Notes under the pieces: model-generated
The model's database searches: none
The model's input: only the letters and a program-made list of their open reading frames with translations
Told to the model about the DNA's origin: nothing
NCBI RefSeq assembly: GCF_000246985.2
Contig: NC_022084.1
Coordinates: 1,707,826-1,757,914, forward strand
Length of the DNA: 50,089 nucleotides
Reading direction: 5' to 3'
Origin: Thermococcus litoralis DSM 5473
Lineage (GTDB): Archaea; Methanobacteriota_B; Thermococci; Thermococcales; Thermococcaceae
Made by a program: the position numbers and the translations under genes
Shown here: in pieces, positions 1 to 50,089 of the stretch
Numbering within the stretch: the first letter of the stretch is position 1
Layout: the number at the start of each line of letters is the position of its first letter

Positions 1-1380
1 GTTCCAGACAAGCAGGGAAGAAAGGAAATACTCCAAATCCACACAAGAGGAATGCCCCTTGAGCCAGATTATGATAAGAAGAGTGTCTTGAGGGTGTTAA
101 ATGAGCTGAAAAGGAAATCCTCTTTCGAGAAGGCAAAGCTCGATGAAATTATTAAGAAAGTTGAGGGAGCAAAGGACGAAAACGAGATCAAGGAGATTCT
201 AAAAGAGGACGGCGAGATATACAAAGAAGTTAGGCATCGTTTGATTGACCTTCTCCTTGAGGAGCTTGCTGAGAAGACTCATGGCTTCGTTGGTGCTGAC
301 TTGGCAGCATTAGCGAGAGAAGCCGCAATGGTTGTCCTGAGGAGGCTAATAACAGAAGGGAAGATAAACCCTGAGGAAGAAAGGATCCCACCGGAGGTGC
401 TCCAGGAACTTAAGGTCACAAAGAATGATTTCTATGAGGCATTGAAGATGATTGAACCTTCGGCTTTAAGGGAAGTCCTCATAGAGGTTCCCAACGTTAG
501 GTGGGAAGACATTGGAGGTCTTGAGAACGTTAAGCAGGAACTGAGGGAAGCAGTGGAGTGGCCCCTCAAGTATCCTAAGGCCTTCCAGAGGCTTGGCATT
601 ACCCCACCGAAGGGAATCCTCCTCTATGGTCCCCCAGGAACTGGTAAGACTTTATTAGCTAAAGCCGTCGCTAACGAAAGTGAGGCCAACTTCATTGGCA
701 TCAGAGGGCCAGAAGTGCTTAGCAAATGGGTTGGAGAGAGCGAAAAAAGGGTTAGAGAAATTTTTAGAAAGGCAAGACAAGCCGCTCCTACGGTGGTGTT
801 CATTGACGAGATTGACGCAATAGCCCCAATGAGGGGAAGCGACATTAACAGAGTTACTGATAGGCTTATTAACCAGCTGCTCACGGAGATGGACGGGATT
901 GAGGAGAACAGTGGTGTTGTGGTTATTGCTGCCACAAACAGGCCTGACATTCTTGATCCGGCTTTACTCAGGCCGGGGCGCTTTGATAGGCTCATCCTTG
1001 TTCCAGCTCCGGATGAAGAGGCAAGGCTTGAGATTCTCAAGGTTCACACAAGGAGGGTTCCTCTTGCAAGTGATGTTAGCTTAGAAGAGCTCGCAAAGAA
1101 AACCGAAGGATACAGCGGTGCAGATTTAGCTGCATTGGTTAGAGAAGCAGCCTTGATCGCCCTTAGAAGGGCTGTTTCCAGAACTCCTAAGGAGCTAATA
1201 GAAGAACAAGCTGAAGAGTTCCTTGAGAAGCTCCGTGTTTCAAAGAGGGACTTTGAAGAGGCAATGAAAAAAATTAAGCCGAGTATAACAAGGTATATGC
1301 TCGATTATTACAAGCAATTTGAGGAGAGCAGGAAAGCTACCGGAGGAAAACGTAAGGAGGTTGATTACTTCACCCTTTGA
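1..1380 (+). CDS. CDC48/VAT-type AAA ATPase, C-terminal part (5' end outside window)
   Basis: The frame is open from base 1, so the gene is cut by the window edge and about 459 codons are seen. The product is the C-terminal portion of a two-ring CDC48/p97 (VAT) unfoldase, a hexamer that uses ATP to unfold proteins for the archaeal proteasome. Residues before the second ring include the end of the first AAA module ([16 protein letters not shown]). The second module shows Walker A GPPGTGKT, Walker B VVFIDEID, and the sensor/arginine-finger stretch [20 protein letters not shown] charged insert of roughly 60 residues (about 25-85) sits inside the end of the first module; I recall such an insert in Thermococcales homologues, but cannot check it here. 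Confidence 0.95.
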
Positions 1381-1453
1381 TCTTTCATTTTCAGAAAAGA
1401 TTTTATAGAAAAAAGGCGATTTTTTATGTAGGCAAAAATTGGAGGGGACTAAG

Positions 1454-1759
1454 ATGGTGAAAATCAAGGCATCAAAGCTTAGGGATATGGAACTTATAAC
1501 TGACACTGGAGTAAGACTCGGATGGCTTTACGATCTGAGTTTTGATGAGGAAACCGGAGAAATTTTGGTGATTGTTGCTGAGCCGGATGAAGACCTAGAC
1601 ACGAGTGAGTTTGTTACCGATCATGAAGGCCTTCTCCTCATACCGATGAAAGCCGTTAAGAGCATCGGAGAATTTATTGTTATTGATCACAGCAAACTCG
1701 CTGTAAAGTCCAAGCTAAGAAGGATTTCAATGATAAAGGAGAGACTTCAAAGACCTTGA
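1454..1759 (+). CDS. PRC-barrel domain protein
   Basis: A 101-residue protein with the PRC-barrel pattern: an N-terminal segment naming a 'dtGvrlGwlydlsfdeetGeil' style beta-barrel, then a second hydrophobic strand pair. PRC-barrel proteins in archaea are small cytosolic adaptor-like proteins, some linked to RNA processing or cell division; the exact role here is unknown. The open frame begins at a TTG at 1439, but a GGAGGGG ribosome binding site at 1441-1447 points to ATG 1454 as the start. A TATA-like ATTTTATAG lies near 1400-1408, so it probably has its own promoter after the CDC48 gene. Confidence 0.85.
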   Translation: MVKIKASKLRDMELITDTGVRLGWLYDLSFDEETGEILVIVAEPDEDLDTSEFVTDHEGLLLIPMKAVKSIGEFIVIDHSKLAVKSKLRRISMIKERLQRP

Positions 1760-1802
1760 TCCTTTCTGCTTTTTCTAATTTTGAGAATCATCTGGTGATT
1801 GC

Positions 1803-2183
1803 ATGGAGGTTAAGCGCTGGGGTGTTTGGATATCTGCTTTTGTCTTCATGATTTTATTTGTAATTCTCACGGTTCACTTTATAAAATCTAAAAATCCCGA
1901 TAAAGCTGCGATATCTGTGATTCTGGCGTTTTGTTCCATATATTTGGGAATGAAACTTGCAGGAATTGAAAGGAGCGAAGATGAGAGAATTAAGGAAATG
2001 GAAGTTTTAACTTTAACCTTTGAGATTTCCTTTCCGATAATAACGGCATTCTCCGTATGGAAGTTAGCGAGCAGTTATGGGACAAAGGAGTTTGAAATCC
2101 TCAGTGGATACTTTTTTGTTGTGGTTCAACTCTTTGTATACTCTATTCTAGCTGCAAGGCTCTATTACTGGCTTAAAAAGTAG
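1803..2183 (+). CDS. small membrane protein, DUF2178-like
   Basis: A 126-residue protein with about four predicted membrane helices (roughly residues 8-28, 35-52, 75-92, 100-122). Between helices two and three is the acidic loop ERSEDERIKEME, which is the hallmark of the DUF2178 family of archaeal and bacterial membrane proteins, often encoded beside small XRE regulators. The next gene (2286) carries a similar loop (FEDERTKRISE), so the two may be paralogues. The function is unknown. It precedes the operator-controlled operon at 2242-2273 and may be transcribed separately. Confidence 0.7.
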   Translation: MEVKRWGVWISAFVFMILFVILTVHFIKSKNPDKAAISVILAFCSIYLGMKLAGIERSEDERIKEMEVLTLTFEISFPIITAFSVWKLASSYGTKEFEILSGYFFVVVQLFVYSILAARLYYWLKK

Positions 2184-2230
2184 GAAGGCTTTGAAATATT
2201 GAAGTTGGGAACAGGTGTGTGGAGAAAAGG

Positions 2231-2273
2231 TTTATAAGGATGTAAAGGAAACTTTACGTAAAGGAAACTTTAC
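2231..2273 (+). promoter_or_regulatory. TATA box and tandem palindromic operator
   Basis: TTTATAA at 2231-2237 is a good archaeal TATA box. Immediately downstream are two exactly adjacent copies of the 16-bp palindrome GTAAAGGAAACTTTAC (2242-2257 and 2258-2273), ending one base before the ATG at 2274. The placement covers the expected transcription start and would let a dimeric repressor block RNA polymerase. The natural candidate ligand is the XRE regulator encoded two genes downstream (2669). Confidence 0.8.
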
Positions 2274-2285
2274 ATGGTGAGGAGG

Positions 2286-2666
2286 ATGAGCAAGCTTGTC
2301 CATCTTCCACCACTAGTTGGTGTTATGGCAATGGGATGGATAATGGGTTGGGCACTCCCAGAGGGAAAAGTTGAAGTATCCGTGGCGGTTTTTGTCTTAG
2401 GAGCGTTTTTCATTCACAGTTATTATTCAATCCTTGAAAGGAGAGGTCATGTCTTCGAGGACGAGCGTACAAAAAGGATAAGCGAAATTGCCGCAGTAAG
2501 AACTATTCAAATTGTAGAAGTAACTTTGGCTATCGCTATGATAGCTCTCACAGGAAAGCTGAGTGATCCGAAGTTTGCGGGGGCTTTTGCTGCCATAGGA
2601 CTCACACTTGCTGGAATGCTTTTCCTACATTTCATTCTAAGGCATTATTACGCTAGGAGGATGTGA
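2286..2666 (+). CDS. DUF2178-like membrane protein, first gene of an XRE/ABC operon
   Basis: A 126-residue membrane protein with about four hydrophobic segments and the acidic loop FEDERTKRISEIA typical of DUF2178. The open frame begins at ATG 2274, but that codon abuts the operator; GGTGAGGAGG at 2276-2285 instead serves the internal ATG at 2286. It is followed two bases later by a small XRE regulator, the usual partner of DUF2178 genes. Its role is unknown; association with the regulator and the ABC exporter suggests membrane stress or efflux sensing, which is inference. Confidence 0.75.
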   Translation: MSKLVHLPPLVGVMAMGWIMGWALPEGKVEVSVAVFVLGAFFIHSYYSILERRGHVFEDERTKRISEIAAVRTIQIVEVTLAIAMIALTGKLSDPKFAGAFAAIGLTLAGMLFLHFILRHYYARRM

Positions 2667-2668
2667 GC

Positions 2669-2881
2669 ATGAAGAACCGTCTCCGCGAGCTCAGGGAAGA
2701 GAGAGGACTAACGCAAGAGGAGCTTGCCAAAGCCCTTGGCGTCACGAGGCAGACGATAATAGCAATCGAAAGGGGAAAATACGACCCATCTTTAAGGTTA
2801 GCCTTTAAGATAGCGAGGTTTTTTAACGTTAAGATTGAAGATATTTTCATCTACGAGGGTGGGAAAAATGAGGATAGGTGA
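2669..2881 (+). CDS. XRE-family helix-turn-helix regulator (YozG-like)
   Basis: A 70-residue protein that is almost entirely a Cro/C1-type helix-turn-helix: LRELREERGLTQEELAKALG followed by the recognition helix VTRQTIIAIERGKYDPSL and the closing helices. Such small regulators control membrane protein/ABC operons. GGAGG at 2656-2660 with an eight-base spacer selects ATG 2669 over the GTG at 2663. It overlaps the next gene by 14 bases. It is the likely ligand of the tandem palindromes at 2242-2273, giving autoregulation. Confidence 0.9.
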   Translation: MKNRLRELREERGLTQEELAKALGVTRQTIIAIERGKYDPSLRLAFKIARFFNVKIEDIFIYEGGKNEDR

Positions 2882-3227
2882 AAAGGTTGCAGGCGGAGTG
2901 CTCTATGCCCTTGGATTAATACTTGCAATTTTGAGACCTCCCATGGATAGGGCCGCATGCACGGTGCTTCCGGGTGGAGAAGTCTGCGAAGCTATTAACC
3001 CGTTCTTTCTCACACTCGAAGTCGGGCTCGTGATGGCGGGCTCTCTCTTCGTTGCTCTCGGCTACCCATTCAAAAACGCCCGCCAACTTAATGGGTGGCT
3101 TGGAGTGGCGAGCGGGCTTGGAATAGCTTTCGTTGGAGGCTATGCCGGGCTGAAGGGGATAGTCATTTTCGGGGCGGCACTTGCGACTCTGGGCATAATT
3201 CTTTACAAACTGGGGGGATTGAAATGA
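2868..3227 (+). CDS. small membrane protein of the ABC operon
   Basis: A 119-residue protein with about four hydrophobic segments and no family I recognise. The frame is open from 2835, but GAGGGTGG at 2855-2862 selects ATG 2868. Two cysteines near residues 25 and 34 lie in the first non-membrane loop (AACTVLPGGEVCEA) and could form a disulphide outside the membrane. It overlaps the XRE gene upstream and ends in an ATGA overlap with the ABC ATPase, so it is translationally coupled to both. Confidence 0.75.
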   Translation: MRIGEKVAGGVLYALGLILAILRPPMDRAACTVLPGGEVCEAINPFFLTLEVGLVMAGSLFVALGYPFKNARQLNGWLGVASGLGIAFVGGYAGLKGIVIFGAALATLGIILYKLGGLK

Positions 3228-3964
3228 AGGCAGTTCTCGTAGAAAACCTTGAGAAGGACTACGGAAAAGTCAAAGCTCTCAAAGGAATAAGCTTCGAGAT
3301 TAAAGAGGGAGAAATCTTCGGTCTCATTGGCCCCAACGGCGCTGGAAAGAGCACAACGCTCAAGATTCTAGCAACTTTATTAACTCCAACGGGAGGAAGG
3401 GCTGAAGTTTTTGGCCACGATGTAGTTAAAGAGGGGGATGAAGTAAGGAAGCTCATAAGCTACCTTCCGGAGGAAGCCGGGGCTTATAAGAACCTCAAGG
3501 GGATTGAGTACCTCCAGTTCATGGCAAAGCTCTATGCTAAAACGGGAAAGAGCCATGAAGAGATGCTTAAGCTTGGTATAAAGCTTAGTGGTCTTGGAGA
3601 TAGGCTGAACGACAAAATTTCCACGTACTCAAAGGGTATGACGAGAAAGCTTTTGCTTGCGAGGGCTTTGATGGTTGAGCCTAAGCTTGCCATTCTGGAT
3701 GAGCCGGCAAGCGGGCTGGACATAATAAACGCATACTCCATAAGGCAGACGATAAAGAGCTTTGCAAGAGAGGAGGGGATAACATTTCTAGTCTCGAGTC
3801 ACAACATGCTTGAGGTAGAGTTTCTCTGTGATAGGGTTGCTCTGATAAACCGTGGTGTGATAGTTGAGATCGGAACCCCAAAAGAGCTGAAGGAAAAATA
3901 CGAAGCGGAAAACCTCGAAGAGGTCTTTATGTCCATAATCCAAACGGGCGGTGGAGGTGTTTGA
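3224..3964 (+). CDS. ABC transporter ATP-binding protein (exporter type, NatA-like)
   Basis: A 246-residue ABC ATPase. It shows Walker A GPNGAGKS, the signature segment YSKGMTRKLLLARAL (a degenerate LSGGQ, as in drug and sodium exporters), Walker B LAILDEP and the switch histidine in VSSHNMLE. The true start is ATG 3224, overlapping the stop of the upstream gene; the longer frame from 3095 is only an in-frame extension. It ends one base before the permease at 3965, forming an ABC-2 type efflux pair comparable with NatAB. The substrate is not shown by the sequence. Confidence 0.93.
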   Translation: MKAVLVENLEKDYGKVKALKGISFEIKEGEIFGLIGPNGAGKSTTLKILATLLTPTGGRAEVFGHDVVKEGDEVRKLISYLPEEAGAYKNLKGIEYLQFMAKLYAKTGKSHEEMLKLGIKLSGLGDRLNDKISTYSKGMTRKLLLARALMVEPKLAILDEPASGLDIINAYSIRQTIKSFAREEGITFLVSSHNMLEVEFLCDRVALINRGVIVEIGTPKELKEKYEAENLEEVFMSIIQTGGGGV

Positions 3965-5239
3965 ATGAGCGACTTCTGGATACTTGTAATGAAAGAACTC
4001 AAAGACCTTCTGAGGGACAAGGGGCTCATCTTTGGCATAATAATAGTTCCTCTAATCATATATCCCGCCTTGGGACAGATGATGCAGGTAGGTTTTGAAC
4101 AGGCTCAAGAGGAAACTAAAGTTGTATTGGTGAACCTTGATGAAGGTCAATACGGCGATCTGCTGATCAAAGCTTTAGAAACTGCCCCCAATGTGACTTT
4201 AACCAAGATAGATGCCTTGAGCATTGATGAAGCTATCAGGAAAGCTCAAGAGAAAAACTACAACATGATTGTAATAATTCCGAAGAACTTTTCAAAGGCT
4301 ATAGAAAACAACCAAAAAGCTCAAGTTGAGGTGTACGGCATAATCAAGGGGATAAGTGGAGGCATGAGGGAAGCGGTAAGCGAAGGTAGAATAAACGCTG
4401 TGCTGACAGTTCTCAACGAGTATCTCGCGAAGCTAAAGATACAGCAGAACATAGAAGGTGACCCGGAGGCTATTCTAAGACCAATAGACGCAAAAAGCTT
4501 CACCGTAATTAAGGGGCGCATTGTTGCCGTTCCACCCTCGTTGGTAGCGAACATTATAGCATCTCAGTCTTTTTCTATGCCTATCGTAATATTCATAATG
4601 ATAATATTGGTTGCTCAAATGTCAGCCGGGAGCATGGCTATGGAAAAGGAGAACAAAACTCTCGAAACCCTCCTAACTCTGCCCGTGAAAAGGATAACTA
4701 TTGTGGCTGGAAAAATGGTAGGAACGGCTGTAATAGGCATAATAGCGGCAATAGCCTATATGATAGGTATGAGAAACTATCTCGGGAGCTTGACTTCTTC
4801 AGCCCAAGTTGGGATTTCCCTTGAAGACCTTGGACTGACGGTTACTCCACAAGGGGCGGCACTTTTTGTTCTTATAATGTTCCTAGCGATGATATTCGCC
4901 TTGAGCTTCGCGATGCTGCTTGCTGTTTTTGCAGAGGACACAAAGAGCGCAAACACCGTAGTAAGTGCGGGAATAATGCCGCTGGCATTTCCTACGTTCA
5001 TACTCATGTTTGCAGACATAGAAACTTTGCCTTTGGCAATCAAGTATCTTTTGCTAGCAATCCCCTTCAGCCACCCGATATTGGCTTCTAGGGCAATGCT
5101 TATGGGAGAATATTCCACAATGTATGCCAGTGCAATCTATTTAGGAGCTATATCAGTACTGACGCTCTTTGTAACCGCAAGGTTTTTCACAACAGAAAAA
5201 ATCCTCACGGCAAAGCTAAGATTTAGGAGAAGAGGGTAA
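3965..5239 (+). CDS. ABC-2 type permease (NatB-like)
   Basis: A 424-residue membrane protein with one N-terminal helix (about 17-38), a large external domain (about 40-200), then five or six helices in the C-terminal half, the architecture of NatB/YhaP ABC-2 permeases. The motif region SAGSMAMEKENKTLETLLTLP is the conserved cytoplasmic coupling helix of this family. It starts directly after the stop of the ATPase gene, completing the operon 2286-5239. Predicted role: ATP-driven export of a cation or amphipathic compound; the substrate is unknown. Confidence 0.9.
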   Translation: MSDFWILVMKELKDLLRDKGLIFGIIIVPLIIYPALGQMMQVGFEQAQEETKVVLVNLDEGQYGDLLIKALETAPNVTLTKIDALSIDEAIRKAQEKNYNMIVIIPKNFSKAIENNQKAQVEVYGIIKGISGGMREAVSEGRINAVLTVLNEYLAKLKIQQNIEGDPEAILRPIDAKSFTVIKGRIVAVPPSLVANIIASQSFSMPIVIFIMIILVAQMSAGSMAMEKENKTLETLLTLPVKRITIVAGKMVGTAVIGIIAAIAYMIGMRNYLGSLTSSAQVGISLEDLGLTVTPQGAALFVLIMFLAMIFALSFAMLLAVFAEDTKSANTVVSAGIMPLAFPTFILMFADIETLPLAIKYLLLAIPFSHPILASRAMLMGEYSTMYASAIYLGAISVLTLFVTARFFTTEKILTAKLRFRRRG

Positions 5240-5250
5240 TTTTCTTTTTT
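5239..5250 (+). terminator. T-rich terminator between convergent genes
   Basis: TTTTCTTTTTT follows the stop of the ABC permease at once. Archaeal RNA polymerase stops at such oligo-T tracts on the coding strand. The convergent phosphate permease gene ends at 5249. Confidence 0.5.
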
Positions 5251-6210
5251 AAATTAATCCTGAGAATTGGAAAAGCTTGAAGATTCCGAGGGCTAAGGCT
5301 ATGCTAACTGTTGGTGTAGCGATCCATCCAAACGCTATCTCCCATATAACTTTCTTCTCTACTCCCCTTCCTGCCGCAAGTCCTACCCCAACAACTCCTC
5401 CCACTATAGCCTGGCTTGAGCTAACTGGGAGCCCAAACATGTTCGCCAAGCTAACCGCTATAGCTGAGCCGAATTGGGCTGAAAAAGCCGAGATGGGGCC
5501 GAGGGATGTAATCTTTTTACCCACCGTGTACATTACGGCGTAGCTGAACGTTAAAGAACCCAAGGCTAGACTTAACGCCCCGAACATCCCAGCAGTTTTT
5601 GGACTAAAGAAGCCTGCCCCAACGAGAAGACCCGTTGCATTTGCCACCTCATTTGCCCCAAAGTTAAATGCCATGTAGGATCCTCCGAGAACAGCAAGCC
5701 ACTTGTAAAGAAACTCAATTCTCCCCAAGCTTTTAATGCTGTTTATTATCCTTCCATAAAACCTAAAGAGTATCAGGGCAAATAAACCCGCTAAAATAGG
5801 GGAAAACACCCAGGCTCCGGCTATTTTCAATAGAGTCTCCCATTTTATCGGAGCATTTACCGCTATTCCAACCCCACAACCCCTCCAACTATGGCTTGGG
5901 TGGTGGACACGGGGAGCCCTTTTATAGTTGCTATAGTGACCCAAATACCAGCCGCAAGGAGGGCTATTATGGCAATTTTGAGTGTGAGGCACTCTGGAGG
6001 AACAATACCTTTGCCTATTGTTTTCATGACCTTGTAACCCTTCAGGTAAGCCCCAAGCATGACGAATATTGCTATGGTTAATGTTGCCTGATGGAAGCTT
6101 AGCAATCCAGCCCCTACTGCAGTTCCCATTGCATTTGCGCTATCGTTGGCTCCTATGTTCCATGCTATGTAGAATGTAATTGCAATTGCCGCTATTACTA
6201 TTGCCTCCAT
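5249..6210 (-). pseudogene. PiT-family phosphate permease with one frameshift
   Basis: An inorganic phosphate transporter of the PiT (PHO4) family, about 320 residues when repaired. The N-terminal part has the signature NIGANDSANAMGTAVGAG and PVSTTQAIVGGVVG; the C-terminal part repeats it as NFGANEVANATGLLVGAG and PVSSSQAIVGGVVGVG, the internal duplication typical of the family. The reading frame breaks at the C-run 5872-5875: adding one base restores GGVVGVGIAVN. The start is ATG 6210 with GGTGA at 6216-6220, preferred over the upstream ATG at 6222. The break may be a sequencing undercall rather than a true pseudogene. Confidence 0.85.
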
Positions 6211-6222
6211 TGCCTTCACCAT

Positions 6223-6240
6223 CTATATAGTCTATATAGT
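6223..6240. repeat. tandem CTATATAGT repeat at the phosphate permease promoter
   Basis: Two direct copies of CTATATAGT, each containing the palindrome CTATATAG, lie just upstream of the permease start. They could act as operator half-sites or overlap the TATA element of the leftward gene. Confidence 0.55.
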
Positions 6241-6462
6241 GGAGGAGAGCTTAAAAAAATTAACTCTTGTGCTTTCCTAGTTCCATGTTTTACATACGTA
6301 AAGGTATTTTTTGTGTCTGCTGGTGTATCATATTATCCATTGAACATACTATTTGTTCACTTTTACTCAAAGACAGATGCCGAAAGAGGTTTCTTGCCAT
6401 ACCGAAAACTAAATAAATGCACTAGGTGAAATAATACCGACAAAACTTGGGAGGAAGAGACG
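6241..6462 (+). promoter_or_regulatory. intergenic region with the vor/por promoter
   Basis: This 222-base divergent intergenic region holds no gene. The best TATA-like element for the rightward operon is TAAATAAAT at 6410-6418, about 45 bases before the porG start, which would give a leader of some 20 bases carrying the GGGAGG ribosome binding site. An imperfect TTTACATACGTAAAGG palindrome-like element lies near 6289-6304 and could belong to either promoter. Confidence 0.45.
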
Positions 6463-7020
6463 ATGATAGAGATTCGTTTTCACGGTAGAGGTGGACAAGG
6501 TGCAGTTACAGCCGCAAACATTCTAGCCGAGGCAGCTTTCTTAGAGGGCAAGTACGTCCAAGCGTTCCCGTTCTTTGGTGTTGAAAGAAGAGGTGCTCCA
6601 GTTACAGCTTTCACAAGAATTGACGACAAGCCAATTAGAATCAAGACCCAGATTTATGAGCCAGATGTTGTAGTTGTCCTTGATCCCTCTCTCTTGGATA
6701 CGGTTGACGTTACGGCCGGTCTTAAAGAGGGAGGAATGGTAATTGTAAACACCGAGAAAACCAAGGAGGAAGTCCTCGAGAAGCTCAAGAAGAAGCCAGC
6801 CAAACTGGCACTCGTTGACGCTACAACAATAGCCCTTGAAATTCTTGGCCTGCCAATTACAAATACCTCAATTCTCGGTGCTGTTGCAAAAGCAACTGGG
6901 ATAGTTAAGATAGAAAGCGTGGAAGAGGCTATCAAGGATACTTTCTCCGGAGAGCTTGGCAAAAAGAACGCCAAGGCTGCAAGGGAAGCCTTTGAGAAGA
7001 CTGTTGTTTACGAGCTTTAA
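6463..7020 (+). CDS. porG: 2-oxoacid:ferredoxin oxidoreductase gamma subunit shared by POR and VOR
   Basis: A 185-residue gamma subunit. The N-terminal [21 protein letters not shown] is the characteristic start of the POR gamma domain, followed by [16 protein letters not shown]. In Thermococcales one gamma protein serves both pyruvate (POR) and 2-ketoisovalerate (VOR) ferredoxin oxidoreductases, cytosolic heterotetramers that convert 2-ketoacids plus CoA to acyl-CoA, CO2 and reduced ferredoxin. Being first in the cluster porG-vorD-vorA-vorB-porD-porA-porB fits the sharing. Confidence 0.95.
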
Positions 7021-7059
7021 TTTTTCCTTCCTTTAAAATCCATTTAGGGGTGAAACGTC

Positions 7060-7377
7060 TTGAATACTTTATTCGGGGAGAAGAAGGCAAAAGCTGAAAA
7101 AATGGTATTTAAGTCCGTTGATGAGTATCCGGAAGCTCCAATAACACTAGGGACGACACTATCAAACTTCACAGGCGATTGGAGAACTTTCATGCCAGTT
7201 ATCGACGAGAGCAAGTGCATAAAGTGCTACATCTGCTGGAAGTTCTGTCCGGAGCCAGCAATATACATCAAGGAAGACGGATACACTGCGGTAGATTATG
7301 ACTACTGCAAGGGTTGCGGAATCTGTGCAAACGAGTGCCCAACAAAGGCAATAAGCATGGTAAGAGAAGAGAAGTGA
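7060..7377 (+). CDS. vorD: 2-ketoisovalerate:ferredoxin oxidoreductase delta subunit (2x[4Fe-4S])
   Basis: A 105-residue ferredoxin-like subunit with two [4Fe-4S] motifs: CIKCYICWKFCP (about residues 52-63) and CKGCGICANECP (about 87-98). It carries electrons from the thiamine diphosphate site of VOR to external ferredoxin. The start is TTG 7060, supported by GGGGTGA at 7047-7053 with a six-base spacer. It lies between the shared gamma gene and vorA, nine bases before the latter. Very similar to PorD at 9572 but with a different N-terminus. Confidence 0.93.
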   Translation: MNTLFGEKKAKAEKMVFKSVDEYPEAPITLGTTLSNFTGDWRTFMPVIDESKCIKCYICWKFCPEPAIYIKEDGYTAVDYDYCKGCGICANECPTKAISMVREEK

Positions 7378-7386
7378 GGTGGTAAA

Positions 7387-8568
7387 ATGCCAAAAAAAGT
7401 TGTGAGTGGTAATTATGCAGCTGCTTATGCTGCTAAACATGCTAGAGTTGAGGTTGTAGCCGCTTATCCTATCACACCTCAAACCTCAATTATTGAGAAA
7501 ATAGCCGAGTTCATTGCTAATGGGGAAGTTGAAAACCTTCAATATGTGCCCGTTGAGAGTGAGCACTCTGCAATGGCTGCCTGTATAGGGGCTTCAGCGA
7601 CAGGTGCTAGGGCTTTTACCGCTACTTCAGCCCAAGGTTTAGCTTTAATGCACGAGATGCTCCACTGGGCGGCTGGAGCAAGACTCCCAATTGTCATGGT
7701 CGATGTTAACAGAGCTATGGCTCCTCCATGGAGCGTTTGGGATGATCAAACTGATTCCTTAGCTCAGAGAGACACAGGATGGCTTCAATTCTACGCCGAA
7801 AACAACCAAGAGGTTTATGATGGAGTATTGATGGCATTCAAGATTGGGGAACATGAGAAGGTCAACCTTCCTGTAATGGTAGTTGAGAGTGCCTTCATCC
7901 TCAGTCACACTTACGATGTAGTTGACATGCCAGAGCAGGAAGAGATAGATGAGTTCCTCCCACCGAGGAAGCCATTATACACACTTACTGACTTTGAAAA
8001 CCCATTCTCAGTTGGTGCCTTAGGAACTCCAGCTGACTATTATGAGTTTAGGTACAAGATAGCCAAGGCAATGGAAGAGGCAAAGAAGGTAATCAAAGAG
8101 GTTGGAAAGGAATACGGCGAGAGATTTGGAAGGGATTACAGTCAGATGATAGAGCTCTACAAGACCGACGACGCTGAGATAGTCTTCATGGGAATGGGGT
8201 CTCTTATGGGAACCGTAAAAGAGGCAGTTGACCTCCTGAGGAAAGAGGGCTATAAGGTCGGAGCAGCCAAGGTTAGATGGTTCAGACCGTTCCCGAAGGA
8301 AGAGCTCTACGAATTGGCAAAGAACGTTGAAGGAATAGCAGTTCTCGATAGGAACTTCTCCTTTGGGCAAGAGGGAATTCTCTTCAACGAGGCTAAGGGT
8401 GTCCTCTACAACACTGATGCAAAGCCAATAATGAAGAACTACATCGTTGGAATCGGTGGAAGAGACCTTACAGTGAACGATGTGAAAGCAATAGCCAAGA
8501 ACATGAAGGAGATAATCCAAAAGGGCAAGCTCGATAGGGAAATTGAATGGTACCACTTGAAGAGGTGA
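7387..8568 (+). CDS. vorA: 2-ketoisovalerate:ferredoxin oxidoreductase alpha subunit
   Basis: A 393-residue alpha subunit containing the pyrimidine-binding half of the thiamine diphosphate fold. Typical stretches are AAYPITPQTSIIEKIAEF near the N-terminus, VESEHSAMAACIGASATGARAF, and [16 protein letters not shown]-like text (here [16 protein letters not shown]). The substrate assignment to branched-chain 2-oxoacids (VOR) rather than pyruvate rests on gene order and on being the first of two paralogous sets; it is knowledge of the Pyrococcus cluster, not visible chemistry. Four bases separate it from vorB. Confidence 0.9.
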   Translation: MPKKVVSGNYAAAYAAKHARVEVVAAYPITPQTSIIEKIAEFIANGEVENLQYVPVESEHSAMAACIGASATGARAFTATSAQGLALMHEMLHWAAGARLPIVMVDVNRAMAPPWSVWDDQTDSLAQRDTGWLQFYAENNQEVYDGVLMAFKIGEHEKVNLPVMVVESAFILSHTYDVVDMPEQEEIDEFLPPRKPLYTLTDFENPFSVGALGTPADYYEFRYKIAKAMEEAKKVIKEVGKEYGERFGRDYSQMIELYKTDDAEIVFMGMGSLMGTVKEAVDLLRKEGYKVGAAKVRWFRPFPKEELYELAKNVEGIAVLDRNFSFGQEGILFNEAKGVLYNTDAKPIMKNYIVGIGGRDLTVNDVKAIAKNMKEIIQKGKLDREIEWYHLKR

Positions 8569-8573
8569 GAAAA

Positions 8574-9509
8574 ATGGAGCTTCCTGCTGATGTTAAGAAA
8601 AGATTAACCCTTCCCTTTGAAGAGCACTTTTACGCTGGGCACACTGCTTGCCAAGGCTGTGGTGCATCCTTGGGTTTGAGATACGTCCTTAAAGCCTATG
8701 GAGGAAAAGCAATATTCACAATTCCAGCATGCTGTTCTACAATCATAGCCGGCCCATGGCCCTACACTGCTTTAAATGCTCCTCTCTTCCACACTGCATT
8801 CGAGACAACGGGTGCAGTAATTAGTGGTATTGAGGCGGCATTAAAGGCAAAAGGATACAAGGTAAAGGGCGAAGATGGAATAATGGTCATTGGATGGGCT
8901 GGAGATGGTGGTACAGCTGACATTGGTCTTCAGGCCTTGAGCGGTTTCCTTGAGAGGGGGCACGATGCCCTTTACATCATGTACGATAACGAGGCTTACA
9001 TGAATACCGGTATCCAGAGGAGTTCCTCAACCCCATACGGTGCTTGGACAACCAATACTCCGGGTGGAAAGAAGCACTTCCTTGAGCAGAGGCCAAAGAA
9101 GAAGGTTATTGATATTGTCATAGCCCACAAGCCGGCTTATGCAGCAACTGCGAGCATTGCCTATCCAGAGGACTTCATGAGAAAGCTCAAAAAGGCCCAA
9201 ACAATTAAGGGGCCCTCTTTCATTCAGCTCTTTGCCCCATGCCCAACCGGATGGAGAAGCCCAACAGACAAGACAATAGAACTTGCTCGCCTAGCGGTTC
9301 AGACTGCATACTTCCCCCTCTTTGAATACGAGAACGGAAAATACAAGATAAACATGCCTTCACCAAACAAAGAACCAAAGCCCCTCGAAGAGTACCTCAA
9401 GCTCCAGGGAAGATTTAAGTACATGACAAAGGAGGATATGGAGATACTCCAAGAATGGGTGCTCAAGGAGTGGGAAGAGCTTAAGAAGAAGGCTGAGCTC
9501 TTCGGCTGA
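8574..9509 (+). CDS. vorB: 2-ketoisovalerate:ferredoxin oxidoreductase beta subunit
   Basis: A 311-residue beta subunit that binds the diphosphate of thiamine diphosphate: [15 protein letters not shown] followed by [14 protein letters not shown] is the classic GDG-x(~25-30)-N motif. CQGCG near residue 30 and CCST near residue 60 supply cysteines of the proximal iron-sulphur cluster. The open frame extends upstream to 8547 inside vorA, but AGGTGA at 8563-8568 selects ATG 8574. It is the last vor gene; a T-rich stretch (9510-9530) follows. Confidence 0.93.
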   Translation: MELPADVKKRLTLPFEEHFYAGHTACQGCGASLGLRYVLKAYGGKAIFTIPACCSTIIAGPWPYTALNAPLFHTAFETTGAVISGIEAALKAKGYKVKGEDGIMVIGWAGDGGTADIGLQALSGFLERGHDALYIMYDNEAYMNTGIQRSSSTPYGAWTTNTPGGKKHFLEQRPKKKVIDIVIAHKPAYAATASIAYPEDFMRKLKKAQTIKGPSFIQLFAPCPTGWRSPTDKTIELARLAVQTAYFPLFEYENGKYKINMPSPNKEPKPLEEYLKLQGRFKYMTKEDMEILQEWVLKEWEELKKKAELFG

Positions 9510-9571
9510 TTTTTATTTCTTTTTGCGAAAAGTTTAAAGAAAAGTTTGATAACTCACTCGGGGTGGTATGT
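9510..9571 (+). promoter_or_regulatory. possible terminator of vor and promoter of porDAB
   Basis: After vorB comes TTTTTATTTCTTTTT (a likely oligo-T terminator), then AAGTTTAAAG near 9530-9539, a TATA-like element with a purine-rich BRE. The spacing to the porD ribosome binding site (GGGGTGG at 9560-9566) suits a short leader, so porDAB may have its own transcript. Confidence 0.45.
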
Positions 9572-9889
9572 ATGGCGGAAAGTCCTTTCAAGGCTGATAT
9601 TGAAAGAGTCCAAAAGGAGTATAGCGAAAAAATGACACCAGGTGCAATAGTCTATATTCCCGGAAGCAGCGTCGTTAACAAGACCGGTGGTTGGAGAGTT
9701 TTCATGCCAAAGTTTAACAAAGATAAGTGCGTCAGATGTTTCATGTGCTACACACTCTGTCCAGAGCCTGCAATTTATCTCGACGAAGAAAGCTATCCAG
9801 TGTTTGATTACGACTATTGTAAGGGTTGTGGAATCTGTGCAAACGAATGCCCAACCAAAGCAATTGAGATGGTTAGAGAATCTAAGTGA
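9572..9889 (+). CDS. porD: pyruvate:ferredoxin oxidoreductase delta subunit (2x[4Fe-4S])
   Basis: A 105-residue ferredoxin-like subunit with CVRCFMCYTLCP and CKGCGICANECP, two complete [4Fe-4S] motifs. It relays electrons from the PorAB active site to ferredoxin. The frame opens at GTG 9563, but GGGGTGG at 9560-9566 is placed for ATG 9572 (N-terminus MAESPF). It is nearly identical over its C-terminal third to VorD, reflecting the duplication that produced the two enzyme sets. Confidence 0.93.
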   Translation: MAESPFKADIERVQKEYSEKMTPGAIVYIPGSSVVNKTGGWRVFMPKFNKDKCVRCFMCYTLCPEPAIYLDEESYPVFDYDYCKGCGICANECPTKAIEMVRESK

Positions 9890-9899
9890 GGTGGTGTGA

Positions 9900-11084
9900 A
9901 TGCCAATGAAGAAAGTTATGAAGGGTAATGAAGCTGCTGCTTGGGCAGCTAAGCTTGCAAAGCCAAAGGTTGTGGCTGCATTCCCAATTACACCATCAAC
10001 TCTCGTTCCCGAAAAGATTAGTGAATTCGTCGCCGATGGAGAAATGGATGCCGAGTTCATAAAAGTTGAGAGCGAGCACTCAGCAATTTCTGCATGTGTT
10101 GGTGCCTCTGCTGCAGGAGTTAGAACCTTTACAGCAACTGCTTCCCAAGGTTTGGCTTTGATGCATGAGGTTCTCTTCATAGCTGCAGGAATGAGGCTCC
10201 CAATTGTTATGGCAATTGGTAATAGAGCTCTCTCAGCCCCAATTAACATCTGGAACGACTGGCAGGACACGATAAGTGAGAGAGACACCGGTTGGATGCA
10301 GTTCTATGCGGAGAACAACCAAGAGGCACTTGACTTGATATTAATCGCCTTTAAGGTTGCAGAAGATGAACGCGTTTTGCTCCCAGCAATGGTTGGATTC
10401 GATGCGTTCATATTGACCCACACAGTAGAGCCAGTTGAGATCCCAGATCAAGAGGTAGTTGACGAGTTCCTTGGGGAGTACGTTCCAAAGCACGCTTACC
10501 TTGATCCGGCTAGACCAATTACTCAGGGTGCCCTTGGGTTCCCGGCTCACTACATGGAGGCAAGATACACAGTTTGGGAGGCTATGGAAAACGCGAGAAA
10601 AGTTATCAAGGAAGTATTTGACGAGTTCGAGAAGAAGTTTGGTAGAAGGTATCACATGATTGAGGAATACAAGACAGACGATGCTGAGATAATTCTCCTC
10701 ACTATGGGCTCACTTGCCGGAACACTCAAAGAGTTCGTGGATAAAAAGAGGGAAGAGGGCATAAAGATCGGAGCAGCAAAGATGACGGTTTACAGACCAT
10801 TCCCAATTGAGGAAATTAGAGCCCTCGCTAAGAAGGCAAAGGTTCTTGCAATTCTCGAAAAGGACATCAGCTTTGGAATTGGCGGTGCGGTCTTTGCAGA
10901 CACCAGCAGGGCACTCATAAATGAGAAAGAGAAGCCAATAATGCTTGACTTCATACTCGGCCTTGGTGGAAGAGACGTCACATTCGAGAACCTTGAGGAA
11001 GTCGTTGAAATATCAAAGAAAGCCCTTGAAGGAGAGAAAGTTGAGGAAATCAACTGGATAGGATTGAGGAAGGAGATTTTGTGA
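9900..11084 (+). CDS. porA: pyruvate:ferredoxin oxidoreductase alpha subunit
   Basis: A 394-residue alpha subunit paralogous to VorA. It has [18 protein letters not shown] near residue 30, [22 protein letters not shown], and [22 protein letters not shown] oxidises the pyruvate made by glycolysis to acetyl-CoA, the main ferredoxin-reducing step of peptide and sugar fermentation in these archaea. The start ATG 9900 follows GAGGTGGTGTGA. It is coupled to porB by a ten-base gap. Confidence 0.93.
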
Positions 11085-11094
11085 GGTGATTATG

Positions 11095-12042
11095 ATGGCC
11101 GTTAGAAAGCCCCCTATCACAACTCGCGAATACTGGGCACCTGGTCACGCTGCATGTGCCGGTTGTGGACCGGCCATAGTCATGAGGCTTGCCACAAAGG
11201 CATTTAGCGAGGCTATGGAAGAAAAGTACGGTGATCCAAACGCTTTTGCAATAGCTCACGCCACGGGATGTATGGAAGTTGTCTCTGGTGTTTTCCCATA
11301 CACATCTTGGAAAGCCCCGTGGATTCACGTAGCTTTTGAAAACGCTGCTGCTGTAGCCAGCGGTGTTGAAGCTGCATGGAAGAAGCTCGGCAGAAAAGGA
11401 AAGATACTTGCTATTGGTGGAGATGGTGGTACAGCTGACATTGGTCTCCAAGCACTCTCCGGAATGCTTGAGAGAAGGCACAACGTGGTCTACCTCATGT
11501 ATGATAACGAGGCTTACATGAATACCGGTATTCAAAGATCAAGTTCAACCCCATATGGAGCATGGACAACCACCTCACCTCCAGGGAAGTACTCAATTGG
11601 TGAGGACAAGCCAAAGAAGTGGGTGGCATTAATAGCTGCAGCCCACCAAATTCCATACGTTGCAACGGCTAGCATTGGGGACCCATATGATTTCTACAGG
11701 AAGATGAAGAAGGCAGCTAGTGTTGATGGGCCAGCGTTTGTTCAAGTTTTGGCGCCATGTGTCCCCGGATGGAGGATTCCACCGGAGAAGACAGTTGAAG
11801 TAGCCAAGCTAGCGATTGAAACAGGTCTTTGGCCACTATTTGAGATTGAGAACGGAGACTTCCACAACATAAAGTTCCAGAGGTTCCCCAAGGATGGAAA
11901 GTTCAAGAAGCCAATTGAAGACTACCTTAGGTTGCAAGGAAGATTTAAGCACCTCTTCAAGAGACCCGAAGCGATACAGGAGCTCAAGAACCAGATAAAG
12001 GAGCTATGGAGGATTCTCGGTAAAGAAGTCGAACTTCCATGA
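11095..12042 (+). CDS. porB: pyruvate:ferredoxin oxidoreductase beta subunit
   Basis: A 315-residue beta subunit with the thiamine diphosphate motif [15 protein letters not shown] ... [12 protein letters not shown] and cluster cysteines in CAGCG near residue 23. The open frame includes GTG 11086 and ATG 11092, but GAGGTGAT at 11084-11090 fits ATG 11095 (MAVRKPP). It ends the cluster and is followed by TTTTCCCCTTTTTT, a probable terminator. Confidence 0.95.
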
Positions 12043-12057
12043 ATTTTCCCCTTTTTT
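12043..12057 (+). terminator. oligo-T terminator after porB
   Basis: ATTTTCCCCTTTTTT directly after the porB stop. The next gene has its own TATA box, supporting termination here. Confidence 0.5.
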
Positions 12058-12099
12058 GTTACCCATTTTTGTGTAATATTGTGTATTTTGTGAGCAAAA

Positions 12100-12130
12100 C
12101 TTATAAGCATTTTTAGACTAGCCTAAACCA
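12100..12130 (+). promoter_or_regulatory. promoter and 16-nt near-palindrome before the Mrp-like gene
   Basis: CTTATAAG at 12100-12107 is a good TATA box. At the expected transcription start lies TTTAGACTAGCCTAAA (12112-12127), which is palindromic at 14 of 16 positions around CTAG. It sits between TATA and the ribosome binding site and is a plausible operator. Confidence 0.6.
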
Positions 12131-12142
12131 GAGGTGATAGAA

Positions 12143-13024
12143 ATGACGATAAAAACTCCACCTAGTTTTAACGTGCCCGGATTGGGTGTTGATCCTCTCA
12201 CCCAGAGGATAAAGGAAAAAGAGAAGCAGTGGAAATACAAAGTAGCGGTCCTAAGTGGAAAAGGGGGCGTTGGAAAATCTACAGTTGCGGTAAACCTAGC
12301 GACGGCCCTTGCAAAGCAGGGCTATTTCGTGGGCATTTTGGATGCAGATGTACATGGCCCAAACGTGGCAAAAATGCTTGGTGTTGAAAATGCTGAAGTT
12401 CTTGCAGAGGAGTTTGAGGATGGACATTTTGAAATGATACCCCCAATGAACGACTTTCTGGGTCAAACAACTCCAATTAAGGTCATGAGTATGGGGCTCA
12501 TGGTTCCTGAAGACCAGCCAATAATATGGAGAGGCTCTCTCGTCACAAAGGCTATTAAACAGCTTCTCGGTGATGTAAAGTGGGGAAGCTTGGACTTCAT
12601 GATCGTGGACTTTCCTCCAGGAACGGGAGATCAAATTTTAACGGTTACCCAGACAATCCAGCTCGATGCTGCTATAATAGTCACCACCCCTCAAGAGGTG
12701 GCTTTGCTTGATACCGGTAAAGCGGTAAATATGATGAAGCAGATGAACGTTCCTTACATAGCGGTCATTGAGAACATGAGCTATCTAATATGTCCCCATT
12801 GTGGAAACAAAATAGATCTCTTTGGAGAGGGCGGCGGAGAAAAGTTAGCAAAGAAGGAAGGGGTTGACTTTCTTGGAAAAGTACCCATAGATTTGAAGGC
12901 TAGAGAAGCAAGCGACAACGGTATACCCATAGTCCTCTATGAAGACACTCCGGCGGCAAAAGAATTTATGGAAATAGCCCAAAAACTTGTTACAAAACTG
13001 GAAGAGCTGAAGAAAAAAGAGTAA
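12143..13024 (+). CDS. Mrp/NBP35-family P-loop ATPase, probable Fe-S cluster carrier
   Basis: A 293-residue SIMIBI-class ATPase. It has the deviant Walker A KGGVGKST (in LSGKGGVGKSTVAVN), the DADVHGPN motif, and DFPPGTGDQ. A C-terminal CPHC pair (ICPHCGNKIDLFGEGGGEKLA) is the Fe-S binding motif of ApbC/Mrp proteins. The family assembles or carries [4Fe-4S] clusters to apo-enzymes, which suits a neighbour of the ferredoxin oxidoreductases. GAGGTGAT at 12131-12138 selects ATG 12143 over GTG 12134. Confidence 0.92.
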   Translation: MTIKTPPSFNVPGLGVDPLTQRIKEKEKQWKYKVAVLSGKGGVGKSTVAVNLATALAKQGYFVGILDADVHGPNVAKMLGVENAEVLAEEFEDGHFEMIPPMNDFLGQTTPIKVMSMGLMVPEDQPIIWRGSLVTKAIKQLLGDVKWGSLDFMIVDFPPGTGDQILTVTQTIQLDAAIIVTTPQEVALLDTGKAVNMMKQMNVPYIAVIENMSYLICPHCGNKIDLFGEGGGEKLAKKEGVDFLGKVPIDLKAREASDNGIPIVLYEDTPAAKEFMEIAQKLVTKLEELKKKE

Positions 13025-13058
13025 AGCTTAAATCTCTTTTGAATTATTATCTATCGAT

Positions 13059-13100
13059 GCGCGGCTGAGATCGGCATGGGCCGAAACCATGATGCCGCGC
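13059..13100 (+). ncRNA. GC-rich structured RNA candidate with k-turn-like element
   Basis: A GC-rich island in an AT-rich intergenic region folds as an outer stem GCGCGGC (13059-13065) with GCCGCGC (13094-13100), and an inner stem TCGGC (13071-13075) with GCCGA (13080-13084) around an ATGG loop. Between the stems, CTGA (13065-13068) faces ATGATG (13089-13094), the sequence pair of a box C/D k-turn bound by L7Ae. In AT-rich hyperthermophiles such GC islands often mark small RNAs. An ACA at about 13112 lies 11 bases after the stem, slightly short for H/ACA. Class and strand are uncertain. Confidence 0.55.
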
Positions 13101-13135
13101 TGGACCTGGCTACATAATTTTATCCGGTGGAGGAA

Positions 13136-14473
13136 ATGAAGAAATTTTTAATCATGATGCTCCTCTTTATGCTTCCCCTTGCTTCTGCGTCTCAGTTAGA
13201 GTTCTATCCCAATGAAAATGCCTTTGAAGAGTTTTTATCTGATGGGAAGACATATTATGTGATCACCGGAGAGAGCGACTATTCTAAAGCATGGGGATGG
13301 TACGTTGATGAGAAGCTTTCTCGGTTTAAAGATAAGGGGGATGAAGTTCTGGTTCTTGTTGGAAATGTGTACGACAATCCAGAGATGAAAAAGCTCTGGA
13401 ATTTAACGGAATTACCTCCAGAGGCTTCCTTGAAACCATCCGTTATAGTTCTCAACAACCTCGTGTTCCTCACGGGAGATGAAAATAACATATATCTTAT
13501 AGAAAAGGCATTTTCACAGCATTACAGATTCAGAAACAGAGAGGAATATACTCTCTTATTCGCAGGTATTCTCTTATCGCTTTTCTTTGCGTTTTTGTTC
13601 TCCAGGCATGGGACGTATACTCACTTTTTCTACCTTCTTGTGATGTCTCTCTTTGCACTCTGGATTTCAAACTCGATGCCCTTTACTATTGGCGAAGACT
13701 TCCTTAAGAATACCTTTCAAAGTGCCCTGCTAGGGAATAAAGGCTCGCTTCTATCTTTTGCTCTCAATTCATATTTCCAAGTCTATTCTCCGACGGAAGA
13801 AGCCCTCCTTGTTCTTCATTTATTTATCCTCTTCTTCACGTCCACTCTGATATTTTTTACAGCTCCAAAGCCATATAGGGAGCTCGGCTTTCTAGTTTTT
13901 GGACTTATGTTTGCGTCTCCCTCTTTCAGGGGCTCTATTACAGATCTTTCCACGAGTATCAGCGTGTTTCTCTTAGTCCTTGTTGCGGCGCTTACACTAA
14001 ATGCAAAATTCACGGAAGAAAGCCCTAAGGTAATAGGGCACGTCTTTCTCCTCTCACTTATAGTTGCGGCGGGCAGTTTGGTGTGGCCTTATCTGATTGT
14101 TTTTCCATTTTTCACGTTTTTTGTCTTTCCAACAAAGTCTATAAGAAATTCCATTTACGTTGGTCTGAGCATTACCTTCTTTATTTTGGGAATAAATGTT
14201 TTTTCAATTCCAACTATTTCCCTATCTTTTGATCCTAGCTCTCTTCTCGTCTTTTTGAGGGAGGGCATTCTTCAACTGATTTTAATATCCTATCTGTTGT
14301 TTAACTTCAGAAGATCAGTATTAAATATGAGAGGGGGAAAGGCATTGTTCTTCTGGCTTCTAGTTGTCTTTATTCCGTTATTGGCTTACTCTTCTCAGCT
14401 TTTCCCAATGGTTCAGTACATCTCTTCAGCTCTTGCAGTTAGACTGATATGTGAGCTCACTCTTCAAACTTAA
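13136..14473 (+). CDS. polytopic membrane protein, unknown function
   Basis: A 445-residue protein beginning with a signal-like helix (KKFLIMMLLFMLPLASASQ), then an extracytoplasmic domain of about 110 residues, then roughly ten hydrophobic helices to the C-terminus. I do not recognise a family. The start ATG 13136 is preferred over GTG 13127 because GGTGGAGG lies just upstream. Its last 17 bases overlap the convergent DUF2110 gene. Confidence 0.75.
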   Translation: MKKFLIMMLLFMLPLASASQLEFYPNENAFEEFLSDGKTYYVITGESDYSKAWGWYVDEKLSRFKDKGDEVLVLVGNVYDNPEMKKLWNLTELPPEASLKPSVIVLNNLVFLTGDENNIYLIEKAFSQHYRFRNREEYTLLFAGILLSLFFAFLFSRHGTYTHFFYLLVMSLFALWISNSMPFTIGEDFLKNTFQSALLGNKGSLLSFALNSYFQVYSPTEEALLVLHLFILFFTSTLIFFTAPKPYRELGFLVFGLMFASPSFRGSITDLSTSISVFLLVLVAALTLNAKFTEESPKVIGHVFLLSLIVAAGSLVWPYLIVFPFFTFFVFPTKSIRNSIYVGLSITFFILGINVFSIPTISLSFDPSSLLVFLREGILQLILISYLLFNFRRSVLNMRGGKALFFWLLVVFIPLLAYSSQLFPMVQYISSALAVRLICELTLQT

Positions 14474-15188
14474 TTGCCCCAAACACCGCGGCTTTTAGAT
14501 GGGGCCCTATCTCTTTAATAATTCCAGGGGCTTGTGTGCCCTTTTTAAGAACCAAAAGAGTTTCCATAAGTCCAAGCTCTTCGAGTCTTTTTACATCTCT
14601 TGAATGTCCTGTTTTTATTAGTGCTTCTTCGACCTTTTCACTTATTGTGCCGGCAACGAATATCTTGTCATATCCATCGGTTGTCCACTTTTCTATTTGT
14701 TTTAGCTGTCTTTCGCTGAATTTTCCTTCCATCTCTCTAGCCCCAAACTCCACTTTTGTGATTTCTAATTCTACCGGCAAATGATCTATCCAGCCAAACT
14801 CTCTTATGAGCTGTCTAGCCGGCTTGTCTCCAAAGGTGGACTTGAGATAATAAAGGGGAATCAAAACATCCTTTGGGGTCGGCGAGAATACTCCAATGTC
14901 AACGTAGACTCCATAACCTACTTTTCCAAGGTCAATAAACTTTCCCCTGTATGTTTCCCCTTCCTTTACCTTGCTTAGCTTATATGGAACTTCTCCAAAC
15001 TCCTCCCGTATGAGATTTGCAGAAACTTCTTCATCTTCTCCTTCTAGGGATATTTTAGCCCATTGTTTTTGAGTGATCCTTATCTTCCACGAAACTTCCA
15101 GATCTCCAATAAGAGATTTAAGCTTTTTATTGAGCTTTTCAAAGCCACTCCTATCGCCATATATCTTCTCAAGAATAACAATCTCCAT
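14457..15188 (-). CDS. DUF2110 family protein
   Basis: A 243-residue archaeal protein of the DUF2110 family, conserved in Euryarchaeota and commonly encoded beside the TFE gene, as here (33 bases downstream of it). The middle (about residues 90-130) is a small beta-barrel-like segment (FIDLGKVGYGVYVDIGVF) reminiscent of an S1/OB fold, hinting at RNA binding; that is inference. GGGGATGAT before ATG 15188 favours this start over ATG 15209. It probably forms an operon with tfe. Confidence 0.8.
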   Translation of the reverse strand: MEIVILEKIYGDRSGFEKLNKKLKSLIGDLEVSWKIRITQKQWAKISLEGEDEEVSANLIREEFGEVPYKLSKVKEGETYRGKFIDLGKVGYGVYVDIGVFSPTPKDVLIPLYYLKSTFGDKPARQLIREFGWIDHLPVELEITKVEFGAREMEGKFSERQLKQIEKWTTDGYDKIFVAGTISEKVEEALIKTGHSRDVKRLEELGLMETLLVLKKGTQAPGIIKEIGPHLKAAVFGAIKFEE

Positions 15189-15221
15189 CTTATCATCCCC
15201 GCAGTTCATTAAAGTTAAAAA

Positions 15222-15737
15222 TCACGCCTTTATTCCCAGTTCCTTTTCAAGCTTCTTGATTTTTTCTTGGAGCTCTTTAACTATTTCGCTGTTGTCGTAC
15301 TGCATAAGCATTTCACCGCACAGAGGGCATCTGAACTCATACTCCATTGCCTCATCAAAAGTCAGTCTTGGATGACCGGGAGTTCCGCAGTGGTAGTAAA
15401 CTTCTTTAGTTTCCTCCTCAAGCATCTCTTTTAATCTTTTGAGCTCCTGCATTTTTCTTGCCCTTATGATTTCCGGCAATCTTTTTGTTTCGAGGCGCCA
15501 GTAATAGTAGTACCATCCCGTATCTTTGTCCCTAACCCTTCTAAATTCTGCAAGCTGATTATCGTAGAGGGCATATAAGATTTTTCTGACGGTATTTACC
15601 CTAATTCCAGTCATCTCCGCTATCTCTTCATCGGTTGCCTCTTTCTTCTTTTCGAGAGCCTTGATTACCTCAATCGCCTCTTCTCCGCCTATCTCCTCTG
15701 CGAATTTCAGGAGTTCTTTGTTTTTTCTTCTGGCCAT
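15222..15737 (-). CDS. tfe: transcription initiation factor E, alpha subunit
   Basis: A 171-residue TFE, the archaeal relative of TFIIE-alpha, which stabilises the open promoter complex with RNA polymerase. Residues 1-95 form the winged-helix domain ([25 protein letters not shown]); a helical linker follows; then the zinc ribbon. Only the second knuckle is a normal CPLC; the first is CGTPGH, offering a cysteine and a histidine instead of two cysteines. A C-terminal coiled coil closes the protein. GGAGG at 15746-15750 selects ATG 15737. Confidence 0.93.
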
Positions 15738-15799
15738 AAGTAAGACCTCCAAGTCTTTGGATTTTATCTTGAAAATTGATTTTGTGAACGCTGTATGAA

Positions 15800-15840
15800 C
15801 CCACTAATTATAGATTTGGGCTCCGTAGTATATATAGGTT
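15800..15840 (-). promoter_or_regulatory. tfe promoter
   Basis: On the minus strand CCTATATATACT (about 15824-15835) is a strong TATA box. Transcription would start near 15803, leaving a 5' leader of some 65 bases before ATG 15737, longer than most in this window. Confidence 0.55.
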
Positions 15841-15882
15841 TTTGTCGAAAAAAGAAGCTTAATGTACAAAAAAGGACTTTAG

Positions 15883-16164
15883 CTATTCGCTAAAATACTC
15901 ATCAACAAGCTCCTTTGCAGAGGGCTTATAGAGTTCAAGAATTTGGATGTCTTCTATGACGTTCCCTTCTCTAAGCTTCAGCTTAACCTTGCCACCATAA
16001 ACCTGAAGATCAAGAAGCCCGTATATTGCATCTTCAGCCTCTAGAGGGGTTTTGAACTTCATTATATACTCGCCACTCTCATCTATGAGCTTTACCCAGT
16101 ATTCGTTTTTCCTCTTAAAAGGCCGGGTAACTTTCGGCTTGAATTTCTCAATTGTTATTTCCAA
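15883..16164 (-). CDS. small conserved hypothetical protein
   Basis: A 93-residue, highly charged protein with alternating hydrophobic residues suggestive of a small beta-rich fold (KNEYWVKLIDESGEYIMKF). No family is recognised. The frame opens at ATG 16179, but GGAGGTGG lies immediately after that ATG and is correctly spaced for the TTG at 16164, so a TTG start is likely. It stands alone between the tfe promoter and the ABC operon. Confidence 0.65.
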   Translation of the reverse strand: MEITIEKFKPKVTRPFKRKNEYWVKLIDESGEYIMKFKTPLEAEDAIYGLLDLQVYGGKVKLKLREGNVIEDIQILELYKPSAKELVDEYFSE

Positions 16165-16311
16165 TGAAGCCACCTCCATGATACAGTTGCCCTTTAAGCC
16201 TTTTGTAGTCTTTTTTATGGTTTATCTCTGTTACCATTTTTAAGCCTTTGCATGTTAAAAACCACTATCTTTATGTATTCTGATCAGCATGAGTATCTTA
16301 GGGGAACAGTT

Positions 16312-17280
16312 ATGTATGCAGTTGAAGTCTTTGATTTGAAGAAGAGGTATCCTAAAAATATTCCTCTCCCGTTAAGAAAGGTAGAATGGGTTGAGGCGGT
16401 TAAAGGCATCAGCTTTAAGGTTAAAAAGGGCGAACTTTTTGGCCTTCTTGGGCCCAATGGGGCTGGAAAAACCACTACAATAAAAATGCTAACCACTCTG
16501 CTTGAGCCTACTGAAGGAGAAGCGAAAATCTTGGGATATGACATAAGGAAAGATGCAAGGGAAATTAGAAAGAGAATAAACCTTGTGGCAGAGGGAGAGA
16601 GAACTCTTTACTGGCGTTTGAGTGCGTACGAAAACCTGAAATATTTTGCGAGGATTTATTATGTCCCCAAGAGAGAGGAAAAGGAAAGAATTGAAGAACT
16701 CCTCAGATTGGTTGGACTGGGGGAGAGGAAAGATGATTTGGTTATGAACTACTCAAGGGGGATGAAGCAGAGGCTGGCTATAGCAAAGGCTTTGATAAAC
16801 GACCCGGAAGTCCTGTTTTTGGACGAACCTACCCTAGGCTTAGATGTGCAGAGCTCTATATTCGTTAGGGAATTTATAAGGAAGCTTGTTGACGAGAAAG
16901 GAAAAACCGTCCTCCTAACGACCCACTACATGATCGAGGCGGAGCAGCTCTGTGATAGGATAGCCATAATAGACCACGGTAAGATTATAGCCCTCGATAC
17001 TCCGGATGGGCTTAAAAAGCTTGTTAAAGACGAAGATGCCGTGGAAATACGCCTCAAATGGGAGGGTACTTTTGATAGCTTACCTTGGAGAATGGCGGTT
17101 GTAGATGAGGATTCCGAAAGGGGAATTATAACCTTAAGAGGCCAGGTGGATGAGGAAGAGCTTCCCAAGCTAGTCGAGTGGCTTGTAAAAAAGGGAGCGA
17201 AAATAATAAGCGTAGAGCAGAAGGAGCCAACTCTTGAGGACGTTTTTATAAAGCTCACCGGAAGGGGGTTGAGGGATTGA
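16312..17280 (+). CDS. ABC transporter ATP-binding protein (DrrA/ABC-2 type)
   Basis: A 322-residue ABC ATPase with Walker A GPNGAGKTT, signature YSRGMKQRLAIAKAL, Walker B VLFLDEP and switch histidine LLTTHYM, followed by the C-terminal DUF4162-like domain (about residues 225-320) common in drug and antibiotic exporters. AGGGGAA before ATG 16312 favours this start over the extension to 16252. Its stop overlaps the start of the following permease, and two ABC-2 permeases follow, giving a heterodimeric exporter. Confidence 0.92.
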   Translation: MYAVEVFDLKKRYPKNIPLPLRKVEWVEAVKGISFKVKKGELFGLLGPNGAGKTTTIKMLTTLLEPTEGEAKILGYDIRKDAREIRKRINLVAEGERTLYWRLSAYENLKYFARIYYVPKREEKERIEELLRLVGLGERKDDLVMNYSRGMKQRLAIAKALINDPEVLFLDEPTLGLDVQSSIFVREFIRKLVDEKGKTVLLTTHYMIEAEQLCDRIAIIDHGKIIALDTPDGLKKLVKDEDAVEIRLKWEGTFDSLPWRMAVVDEDSERGIITLRGQVDEEELPKLVEWLVKKGAKIISVEQKEPTLEDVFIKLTGRGLRD

Positions 17281-18079
17281 TATTGTCCGCTGTAATAGAG
17301 AAGGAATTTAGGATGTTTTTCAGGTATCCTTTGAGGGTAATAAGCTCTATTCTCGTTGGGTTAGTTTTCCTTCTTCAGTTTGTCTTCTTTGGACAGGCTG
17401 TCCTTGGAGGGAGATATTCACAGCTTTTGGCGAGCTCTACGGGCATGGGAGATTATCCAACGTACGCTTTGATTGGCTACGTTTTGTGGTGGGTTTCAGT
17501 TTCGCCGATGGAAGCTTATGTATGGGGAGTAAGGAGAGAGCTCCAGAGGGAACCTTTGAGATGAATGTTCTTTCTCCAGCGAGGATTTTAGAGCTCCTCT
17601 CCGGATTGGCCCTTAGCTGGCTTTTAATGGATTCTGCCCTCATGGGAATCGTCTTTGTAATTGGTGCCCTGATATTTGATATTCCTCTCACGTTTGCAAT
17701 AATCCTGAAGTCTATTCCAATTATTCTGGCATCACTATTGGCTTTTTTGGGATTTGGGTTCATCTTTGCTGGGCTTGTGATGCTTCTAAAGAACATAGGG
17801 CCTTTTGCTCAGATATTTGAGTTTGGAATGCTCTTTTTCTCCGGCGTCTTTTTTCCCCTTAGCGTGATGCCCAGATGGCTGGTTGCTTTTTCAAAGGTGT
17901 TCCCACTTACCCATGCTGCCTCCGCTGTTAGGGCAATCTTTGTTGGAAAAACCTATGCAGAAATACAGGGAGAAATAGCGTGGCTTCTCTTTTTAGTTCC
18001 CCTTTACTGGATGAGTGGATATATCATTTTCAAATGGGCTGAAAAGATAACCCGGGTGATTGGTTATGGAGGTTACTAA
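17277..18079 (+). pseudogene. ABC-2 permease with one frameshift
   Basis: The first of two ABC-2 permeases served by the upstream ATPase, about 267 residues when repaired, with six hydrophobic helices. The first 95 codons read in one frame, the rest in another. Adding a single G to the run at 17548-17550 joins VRRELQR to GTFEMNVLSPARI, the normal conserved cytoplasmic loop. The start is TTG 17277 (overlapping the ATPase stop) or TTG 17283. It overlaps the next permease by 14 bases. The break is likely an undercall but could be real. Confidence 0.85.
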
Positions 18080-18887
18080 CGAACTCAGAGCGCTTTACGG
18101 TGTTGCAGTTAAGAGCTGGAGAATCTTCTTGAGTTATAGGGTGTGGTTTATCAGCGATGTCATGTTGGGGTTTTTCTTCGTGGGTCAGGCTCTGCTGATA
18201 GGAATAGGTCTCACCGGAGAGAGAAATTCCCCCGCACTTCAACAGCTTACTGGATACTCAGACTACGTGACTTTTGCAGTCTTGGGATTTATGGTATTGG
18301 GATTTGGCTTGACTTTTCTAAGCGGCTTTGTGTGGAGCGTTGTTGATGAGCTCTATGCGGGCACTCTTGAGTACTCCTTTGCAGCCCCAATAAGAAGGCT
18401 GACGTTTTTCATGGGCAGCGTTCTTACCAGAATTTTCTTGTCACTAATCTACATGGCAATTTACATTCCCCTTTTTGTCGTGATATTTGACATTAGCTTT
18501 AACTTCTTCAATTTTATCAAAGCCCTTCCAGTGTTGCTTGTGGGTACGGTGGGAATGATAGGGATGGGAATGGCTGCCGCTGGCATCGTTCTTTATTTAA
18601 AAGACCCGGGTCCGTTTATAACGATTCTTGAAATGCTGGTCTTTGCTTTAAGCGGTGCGATGTATCCAATTTCAATCTTGCCTAAGGGATTACAGATAAT
18701 GGCGAAAATCCTCCCCTATGCCCCAACTAGTGAAGCCGTAAGAAAAGTTGTTGCCTATGGCTATGAAAAAGCTGTTGGAGAGATTTCCTATCTTATAGTC
18801 CTTTCTCTGCTCTATGCCCTTTTAGGGTACTTGGGATACAAGTGGAGCGAAAAGCAAGCAAAAACCGTAGGCTTGAAGAGCTACTAA
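18066..18887 (+). CDS. ABC-2 type permease, second subunit
   Basis: A 273-residue membrane protein with about six helices and the ABC-2 loop [20 protein letters not shown] (about residues 95-115), homologous in layout to the preceding permease. GGGTGAT at 18054-18060 selects ATG 18066, giving a 14-base overlap with the upstream gene. Together with the ATPase at 16312 it would make a heterodimeric exporter of unknown substrate. It overlaps the convergent PfkB gene by four bases. Confidence 0.88.
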
Positions 18888-19762
18888 AAGGGAAGTCCTA
18901 AGTTCAGCTCTTCTGCTATTTTTTTGATCTCCTCCAGTGGGATAATTGCGCTTCTGGCACCAACTTTCTGTACCGTTAGATATGCTAGTAGAGTTCCAAG
19001 TTTTGCCGCATCCCTCAGCTCCCATCCTTTAAGAATCCCATAAATAAATCCAGCATCAAAGGCATCTCCGGCTCCGGTGGAATCTACTACTTCAGCACTC
19101 AGCCCTCTAATCTCAAAAACCTTCCCTTTATCATCTCTAACCATCGCTCCACCGCCGTTTAATGTTATGATGACGTTTTTAGCTTTAACATCATGGATTT
19201 TCTCCAGGCTTCCATACTTTCGCTTGAACTCATCTTCGTTCATCAGCAGGTAGGTTATTCTGTCCTCAACAGACTTTGGTACCTCAGCCTCACCTATATC
19301 CAACGAAACGGAAATTCCATTCTCGAAGGCAAAGTTAGCAGTCTTTTCAATGAGCTCTTTTGGGTTTGATGACATGTGGATGTGCCTAGCTTTGGAAAGG
19401 TACTCAAAATCAACGTCTCTGTATGCGTTAGCACCGAGGTGCTTTACTATCCTCTTGTCCTCTCCTTTTATCAGGGAGATAGCTATTCCCGAGTGCTCGT
19501 TAACGACTTTAATGCCCCCCACATCAACGCCAATCTTCTTAAAGTAGTTTATGTGTGCCTCGCCAATCTCATCGTTACCGACTGCTCCAATAAATCCCAC
19601 CTTAACTCCCATATGGGCTAACCAAGAAGCGGTGTTGCCTGCAGCACCTCCCAATCCGAAGTGGGCTCTCTTGGCAATTACCTTCTCGTGAAACTCGGGA
19701 AATCTCTCCACGAGGAGGGTTATATCATAGTTGAGGTTTCCTATTGCAATTACATCAAACAT
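18884..19762 (-). CDS. PfkB-family sugar or nucleoside kinase
   Basis: A 292-residue ribokinase-fold enzyme. It shows the N-terminal GGAAGN motif ([15 protein letters not shown]-like text [15 protein letters not shown]) and the C-terminal signature [13 protein letters not shown] with the catalytic aspartate. PfkB enzymes phosphorylate sugars or nucleosides in the cytosol; Thermococcales have several, including nucleoside and ribose-1-phosphate kinases, and the substrate here cannot be read from sequence. GAGGTGAGA fixes ATG 19762; the frame runs upstream to 19834. It is divergent from tldD. Confidence 0.85.
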
Positions 19763-19914
19763 TCTCTCACCTCTAACATCTTCCCCGCTTGACCGATTTA
19801 TATTTTTCTCCTCTAAACGTTCTTTTGTATACATCTTTGCTCGAGATAACGCTTTTATAGTCCTGGGTGTTAATTTAAATGATTATCTAAACCTTTAGAT
19901 TGTGGGTGATATGC
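19763..19914. promoter_or_regulatory. divergent promoter region of the PfkB kinase and tldD
   Basis: For the rightward gene CTTTTATAG at about 19852-19860 is a TATA candidate; for the leftward gene ATAAATATA-like text (TATATTTTTC on the plus strand near 19800-19810, read in reverse) is present. No gene was seen. Confidence 0.4.
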
Positions 19915-21285
19915 ATGGAAGATAGATTAGAAAAAGCCCTTAACTGGGCCCTCGAAAACTTCAAAGCGGACTACATAGAAATCCGCTATGAAAACATCAG
20001 CAAGAACACTCTGGAGCTCAAGGATGGAACTTTCACGACTTTTGCAGGCAAGGGACAAATGGGGGTTGCTATTAGGGTTCTAGCAGATGGAGCTTGGGGA
20101 TTTGCCTCAACAAACAGACTTGAAAACTTTGAAAAAGCCATAGAAAGCGCATACAGACTTGCAAAAGCAACGGCAAAAGCCAAAAAGGAGAAAATCCAGC
20201 TTGCAGAGATAAAGACTCACGAGGATGTAGTGAAGAGCAAGATGAAAATAAAGCCCAGAGAAGTCCCAATAGAGGAAAAAGTTGAGAGGCTAATGGACTT
20301 GGAGGCTCTTCTCAAAGAAGACGAAGCTATAAAATCAACGTGGCTTCGCTATGAAGACGCAAGCGGGGAAAAGATCCTCATAACAAACGAGGGTACAAAG
20401 ATAAAGTGGGATTTGAACTACGTATGGCAGTATGTCTGGGCGACTGGCAAAGAAGGCGAAAAGCTTGCCGCTGCAAGAGATGAGGTTGGAGCAGTGGATT
20501 ATGGCTGGGAGCTTTTCAAAGAAAAAGAGCCCAATGAAGAGGTCTCCAAGAGGGTCATTAGAAAGGTTCATGCACAGTTAGAGGGTGTTGCGCCAAAGAG
20601 GGGAGAATTCCCGATAGTTGCCGGGCCGATAGTGGTGGGCATTATAGCTCACGAAGCCCTTGGACACCTTGCGGAGGCGGATTTGACAATAAACTCTCCG
20701 TTTAAAGAGTTGGTTGGAAAGCAGATTGCTCCGGAATACGTTACAATGAGCGAGCGCATAGTTGAAGGGGGCTTTGGAAACGACCGCTATGACGATGAGG
20801 GCGTTCCGGTCAAAGACATTCACATAATTGAAAACGGAATTTTGAAGGAGATAATGCTCAACAGAGGATATGCCCACAAGTGGAATATGGAACCCAACGG
20901 CCACGCGAGGGCTGAAAACTACACATATCCCCCAATAATAAGAATGCGTAACACAATCTTTGAGCCGGGAGACTGGAAGTTTGAGGAAATGATAGAGGAC
21001 ATCAAGTTCGGCTATTATGTAGTTGATTTCAGAGGAGGCCAGGCACAGCTCAACTCAGCCTTCCAAGTAGGAGTTCAAGAGGGCTACATGATTGAGAACG
21101 GTGAGATAACAAAGCCCATAAGGGACACTTCGATAAGCGGAATTGCCATCGAAGCATTAAAGAAGATAAGTGCCGTAGGAGATGACTTTGGTCTCGAAAT
21201 GGGGAGATGTGGAAAAGGACAGACGGCTTTTGTAAGTTCTGGTGGGCCACATATGCGCTTTGATGGGGGAATAATAATAGGGTGA
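19915..21285 (+). CDS. tldD: TldD metalloprotease subunit
   Basis: A 456-residue TldD. It carries the zinc-binding HEALGH motif (HExxxH, about residue 248) within GIIAHEALGHLAEADLT, and the conserved glycine-rich C-terminal region (FVSSGGPHMRFDGGI). TldD and its inactive partner TldE form a heterodimeric protease that degrades small unfolded peptides in a closed chamber. GGGTGAT at 19903-19909 selects ATG 19915. The partner gene starts six bases after the stop. Confidence 0.93.
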   Translation: MEDRLEKALNWALENFKADYIEIRYENISKNTLELKDGTFTTFAGKGQMGVAIRVLADGAWGFASTNRLENFEKAIESAYRLAKATAKAKKEKIQLAEIKTHEDVVKSKMKIKPREVPIEEKVERLMDLEALLKEDEAIKSTWLRYEDASGEKILITNEGTKIKWDLNYVWQYVWATGKEGEKLAAARDEVGAVDYGWELFKEKEPNEEVSKRVIRKVHAQLEGVAPKRGEFPIVAGPIVVGIIAHEALGHLAEADLTINSPFKELVGKQIAPEYVTMSERIVEGGFGNDRYDDEGVPVKDIHIIENGILKEIMLNRGYAHKWNMEPNGHARAENYTYPPIIRMRNTIFEPGDWKFEEMIEDIKFGYYVVDFRGGQAQLNSAFQVGVQEGYMIENGEITKPIRDTSISGIAIEALKKISAVGDDFGLEMGRCGKGQTAFVSSGGPHMRFDGGIIIG

Positions 21286-21290
21286 TAAAG

Positions 21291-22610
21291 ATGGAAGAGC
21301 TAATTCGTTTTGGAGAAAAATTCTTTGATGAGCTTGAGATTGCCATGTACAAGAGCAGGGAGGCAGGTGTTCAAATTGAGCTCAATGAGGTCTCCACTTC
21401 AGCCTTGAGGGAGAGAGTTGTTACCGTTGTTAGAGGTATTAAAGACAAAAGGCTTGGAGTTGCCATCGTTGACACTGGAGATAAAGAGAAAGTCAAAGAG
21501 GCTGTAGAGAGAGCATATAAAATGGCAAAGCTCAACAAGCCCGATGAAAAGTGGGTTTCATTCCCAGAGCCTGGAAAGTACAGAGAGCCAAGAAAAGTTG
21601 ATAAAGAACTTAGAGAAGTTTCTCCAGACTACTTCGTGGAGCTCGCGAGAGAAGGCATTGGAATGGCGTCGGAAGAGGGAATTGTCGTTGCAGGTGGCGG
21701 TGGCGGAGCAGAATGGGGAGAAAGCTTGATAATGAATTCCCACGGCGTTAACGTATTTCAAGAAGGCGGAGGGGCTTTCTTTTACATTGAACTCGTTGGG
21801 ATGAAGGAAGGAAAAGTGACCCCCGGCATTTTTGACTTCGATGCTAAGCTTTCCCTCAAGCTTGATGTAGAAAGCGTCGTTAAAAACGCTTTGCAAAAAG
21901 TTAAATGGGCATTTAAAACCGAAAAAAGCAAGACAGAGGAAGCAAAAGTAGTAGTAGAACCATGGGCAGTTTCGAGCCTTTTATCCTATGCACTATTCCC
22001 GGCATTCAGCGGAGAGAGACTTGTCAAGGGCACAACTCCGTTAGCTAACAAAGTGGGCGAGAAGGTTTCAAACGACCTCCTTACAATATACGACGACCCG
22101 CTTCACGAGCTCAGCATAAACCCGGTTATAGCGGACGATGAAGGCGTTCCAACGAGGAGAAATGTAATAGTGGAGAAAGGAATTTTCAAAGGCTTTATAT
22201 GGGATAACTACTGGGCAAAGATTCACGGAGTTGAAAGCACTGGAAATGGAAAGAGGAACCTGTCTACCGGAGGAATAAGCATAGGGTTCCACAACGTCGT
22301 GATTGAGAACGGAAAGAGGAGCCTCGAAGAGATTATCGGGGAAATAGAGCACGGCTATCTTGTGGATGGCTTCCAGGGAGCTCATTCAAGCAACCCGGAT
22401 AATGGGAACTTTGCCGTTGTAGCTAATCCAGCATTCCTAATTGAGAATGGGGAGGTAAAGGGTGCTACAGTGTTCATGATGAGCGGCAACGTCTATGAGC
22501 TGTTGCCAGACCTCTACGCGGTAAGCAAAGAGCAAAAAGTGCTGCCCTTCGGAGGAAGCATGGTTGTGCCTGCTATGGCCTTCGAGAACGTTAGAATAGC
22601 GGGGAAGTAG
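21291..22610 (+). CDS. tldE: TldE/PmbA subunit
   Basis: A 439-residue TldE (PmbA), the partner of TldD. It shares the fold but lacks an HExxxH zinc motif, as expected for the non-catalytic chain; the GAHSSNPDNGNFAV region near residue 370 is typical. GGTGAT at 21281-21286 overlaps the tldD stop and selects ATG 21291, so the two are translationally coupled. Confidence 0.92.
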   Translation: MEELIRFGEKFFDELEIAMYKSREAGVQIELNEVSTSALRERVVTVVRGIKDKRLGVAIVDTGDKEKVKEAVERAYKMAKLNKPDEKWVSFPEPGKYREPRKVDKELREVSPDYFVELAREGIGMASEEGIVVAGGGGGAEWGESLIMNSHGVNVFQEGGGAFFYIELVGMKEGKVTPGIFDFDAKLSLKLDVESVVKNALQKVKWAFKTEKSKTEEAKVVVEPWAVSSLLSYALFPAFSGERLVKGTTPLANKVGEKVSNDLLTIYDDPLHELSINPVIADDEGVPTRRNVIVEKGIFKGFIWDNYWAKIHGVESTGNGKRNLSTGGISIGFHNVVIENGKRSLEEIIGEIEHGYLVDGFQGAHSSNPDNGNFAVVANPAFLIENGEVKGATVFMMSGNVYELLPDLYAVSKEQKVLPFGGSMVVPAMAFENVRIAGK

Positions 22611-22661
22611 GATAATTTATCCATCCAATCCTTTTTAAACCCTCATTTTAATTTTTCCCAC

Positions 22662-23726
22662 ATGTATGAGCTAACAGAGGATTACAAGCTCAGGAAGATT
22701 ACCAAATATGAGCTTGACATGGTAGATGAGAGGGAAGACCTGCTGATAATTCCTCCGTCCTCTAAGGCGGGCTCATGTGGTAATGATTGCGTTTTTTGTT
22801 ACCTTATGCAAAATCCTCCCCAGATGATATACAGAGTTTCCAAACATGATACCCTCAACGATCCGGAGCTTGAGGACAGAATAGCCTATGCAAGGAAGCA
22901 CTACGATTTGTGGATAAGGGTTACAGATACAAGTGCAAACGTCCGCTTTGACGAAAAGAGGATCGAAAGCCTCCACTCAGCTGGGCTGGATGAAATCCAA
23001 ATATCTCTCCACACAACAAAAAAGGACGTTAGGATTAAGCTCATGAAGAACAGAAACGCCGGAAAAGTCATTGATCTTTTACCAAAGGTCGTGGAGAACT
23101 TTAGGGTCATAGCGGACATAATCTTAACTCCCGGCTACAACGTCTCCGATATAGGTGAGATTCTGGATGATTTGGATAGATTTGGTGTCCATGAAGTTAG
23201 GCTCTTCCCAATTGGGGTTACGAAGTACTCGAGGACTAGAGCTTTAACAAGGGAGGAGCTTCTTTTTGTTAAAAACGTCGCCCTTGAGAAGCAGAAAGAG
23301 CTGAGCCTAAAGATAGTCATCCCACCTATATTCCAGGCTCTGCTTGGGGAGTTCAAAACTCCACTGGAGCCCTTTGACATTGAGCCATCTTTACCAACTT
23401 ACATTCTCACCGGAGAGCTCGCTTATCCAGAAATCAAGCGCCTCTTCCCAAAAATCAAGGTTGTCATGGTTAAGAACGACTTCTTCGGAGGAAACATAGG
23501 CACTGCTGGATTACTAACAGCTCATGACGTCCTTAGAGAAGTTGAAAAACTGCCAGAGGTGGATTTGGGAGTAATTTTCCTCCCAGAGGTCATGTTTTAT
23601 GGAGATTTCACTTTAGATGGCTGGAAGAGAGAAGGACTTTTCAACAAAATCTTAGTGGAAAAGGGCTACATTGTAGAGACAGCCCTAGAGCCTCAAGAGA
23701 TTCCAAAAATACTTGAGAGATTATGA
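22662..23726 (+). CDS. radical SAM protein (DUF512-type)
   Basis: A 354-residue radical S-adenosylmethionine protein. Its cluster motif is CGNDCVFC (C-x3-C-x2-C, about residues 39-46), followed by a partial TIM barrel and a C-terminal domain resembling DUF512 ([18 protein letters not shown]). The substrate is unknown. There is no ribosome binding site: a TATA-like CTTTTTAAA at 22630-22638 lies about 25-30 bases before the ATG, so the mRNA is probably leaderless. It overlaps the convergent ferritin-like gene by six bases. Confidence 0.88.
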
Positions 23727-24667
23727 GACGTACTTGAACTCCGATTCCAGTATAGCCCATTCTTTATCTTCAAATGCCCTTTTGTTTCCGCATAAAATAA
23801 CGTAGCACTTCTTTGCTGTCGCCTCGTCCTTAAGCTTTGATATGTTTGTGTAGAACTCTTCAAAGCTATCCGCTGCTATTCTAAGTGTCTCTATATTCTC
23901 TATCAAGATCGCAAGATTTTCCTCTTTGGGAATGTCTTCTAAAGACTCCAGCAGTTTTCTGGGCGTTATGCACTGCTGGCACGTTTTGGAGGTTATCCAA
24001 AAAGAGATTATCTCTTTTTTCATCCATCTTTTGATTTCCTCTGGTGAATCCCTTGAAAAAATGACCCCTTTAAGATCATTTAAGAGCTCCAAAAACAAAT
24101 ATCTAGCTTTTATTTTGTCACTAAAAAGATAACCCATGGGAGAAAGACCTGTTAAGTCAATACTCCCCTGTTTAACGGCTGTAAAGAGCTCGTAAGCCTT
24201 TTTGATTCTTTCGTAATGACCTTCTTCAAAGAGTGCCAGCTGTAGGGCTAAGGCTTTGACATCCTCATCTTCGGCTTTTTGAGCGAGCAGTTCGTAAGCC
24301 TTCTTTGCGAAGAGCTCACTTTCCATGCAGTACTCGAGAGCTTTCAGGTAATCATCTACAGTTTCAAACTCTGAGTAGAATGGAAGGACTTCAATAGGAG
24401 GAGCCTCTACTTTAACCGGTTCATCATTGGGATAAAGCTTTTTGAAAAGGGTGTAAAGTCTGTTTCTGTGTTCTTCACTCTCTTCGCTCATCTGGATAAA
24501 CAGGAGTTTAATGCTCCCCCTCTTGGCTTTCTTGGAAAGTTCGGCATAGTATTTAGCCTCTTCCTCTTCATTAAAAATGGCATAGCTTAGAATCTCCTTT
24601 GGGACTTTTTCTCAAGTGAGCTCACGACTTTTTCAAGGTAGTTGTCAAGAACAATATCTTCCCGCAT
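23721..24667 (-). pseudogene. ferritin-like (rubrerythrin-related) protein with one frameshift
   Basis: A gene of about 315 codons when repaired. Starting at ATG 24667 (GGGAGAG upstream) the frame runs MREDIVLDNYLEKVV and then breaks in the T-run 24606-24610; adding one base restores KVPKEILSYAIFNEEEEAKYY, which joins in frame to MSEESEEHRNRLYTLF at 24491. The EEEEAKYY...EESEEHR and ESELFAKKAYELL...EEGHYERI pairs are the E-x2-H metal ligands of a four-helix ferritin-like bundle. A C-terminal part with CQQC and CYVILCG may add a second domain. The function is unknown, perhaps oxidative defence. The break may be a sequencing undercall. Confidence 0.8.
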
Positions 24668-24757
24668 TTCTCTCCCTCTTAAAAAATTTGATCAACATCT
24701 TTAAAAACCTATTGAGAAAGTCACTAACGGCGAGAAAAATAGGAAAGGTGAGAGATC

Positions 24758-25813
24758 ATGAAAAATCCATTTGAAAAGATGCCAACAATACTTCTTGCGG
24801 ATGAGATCATTGACAAGGCTTTTAGGCGAGCTGAGAAAGTTGCCTCTGCCTTTAATCCAAGGGGGGGTGTAGTTAGTAAAGCTAGGCAGAGGGAGGAGCT
24901 TAGAATAAGAACCGTCTCAAACGTTATTAGGGACAACCTAAAGAAAGTCCTTGACAGGACTCCGGGGGTTTCAACGCTACCTCCTTTTTATCAGGAGCTT
25001 CTTGACACGCTGGTTGATAAGAGAACCTTCCATAAGGCTCTTGCTTCAATAAACTGGGCGATAAAGACCATAAGGACACTTGAAGAGAGATACGTAGAAA
25101 AGATTAGGTATTCCAGGGATCCAAAGGAGATTGCACAGCTGAGAAGGGAATTTTACGGCAGGGTTGCAAGCGTTATAAAGGACATAGCCGAAAACCTCGA
25201 ATACCTAAACAAAGCCAGGGACGTTCTCAAAGATATGCCCGTAATTGACCTCAGCCTTCCTACTATAGTGATAGCCGGTCACCCAAACGTTGGAAAGTCC
25301 ACACTGCTTAGAAAACTCACAAACGCCAAGCCTGAAGTGGCGAGTTATCCTTTCACGACGAAGGGTATAAACGTTGGGCAGTTCGAGGAGCACTGGATGA
25401 AGTATCAGGTTATAGACACTCCAGGTCTCTTGGACAGACCATTGAGCGAGAGAAATGAAATAGAGAAGCAGGCGATTTTAGCGTTAAAGCATCTCGGTAA
25501 GCTGATAATCTACATCTTTGATCCGAGTGAGTACTGTGGTTTCCCAATAGAGGAGCAAATGCACCTTTTTGAGGAAATCTACGAGGAATTTGGGGAGTTC
25601 CCGTTTATAGTGGTGCTCAACAAAATAGACATTGCAGATGAGGAAAAGATAAAGAAGATCGAGGAATTCCTCAGAGCTAAGGGAATCGAACCCCTAAGGA
25701 TTTCTGCTGAAAAGGGAATTGGAATAGAAGAACTAAAGGAAAGGGTAATAAAAATACTAAAACCGGAGATGGAAGCTATTGCCCACAGTATGGGCAAAAT
25801 TGAAGGTGAATAG
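24758..25813 (+). CDS. NOG1-type GTPase
   Basis: A 351-residue GTPase of the NOG1 (OBG-like) group that acts in large ribosomal subunit assembly. The N-terminal helical domain (about 1-160) precedes the G domain: G1 AGHPNVGKST, G2 FTTKG, G3 DTPGLLDRP, G4 LNKIDIAD. GGTGAGAG before ATG 24758 is the ribosome binding site. Its last 38 bases overlap the convergent zinc-ribbon gene. Confidence 0.93.
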   Translation: MKNPFEKMPTILLADEIIDKAFRRAEKVASAFNPRGGVVSKARQREELRIRTVSNVIRDNLKKVLDRTPGVSTLPPFYQELLDTLVDKRTFHKALASINWAIKTIRTLEERYVEKIRYSRDPKEIAQLRREFYGRVASVIKDIAENLEYLNKARDVLKDMPVIDLSLPTIVIAGHPNVGKSTLLRKLTNAKPEVASYPFTTKGINVGQFEEHWMKYQVIDTPGLLDRPLSERNEIEKQAILALKHLGKLIIYIFDPSEYCGFPIEEQMHLFEEIYEEFGEFPFIVVLNKIDIADEEKIKKIEEFLRAKGIEPLRISAEKGIGIEELKERVIKILKPEMEAIAHSMGKIEGE

Positions 25814-26669
25814 GCTTTAGGGCTCCACAGTGCTCGCACTTTTCTTTTAGTTTTGCTCCACAGTTGGGGCAGTAGAGATAATCATCCTTTACAGGAAAGC
25901 CGCAGTTGTAGCACTTGTTTTGGGCGATTCTCCTTTTATACACTCTTTCAGGCTTGAAGTATTCCTTTCTCAAGTAATAGAGTGCTAAAAGCGTTGCAAA
26001 TGCTCCAAAGAGACTTAAGCCTATAAGCTGAACTGTACTCCATATTGCAGAGAGGAGGAGATAGATAAGCAACAGCGAAGAATACGCTATCAAAGATGAA
26101 GTGTAGATGTTTTTGTACCTCCGAAGGAGTAAAAGCGATGCTATGAAAATCGGAACGGCAAATAAAAGCTTTAAAATTAGAACTTTAAGCCTGTAGGCGT
26201 TGTAAGCTCTTCTATATTCCTCATTTGCCTTCTGCATGAGCTCTTGGATTTTTGAATTAAGCTCTTCCAGTTTTTCATGCGTTTGTTCGTATGCACTTTT
26301 TGCCCCAAGGTATTGGAAGTAGACTCTCTCGTATTCTTCTTTGGCTTTTAGGTATTCTGTCTTTAGTTCCTCTGTTGCGTTCCCGCTCTCGAGTGCAACT
26401 CTATATTCTTCTCTTTTGAAGAGGTAAACTCTCTCAGCTTCGGTTAGGTTGCTCTCTGCCTTTTGATATACCTCAAATAGCTGTCTGTCAAGTTCCATTA
26501 AGCGGCTTTGGTTTTCGAGAAGAGCCTTTATCCCATACTTCTCTTGATAATATTCATAATTTGGTCTTTGGGGAATGTTCTCAAGCTCCCTGAGAAAGTT
26601 TATGCTCGCCAGAAGAAGAAAAACGACAAATAAACTTGCGAGTATCTTTTCAATGCGCGAGTATTCCAT
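25776..26669 (-). CDS. membrane protein with coiled coil and two zinc ribbons
   Basis: A 297-residue protein: a first membrane helix (about 8-27), a charged coiled coil (about 40-150), three further helices (about 160-230), and two C-terminal zinc ribbons, CYNCGFPVKDDYLYCPNCG and CEHCGALKPIHLQFCPYCG. No specific family is recognised. Ribbons of this type usually stabilise a fold or mediate protein contacts on the cytosolic side. It overlaps the end of the NOG1 gene tail-to-tail. Confidence 0.8.
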   Translation of the reverse strand: MEYSRIEKILASLFVVFLLLASINFLRELENIPQRPNYEYYQEKYGIKALLENQSRLMELDRQLFEVYQKAESNLTEAERVYLFKREEYRVALESGNATEELKTEYLKAKEEYERVYFQYLGAKSAYEQTHEKLEELNSKIQELMQKANEEYRRAYNAYRLKVLILKLLFAVPIFIASLLLLRRYKNIYTSSLIAYSSLLLIYLLLSAIWSTVQLIGLSLFGAFATLLALYYLRKEYFKPERVYKRRIAQNKCYNCGFPVKDDYLYCPNCGAKLKEKCEHCGALKPIHLQFCPYCGQ

Positions 26670-26732
26670 TACTCACACCGGAATAAATAGGGGTTCAGAA
26701 TATATAAAAGGTTCGCAGAAAAAGAGAAGAAC

Positions 26733-27125
26733 TCATGCGTTTTCTTCCTTAATGAGAACTGCGTTTACAACACCATCTTGGCCTGGTCTTGAGGTAACGA
26801 TTGCCTTTCCAATCTCTGTCTGGATTATTGCACCCTTTGTGATGATGTTTCTTCTTACGTACTGCCTGTTGGCTGGGTTCTCAACTACGCTGATTATCTT
26901 TACCTTCTTACCCTTTCCGTTTTCGAAAACGTTTGCATAGAGTGCCTTTACGAGTCTGACCTTTCTGTTGCCGCCGTATGTTCTGATTATCTTCCTCTCT
27001 TCTTTGTCTTCAACTACCCTTGTAAAGGCTGGTTCTCTTCCGAGTTCCCTCTTTCTCTTCTTTCTTGCGAGTATAATCCTTCCACCTGAAGGCTTTTTGA
27101 GTGATCTTCCCTGCCAGATAGCCAT
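26733..27125 (-). CDS. rps8e: 30S ribosomal protein eS8
   Basis: A 130-residue archaeal eS8. It begins [17 protein letters not shown], the highly conserved start of the family, followed by a basic RKKRKRELG segment and GGNRKVRL. It binds 16S rRNA in the small subunit. GAGGTGAGAG selects ATG 27125 over the frame opening at 27134. The IS element at 27198 sits 73 bases upstream of the start, just outside the core promoter. Confidence 0.96.
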
Positions 27126-27149
27126 AACTCTCACCTCATGATGATCTTA

Positions 27150-27190
27150 ACCCTATGGGCATTTTAGGGATTTGCTTATAAATCTTTTCC
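27150..27190 (-). promoter_or_regulatory. rps8e core promoter next to the IS insertion
   Basis: On the minus strand GATTTATAA (27184-27176) is the TATA box with a purine-rich BRE (GGGAAAA) upstream at 27185-27191. The IS target duplication begins at 27188, so the insertion leaves TATA intact but touches the upstream edge of the BRE. Confidence 0.65.
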
Positions 27191-27197
27191 CTTTCCA

Positions 27198-28066
27198 GGG
27201 CGTGTTTATAGTAACCTTTATTAGGGTTTTTGCTGAATTCTTTCAGGTGGTTGTCGTGATCCCCAGATGGGATCACAGACTCAAAGACCCTGAAAGCGTG
27301 GCATTCATAATCCTCGACGTTTTAGCAGACTTTGAATCAGAAGGAAAGCTGAAGAACCTGCCAAAATCCAAAAAATTTCCAGTAAAAACAATACTGGCAA
27401 TACTCCTCTTTAAACAATACTACAACCTACCCCTCAGAGACGCCCAGCACTACGGCAGAAAATTCTTCGGAGCAAACATTCACTACTCAACCCTCCACAA
27501 CTGGGAGAAAAAGCTGAACCTCGAAGAACTGACAAACCACCTCCTGAAAAAACTCCAGAAATTACCCTACGCCAGCACTCAAGCAGACTCAACCATTATC
27601 ACAAATAAAAAAAGGACAGGATAGAAGTTCAGGCAATAACGAGAATCCTGCCGGGTTTACTGTATCCGGTTGCTGTGAAGATCACGACTTCTGAGAACGA
27701 GCTGATTGAACTCCTGCCGGAGGGTTCTGGGAATTTTTATGCTGATGGGGCTTATGATTCAAAGAAAGTTCTGAACACTGTGGTGGAAAAGGGTTATCGG
27801 CCGATTGTTAAGAAGACTAAGAACCTTCCAGGTGGTTTTGGCAGTAAGAAGAGAGATAGAGTGTTTTCTGAAGAAGAGTACAGGTATAGGAATCCTCATG
27901 AGGGGTTCTGGGGTGCGTTTACAACGTGGTTTGGCAGTAGGATCCCCTGTTTTCTGAAAAAGACTACTGTAACCCGAATTTTGCTTGGGGTAATGTGTTA
28001 TGGTCTGAAAATCCTCCTCAGAGTCAAATACTGTTTAAATAACAGGGGGTGAAACTAAACACGCCC
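27198..28066 (+). mobile_element. 869-bp insertion sequence with DDE transposase
   Basis: The ends read GGGCGTGTTTA on both sides in inverted orientation (27198-27208 and 28056-28066), with weaker matching further in. The element is flanked by an exact 10-bp direct repeat TCCCTTTCCA (27188-27197 and 28067-28076), the target duplication. It separates rps8e from the divergent membrane-protein gene at 28120. Inside is one transposase in two overlapping frames. The fold (N-terminal helical region, then YADGAYDSKK) suggests the IS4/IS5 superfamily; a 10-bp duplication is nearer to IS4-type elements. The exact family is not settled. Confidence 0.88.
27256..28052 (+). pseudogene. IS4/IS5-superfamily transposase, frame broken at an A-run
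   Basis: Frame 1 encodes the N-terminal half (RWDHRLKDPESVAF to ADSTIITNK) and stops at 27622-27624. The next frame continues KKDRIEVQAITRILPG through the YADGAYDSKKVLN segment to 28052. The two join at the seven-A run 27607-27613: an eighth A, or a -1 slip, restores one protein of about 265 residues. ADST and YADGAYD are likely the first two catalytic aspartates. The start is probably GTG 27256, after AGGTGG. Either an undercall, a mutation, or slippage that controls transposition would explain it. Confidence 0.8.
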
Positions 28067-28119
28067 TCCCTTTCCAAAATCCTTAAAACCATGACCCCCT
28101 ATCTCGCTTGGTGGTAGGA

Positions 28120-30729
<2,610 letters not shown>

Positions 30730-31935
30730 ATGGAACACTATGAAAAATGGATCGAAACATATTTTACGTCGGAGCACACCCAGAAAACATACCTATCTGC
30801 ACTAAGGCAATTCCACGACAAATTTGGTTACATGACTACTCCAGATGAACTTCTGGATGCTATAACAACATGGATTCGTGACCTTAGAACCGAGGGCTAT
30901 ACACCAAAAACCATCAACAACTACGTAACTGCAGTGCTGTCTTATTATCGGGATCAGGGAATTGTTATTCCTGAGGAAACATGGAGACGAATTAGAAGGA
31001 GAATTCTACCACCAAGCAAACCCTCAACCTTTGATAAAGCAGGAAGTCACGATGAGTGGAAACGTATACTAACCCATATGAGTTTAGCTGGGAGAAGCCT
31101 GTTTCTGTTCCTTCTAAGCACTGGTTGCCGTATCGGAGAAGCCTTACAGTTGAAAATCTCGGATTTAGACCTTGAAAAAGACCCACCCCGTGCCTACATC
31201 CGACCCGAGTACACGAAGGGAGGTTACGGTGGACGTGTAGTCTTTTTCACATACGAGGCAAGGGATGCTATAGAAGAATGGCTGAAGCTAAGACTAATAC
31301 TCAACAAGCGTGCTCCAAAACGTTATTACATTCCAAAGCACGGTAGATATGCATACTACACAGAAAAAGACGACAACAGAGTCTGGCCAATCTCAGTTTC
31401 TACAGCTCAAGCTATCCTCTGGGAAGCTCTCAAGCGTGCTGGACTCGACGAAAGGGATCCAAGGACAGGCAGGAGACTCATTCACATCCATAGCACTCGT
31501 AAGTTTTTCAGGTCTAACTGCGGACTTCCCGACGCTCTAACCCATGCTTTGATGGGGCACGAGGGATACTTAGATAGGAGCTACCTACGTCAAAATGTTG
31601 AAAGGGCTGGAGAAGAATACAAACAAATAGCAATCCCCAGACTCACCATCTTTGAGAAAACAACTGCTGACAAGATGGAAATTCTGAAATTGATAGCCAA
31701 AGCACTCGGTGTAAACGAAGAAAGGTTGGACACAGTCCTTGAAGAGCACAGAGGTCAGGGGTTCTACGACATTGCCACCGCAATAGGCAACCTAATCAAA
31801 GAAGAAATCAGTAAATCTGCCAAAAAGAAGGAATACGCCATTGTGGATGAAGATGAACTCCAGTTCTACCTGCTCAACGGATGGGATCTTGCGAAAGTAC
31901 TAAATGATGGACGCTTTTTGATGGTTCGTGCCTAG
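30730..31935 (+). CDS. tyrosine recombinase / integrase
   Basis: A 401-residue site-specific recombinase. Residues 1-90 are the SAM-like core-binding domain (HTQKTYLSALRQF ... TPKTINNYVTAVLSYY). The catalytic domain shows Arg134 in STGCRIGEALQL, a hairpin lysine near 163, His254-x2-Arg257 in HIHSTRKFF, His277 in LMGHEG, and a tyrosine at 280 or 285 in YLDRSYL. A C-terminal extension of about 100 residues is unusual for XerA-like enzymes. It probably drives integration and excision of the element to its right. It is not split, unlike integrated SSV-type integrases. Confidence 0.9.
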   Translation: MEHYEKWIETYFTSEHTQKTYLSALRQFHDKFGYMTTPDELLDAITTWIRDLRTEGYTPKTINNYVTAVLSYYRDQGIVIPEETWRRIRRRILPPSKPSTFDKAGSHDEWKRILTHMSLAGRSLFLFLLSTGCRIGEALQLKISDLDLEKDPPRAYIRPEYTKGGYGGRVVFFTYEARDAIEEWLKLRLILNKRAPKRYYIPKHGRYAYYTEKDDNRVWPISVSTAQAILWEALKRAGLDERDPRTGRRLIHIHSTRKFFRSNCGLPDALTHALMGHEGYLDRSYLRQNVERAGEEYKQIAIPRLTIFEKTTADKMEILKLIAKALGVNEERLDTVLEEHRGQGFYDIATAIGNLIKEEISKSAKKKEYAIVDEDELQFYLLNGWDLAKVLNDGRFLMVRA

Positions 31936-32174
31936 TTAGACTTAGGTTTCTCTTTGTTCTTTTTATATTTTCTTGACTTCCAAGAGTAATCAAGGAGTTT
32001 TGCAAATACCTCCAATGTTTCAAATAATCTATAAAGAAAACCAGGTAATTTCTGTCTTGGATATTCAACTAGGGGATGTCTTCCAGGTAATGGAATTATG
32101 AAAAAACTTCTCTCTTCACCAAGTCTTGTGCGATATGAAACCTCAATACTCTTTCCAAAAAAAATAAGTTTCAT
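31932..32174 (-). CDS. small hypothetical protein of the mobile element
   Basis: An 80-residue basic protein (C-terminal tail KSRKYKKNKEKPKSN). No family is recognised. Its start overlaps the end of the upstream gene by 32 bases and its stop overlaps the integrase stop, so it is the last gene of the leftward operon. Confidence 0.55.
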   Translation of the reverse strand: MKLIFFGKSIEVSYRTRLGEERSFFIIPLPGRHPLVEYPRQKLPGFLYRLFETLEVFAKLLDYSWKSRKYKKNKEKPKSN

Positions 32175-32646
32175 CTATAAAATCACTAAGAATACCACTT
32201 TCTTTTGGACTTAAACATTGAATGAGATATTCTTCGGGGAAACTTATATACTCTCTCCATTTTTCAGGAGGAATTGGCTTACCGTCTTCCCGTAATACTC
32301 TTACTATTCCAACATCATAAGCAGGATTTTGGCTCACATTCTCTATAATTAGCATGTTATCGTTTATTCTAACACTAAATGATGGTTCAAACTGATTAAG
32401 CAACAAAAGATTTTGTCTCTCATAAATTTCAGCCTGCCTCCAGATAACGAGCAATTGAGCATAAATTATAATAACCATTAGGAAATCTGAACCCCATCCG
32501 AGCTTAAGAAAGGCAAGTACTGGAAGCGCTAATAACAACATTACACGTATCAAAATCGAAAACATGAGTTTAACCAGAGCCCTTATCAACTTTACTTCCC
32601 CATACTTTGAGTCCTCTTTAGACCTAAATAGTTTTCGCAAGTTCAC
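32143..32646 (-). CDS. two-helix membrane protein of the mobile element
   Basis: A 167-residue protein with two adjacent membrane helices (about residues 25-48 and 52-70) and a cytosolic or external C-terminal domain rich in beta strands (PSFSVRINDNMLIIENVSQNPAYDVGIVRVL). The start is GTG 32646 or TTG 32640. It lies 14 bases after the helicase-like gene. The function is unknown; a resemblance to single-copy membrane proteins of archaeal plasmids is only positional. Confidence 0.65.
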   Translation of the reverse strand: MNLRKLFRSKEDSKYGEVKLIRALVKLMFSILIRVMLLLALPVLAFLKLGWGSDFLMVIIIYAQLLVIWRQAEIYERQNLLLLNQFEPSFSVRINDNMLIIENVSQNPAYDVGIVRVLREDGKPIPPEKWREYISFPEEYLIQCLSPKESGILSDFIDETYFFWKEY

Positions 32647-32660
32647 CTATGTATGACTCA

Positions 32661-34640
32661 CTACAAAAGCAGGAGGGCACCCTCCTTCAGCTTGTCAAAT
32701 TTTTTGACCTTGAGGATCCTGTAATGCCTGCCCGTTCTAAGATTGACACCGCTCCCAACTTCATCAAAAGCATCCAACTCTTTGAGGAAGCTGATGAACC
32801 ATTCAATTTTCTCCTTCTTCTTCTCGACTTTCCTCAGGTCTTCCCTGAGTTCCTTCCATTTCCTGAATTCAAAGCCCTCGATGTGTCTAAACCAAAGCTC
32901 CAAATCCTCAGGTCTAATGCCTAACAAAAATACCCTTTTGAATATTTTTGGATTTTGGGACATTAGAACCGAGTAAAACAGAATTTCCCCGATATTCAGA
33001 GACTTAATTTTCGGACTGATTAATAAGTATAATCTACCCGAAATTTTAGTCTCCTTAAAACCGAGATATTTTCCTAAAGATTCCTTGAATTCCTTCTTTT
33101 CTACTTTAGACAAAAAGGGTATAATTGTTTTTAGTTTACTCGGTTCTACGACTCCAAAGATTCTGTCTGCTAAGTAACGTAGTTTTGGAATGTTAGAGTG
33201 GAAGATTACGAGTTTAGGACTTTCCTCACGATAAAACGGAATAGGTGAGATTCTAAGGATTGATTGTTCTAGTTCGTTAATCAGTGTTTCTGTAGCTAAG
33301 TCAGGGTTAGTTATTTCCTCAAAAGGCGTTGCGAAACCAAAGTGATACACCAGAACTACATCGTAGAATGGTAAATCCACCCCTCTGGAAATTGTGCTGT
33401 TTGCGTAGAATACAAGTGACCGACCTGTCATGTAGCATTCCTTTATATACTCGTAGGGCGTTAAGTTATCCACTAACTCAATATTGTGAATGCCTATTTC
33501 CCTGAACTTTTGAAGGACTTTCTCAGCTATCTCCTTAGTTCCAGCGAAGACAAGAAACGGAACGTTTTGAGAATCAAGCAGTTTTCCTACTTCGAAAATA
33601 TCTGAGTGAACTACTATGAAGTTACGAGCATAACGGAAGTTTTGATCTTCAATTATGCCTACCTTAGTTCTGCCAAGAGCGTTAAAGAATGCTTCTGCTT
33701 TCCCACGGTCATTACCCCTGATTATAATATGCTTGAACCCATTCAGCCAATCTTTAAAGAGTAAAACCCTGTCGGCTACTAAGTAGATGATTTTCCCATT
33801 AGGTGGTTTTCTGTGGCGTTCAAGGTAATATCCCAAGTAGAACAAAGACGCAACAAAGAACCTGATAACGTCATACTCCTCTTCTTTCCAGCCTTTTCTT
33901 AGGAGCTCTTCTGCTGTTCTGATTTTTTCGTCTAACGCCCAGCTTGTGAATGGTGGTTCTGGAATGTCCTCCATTAGGCTTTCCAATGCATCGATAATAG
34001 GTTCACTGGAGCCATTCTGGACGGCTTCATTATAGTAGTCCCAGAAGTTGTTATTTTGTTTTAGTTCCGCAAGTTCGTTGAGCCAATCTAAGAATTCAGG
34101 ATACTCTTTTTTGATTTTGTTGGGAATAAAATCCAAAAGTCCCAAAATTGGAATCTCGATGGAGAACTGAAATTTTGAAATTGTTATTTTAATTAGCTCT
34201 ACGTCCTCTGGATAAAATGTGTCCAAAGTTCTATCTTCATCAATAATTAGCACATCATATTGGTCTGGTGAAAGATCCCTCCATGCTATTTGTGGAACAG
34301 TAAGGGTGATGCTGGAATTTTTAGCCCATTCCAAAAGTAGATAATAGGGATGCTTATTTTCCAACATGCCGAAGGCAATTGCGTCAGCTGGCGTTAAAAT
34401 TTGACTGTATATAGGCATCTTTAGATAATATTGTCTAATTTCTTCAATTCTATTTTGCCCCATGATAAGAACTCCTTTGAAGTTTGGATCTAAGTCTAGT
34501 TTTTCCAAATTACGACAAGCTTGCTCAATATTTGCATATCGGTTATTAAGGTAGAGAACTTTGCCAAGATGGATTCCGAGTGCTAGGGACATAGTTGTTC
34601 CGCCTGAGCGTGGAGGTAGAGCAAGAATATAGTCAGTCAT
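32661..34640 (-). CDS. SF2 helicase-like protein with degenerate Walker A
   Basis: A 659-residue protein with helicase architecture. Motif I reads LPPRSGGTTMSL (residues 7-18), where the usual GKT lysine is replaced. Motif II is VLIIDEDRTLD (about 130-140). The second RecA-like half has VFAGTKEIAEKVLQKF (motif IV-like), STISRGVDLPFYDVVLVYHFG (motif V) and EQSILRISP (motif VI-like). It probably acts in replication of the mobile element or in strand handling; without the lysine, ATP hydrolysis is in doubt. It overlaps the upstream gene by eight bases. Confidence 0.75.
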   Translation of the reverse strand: MTDYILALPPRSGGTTMSLALGIHLGKVLYLNNRYANIEQACRNLEKLDLDPNFKGVLIMGQNRIEEIRQYYLKMPIYSQILTPADAIAFGMLENKHPYYLLLEWAKNSSITLTVPQIAWRDLSPDQYDVLIIDEDRTLDTFYPEDVELIKITISKFQFSIEIPILGLLDFIPNKIKKEYPEFLDWLNELAELKQNNNFWDYYNEAVQNGSSEPIIDALESLMEDIPEPPFTSWALDEKIRTAEELLRKGWKEEEYDVIRFFVASLFYLGYYLERHRKPPNGKIIYLVADRVLLFKDWLNGFKHIIIRGNDRGKAEAFFNALGRTKVGIIEDQNFRYARNFIVVHSDIFEVGKLLDSQNVPFLVFAGTKEIAEKVLQKFREIGIHNIELVDNLTPYEYIKECYMTGRSLVFYANSTISRGVDLPFYDVVLVYHFGFATPFEEITNPDLATETLINELEQSILRISPIPFYREESPKLVIFHSNIPKLRYLADRIFGVVEPSKLKTIIPFLSKVEKKEFKESLGKYLGFKETKISGRLYLLISPKIKSLNIGEILFYSVLMSQNPKIFKRVFLLGIRPEDLELWFRHIEGFEFRKWKELREDLRKVEKKKEKIEWFISFLKELDAFDEVGSGVNLRTGRHYRILKVKKFDKLKEGALLLL

Positions 34641-34884
34641 TTTCCCAATCCCTATTTAGAGTTTTTTCCTTTTTGTATATAACTTTTTCTCCCTTGTTCT
34701 TCGTCTTTTTATCACCTTCCACACTAGTGTGGGAGTTGTTGGATTGAATGAGATCATCAAGAATCTGAATCATTTCGTCAACTATCTCCCTGAGGAACTT
34801 AAAGTTGGCCTGCAGGTAACCCTTAAGTTCTCCTATCTCGAAAGCAAGGTCGCGTAAGTTTGAAGTTACCTCGTTGTCTGACAT
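34633..34884 (-). CDS. small coiled-coil protein
   Basis: An 83-residue protein with a helical, heptad-like N-terminal half (LRDLAFEIGELKGYLQANF) and a lysine-rich tail. No family is recognised. GGTGGTTAGA selects ATG 34884. It lies between the excisionase-like gene and the helicase-like gene and may be an accessory DNA-binding or oligomerising factor. Confidence 0.65.
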   Translation of the reverse strand: MSDNEVTSNLRDLAFEIGELKGYLQANFKFLREIVDEMIQILDDLIQSNNSHTSVEGDKKTKNKGEKVIYKKEKTLNRDWEND

Positions 34885-34894
34885 TCTAACCACC

Positions 34895-35071
34895 TTATTT
34901 CCCTGTATCGATTTTTATACCTAATTTCTCGAGTTCTGAGAGTGGAATCCTCCACTCCTTCCCAAGCTTTATGGCTTTGAGCCGTTTGTTCCTGCACCAT
35001 GCTTGAACCGTTCCAATTTTTACCCCATACATTTCCGCGAATTCCTTAGTTGTGATAAATTTCCTAGCCAT
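34895..35071 (-). CDS. excisionase-like (MerR-type) helix-turn-helix protein
   Basis: A 58-residue winged-helix protein of the excisionase/HTH_17 group: KFITTKEFAEMYGVKIGTVQAWCRNKRL followed by the wing KAIKLGKEWRIPLSEL. Such proteins act as excisionases or small regulators of mobile elements. GGGTGGTGG selects ATG 35071. It is the first gene of the leftward operon 35071-31932 and probably binds the inverted repeats just upstream (35141-35219). Confidence 0.85.
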   Translation of the reverse strand: MARKFITTKEFAEMYGVKIGTVQAWCRNKRLKAIKLGKEWRIPLSELEKLGIKIDTGK

Positions 35072-35140
35072 ATCCACCACCCGTTATAACTTTACACATT
35101 GTCACTGTCATTTAAAATTACGTAACAAAGAGTCAAATAT

Positions 35141-35219
35141 TTTTTGTTAGTAGTACCAACTTAGGATACTCTATTCTTATGGTTTTGTACTAATATATAG
35201 CTACATTAACTAACAAAAA
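35141..35219. repeat. inverted repeat upstream of the excisionase-like gene
   Basis: TTTTTGTTAG (35141-35150) is matched by CTAACAAAAA (35210-35219). Inside lie further partly matching arms (AGTAGTAC and GTACTAAT). The position about 70-150 bases upstream of ATG 35071 suits a regulator or recombinase accessory site. Confidence 0.7.
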
Positions 35220-35462
35220 GAGACATAAAGACATCTAAAGCAATCCAAAGATTATTCTCACAGATAGAGCAAGGGTACTAGAAAGTCTTTATACTTTTTT
35301 GCTATGTAAGAGCTAAGCATCAAGGAAGGGAGAGGTATTTGTGTTGTTATCTATTTGAGAGTATCGTCTGCTCTATGCAAAACGTTTTTTACCGATCTCA
35401 AAAAAAGTCCTAAGATATGTAAGACTTCTGACGACACTGTTCTCTTCTATAAACTTTTTTTC

Positions 35463-35533
35463 AGAACTTCTTTTTTTCTTTAGTAAAAAAGTGAACTTTT
35501 TTTAGTGTGGTATTAAAAAATAAAAGAAGTTCT
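35463..35533. repeat. 12-bp perfect inverted repeat with AT-rich loop
   Basis: AGAACTTCTTTT (35463-35474) and AAAAGAAGTTCT (35522-35533) are perfect inverted copies around a 47-base loop full of T- and A-runs. It could cruciform, act as an origin element, or terminate both transcripts. Confidence 0.75.
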
Positions 35534-35757
35534 AAGAGTCATAGGAACAGGGGAAATTCTGCAATCTCGTCTTTCTGCCGAGAAACTTCTTTATAAAAAA
35601 GTCTAAGTGAGTTTTGATAATAATCTAAACTACAATTAGTGCCTTACATCCATTTATATTTCTTTTGACGAATTTTTCCTTCTTCAATCATCTTTTTTCC
35701 TTTGAAACTTGTTCTATTCCTCTAATCCTCTAGTTATAATAAAACCAGAACTGGAAG

Positions 35758-35964
35758 TCATTCCTTATGTTTGGTTTTTCTTAAACCTTCTTCCACACTT
35801 TCATAGAATATAGCCCAATAGTCTTTTGCTCCGCATACTCTAAAGCGAGATAAAGGTGCAACACTGACCTCCTTTTCTTCATACGCTTTTCCTATGTAAC
35901 ACCTACAATCTCGAAGATAACAGCCTACTGGGTTTTCACTATTAAAAGTTTCAGCTTTGGTTTG
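35758..35964 (-). pseudogene. cysteine-rich gene remnant without a start codon
   Basis: An open frame of 68 codons plus stop on the minus strand reads like a protein: NPVGCYLRDCRCYIGKAYEE, then SVAPLSRFRVCGAKDYWAIF and a lysine-rich end. Composition and the Cys/Trp/Tyr pattern look coding. There is no ATG, GTG or TTG near its beginning and a stop directly upstream. It is probably the 3' remnant of a lost gene. Confidence 0.45.
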
Positions 35965-36169
35965 TCAACTTATCAGTTCCAGAAGCTGAAAACCTAAGAA
36001 CATTCCCTATTCTTGCCCTCAACCCAGTACCTCCTGGTTAAAGCCTTCCCTTATTATATACATTAGTTTCACCTTTGTTATACATATGTCAACTTTTGTG
36101 TTCCGTAAAAGTTAAATATTCTAAGTACTTTAAAATACTATAAATGTCTTTGAAAGGAGGTAAAAGTAT

Positions 36170-36445
36170 ATGACAGACGAACACACTAGAAATGTTTTGA
36201 ATCTGATTACAGCATTAGCCCAAATTAAATGGAAAGATCTCCAGAATACACTGCGCGATGTTGTAATAACATTCTTTAATCAAACTGCTGTTTACAAGGC
36301 AAGAGTTCAAAAAGGTGGGAGAATTAAAATTCCCGAAGAAGAAAGAAGTGCTTTGGGGTTAAATGAGGGAGATATTGTCCAAGTCATTCTTATTCCTCTA
36401 AAGGAGGGGAATAAGAATGAAAAGGGTAATAGCACTCTTGATTAG
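36170..36445 (+). CDS. AbrB/SpoVT-like DNA-binding protein
   Basis: A 91-residue protein with a helical N-terminal part and a C-terminal swapped-hairpin AbrB-type domain: VQKGGRIKIPEEERSALGLNEGDIVQVI. Such proteins are dimeric regulators or antitoxins. AAAGGAGG precedes ATG 36170. Its last 29 bases overlap the start of the large secreted-protein gene, so the two are co-translated and it may regulate that operon. Confidence 0.85.
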   Translation: MTDEHTRNVLNLITALAQIKWKDLQNTLRDVVITFFNQTAVYKARVQKGGRIKIPEEERSALGLNEGDIVQVILIPLKEGNKNEKGNSTLD

Positions 36446-39341
36446 TCTCCTGTTTTTGAGCAATCCAGTAGTAGCATTTGACATCTTTGGGGACAATATA
36501 CCCCCTCTTGTGGTGGAGGAAGACTTGATTCAAGGGACAATATTGGAGCCAATAATAGTGCATGAAGGCAGTCCATATTCTGTAGAAGTTCTTGTTGCAG
36601 ATAACAGTGGAATTGAAAAGGTATCTCTTCTCTACAAGGTCAACAATGGAAACTGGCAGGAAGTCCAAATGAAAAAGGAGAGCTTACTAGGAGGACTAGA
36701 AGACTTGCTTAATATTTTCAACGTTCTTCCCATGACTTATAGCCGATATAAAGGGCAGATACCCTCTCAGCAGGCGGGTTCTGAAGTATGGTACAAAATA
36801 ATCGCAACAGACAAAAGCGGTAACTCATTTGAAAGTGTTCCTAGATATTACATCGTTGATAATCCACAAGGAAAGAAAGTACTAATTGTAGACCCTTCAT
36901 ATCCTTCTTGGTACGGAAAGTCCTTAGTCCCTTGGATGCAGGAGTTATTAAACAATATTGAAGAGAATTATCCCCTAAAATCACCTATCAGGGCTAGGAT
37001 ACAAGAACTCTTAGAAAATATGACTCTTGCAAAAGAATACGAAGGATACTTGTTCCCGAAACACTATTGGAGTGTTCTTGCCAAAGATTACCAACTTAAG
37101 ATAATTACCAAATTTGACTTCGAACAAATAACGTCCTTTGAGCCAAAAGTAGTTATCCTTTCTAATATCTGGCTTAATCCATGGGAACTCTCCTTAGACG
37201 AACAGAACAACCTTATAAGGTATCTGCGAGAGCATAACGGAGGACTTATAGTCACACATGGTAGTCTCCATGATTCAATTATCTATGAATCTCCAGAGAA
37301 GCAAGTAGAAGTTGGAGTTCCAAAGCACGTCGGAAACTTAAGCGTGTTGTATGTCAATGCAAACCTCCCCCAAGCACTTCTTGAGAGTAAAAATTTATGC
37401 GACATAGTAGAGGCAAAGAAGGAGACTCTTGCGACAGTTCTAGGCTTTAAACTTGCTCCACTTATAGAGCAAGCAAAGAAAACACTAGCTGATGGCCTCT
37501 ATATGGCCGGGCAGGTAGAGGTTGCTACAGTAGTTGGCTCAATGCCACTATTTCCAGTTTACGCCCCATTCTCAGGTAAGCTTGAGGTAAGAGAAGCACA
37601 TCCGATATTAAGTGGTCTGCTGACCGAGTTCAAAATTAAAATCCCAAGTGCTTATGAAAAAATTGGACAGAATGGTTATACACTCTTCGGATGGCAATTT
37701 GTCTTACCATCCGAGATCCTCTACAGGAGCAGGGAGAGATGGAGAAGCATTAAGAGTGAGAGCCAAGAATTCCTAAACAAACTCTCGGAATACCAAAAGA
37801 GAATTATTGGAAAGTCATCATTAAAATATCAAGAAAGAGCATTGAATGGAGAGCTCATAGATTCGATCTCAAAACTCCAGTTCGGAGAAAAAGACTTCAC
37901 TATTGAAATCTTAGGGAACAAGAAAACGATTCCAGCACCAAAAGAGATTCTTGAAAAGGGAAGAATACTCAAACTCGCAGGAGAGCTTGGTCTAGCGAGA
38001 GCAGTAGCTGTTTCTGATGATGGTAGAGCAGGGATTGTAGTGAGAGACGAACCCTATTTAGAATGTGGCATTAGAACTGTATATTTCAGTTTTGAGGTGG
38101 AAGCAGGGGAGGATGAGAATTCGCATAAATTACTGAAGAATGCAGTGGAATGGGCAAGCAGTTTTGAGTATAAACCAGCTTTAAGAAGTGTCGTCATACT
38201 TGCTAATGATATAGACTGGCAACTTAAAGGAAAAACACTTGCAGAATCTCTCCAAAAGGTAGGATTTCAAGTTATTCATGTTTATGCAAAAGATTTCGAC
38301 AAGTATAAAACTGAGCGACTTATCATAATACTCGGAGGTCCAAAAGCTTATGATGGAGTTGGTGAGGTGGTTCAGGAGGTTCTAGATGAAAAAGAACAAG
38401 AATTTGTAATTGAAGGAAAGCAAAGAATATTTGTAAAAGCAAACGTTTGGACAAAACCTCAACTCGTTATTGTAATTGCGGGGGAGGATAGATATCTGAC
38501 AGCGGGAAAAATCATCGAATACCTAGATTCATTAGATATAGATTACTATCAACTTTTATATCAACTCCTTAATATTCCCCAAATAGGAACTAGCGGAGGC
38601 GAGAATATTATCTCAAACCAGACAATGGGAAAGAGTAGAACAATCAAAGTTCTCATAGATGCATCACATAATCAATATTTCAATGATCAGAGGCTTACTG
38701 GGCTTATAAACAAGATAAAAGAAGAGCTCGGATGGTCAGTTGATGTGAACTATCAACCGATAACATCTAGCGTACTCTCCAACTACAATGTGCTAATTAT
38801 ACCTAATCCGAAATCTGATATTTCTAATGAGGAAGCTCAAGCAATTAAGGAATGGATCAAGAACGGAGGTGGTCTCCTGATTGCGGGGGACTGGTACAAG
38901 TATGTCTACTACCGAAGTCTTAATAAGGTAACTGAGGAGTTTGGAATTAAGTTTAATGATGATGAGCTCATAGATGACGAACACAACACTGGAGAATCTT
39001 ATTATCCACTTATTGGCGAATTTAACCTCGAACACCCCACAACAAGATTTCTTAGTGAGGATCATCAACTCTATTACTGCGGTGATACTTTAGATATAAG
39101 TGGAAGTGCAGTGTGGTTAATAAGAGGTTATGAGAGCTCGTATGCAGTCTCTGATGCGGGAGTTGTCAGCAAAGGAAAGGGTTCTAAGCCAATAGTTGCA
39201 GCTGCAGTGGAAGTTGGCAATGGCAGAGTAGTGGCTTATGGTTCCAGTATGGCACTCAGTGATGAACAGAATGGAGCTTATATCAAGACAAATTGGCCAT
39301 TTATTAAAGGAGTTCTCCTGTGGTTAGCTAAGAAATCTTGA
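36417..39341 (+). CDS. large secreted protein with Ig-like and glutaminase-like (DUF4350-type) domains
   Basis: A 974-residue protein. A signal peptide (VIALLISLLFLSNPVVAF, residues 4-21) is followed by an Ig/Fn3-like domain (about 50-150, ending GSEVWYKIIATDKSGNSF). A first Rossmann-like glutaminase-fold region covers about 155-450 (LREHNGGLIVTHGS), and a second C-terminal one covers about 735-974 (YNVLIIPNPKSDISNEEAQ, WIKNGGGLLIAGDWY) as in DUF4350/GIFT-type proteins. The classical catalytic cysteine is not evident. It is probably anchored outside the cell and acts in sugar or surface binding, which is inference. GGAGGGG lies before ATG 36417. Confidence 0.75.
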   Translation: MKRVIALLISLLFLSNPVVAFDIFGDNIPPLVVEEDLIQGTILEPIIVHEGSPYSVEVLVADNSGIEKVSLLYKVNNGNWQEVQMKKESLLGGLEDLLNIFNVLPMTYSRYKGQIPSQQAGSEVWYKIIATDKSGNSFESVPRYYIVDNPQGKKVLIVDPSYPSWYGKSLVPWMQELLNNIEENYPLKSPIRARIQELLENMTLAKEYEGYLFPKHYWSVLAKDYQLKIITKFDFEQITSFEPKVVILSNIWLNPWELSLDEQNNLIRYLREHNGGLIVTHGSLHDSIIYESPEKQVEVGVPKHVGNLSVLYVNANLPQALLESKNLCDIVEAKKETLATVLGFKLAPLIEQAKKTLADGLYMAGQVEVATVVGSMPLFPVYAPFSGKLEVREAHPILSGLLTEFKIKIPSAYEKIGQNGYTLFGWQFVLPSEILYRSRERWRSIKSESQEFLNKLSEYQKRIIGKSSLKYQERALNGELIDSISKLQFGEKDFTIEILGNKKTIPAPKEILEKGRILKLAGELGLARAVAVSDDGRAGIVVRDEPYLECGIRTVYFSFEVEAGEDENSHKLLKNAVEWASSFEYKPALRSVVILANDIDWQLKGKTLAESLQKVGFQVIHVYAKDFDKYKTERLIIILGGPKAYDGVGEVVQEVLDEKEQEFVIEGKQRIFVKANVWTKPQLVIVIAGEDRYLTAGKIIEYLDSLDIDYYQLLYQLLNIPQIGTSGGENIISNQTMGKSRTIKVLIDASHNQYFNDQRLTGLINKIKEELGWSVDVNYQPITSSVLSNYNVLIIPNPKSDISNEEAQAIKEWIKNGGGLLIAGDWYKYVYYRSLNKVTEEFGIKFNDDELIDDEHNTGESYYPLIGEFNLEHPTTRFLSEDHQLYYCGDTLDISGSAVWLIRGYESSYAVSDAGVVSKGKGSKPIVAAAVEVGNGRVVAYGSSMALSDEQNGAYIKTNWPFIKGVLLWLAKKS

Positions 39342-39381
39342 TTTTCCTTTTTATACTCTCTACTCCATCGGAGGGGTAAAA

Positions 39382-40326
39382 ATGGAGAAAATGAAATTGA
39401 CTTGTGGTCTGGTTGTTGTGTTATTGTTGAGTGTTGCCTTTGCTGGGTGTACACAAAAAGGAACTTCCTTAAATACCTCATCAACAACTACTACACAAAT
39501 ATTAGAAAAGCCAGAAATAAAACTCATAAAGCATAAATGGAGAGAAATAACCCATTCAACAACTGAAATAATTACCGAAATCACAATCTACAACCCTAAT
39601 GCAGTCCCAATTCCAATAGAGAATGCCCTAGTAGAAGTTTACATGAATGACATAAAACTGGGTGCAGGTTCTTCAACAATTGGAGAGATTAAAGCAAAGT
39701 CAGAATCAACAATAGTTATTTCAACAAAGTTTGACAACAGTAAAATTCCTGAATGGTGGGTTTCCCATATAAAGAATGGAGAGAAATCAATAATGAGGAT
39801 TAAGGGGTTCTTGACCTTTAATCTGAAAGTTACAAAAGTTCAGTTCCCAATTGAGTTTTCAAGTCCACTAAAGACTAGCATACTAGCGGGATTGAATTCG
39901 GATACTCCGCAAAAAGTTAGTATTGGTCCGATTACCCTTACAATCGAGTCAATAAAGTCGCATTGGGGAGATGTTACTGCTGATTATACGGAAATCATAA
40001 CATTAGCCACAATCTACAACGACAATTTGATACCAGTGCCAATAACAAAACTTCGCTATTTAGTTGAGATGAATGGGATTAAGATTGCCGAAGGTTCGAG
40101 TAATGTTGCAACCATTATACAGCCAAAGTCTGATGCAACGCTTACATTTGTTACTAAATTGGACAACAGAATGCTTGATGAGTGGTGGGTTAGCCACATA
40201 AAGAATGGTGAAAGAACTAAGGTTAGGGTAATTTTGCAACCAGTTATTGAAGTTGGTGGCAGAGAGTTAGTCTTTACTTTGGCTGAAAGCGAATCAGAAT
40301 TCACTACTAACTTGCTCGGAGGTTAA
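39382..40326 (+). CDS. lipoprotein with two LEA14/WHy-like domains
   Basis: A 314-residue secreted lipoprotein. The N-terminus has a signal helix and a lipobox-like FAGC (cysteine 22 or so), then a Ser/Thr linker. Two tandem repeats follow, about 47-165 and 185-300. Each holds a TEIIT..TIYN(P/D)N..P(I/V)PI pattern and ends in WWVSHIKNGE, typical of LEA14/WHy beta-sandwich domains. The role may be binding or stress protection at the surface. It starts 40 bases after the large secreted protein, preceded by GGAGGGG, so both are likely co-expressed. Confidence 0.8.
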   Translation: MEKMKLTCGLVVVLLLSVAFAGCTQKGTSLNTSSTTTTQILEKPEIKLIKHKWREITHSTTEIITEITIYNPNAVPIPIENALVEVYMNDIKLGAGSSTIGEIKAKSESTIVISTKFDNSKIPEWWVSHIKNGEKSIMRIKGFLTFNLKVTKVQFPIEFSSPLKTSILAGLNSDTPQKVSIGPITLTIESIKSHWGDVTADYTEIITLATIYNDNLIPVPITKLRYLVEMNGIKIAEGSSNVATIIQPKSDATLTFVTKLDNRMLDEWWVSHIKNGERTKVRVILQPVIEVGGRELVFTLAESESEFTTNLLGG

Positions 40327-40353
40327 ATCTTTTATTTTTTGTTTAATTTTTTG
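40327..40353 (+). terminator. T-rich terminator after the lipoprotein gene
   Basis: CTTTTATTTTTTGTTTAATTTTTT lies directly after the stop. It is a strong oligo-T cluster closing the operon 36170-40326. Confidence 0.55.
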
Positions 40354-40755
40354 AATAGGAGACACTCCCATGAATTGCTAACATGCTCTTGCCAAGTCTA
40401 GGAAAAGTGTTAAGATTCCAAAAGCTGGAAGTGATAACTATGTTCCCTCTGATGAGGAAGTGTTAAATGCATACAGAAAAATTAAGAAAGAAGAAACTAA
40501 GATGATATTCAAACTTTTGGCGTTTTCTGAAATAAGGATAGTAGAAGCATCTGCCCTTGTATCTAATTTTGAGGACTCTAATTTATTGAATGATAAATAA
40601 TAATTAAAATAACAACATTGCCAATATCCTCATCAATGCTCAGGGGAACTAAGAACGTCTACTATGCATACATGCCTAGAATTTTGATTTAGAGTCAAAG
40701 AGGATTGACTTGACTAGCAAGGCAATAATAAACAGAATTTGTGCTTTTAGCATGC

Positions 40756-41536
40756 GATACTGTTAGGATAACTGGGGTATCACCTCCTGAAGCCATTCAG
40801 CAAAATCACCAGGCGGACCACCAAACCTAGAATGAATTCTGACAAAATTGTACCAGAAGGCAAACAGAAAAACAAACCTATGAACCCTCCTCCAGTCCTC
40901 ACTCCTGAAATTATTCCAAAAACGCTTTGTTCTTTCCTTCAACGTCCTAAACCAGCGCTCAACACTGTTCCTCGGCCCGAAAGTCACATGCAGATAACCC
41001 AACCCCAGACTCTTAAACGCTGACTTATACCAGCTCGCCCTGTCAACCAGAAAAACAGGCTGCCCTTCACAGGACTTCAAAACAACCAAAATGAAATCCC
41101 TGGCAACCCACCAGTTTCTAACAGTTGTAATCCAGACTGCCAAAACCTCCTTGCTCTCAACGTCAATTGCAGCCCAGAGGTATCTTTTCTTCCCGTTGAT
41201 TTTTATTACTGTTTCGTCAACTGCGATGAAGTTTCGCTGTTTTTTGACTGCGAGGATTTTTGGCTTGTAAACTGCTTCTGCGAGTTTTTGGACTGCCTCC
41301 CAGACTGTTACGTGACTGATTCTGAGGATTCTGGCGATTTGCCGGTAACTGAGGCCTTGCAGGTATAGTTCTACTCCCCTGATTTTCTTTTCTGGTGGGA
41401 TTTTGTTGCGACGAAAGGGTTTTAAGGCTGAGACTACCCAGTAAATAATGGTTTCAGACTTCATGTTCCCCCTTCTTTTTCTGAAGTACTGCCAGTAACT
41501 TAAACCTGACACCCCACAGCTTATCCTAACAGTATC
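40756..41536 (-). mobile_element. IS6-family insertion sequence (ISPfu-type), complete
   Basis: A 781-bp element with terminal inverted repeats beginning GATACTGTTAGGATAA on both ends (40756-40771 and 41521-41536). It is flanked by an exact direct repeat TTTAGCATGC (40746-40755 and 41537-41546). IS6 elements usually make 8-bp duplications; here 10 bp repeat. The integrase frame is restored exactly when one copy is removed, so the duplication is real. The transposase reads leftward. Confidence 0.92.
40763..41464 (-). CDS. IS6-family transposase
   Basis: A 233-residue DDE transposase. An N-terminal helix-turn-helix (GLSYRQIARILRISHVTVWEA) precedes the catalytic core. Likely catalytic residues are Asp in FIAVDETVIKING, Asp in VFLVDRASWY, and Glu in GPRNSVERWFRTLKERTKRFWNNF. 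The order and spacing match IS6 enzymes of Pyrococcus. GGGGGAAC before ATG 41464 selects this start over the extension to 41512. It appears intact. Confidence 0.93.
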   Translation of the reverse strand: MKSETIIYWVVSALKPFRRNKIPPEKKIRGVELYLQGLSYRQIARILRISHVTVWEAVQKLAEAVYKPKILAVKKQRNFIAVDETVIKINGKKRYLWAAIDVESKEVLAVWITTVRNWWVARDFILVVLKSCEGQPVFLVDRASWYKSAFKSLGLGYLHVTFGPRNSVERWFRTLKERTKRFWNNFRSEDWRRVHRFVFLFAFWYNFVRIHSRFGGPPGDFAEWLQEVIPQLS

Positions 41537-41734
41537 TTTAGCATGCCGGGAAAGTACTTAAGAGAGTGGAACTACAACTTCTTGATTCTTAACTGAGTTC
41601 CAGAGCCCGTTGCAGATTTCATTCAAGGAAGGGCTCCAATAACTGTTGGTTCAATGCATTATTTAGCCAAAGTTAAGCAAGCGGATGAGTAGTATTCGAG
41701 AATTGCAAACAAGTTACTGAGGATTTTTGACTAA

Positions 41735-42134
41735 AATTTTCTAATATTTTTGGAGTTTATAACTCTGCTCTCTCGATTTTTGTAACTCTTGCTTTGGTAA
41801 GTCTTCTTATCTTTCTTAAACTCTTCAAGATTCCCAAACTTATGCGAAGATGACTAAGTAACCCTCTTGATGGATATATAGTAGTAAAGATGGGGGAAGA
41901 TCGGAGAACTATTCGAAACTCAGTTCTGAACATGGATTTAGCTCTCAACAATTAGCAAGAAAGGAGCACTAATACAATCACCGTAAAGGTGTTAATCAGA
42001 AAATTTTTATTAGAAAAACATAGAAAAATATTAAGGAAAACAGGTAGTATGAATAGGTGAGAGATGTTTTTCTTTTGTTTTTTCAAAAGATTTTGAAAGT
42101 TAATGAGGTGATGGATTGTAGAAGGGTGGTAACT
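41735..42134. other. 400-base region without a convincing gene
   Basis: It follows the integrase remnant. A 64-codon frame on the minus strand (41757-41951) has no family match or clear ribosome binding site. ATTTTTATTAG near 42003-42013 could be a promoter element for the rightward gene set. Nothing else is seen. Confidence 0.4.
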
Positions 42135-42575
42135 ATGAGAAAGGATCCACTTTCCGGAATTGGAGATAGTCTTGAGGATGTTATTGGGGGAGTCTTAATC
42201 TCAATATTCGTTGGAATTTGGGGTATGGTAGTTACAATTCTTGTCAACGTTGCTATTCAGCTGAATGTTCTAGAGGCTGCATCTTGGACTTTGCAAACGT
42301 GGGGTTTGTTTCTCTTGGTAATTAGCGCATTAGATATTGTTGGAGTTTTTGCTCTTGGAATGATAGGTCTCTTTGCATCTGTGGCTTATGTACTTGGTAG
42401 GATATTTGGTTACGGTCTTCTATATTGGTGTTTTTCGCTAATACACCAAATTATGCCTTCGATTCCTGTTCTCCAATTACCTACTGCATCAGTACTACTG
42501 AACATTTTCATTCTTCTTTTGTTGTTAATAGTTAGGATCGGTATGAGTGAGAACCAAGAAGTTTTCAGGTGGTGA
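42135..42575 (+). CDS. membrane protein of the IS-bounded region
   Basis: A 146-residue protein with about four hydrophobic helices (roughly 22-45, 55-75, 78-100, 115-138). No family is recognised. GGGTGGT at 42124-42130 selects ATG 42135, while the frame is open from 42057. The next gene starts two bases after the stop with a GGTGGTGAG site, so both form an operon. Confidence 0.65.
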   Translation: MRKDPLSGIGDSLEDVIGGVLISIFVGIWGMVVTILVNVAIQLNVLEAASWTLQTWGLFLLVISALDIVGVFALGMIGLFASVAYVLGRIFGYGLLYWCFSLIHQIMPSIPVLQLPTASVLLNIFILLLLLIVRIGMSENQEVFRW

Positions 42576-42577
42576 GT

Positions 42578-42844
42578 ATGACTATCCCTTCTTCTATTTT
42601 TGTTCAAATCAAAATGCCGTGGACATGTCGTAGTGGTAAGGAGATTTCCGTAACAATTCAGATCGAAAACCATGACAGTACTTTGTATCCTCTAGGGGAA
42701 AATGAGTATCTTATGATTGAAGCAAGAGTTGAAAAATACTCTAAATTTAACACTGCTTTCTCAGAACCCTTCAAACTTGCCCCTTATGAGTCTAAGAGAA
42801 TAAAGTTTCATTTTAGGCTCCTAGAATCTGGCCAATATAGATGA
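42578..42844 (+). CDS. small Ig-like protein, 3' end possibly broken
   Basis: An 88-residue protein with a beta-sandwich pattern (KEISVTIQIENHDSTLYPLG ... KLAPYESKRIKFHFRLLESG), like Ig-fold accessory proteins. GGTGGTGAG precedes ATG 42578. After the TGA at 42842 another frame encodes a plausible hydrophobic helix (QSDPISAIIAAILSNLATKI) to a stop at 42935-42937, which could be a lost membrane anchor. A 10-bp tandem repeat CAGATCCAAT (42859-42878) lies at the junction. The natural end is therefore uncertain. Confidence 0.55.
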   Translation: MTIPSSIFVQIKMPWTCRSGKEISVTIQIENHDSTLYPLGENEYLMIEARVEKYSKFNTAFSEPFKLAPYESKRIKFHFRLLESGQYR

Positions 42845-43074
42845 GTTAATACTTTTGGCAGATCCAATCAGATCCAATTAGTGCTATCATCGCAGCTATT
42901 CTCTCTAATCTTGCAACTAAGATAATAAAGGGATAGAGAGGCATTTGAGCAAAGGTAAAAAAATTCAGCCAGTTGTGACCGTGTAGGGAAGTAAAATTAG
43001 AACACTAAACAAGCATAATATTTACGTACGGAAAATATTTAAGGGATAACATCGTAATTTGTATGGTGATATAT

Positions 43075-43391
43075 ATGGCGCTTGAAGATTATTTAATGCC
43101 AAATGAGGAAATTAGGTTTCAAAGCAATACTTATGTGGGTTATGGAGATAAGTTGTATCAAGTGATACTTACCGACAAGCGGTTGATCCTCTATGCCAAG
43201 AGAGGTCTTCTCTTTAAGAGTGATGATGTAGTGTCGTGGAAATTAGAGGAAATTCAAGGATTAAAATATAATGAACAAGGTATCATTGGGAAGAAGGGAT
43301 CATAGAAATCCATGGTAAAACAAAAGTTCAACTCTATGGTTCTGCAAAGGAAATGAAGGCACTATATCAACAACTCATGGAATTCTGGTGA
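43075..43391 (+). pseudogene. PH-like (bPH) domain protein with one frameshift
   Basis: About 105 codons when repaired. ALEDYLMPNEEIRFQSNTYV followed by VILTDKRLILYAKRGLLFKSDD is the bacterial/archaeal PH-like pattern, and the end (IIEIHGKTKVQLYGSAKEMK, then a C-terminal helix) is in another frame. Adding one G to the run 43296-43298 joins them. GGTGAT selects ATG 43075; a TATA-like AATATTTAAG lies near 43034-43043. PH-like domains of this group bind membranes or act as protein adaptors. The role is unknown. Confidence 0.7.
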
Positions 43392-43425
43392 ATACAGACA
43401 GAGAATATTTGGGAGAGGAGGAACA

Positions 43426-44659
43426 ATGCGAACTAGTGAATTGTTTTATATTTTTGAAAAGTTACCTCCTCGTTTTGTTTTGGACGGATACTGGAATATT
43501 TTTCTTGCAATTCGAATGGATCTTTTCAAACAAGAAGAGGAGAAAAAACATGAACTTCTTGAAAAGTTGTTGTCCCTCTCAGGCCTCTCATTAGATGCAT
43601 TGAAAGTAATCTTAGATGATGTACTTACACTTCTTGTAGAAGAAAATCTAATGGTTCAATCCCAATTTGAAAGTCATGTAGAAGTAGAGTTTGAGCTTGA
43701 GGAAATTTATAACGTACTCAGGAAAAGCGTTAGGAATTCAACCCGTAGGATGGTAGCGTGGGCGATATGGAGACTTTGGACACGTAAAAGTAAAATTACA
43801 ATGGAGGATATACTTCGAGAGGTTTCATATCCAGACGAAGTGTATGAAGTTATACTCAAAAACAGCCTTTCTTCGAAATACCCAATTAGGCAATCAAAGG
43901 AGTTTCTGCTAAGTGATGCTTGTGAGAGAGTAAAAAGGATCCAAATGATGTATCCCGAAGAGAAAAATCCACATGAAATCATTCAGAGGATCCGTCAAAT
44001 TGAGGCTGAGGAAGTTTCCAAGGTTCTGGAAAGAATTGGTATTACAGATAATTTTCTGAAAATGAAAATATAGAAAATGTTAAACAAATTTTATATGAAT
44101 GTTCCAAAGATATGTGGCCTTTCTTTGGAACCATCGTTGTCAAGCCCAATCCCTATTTCAAGCTATTTCGAGGCCAATCTTCAACACTCTATGTTGACTT
44201 TCCAAATGAAGCAATCGAATACGTAATTGAGAGGTTAGGATATATTAGTGAAACATCCAAAACAAAAGAAGAATTTTACGAAAGGGCAAAAATGTTCATA
44301 AACGCAGTAAATGACATACTGAATAAAGAAGGCATCCCATGGTTGAGATTTTCGGTACAAACAAATTTATGAAAAAGCCTTACGGTTTAAAAATCTTGAT
44401 AAAGTGGGATAAATTTATGGATTATGTAGAGGAGTTCTCCAGTGGAAGTACTCCAATTTGGGAAAAATACAATTATGTCTCTTCAAGCCGTTTGCCAACT
44501 ATTGAAATACTTTTGCATAGGAATCAGGAGAAACGCCAAAGAGATATGGAGAGAGTTCAGAGGACTGTTAAGAATCTATGCAAGCACGATCTAGAAGCTA
44601 TTGACAATAGCTTAAATGGAATACTAGAAATAATTGAAACAACGCGAGAGAAACTCTGA
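43426..44659 (+). pseudogene. unknown protein of about 411 residues with two frameshifts
   Basis: Three consecutive frames join when one base is added to the T-run 44052-44055 (restoring ITDNFSENENIENVKQILYE) and one to the C-run 44336-44338 (restoring EGIPMVEIFGTNKFMKKPYG). The repaired protein is mainly helical and charged; the first 160 residues may include a winged helix (SKITMEDILREVSYPDEVYE). No family is recognised. GGAGAGGAGG precedes ATG 43426. It is in the middle of the rightward gene set of the IS-bounded region. Confidence 0.65.
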
Positions 44660-44692
44660 AGACTCTCGAACAGGAGGAAAATCCCTCTTGCC

Positions 44693-45544
44693 ATGCCAGC
44701 ATACATGATTGAGGCGAGAGTGATTATAGAAACAATTCGTCAGATGGTAAAGAGTGGCCTATTTCCAAGTTGCTATAGGGAGTTTCGTAAGTTCTTAGAG
44801 GACTTTAGTTGGGCTTTTTTCGGCGATTACCTTCTACTCAAGGCTTACAGAAGGTATGGTCTTCCTTCTCCTAGTTATGCCTTATTAGTCTCAAAAGAAT
44901 GGTACGAATGGAGGGACAATAAAAAGCTCATGCTTAACTTGGTAAATGCTAGAAAGATAGTAAATGAACTTTATAATAGACTCAAAGAAAAGTATCCAAA
45001 TCTTCCTGGAAAGGACAAATTCTGGAGTATCGTTATATCAGAGGTAACATTCCCATCATTTGTCTTTCTCTTTGGTAAAGAGATATGTGGTGAGAGTCTC
45101 CCGAGAGAAGTTCCACGCTATCTCCTCCATGCACAGATAACGCCCTATGCTACTAAGGATTTTGAGCATATTGGAGAAGTTCTCAACCTGCCTAACCCTG
45201 ATACATTTGGAAAAGATGTCATAGAGGCTATAGGTAGAATGAGAAACGGGGCTAATAAGAATTCAGCATTTATTATCCCACCGTATCCTGCCAATGATTT
45301 GGTGATGATCCTCGTTGAGAAATGGTCCGGGGTTAAAGGATTAAAAGCTAAATATGACGAGTACAGCACTTTCGTCCATTCTTATCCAGAGTCATGGCTA
45401 GTATTTCCATTTTCCTCTGTCATTGAGGTTAAAGTCTTCAAGAAGGAAATTATGGAGATTGAAAACATAATCAAAGAACTCTGGAGAGCTTATTTGAATA
45501 TCCTCAAAGCCAAATCTAAACACTCCTCCAAAAAGAAAGCGTGA
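44693..45544 (+). CDS. hypothetical protein, 283 residues
   Basis: A helical protein with conserved-looking tracts REFRKFLEDFSWAFFGDYLL and AKYDEYSTFVHSYPESWLVF. The last stretch (Y...S.fvH) vaguely recalls DUF5677-type proteins, which I cannot confirm. It follows the 411-residue gene in the same frame after a 33-base gap containing AGGAGG. Its last 55 bases are overlapped on the other strand by a short stub frame (45490-45579). Confidence 0.65.
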   Translation: MPAYMIEARVIIETIRQMVKSGLFPSCYREFRKFLEDFSWAFFGDYLLLKAYRRYGLPSPSYALLVSKEWYEWRDNKKLMLNLVNARKIVNELYNRLKEKYPNLPGKDKFWSIVISEVTFPSFVFLFGKEICGESLPREVPRYLLHAQITPYATKDFEHIGEVLNLPNPDTFGKDVIEAIGRMRNGANKNSAFIIPPYPANDLVMILVEKWSGVKGLKAKYDEYSTFVHSYPESWLVFPFSSVIEVKVFKKEIMEIENIIKELWRAYLNILKAKSKHSSKKKA

Positions 45545-45579
45545 AATTTCGCTAGTGGTTCGATAAGTTCTTGGCTCAT
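45490..45579 (-). CDS. truncated short frame (stub 1) matching stub 2
   Basis: A 29-residue frame starting MSQELIEPLAKFHAFF at ATG 45579, preceded by GGGGTGAG. Its first 14 residues match those of stub 2 at 47973-48053 (MVGQEVIEPLAKFHA), and several differences are synonymous. It begins five bases after the stop of the 421-residue gene (opposite reading order on the minus strand). The remainder overlaps the 283-residue gene in antisense. Probably the 5' relic of a repeated gene or a small peptide. Confidence 0.45.
   Translation of the reverse strand: MSQELIEPLAKFHAFFLEECLDLALRIFK
45542..45561. repeat. 20-bp direct repeat, left copy
   Basis: TGAAATTTCGCTAGTGGTTC recurs exactly at 48013-48032 in the same orientation. 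The pair brackets the 421-residue/PIN/YwgA-like module. It is the most conserved part of the two stub frames. Confidence 0.9.
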
Positions 45580-45583
45580 TGAC

Positions 45584-46849
45584 TCACCCCTCTTTCTTGG
45601 GTAGGAATGAGAGGAGGTTAACTTTTGGAAGTTCTGAGGGTTTAGTTGATTTTGTCTTGAATCCTCTTTTGATTGGAGAGAATAGGGCTTTTAATAGCTC
45701 CCCCTCCCTGTATTCTTTGAGCATCTGTTTTTGCTCGGCGTATGGTTGGATTTCTTGATTTTCTAAGAAGTACTCAGCTTGATTTATGAGTTCCACATTA
45801 ATTCTTAGTGTGTTGAGCATAATGTTATACTCCTTTATTAATAAAATCTCTTGGAGCGTTGGGTCATTTATTAGCTTAGGATGAAGATAATAGTAGGTAT
45901 CGGGATCAAAGAGTCTTGCTTTGTATTCTAAGAGTTCTCCTGGCTTTTCGGGTTTTGGAAGGTTGTCTCCAGGCACTCCTTTTCCTTTGTTGCCTCCTAC
46001 GAAGTTAGCTCCAGTTAGGGTTGTCACGGGGTCGGTTCCAGGGGTTAACGTTAGTTGGGGACTTGATTCGAATTCTCTGTTGAGATTGGTTGTGTAGACA
46101 ACGATATCTTCTAATCTCTCGTTTTCTCTAAAGACCTCAAGGAACTGGCGGATTTTTCCTATGTTTTGGGGTGAGGGCAATCCACTTTCAAAATCTATCC
46201 AGATGTTGAAGTATTCTTTTTTGAGATAGTGCTCCGCGAGTTTTGCAAGGTCCCTCATTCCGAATTTGAGGGAAACCGGGACGAATATAGGTTTGTTGTT
46301 TTTACTGTCAAGTTTTTCAACGCTCCAGTCAACGTATTTGATATAGTCATCCAAATTAGCTATTTTTATGGGTCTGTATTTTACTTTTCCAGTTTCAGGA
46401 TCTTTTTTGACAGGAATGCTCTTTTTGACTTTTATATTGGGAACTAAGAGGGCTATTGATGAGTATGCGTAATAATATGAGAGGAATCCCGAAAGATCCT
46501 TTAGACCGTCCAAAATTTGTGGCCGGAGTGGGTTGAAGCTTAGGGTATATGTTAAGATTAGCGGAGAGGCCCATCTCTTGTATTTAAAAAGACGAGTTAT
46601 GTTTCCATTTTCAGTTTCATCGAGTATGGCGTTAACTGTACTTTCTTGGAGTGTTGAAGAGACCTCATAAAAGAGCGTGTATTTCTCAAGACCTCTTTTT
46701 TGTTCTTCATAAGTTTTGAGGGTTATGTTGTTCACATTTAGGACTTTGATAGGTCTCTCTATCTTAATGCCTCCTAATGTAAATCGTTTAATGTTAAATT
46801 CAGAGTTTTTGTCAAGGATTGATTCTTTAATGTTAAGAGCAGTTGTCAT
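45584..46849 (-). CDS. 421-residue protein, possible TIM-barrel/TGT-like fold, third gene of YwgA-PIN trio
   Basis: The central part (PIFVPVSLKFGMRDLAKLAEHY, then YFNIWIDFESGLPSPQNIGK and IVVYTTNL) has the alternating strand-helix text of a TIM barrel. It reminds me of archaeal tRNA-guanine transglycosylase relatives, but no zinc site or catalytic motif is clear, so this is weak. A glycine-rich loop (NFVGGNKGKGVPGDN) and a helical C-terminus follow. ATG 46849 with GAGGTG upstream overlaps the PIN gene by 17 bases, so it is translationally coupled to it. Confidence 0.55.
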   Translation of the reverse strand: MTTALNIKESILDKNSEFNIKRFTLGGIKIERPIKVLNVNNITLKTYEEQKRGLEKYTLFYEVSSTLQESTVNAILDETENGNITRLFKYKRWASPLILTYTLSFNPLRPQILDGLKDLSGFLSYYYAYSSIALLVPNIKVKKSIPVKKDPETGKVKYRPIKIANLDDYIKYVDWSVEKLDSKNNKPIFVPVSLKFGMRDLAKLAEHYLKKEYFNIWIDFESGLPSPQNIGKIRQFLEVFRENERLEDIVVYTTNLNREFESSPQLTLTPGTDPVTTLTGANFVGGNKGKGVPGDNLPKPEKPGELLEYKARLFDPDTYYYLHPKLINDPTLQEILLIKEYNIMLNTLRINVELINQAEYFLENQEIQPYAEQKQMLKEYREGELLKALFSPIKRGFKTKSTKPSELPKVNLLSFLPKKEG

Positions 46850-47396
46850 ATGTTACACCTCTAATTTCTTTGAGTGCATTGTCTATAATGTTGGAAGTAA
46901 CTCTAAATTTAGATTTCCTAATTTTCTCTAAAATACTTATTGCTTCTTCCCGAGTGTATATTGCGTATGGATAATAGCATAATTTTATAAATCCAATTGT
47001 CCCGGTCATTTTTGATTTTAGACCGGATAATTTTTTCTCTATAATCTCCCGGGGACCATCTTCATCAAGGATTAAAATGAATTCTCTCCCCATGAGATAG
47101 TATACAATAGCAATGCCAATAACTTCATGTTCTCCCTTTTTAATTTCCTCAATTCCTAGAAATGGACGCACTATTTCTCCATAATTAAAGGGTAAGGGAT
47201 TTTCTTGAACCTTTGATAGATCGGGTTTAATGAAATGATAGTTAGGGGATTTTTCTATTTCACTCATCACTATAGGTCCGATGACAAATTTAAATTTCCC
47301 ACTGCAGATTATCTTTTTGAGGCCTTCTGGATAACTTATATCATCTAAGAAACAGATGTAGAATGTTGAATCGCTTATAACCTTTGTATCTATCAT
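46833..47396 (-). CDS. PIN-domain ribonuclease-like protein
   Basis: A 187-residue protein with a PIN-type acidic constellation: Asp9 in ISDSTFYICFLDD, Glu46 in VMSEIEKS, Glu89/Glu91 in KKGEHEVIGIAIVYY, and Asp111/Asp113 in ILILDEDGPREI. PIN enzymes are metal-dependent RNases, often VapC-type toxins. ATG 47396 overlaps the stop of the YwgA-like gene (ATGA), so expression is coupled. The usual small VapB-type antitoxin is absent; the upstream gene may take that role. Confidence 0.75.
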   Translation of the reverse strand: MIDTKVISDSTFYICFLDDISYPEGLKKIICSGKFKFVIGPIVMSEIEKSPNYHFIKPDLSKVQENPLPFNYGEIVRPFLGIEEIKKGEHEVIGIAIVYYLMGREFILILDEDGPREIIEKKLSGLKSKMTGTIGFIKLCYYPYAIYTREEAISILEKIRKSKFRVTSNIIDNALKEIRGVTYDNCS

Positions 47397-47986
47397 GGTT
47401 TTGCCTCCAAAATCTCTTGGTATTTGCTCTTGCTAATTATTCCCTTTCTGTATAATTCATATGCAAGCCGTTTTCTGCGGGAGGGCGCCATTAGAGACGT
47501 ATAAACTGAAGAGTATTTAGTCCAGTCCTTGAAGGTTGAGTAGATTAATAAGAGAAGCTCTTCAACACTCAATGAATCGTACATTAATCTAATGGCTTTT
47601 GCTATGGCTAAAAACTCCTTGAAAGATTCCTCATGTGAATACTCTTCAGTGAGCTTTCTGAAAACAGCTCTGCCTTCAGAAGTTAAAGATATCTTAGTAA
47701 TCATTCGTTTCACTAATGGAAGATCTTCAACATAGAACTCAAATGCTTCAGGATAGTATACCGGGTTCTTCAAGGCTTCATTTAGGTCTGGAGAATATGG
47801 GCCATACATATGCTTCTCGAACTTAATGATTTTTGATAAATCGGGAGCAACATTACGAAGGATGAAGAATTCTTTATGCAAATGTAGATTAGTGGGGATA
47901 GGGGTATCTACTACTCCAATGAGGAGGATCAGGTATTGTTCTACTAACAATTCCCGCTGTTCAGGAGTTAGTTCATCCCATACCAT
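47393..47986 (-). CDS. YwgA/SocA-like protein, first gene of the PIN trio
   Basis: A 197-residue protein. The segment HLHKEFFILRNVAPDLSKII followed by FEKHMYGPYSPDLNEAL matches the YwgA/SocA (Panacea-type) layout with a GPYS motif. Panacea-domain proteins serve as antitoxins of many toxins, so it is a candidate partner for the PIN protein. GGAGG with an eight-base spacer precedes ATG 47986. The family assignment is by eye. Confidence 0.6.
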   Translation of the reverse strand: MVWDELTPEQRELLVEQYLILLIGVVDTPIPTNLHLHKEFFILRNVAPDLSKIIKFEKHMYGPYSPDLNEALKNPVYYPEAFEFYVEDLPLVKRMITKISLTSEGRAVFRKLTEEYSHEESFKEFLAIAKAIRLMYDSLSVEELLLLIYSTFKDWTKYSSVYTSLMAPSRRKRLAYELYRKGIISKSKYQEILEAKP

Positions 47987-48053
47987 TAATTGAACCTCCG
48001 TCTATCTGTGCATGAAATTTCGCTAGTGGTTCAATGACTTCCTGCCCAACCAT
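47973..48053 (-). CDS. truncated short frame (stub 2) upstream of the YwgA-like gene
   Basis: A 26-residue frame starting MVGQEVIEPLAKFHAQID at ATG 48053, ending inside the first codons of the YwgA-like gene (14-base overlap). It matches stub 1 over M..QE(V/L)IEPLAKFHA; the codons for His-Ala differ only synonymously (CATGCA against CACGCT). It may be a relic or a leader peptide coupled to the YwgA-like gene. Confidence 0.45.
   Translation of the reverse strand: MVGQEVIEPLAKFHAQIDGGSINGMG
48013..48032. repeat. 20-bp direct repeat, right copy
   Basis: The second exact copy of TGAAATTTCGCTAGTGGTTC (see 45542-45561). The two starts are 2,471 bases apart. Confidence 0.9.
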
Positions 48054-48138
48054 CAGAGCCTGCCTCCTCCCGTGGAACTGATTTCACTATTGTGATACGA
48101 TATCATAACTTTGTGTTAATTATTTATAGGGTTTGCCT

Positions 48139-48792
48139 TTAAGGGAACTTAGTTAAGAACCAAGGTCTCTTTGAGAGCTTCTCAACAATGTCCCTTATCT
48201 CTTGTACATAATAAAAATCTGTAATATGTTTGATTTTTTCAAAAATATCTTTTATTACTTCAATAATATCTTCTTTTGCCTTTTCTACATCTTCCGTGAG
48301 ATAGTCAATGACCGCTTGAGAGGGCTTGTTGAAGTTTATTTGAAGTGAACCTATTGAAGTGTCTACTTCTCCTTCTGTGATATTTATATAATAATCCGCG
48401 AGTTCTCTAAGGGTTTTATATGATTTGAGTGTTTTAGCTACTTGTTGCGCTTCGTATTTAAGGTTTTTGAGATTATATTTTTTAAATAACCTTTCCAAGT
48501 CCTCAAAGAATCTAATTATTTTTGAGTGGTGACTGAAAATCTCATCTATTCCCTCTGGTGTTATGCCTATCTTGTCGAGTTCTTGAAGGATGTCGAAATC
48601 ACTCTTTATTAGGTTTATTAGGATAGGTTTCACTTCATGGTAGAGATAGTAGTAACTTCTGTTTGCCATAGTCCTGTACACTATCTCAGGATAATCTTGT
48701 CTAGTTTGAAATGATTTAGAAAAGCCTGAATTAGGATTCTGGCAGAGATTACGAAGTTCTTTAGAAAACTCAAGAAAAGCTTTGGGCTCCAT
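48139..48792 (-). CDS. HEPN-like protein with R-x6-H motif
   Basis: A 217-residue, all-helical protein. IVYRTMANRSYYYLYHEVKP holds Arg45-x6-His52 in the setting 'nRsYYylyHe', the signature of HEPN ribonucleases and toxins. The remainder is charged helices. In HEPN systems the neighbour gene is usually an antitoxin; here the 153-residue gene lies 12 bases upstream in the same operon. RNase activity is an inference from the motif. Confidence 0.65.
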   Translation of the reverse strand: MEPKAFLEFSKELRNLCQNPNSGFSKSFQTRQDYPEIVYRTMANRSYYYLYHEVKPILINLIKSDFDILQELDKIGITPEGIDEIFSHHSKIIRFFEDLERLFKKYNLKNLKYEAQQVAKTLKSYKTLRELADYYINITEGEVDTSIGSLQINFNKPSQAVIDYLTEDVEKAKEDIIEVIKDIFEKIKHITDFYYVQEIRDIVEKLSKRPWFLTKFP

Positions 48793-48804
48793 GGCTAACC
48801 CTCT

Positions 48805-49266
48805 TCAATCGAATGACGGTAGAATTTGGACAATTTCAGCAAGTTCGGGATCTTTCTCTTGGAGCTTTTTATAGATTTCTTTTATGGTTCTATATGGATG
48901 TCTCTCAACTTTGATGAACACAAGGATTTCTTCTTTTCCATCTTCCGGGCTATGGTATTTGGCAACCCTTATTAAGGGTACTCTTCTAAATTCTTCTTTT
49001 AAAAATGTCTCTATATGCTTTTTAATTTCCAGTACTGAAAATGGTCTGAAAGAAATCGGTACTCTCATTCTAGATTGTTGTGTTTGAAATGAGGGGCTGA
49101 TCAACTTTAATTTTGAAGATTTGTCGGCAGTACTAGGCTCCTTTAGGTAATATTTTGGCTGAAAACGGATATAATCTTGAGAAATAGGCAACACCTGGTA
49201 CTTGGATGGATGCCAGTTAGTTTGATTATCAGATGGCATTGGAAAATCTTCAGTATATCTTTCCAT
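48805..49266 (-). CDS. 153-residue protein, candidate partner of the HEPN-like protein
   Basis: The N-terminal 65 residues look disordered (Pro, Ser, Gln rich); the C-terminal half is an alpha/beta unit (EILVFIKVERHPYRTIKEIY, with two helices around it). No family is recognised. GGGGTGAT selects ATG 49266 over TTG 49272. Position directly before the HEPN-like gene suggests an antitoxin or adaptor role. Confidence 0.55.
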   Translation of the reverse strand: MERYTEDFPMPSDNQTNWHPSKYQVLPISQDYIRFQPKYYLKEPSTADKSSKLKLISPSFQTQQSRMRVPISFRPFSVLEIKKHIETFLKEEFRRVPLIRVAKYHSPEDGKEEILVFIKVERHPYRTIKEIYKKLQEKDPELAEIVQILPSFD

Positions 49267-49313
49267 TACCAATCACCCCATTCAACTCAAAATTTAAGCC
49301 TTCGTGCTTATCC

Positions 49314-49640
49314 TTATTTCTTCGTTTCTTCTTCTAGAATAATAGGGCCAAATTTTTCCTCATACTTAGCAATATTCTCCTTTAATGCGTTGAGAAGTCT
49401 CTTAGCCACTTTGGGAGTCATGTATATCCTGACGTCAGATATTAACATTCCTTTGTGACCTAAAATCTTTCCACTATTCTTTTCAGCATAAGCAGATAAT
49501 TCTGGTCTGAGAAACTCTATAATGAACAACTCATCGGGTGTATGATTAATCACCACACTTGTAACAAAACGTTCTACAAAGTTGGGAGCTTTAGGAATCT
49601 CCACTTCATTACTCTTCTTTTCAACATTTGGATCTTCCAT
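49314..49640 (-). CDS. DUF3467-like small protein
   Basis: A 108-residue protein whose core (TSVVINHTPDELFIIEFLRP ... RIYMTPKVAKRLLNALKENI followed by AKYEEKFG) fits DUF3467, a small alpha/beta family of unknown function found in bacteria and archaea. GGTGAT selects ATG 49640 over GTG 49652. It is the first gene of the leftward set, 47 bases upstream of the 153-residue gene. Confidence 0.7.
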   Translation of the reverse strand: MEDPNVEKKSNEVEIPKAPNFVERFVTSVVINHTPDELFIIEFLRPELSAYAEKNSGKILGHKGMLISDVRIYMTPKVAKRLLNALKENIAKYEEKFGPIILEEETKK

Positions 49641-49995
49641 TGTTATCACCAAAGCAATTCTGTTAACCTATTATACCCAAACTGAGTTATTGTATTAGGC
49701 AATTAGTTAATCATAAAACGTATACGTGTTATTTTATGTGGGTGGCAACTTATAAGGTTTTTGATAACCATTAGTTACTATAAAAACTTCACTCAACAAT
49801 TACCATTTCGGTTAAAAATGGCTTGAATTTTGTAATACAAAATTATGTTCATGCGAAAGGGGCTTGCTCTTGCTGCAAAGTATAGTTTACTCTTTTCTCC
49901 TTCCTTCTTTCAGAGTTAATTATTTTTGTATTTATATAATCCAATGAAAAAGGACTTGCCAGATATATGTATAAAACAGTTTTGTTGCTCTGAAC
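49641..49995 (-). promoter_or_regulatory. upstream region of the DUF3467/HEPN operon
   Basis: No gene is seen. On the minus strand GGGTATAATAGG (about 49667-49678) is a TATA candidate. ACGTATACGT at 49718-49727 is a perfect 10-bp palindrome about 80 bases upstream of ATG 49640, a possible operator. The right part up to 49995 is AT-rich and empty. Confidence 0.45.
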
Positions 49996-50089
49996 GATAC
50001 TGTTAGGATAACTGGGGCATCACCTCCTGAAGCCATTCAGCAAAATCACCAGGCGGACCACCAAACCTAGAATGAATTCTGACAAAATT
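49996..50089 (-). mobile_element. second IS6-family copy, cut by the window end
   Basis: The first 94 bases of an IS6 element, from the inverted repeat GATACTGTTAGGATAA onward. They match 40756-40849 with a single difference, T to C at 50020, which changes Ile to Met near the transposase C-terminus. The orientation equals that of the first copy. The 3' end of its transposase (stop at 50003) is visible. Its left flank is TGCTCTGAAC. Confidence 0.93.

Follow-up and report, generated by a model that had tools for sequence, protein, structure and literature searches.

Three genes, A, B and C, lie one after another on the reverse strand of the Thermococcus litoralis DSM 5473 chromosome (2.2 Mb). 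The whole stretch of DNA that was analysed, 50,089 nucleotides at positions 1,707,826-1,757,914, is called the window below. The genes are transcribed in the order A, B, C, and a preliminary description had them overlapping by 4 and 17 bases; the open reading frames sit exactly where it placed them, with 4 bases shared by A and B and 17 bases by B and C. Against homologues of approximately 75-87% identity, dN/dS was 0.04-0.12, and synonymous sites were near saturation for A and B. All three are therefore real genes under purifying selection. The features of the locus and of the related loci are collected in Table 1.

Table 1. Features of the A-B-C locus in the window, incomplete trios in other genomes, and sister modules.
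Feature	Position	Strand	Description
Gene A	47393..47986	(-)	197 aa; DarG-C/SocA-Panacea-like domain (~20-150) and UPF0175-like C-terminus (~150-195); predicted antitoxin/adaptor
Gene B	46833..47396	(-)	187 aa; PIN nuclease of DUF3368 type, within the PDC-S70 set; candidate RNase toxin
Gene C	45584..46849	(-)	421 aa; probable degenerate TGT-superfamily protein
PCNA-interaction-like tail of C (NLLSFL, in PKVNLLSFLPKKEG)	45602..45619	(-)	assigned from the tail pattern of the C family
Putative control region	48093..48128	(-)	inverted repeat TGATA-CGA-TATCA (48093-48105) and TATA-like TATAAATAA (48120-48128); direct sequence reading
26-codon leader ORF (MVGQEVIEPLAKFHAQIDGG...)	47973..48053	(-)	overlaps the start of A; resembles what is left of the 5' end of an AbrB-type gene; sequence reading
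Second AbrB-type 5' remnant (MSQELIEPLAKFHA...)	45490..45579	(-)	directly 3' of C; has a perfect 20-bp repeat in common with the leader
20-bp perfect repeat TGAAATTTCGCTAGTGGTTC	45542-45561 and 48013-48032		either side of the trio
DDE insertion sequence, complete	40763-41512
DDE insertion sequence, truncated	49993 onward		99% over 95 bases
217-aa protein	48139-48792		next to the trio
DUF3467 protein	49314-49652		inside the segment bracketed by insertion sequences
G013			A-C, no B
G348			A-C, no B seen
G235			A and a fragment of C
G241			A frameshifted, B absent, C intact
G364			A intact, B and C truncated
Sister modules, Lokiarchaeota phylum	L212:4218-6509; L217:3588-5974; L218:690-3021		A-type protein without UPF0175 tail, zinc-retaining TGT-like protein, GNAT acetyltransferase-like protein
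Further sister modules	L209, L210, L219, L220, L226, L228		A-type protein, different PIN, PD-(D/E)XK-like protein, second TGT-like protein

Gene B of the window matched the PADLOC model PDC-S70 at E 4.8e-6, as did 13 of the 17 members of its family (best 6.4e-22). DUF3368 was matched by 7/17 members (best 1.1e-6), and the PIN model at 5e-4. The acidic residues of a PIN RNase had already been read in the middle gene, and the alignment of 17 homologues supports that reading: D9, E46 and G88-E89 are invariant and D111 is nearly so. Judged by these residues and matches, B is a PIN-class RNase protein. AlphaFold prediction from five sequences gave no usable model (pLDDT 43.4). The B proteins of the trio clade scored 1e-44 or better and the next PIN proteins 1e-15, a gap which makes the B clade discrete. 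Other DUF3368-type PIN genes occur in the genome of the window, away from the trio; one of them (E 1.6e-13; G000:C1:996487-996900) has no C adjoining. PDC-S70 was described as a single-gene, unvalidated PIN defence candidate, 56% archaeal and enriched in Asgard archaea (Martinez-Alvarez and Peng, PMC12988326). By E-value B falls inside this set, but the intact B of this clade was only ever found beside A, and with C in 21 genomes.

The first gene had been said to resemble the Panacea/SocA antitoxins. The likeness extends to DarG: window A matched the PADLOC DarG model at E 2e-6, covering only profile positions 176-312 of 329, and the A family matched the DarG structure 7yk3 in the PDB at E 1.9e-5, so that the N-terminal part of A resembles the C-terminal domain of DarG. 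Within the A family, 19/22 members matched DarG and 20/22 matched PDC-M19A in PADLOC. The Panacea part of the claim stands less firmly, since Pfam SocA_Panacea was matched by only 2/22 members at about 1e-3, and window A was unmatched. A does share with PanAT/SocAB (Panacea, DUF4065; PMC8832971) a related N-terminal domain with a GPYS motif and the swapping of partners. Membership of PanAT was rejected on those two SocA_Panacea matches and because the locus has no two-gene PanAT layout. Membership of DarTG was likewise rejected, because A has no macrodomain and the operon has no DarT, B being a PIN protein and C TGT-like.

At its C-terminal end A is UPF0175-like: 9/22 A proteins matched UPF0175, with a best E of 2.8e-11, although window A itself reached only 0.19. 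Antitoxins of the UPF0175 class are established partners of PIN toxins (COG2886; PMC2701414; PMC6929052), and the statement of the preliminary description that the PIN protein lacks a VapB-type partner is therefore probably wrong. As in the COG2886/UPF0175-PIN pairs (PMC2701414), a DUF3368-type PIN adjoins a protein with a UPF0175-like segment; the difference is that the antitoxin segment of A is fused behind a DarG-C/Panacea-like domain and that a third gene, TGT-like, is a constant companion. At every locus with a DUF3368-type B, A has this C-terminal part in full length, and it is missing in L046, L211, L212, L217, L218 and most other relatives with a different partner. Because this part tracks the DUF3368-type PIN, the pattern suggests that A is a bridge, with its tail to the PIN protein and its N-domain to C.

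Gene C of the window, searched alone, had no significant match in Pfam, PADLOC, NCBIfam or PDB, and its weak Pfam and PADLOC matches (LepB_GAP_N, Gp_dh_C, AbiEii, homing endonuclease, Cas5) were put down to chance. The C profile found nothing in a narrow TGT set and weak local hits in a broader one; a comparison set of short second TGT copies was collected with Pfam TGT. When the C family was compared directly with TGT, the weak hits were collinear along the protein, with a chain score of 44-46, whereas 60 decoys made by reversal or block shuffling reached at most 22. The proteins adjoining the shorter A in L211, L212, L217 and L218 retain the TGT zinc motif CxCxxC...H. The profile of these four zinc-type proteins matched TGT (P 3.5e-11, 312 columns, score 90, decoy maximum 31) and also the C family (P 1.5e-6, 328 columns, score 55, decoy maximum 22). 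Since one profile matches both over the full length, C very probably belongs to the TGT superfamily by transitive, full-length evidence. The third protein had been called TIM-barrel-like, and these profile comparisons through the zinc-type intermediates give that barrel a family. The AlphaFold model of C from five sequences was not usable (pLDDT 45.6); its Foldseek matches to TIM barrels were weak, none below 1e-3, and were not used as evidence.

C is homologous to the TGT/DpdA superfamily over the barrel by the profile chain, and the C-terminal helical segment is kept, but the catalytic apparatus has been lost. In the alignment, the column of the TGT nucleophile Asp is an invariant Gly (G285), and neither the Asp-Ser-Gly-Gly motif nor the zinc ligands are present. 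C is probably not an active transglycosylase. N184, K186, D219, N255 and D273 are newly conserved, and E62 and E353 are also conserved, so C may possess a new active site (D219, D273, E62, E353) instead of a sensor role. One alternative builds on this: C would be catalytically active, with DNA or tRNA as its substrate and an altered chemistry (DpdA-like base exchange, or nuclease activity), and A-B would be a guard triggered when the modification is lost. The TGT ancestry and the new acidic and amide residues (N184, K186, D219, D273) speak for it, a PCNA-like tail would fit a DNA enzyme, and there are TGT homologues that modify DNA (Dpd systems) or occur together with GNAT (BRC systems; PMC12839542). 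With the nucleophile replaced by Gly and both the motif and the zinc ligands gone, we consider this alternative quite improbable.

The genome set was built from searches with C, A and B and from reading of the neighbourhoods. Homologues of C were found in 26 of the examined genomes, and A and B were intact and adjacent in 21 of the 26; the other five are listed in Table 1. The 21 genomes with intact A-B-C span several archaeal phyla, the Lokiarchaeota group included. All three genes are co-directional in 16 of these trios, C is divergent from A-B in four, and in one it is convergent. In the phylum of the window, C occurs in 10/115 genomes, with A adjoining C in 10/10 and B present in 9/10. According to the preliminary description, finding that the three genes are never together in genomes would have refuted its reading; instead, even distant archaea preserve their order and coupling.

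The distance matrices of A, B and C are correlated (Mantel r 0.88-0.93; 0/2000 permutations). For all three genes, the window trio is nearer to L005 and L006 (Lokiarchaeota) and L073 than to L037-L040 of its own family, with values of 0.34-0.38 versus 0.27 for A, 0.36-0.49 versus 0.25 for B, and 0.37-0.41 versus 0.24 for C. Given this shared placement and the matrix correlation, the simplest reading is that A, B and C were transferred as one unit. Intact B was always accompanied by intact A, and both loci with a broken A (L045, L079) were without B. This pattern of loss is a toxin-antitoxin-like asymmetry. A natural decay product was seen in G007 (L045:9409-9816), where a frame-disrupted A lies beside a DUF499/methylase/helicase cluster, and B and C are gone.

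These data bear on a simpler view of the locus, an ordinary UPF0175-PIN (VapBC-like) toxin-antitoxin pair in which C is an accessory, unneeded for toxicity or neutralisation, and whose role is the maintenance of a mobile island. The UPF0175-DUF3368 combination is known, with a plain example in the relative L214 (UPF0175 4.9e-23); copies of an insertion sequence flank the locus, and relatives ride on pT26-2-like elements. Third genes of PanAT operons, moreover, usually occur in a small fraction of genomes (PMC8832971). However, C is intact in 21/21 intact A-B loci of the clade and co-diverges with A and B. The C-type protein also stays with the A-type protein even where there is no DUF3368-type PIN (L046, L211, L212, L217, L218), and the B clade is set sharply apart from other DUF3368 PINs by the score gap given above. 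We therefore hold a pair with a dispensable C to be unlikely.

Related A-type genes are found with other effectors (Table 1), where the labels GNAT and PD-(D/E)XK come from reading of the sequence. In one group, the TGT-like protein is of the zinc type and its neighbour is GNAT-like. In the other, the CxCxxC of the second TGT-like protein is kept in L219, L220, L226 and L228 and lost in the Thermococcales L209 and L210; the profile of these proteins matched TGT at P 1.8e-5. The sister modules thus likewise couple a TGT-like protein to an A-type protein and a toxin-like effector. Because related A-type genes pair TGT-like proteins with GNAT or with another PIN, the toxin of these modules appears to be swappable. 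The TGT-GNAT linkage in L212, L217 and L218 resembles that of BRC systems (TGT and GNAT; PMC12839542).

The exchange of effectors can also be read in another way, with C as a tRNA-binding guide: the pseudo-TGT would present a particular tRNA to the effector, a PIN protein here or, in the sister system, a GNAT. Toxins of the GNAT type act on tRNA, and GNAT-like genes adjoin the A-type/TGT-like pairs of L212, L217 and L218 by sequence reading. PIN toxins of toxin-antitoxin systems cleave tRNA or rRNA (PMC10440598), and this reading starts from tRNA being a known target of both classes. However, the PCNA-like tails, including the end LDSYF of the GNAT-linked L217 protein, indicate DNA, and we think a tRNA guide unlikely as well.

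After a basic linker, C proteins often end in NLLSFL (window), NLFDFM, SLFDFM, SIFGFL, IIEWF, IIDYF or similar, and the zinc-type TGT-like protein of L217 has the PIP-like end already mentioned. The pattern [LIMV]xx[FYW][FLMIYWV], scored within the last 16 residues, was present in 13/25 C proteins, whereas shuffled tails gave a mean of 1.8 and a maximum of 8. It occurs in 10/19 independent lineages (binomial P 8e-5 versus other proteins of the trio loci). The usual place of PIP motifs is the very end of a protein, N- or C-terminal (PMC3504372). The tail is absent from about half of the C lineages, and the conserved Gln of PIP motifs is usually missing in the C tails. We give even odds to the docking of C to PCNA.

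The surroundings of the trio were also considered. Next to four trios, at a distance of up to about 1 kb, there are divergent DUF1156 methylase/DUF499/SNF2 helicase loci, and DUF499-centred loci are BREX-related or Hma systems (PMC12839542); the trio itself, in contrast, has no BREX core gene. The trio of L005 adjoins a PLD-helicase, an Eco57I-type methylase and a PIWI protein. L004 and L046 have a common cluster, whose ATPase matches pT26-2-type plasmids. In the window, the trio and about ten other genes lie between two DDE insertion sequences, one complete and the other a truncated, near-identical copy. Several trio loci lie in ordinary surroundings. Searches for C in phage and plasmid collections found none, and a scan of IMG/VR gave no hit. 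Overall, the context favours a mobile or defence role.

Taking the evidence together, we believe, with a probability of roughly 0.6, that the trio is a toxin-antitoxin or abortive-defence module of three components, the defence part being inferred from context. In this module, A would repress the operon, which has an inverted repeat beside a TATA-like box upstream, its UPF0175-like tail would keep B inactive, and its DarG-C-like domain would touch C. C would be a nucleic-acid-binding sensor or tether, descended from a base-exchange enzyme, and in many lineages it would be held at the PCNA clamp by its C-terminal tail. The trigger may be the meeting of C with a wrong nucleic acid, such as foreign DNA in replication or an altered guanine-containing DNA or tRNA; alternatively, it may be the decay of labile components. 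B, once released, would cut cellular or invader RNA and lead to arrest or death. More tentatively, and at somewhat less than even odds, the trio and its sisters may form a new class of archaeal immune or toxin-antitoxin module, in which catalytically dead, clamp-tethered nucleic-acid sensors of the TGT superfamily share a DarG-C/Panacea-like adaptor and use interchangeable effectors (DUF3368 PIN; GNAT; another PIN with a PD-(D/E)XK-like protein).

PDC-S70 is among the commonest archaeal defence candidates and has been treated as a lone PIN; at least one of its clades is a three-gene unit, whose partners are now named. A pseudo-TGT as a constant part of a toxin module, with hints of PCNA docking and with swappable toxins, would, if true, represent a new type of trigger. 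Archaeal abortive defence would then also become testable in Thermococcus, a genus with genetics.

Some smaller observations concern the neighbouring genes. The 217-aa protein next to the trio has a weak match to DUF6079 (BrxC-like) at E 0.0012, below the Pfam cut-off, and the DUF3467 protein of the window was matched in Pfam at 1.7e-13. In L005, an archaeal MAG, the PIWI/pAgo-like protein (L005:9879-12170; Pfam Piwi 1.2e-12) is encoded two genes after the trio. The perfect 20-bp repeat on either side of the window trio has an expected chance number of 0, and each copy codes for EPLAKFHA, the start of AbrB-type genes. AbrB-like starts akin to the leader ORF, such as MKETKEPLAKFQAKVNKDGRVSIP, are also present in L004 and L209. 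The repeat was considered as an integration site, and this was dropped in favour of two AbrB-type gene starts. The pattern looks as if cassettes had been swapped between the starts of AbrB genes.
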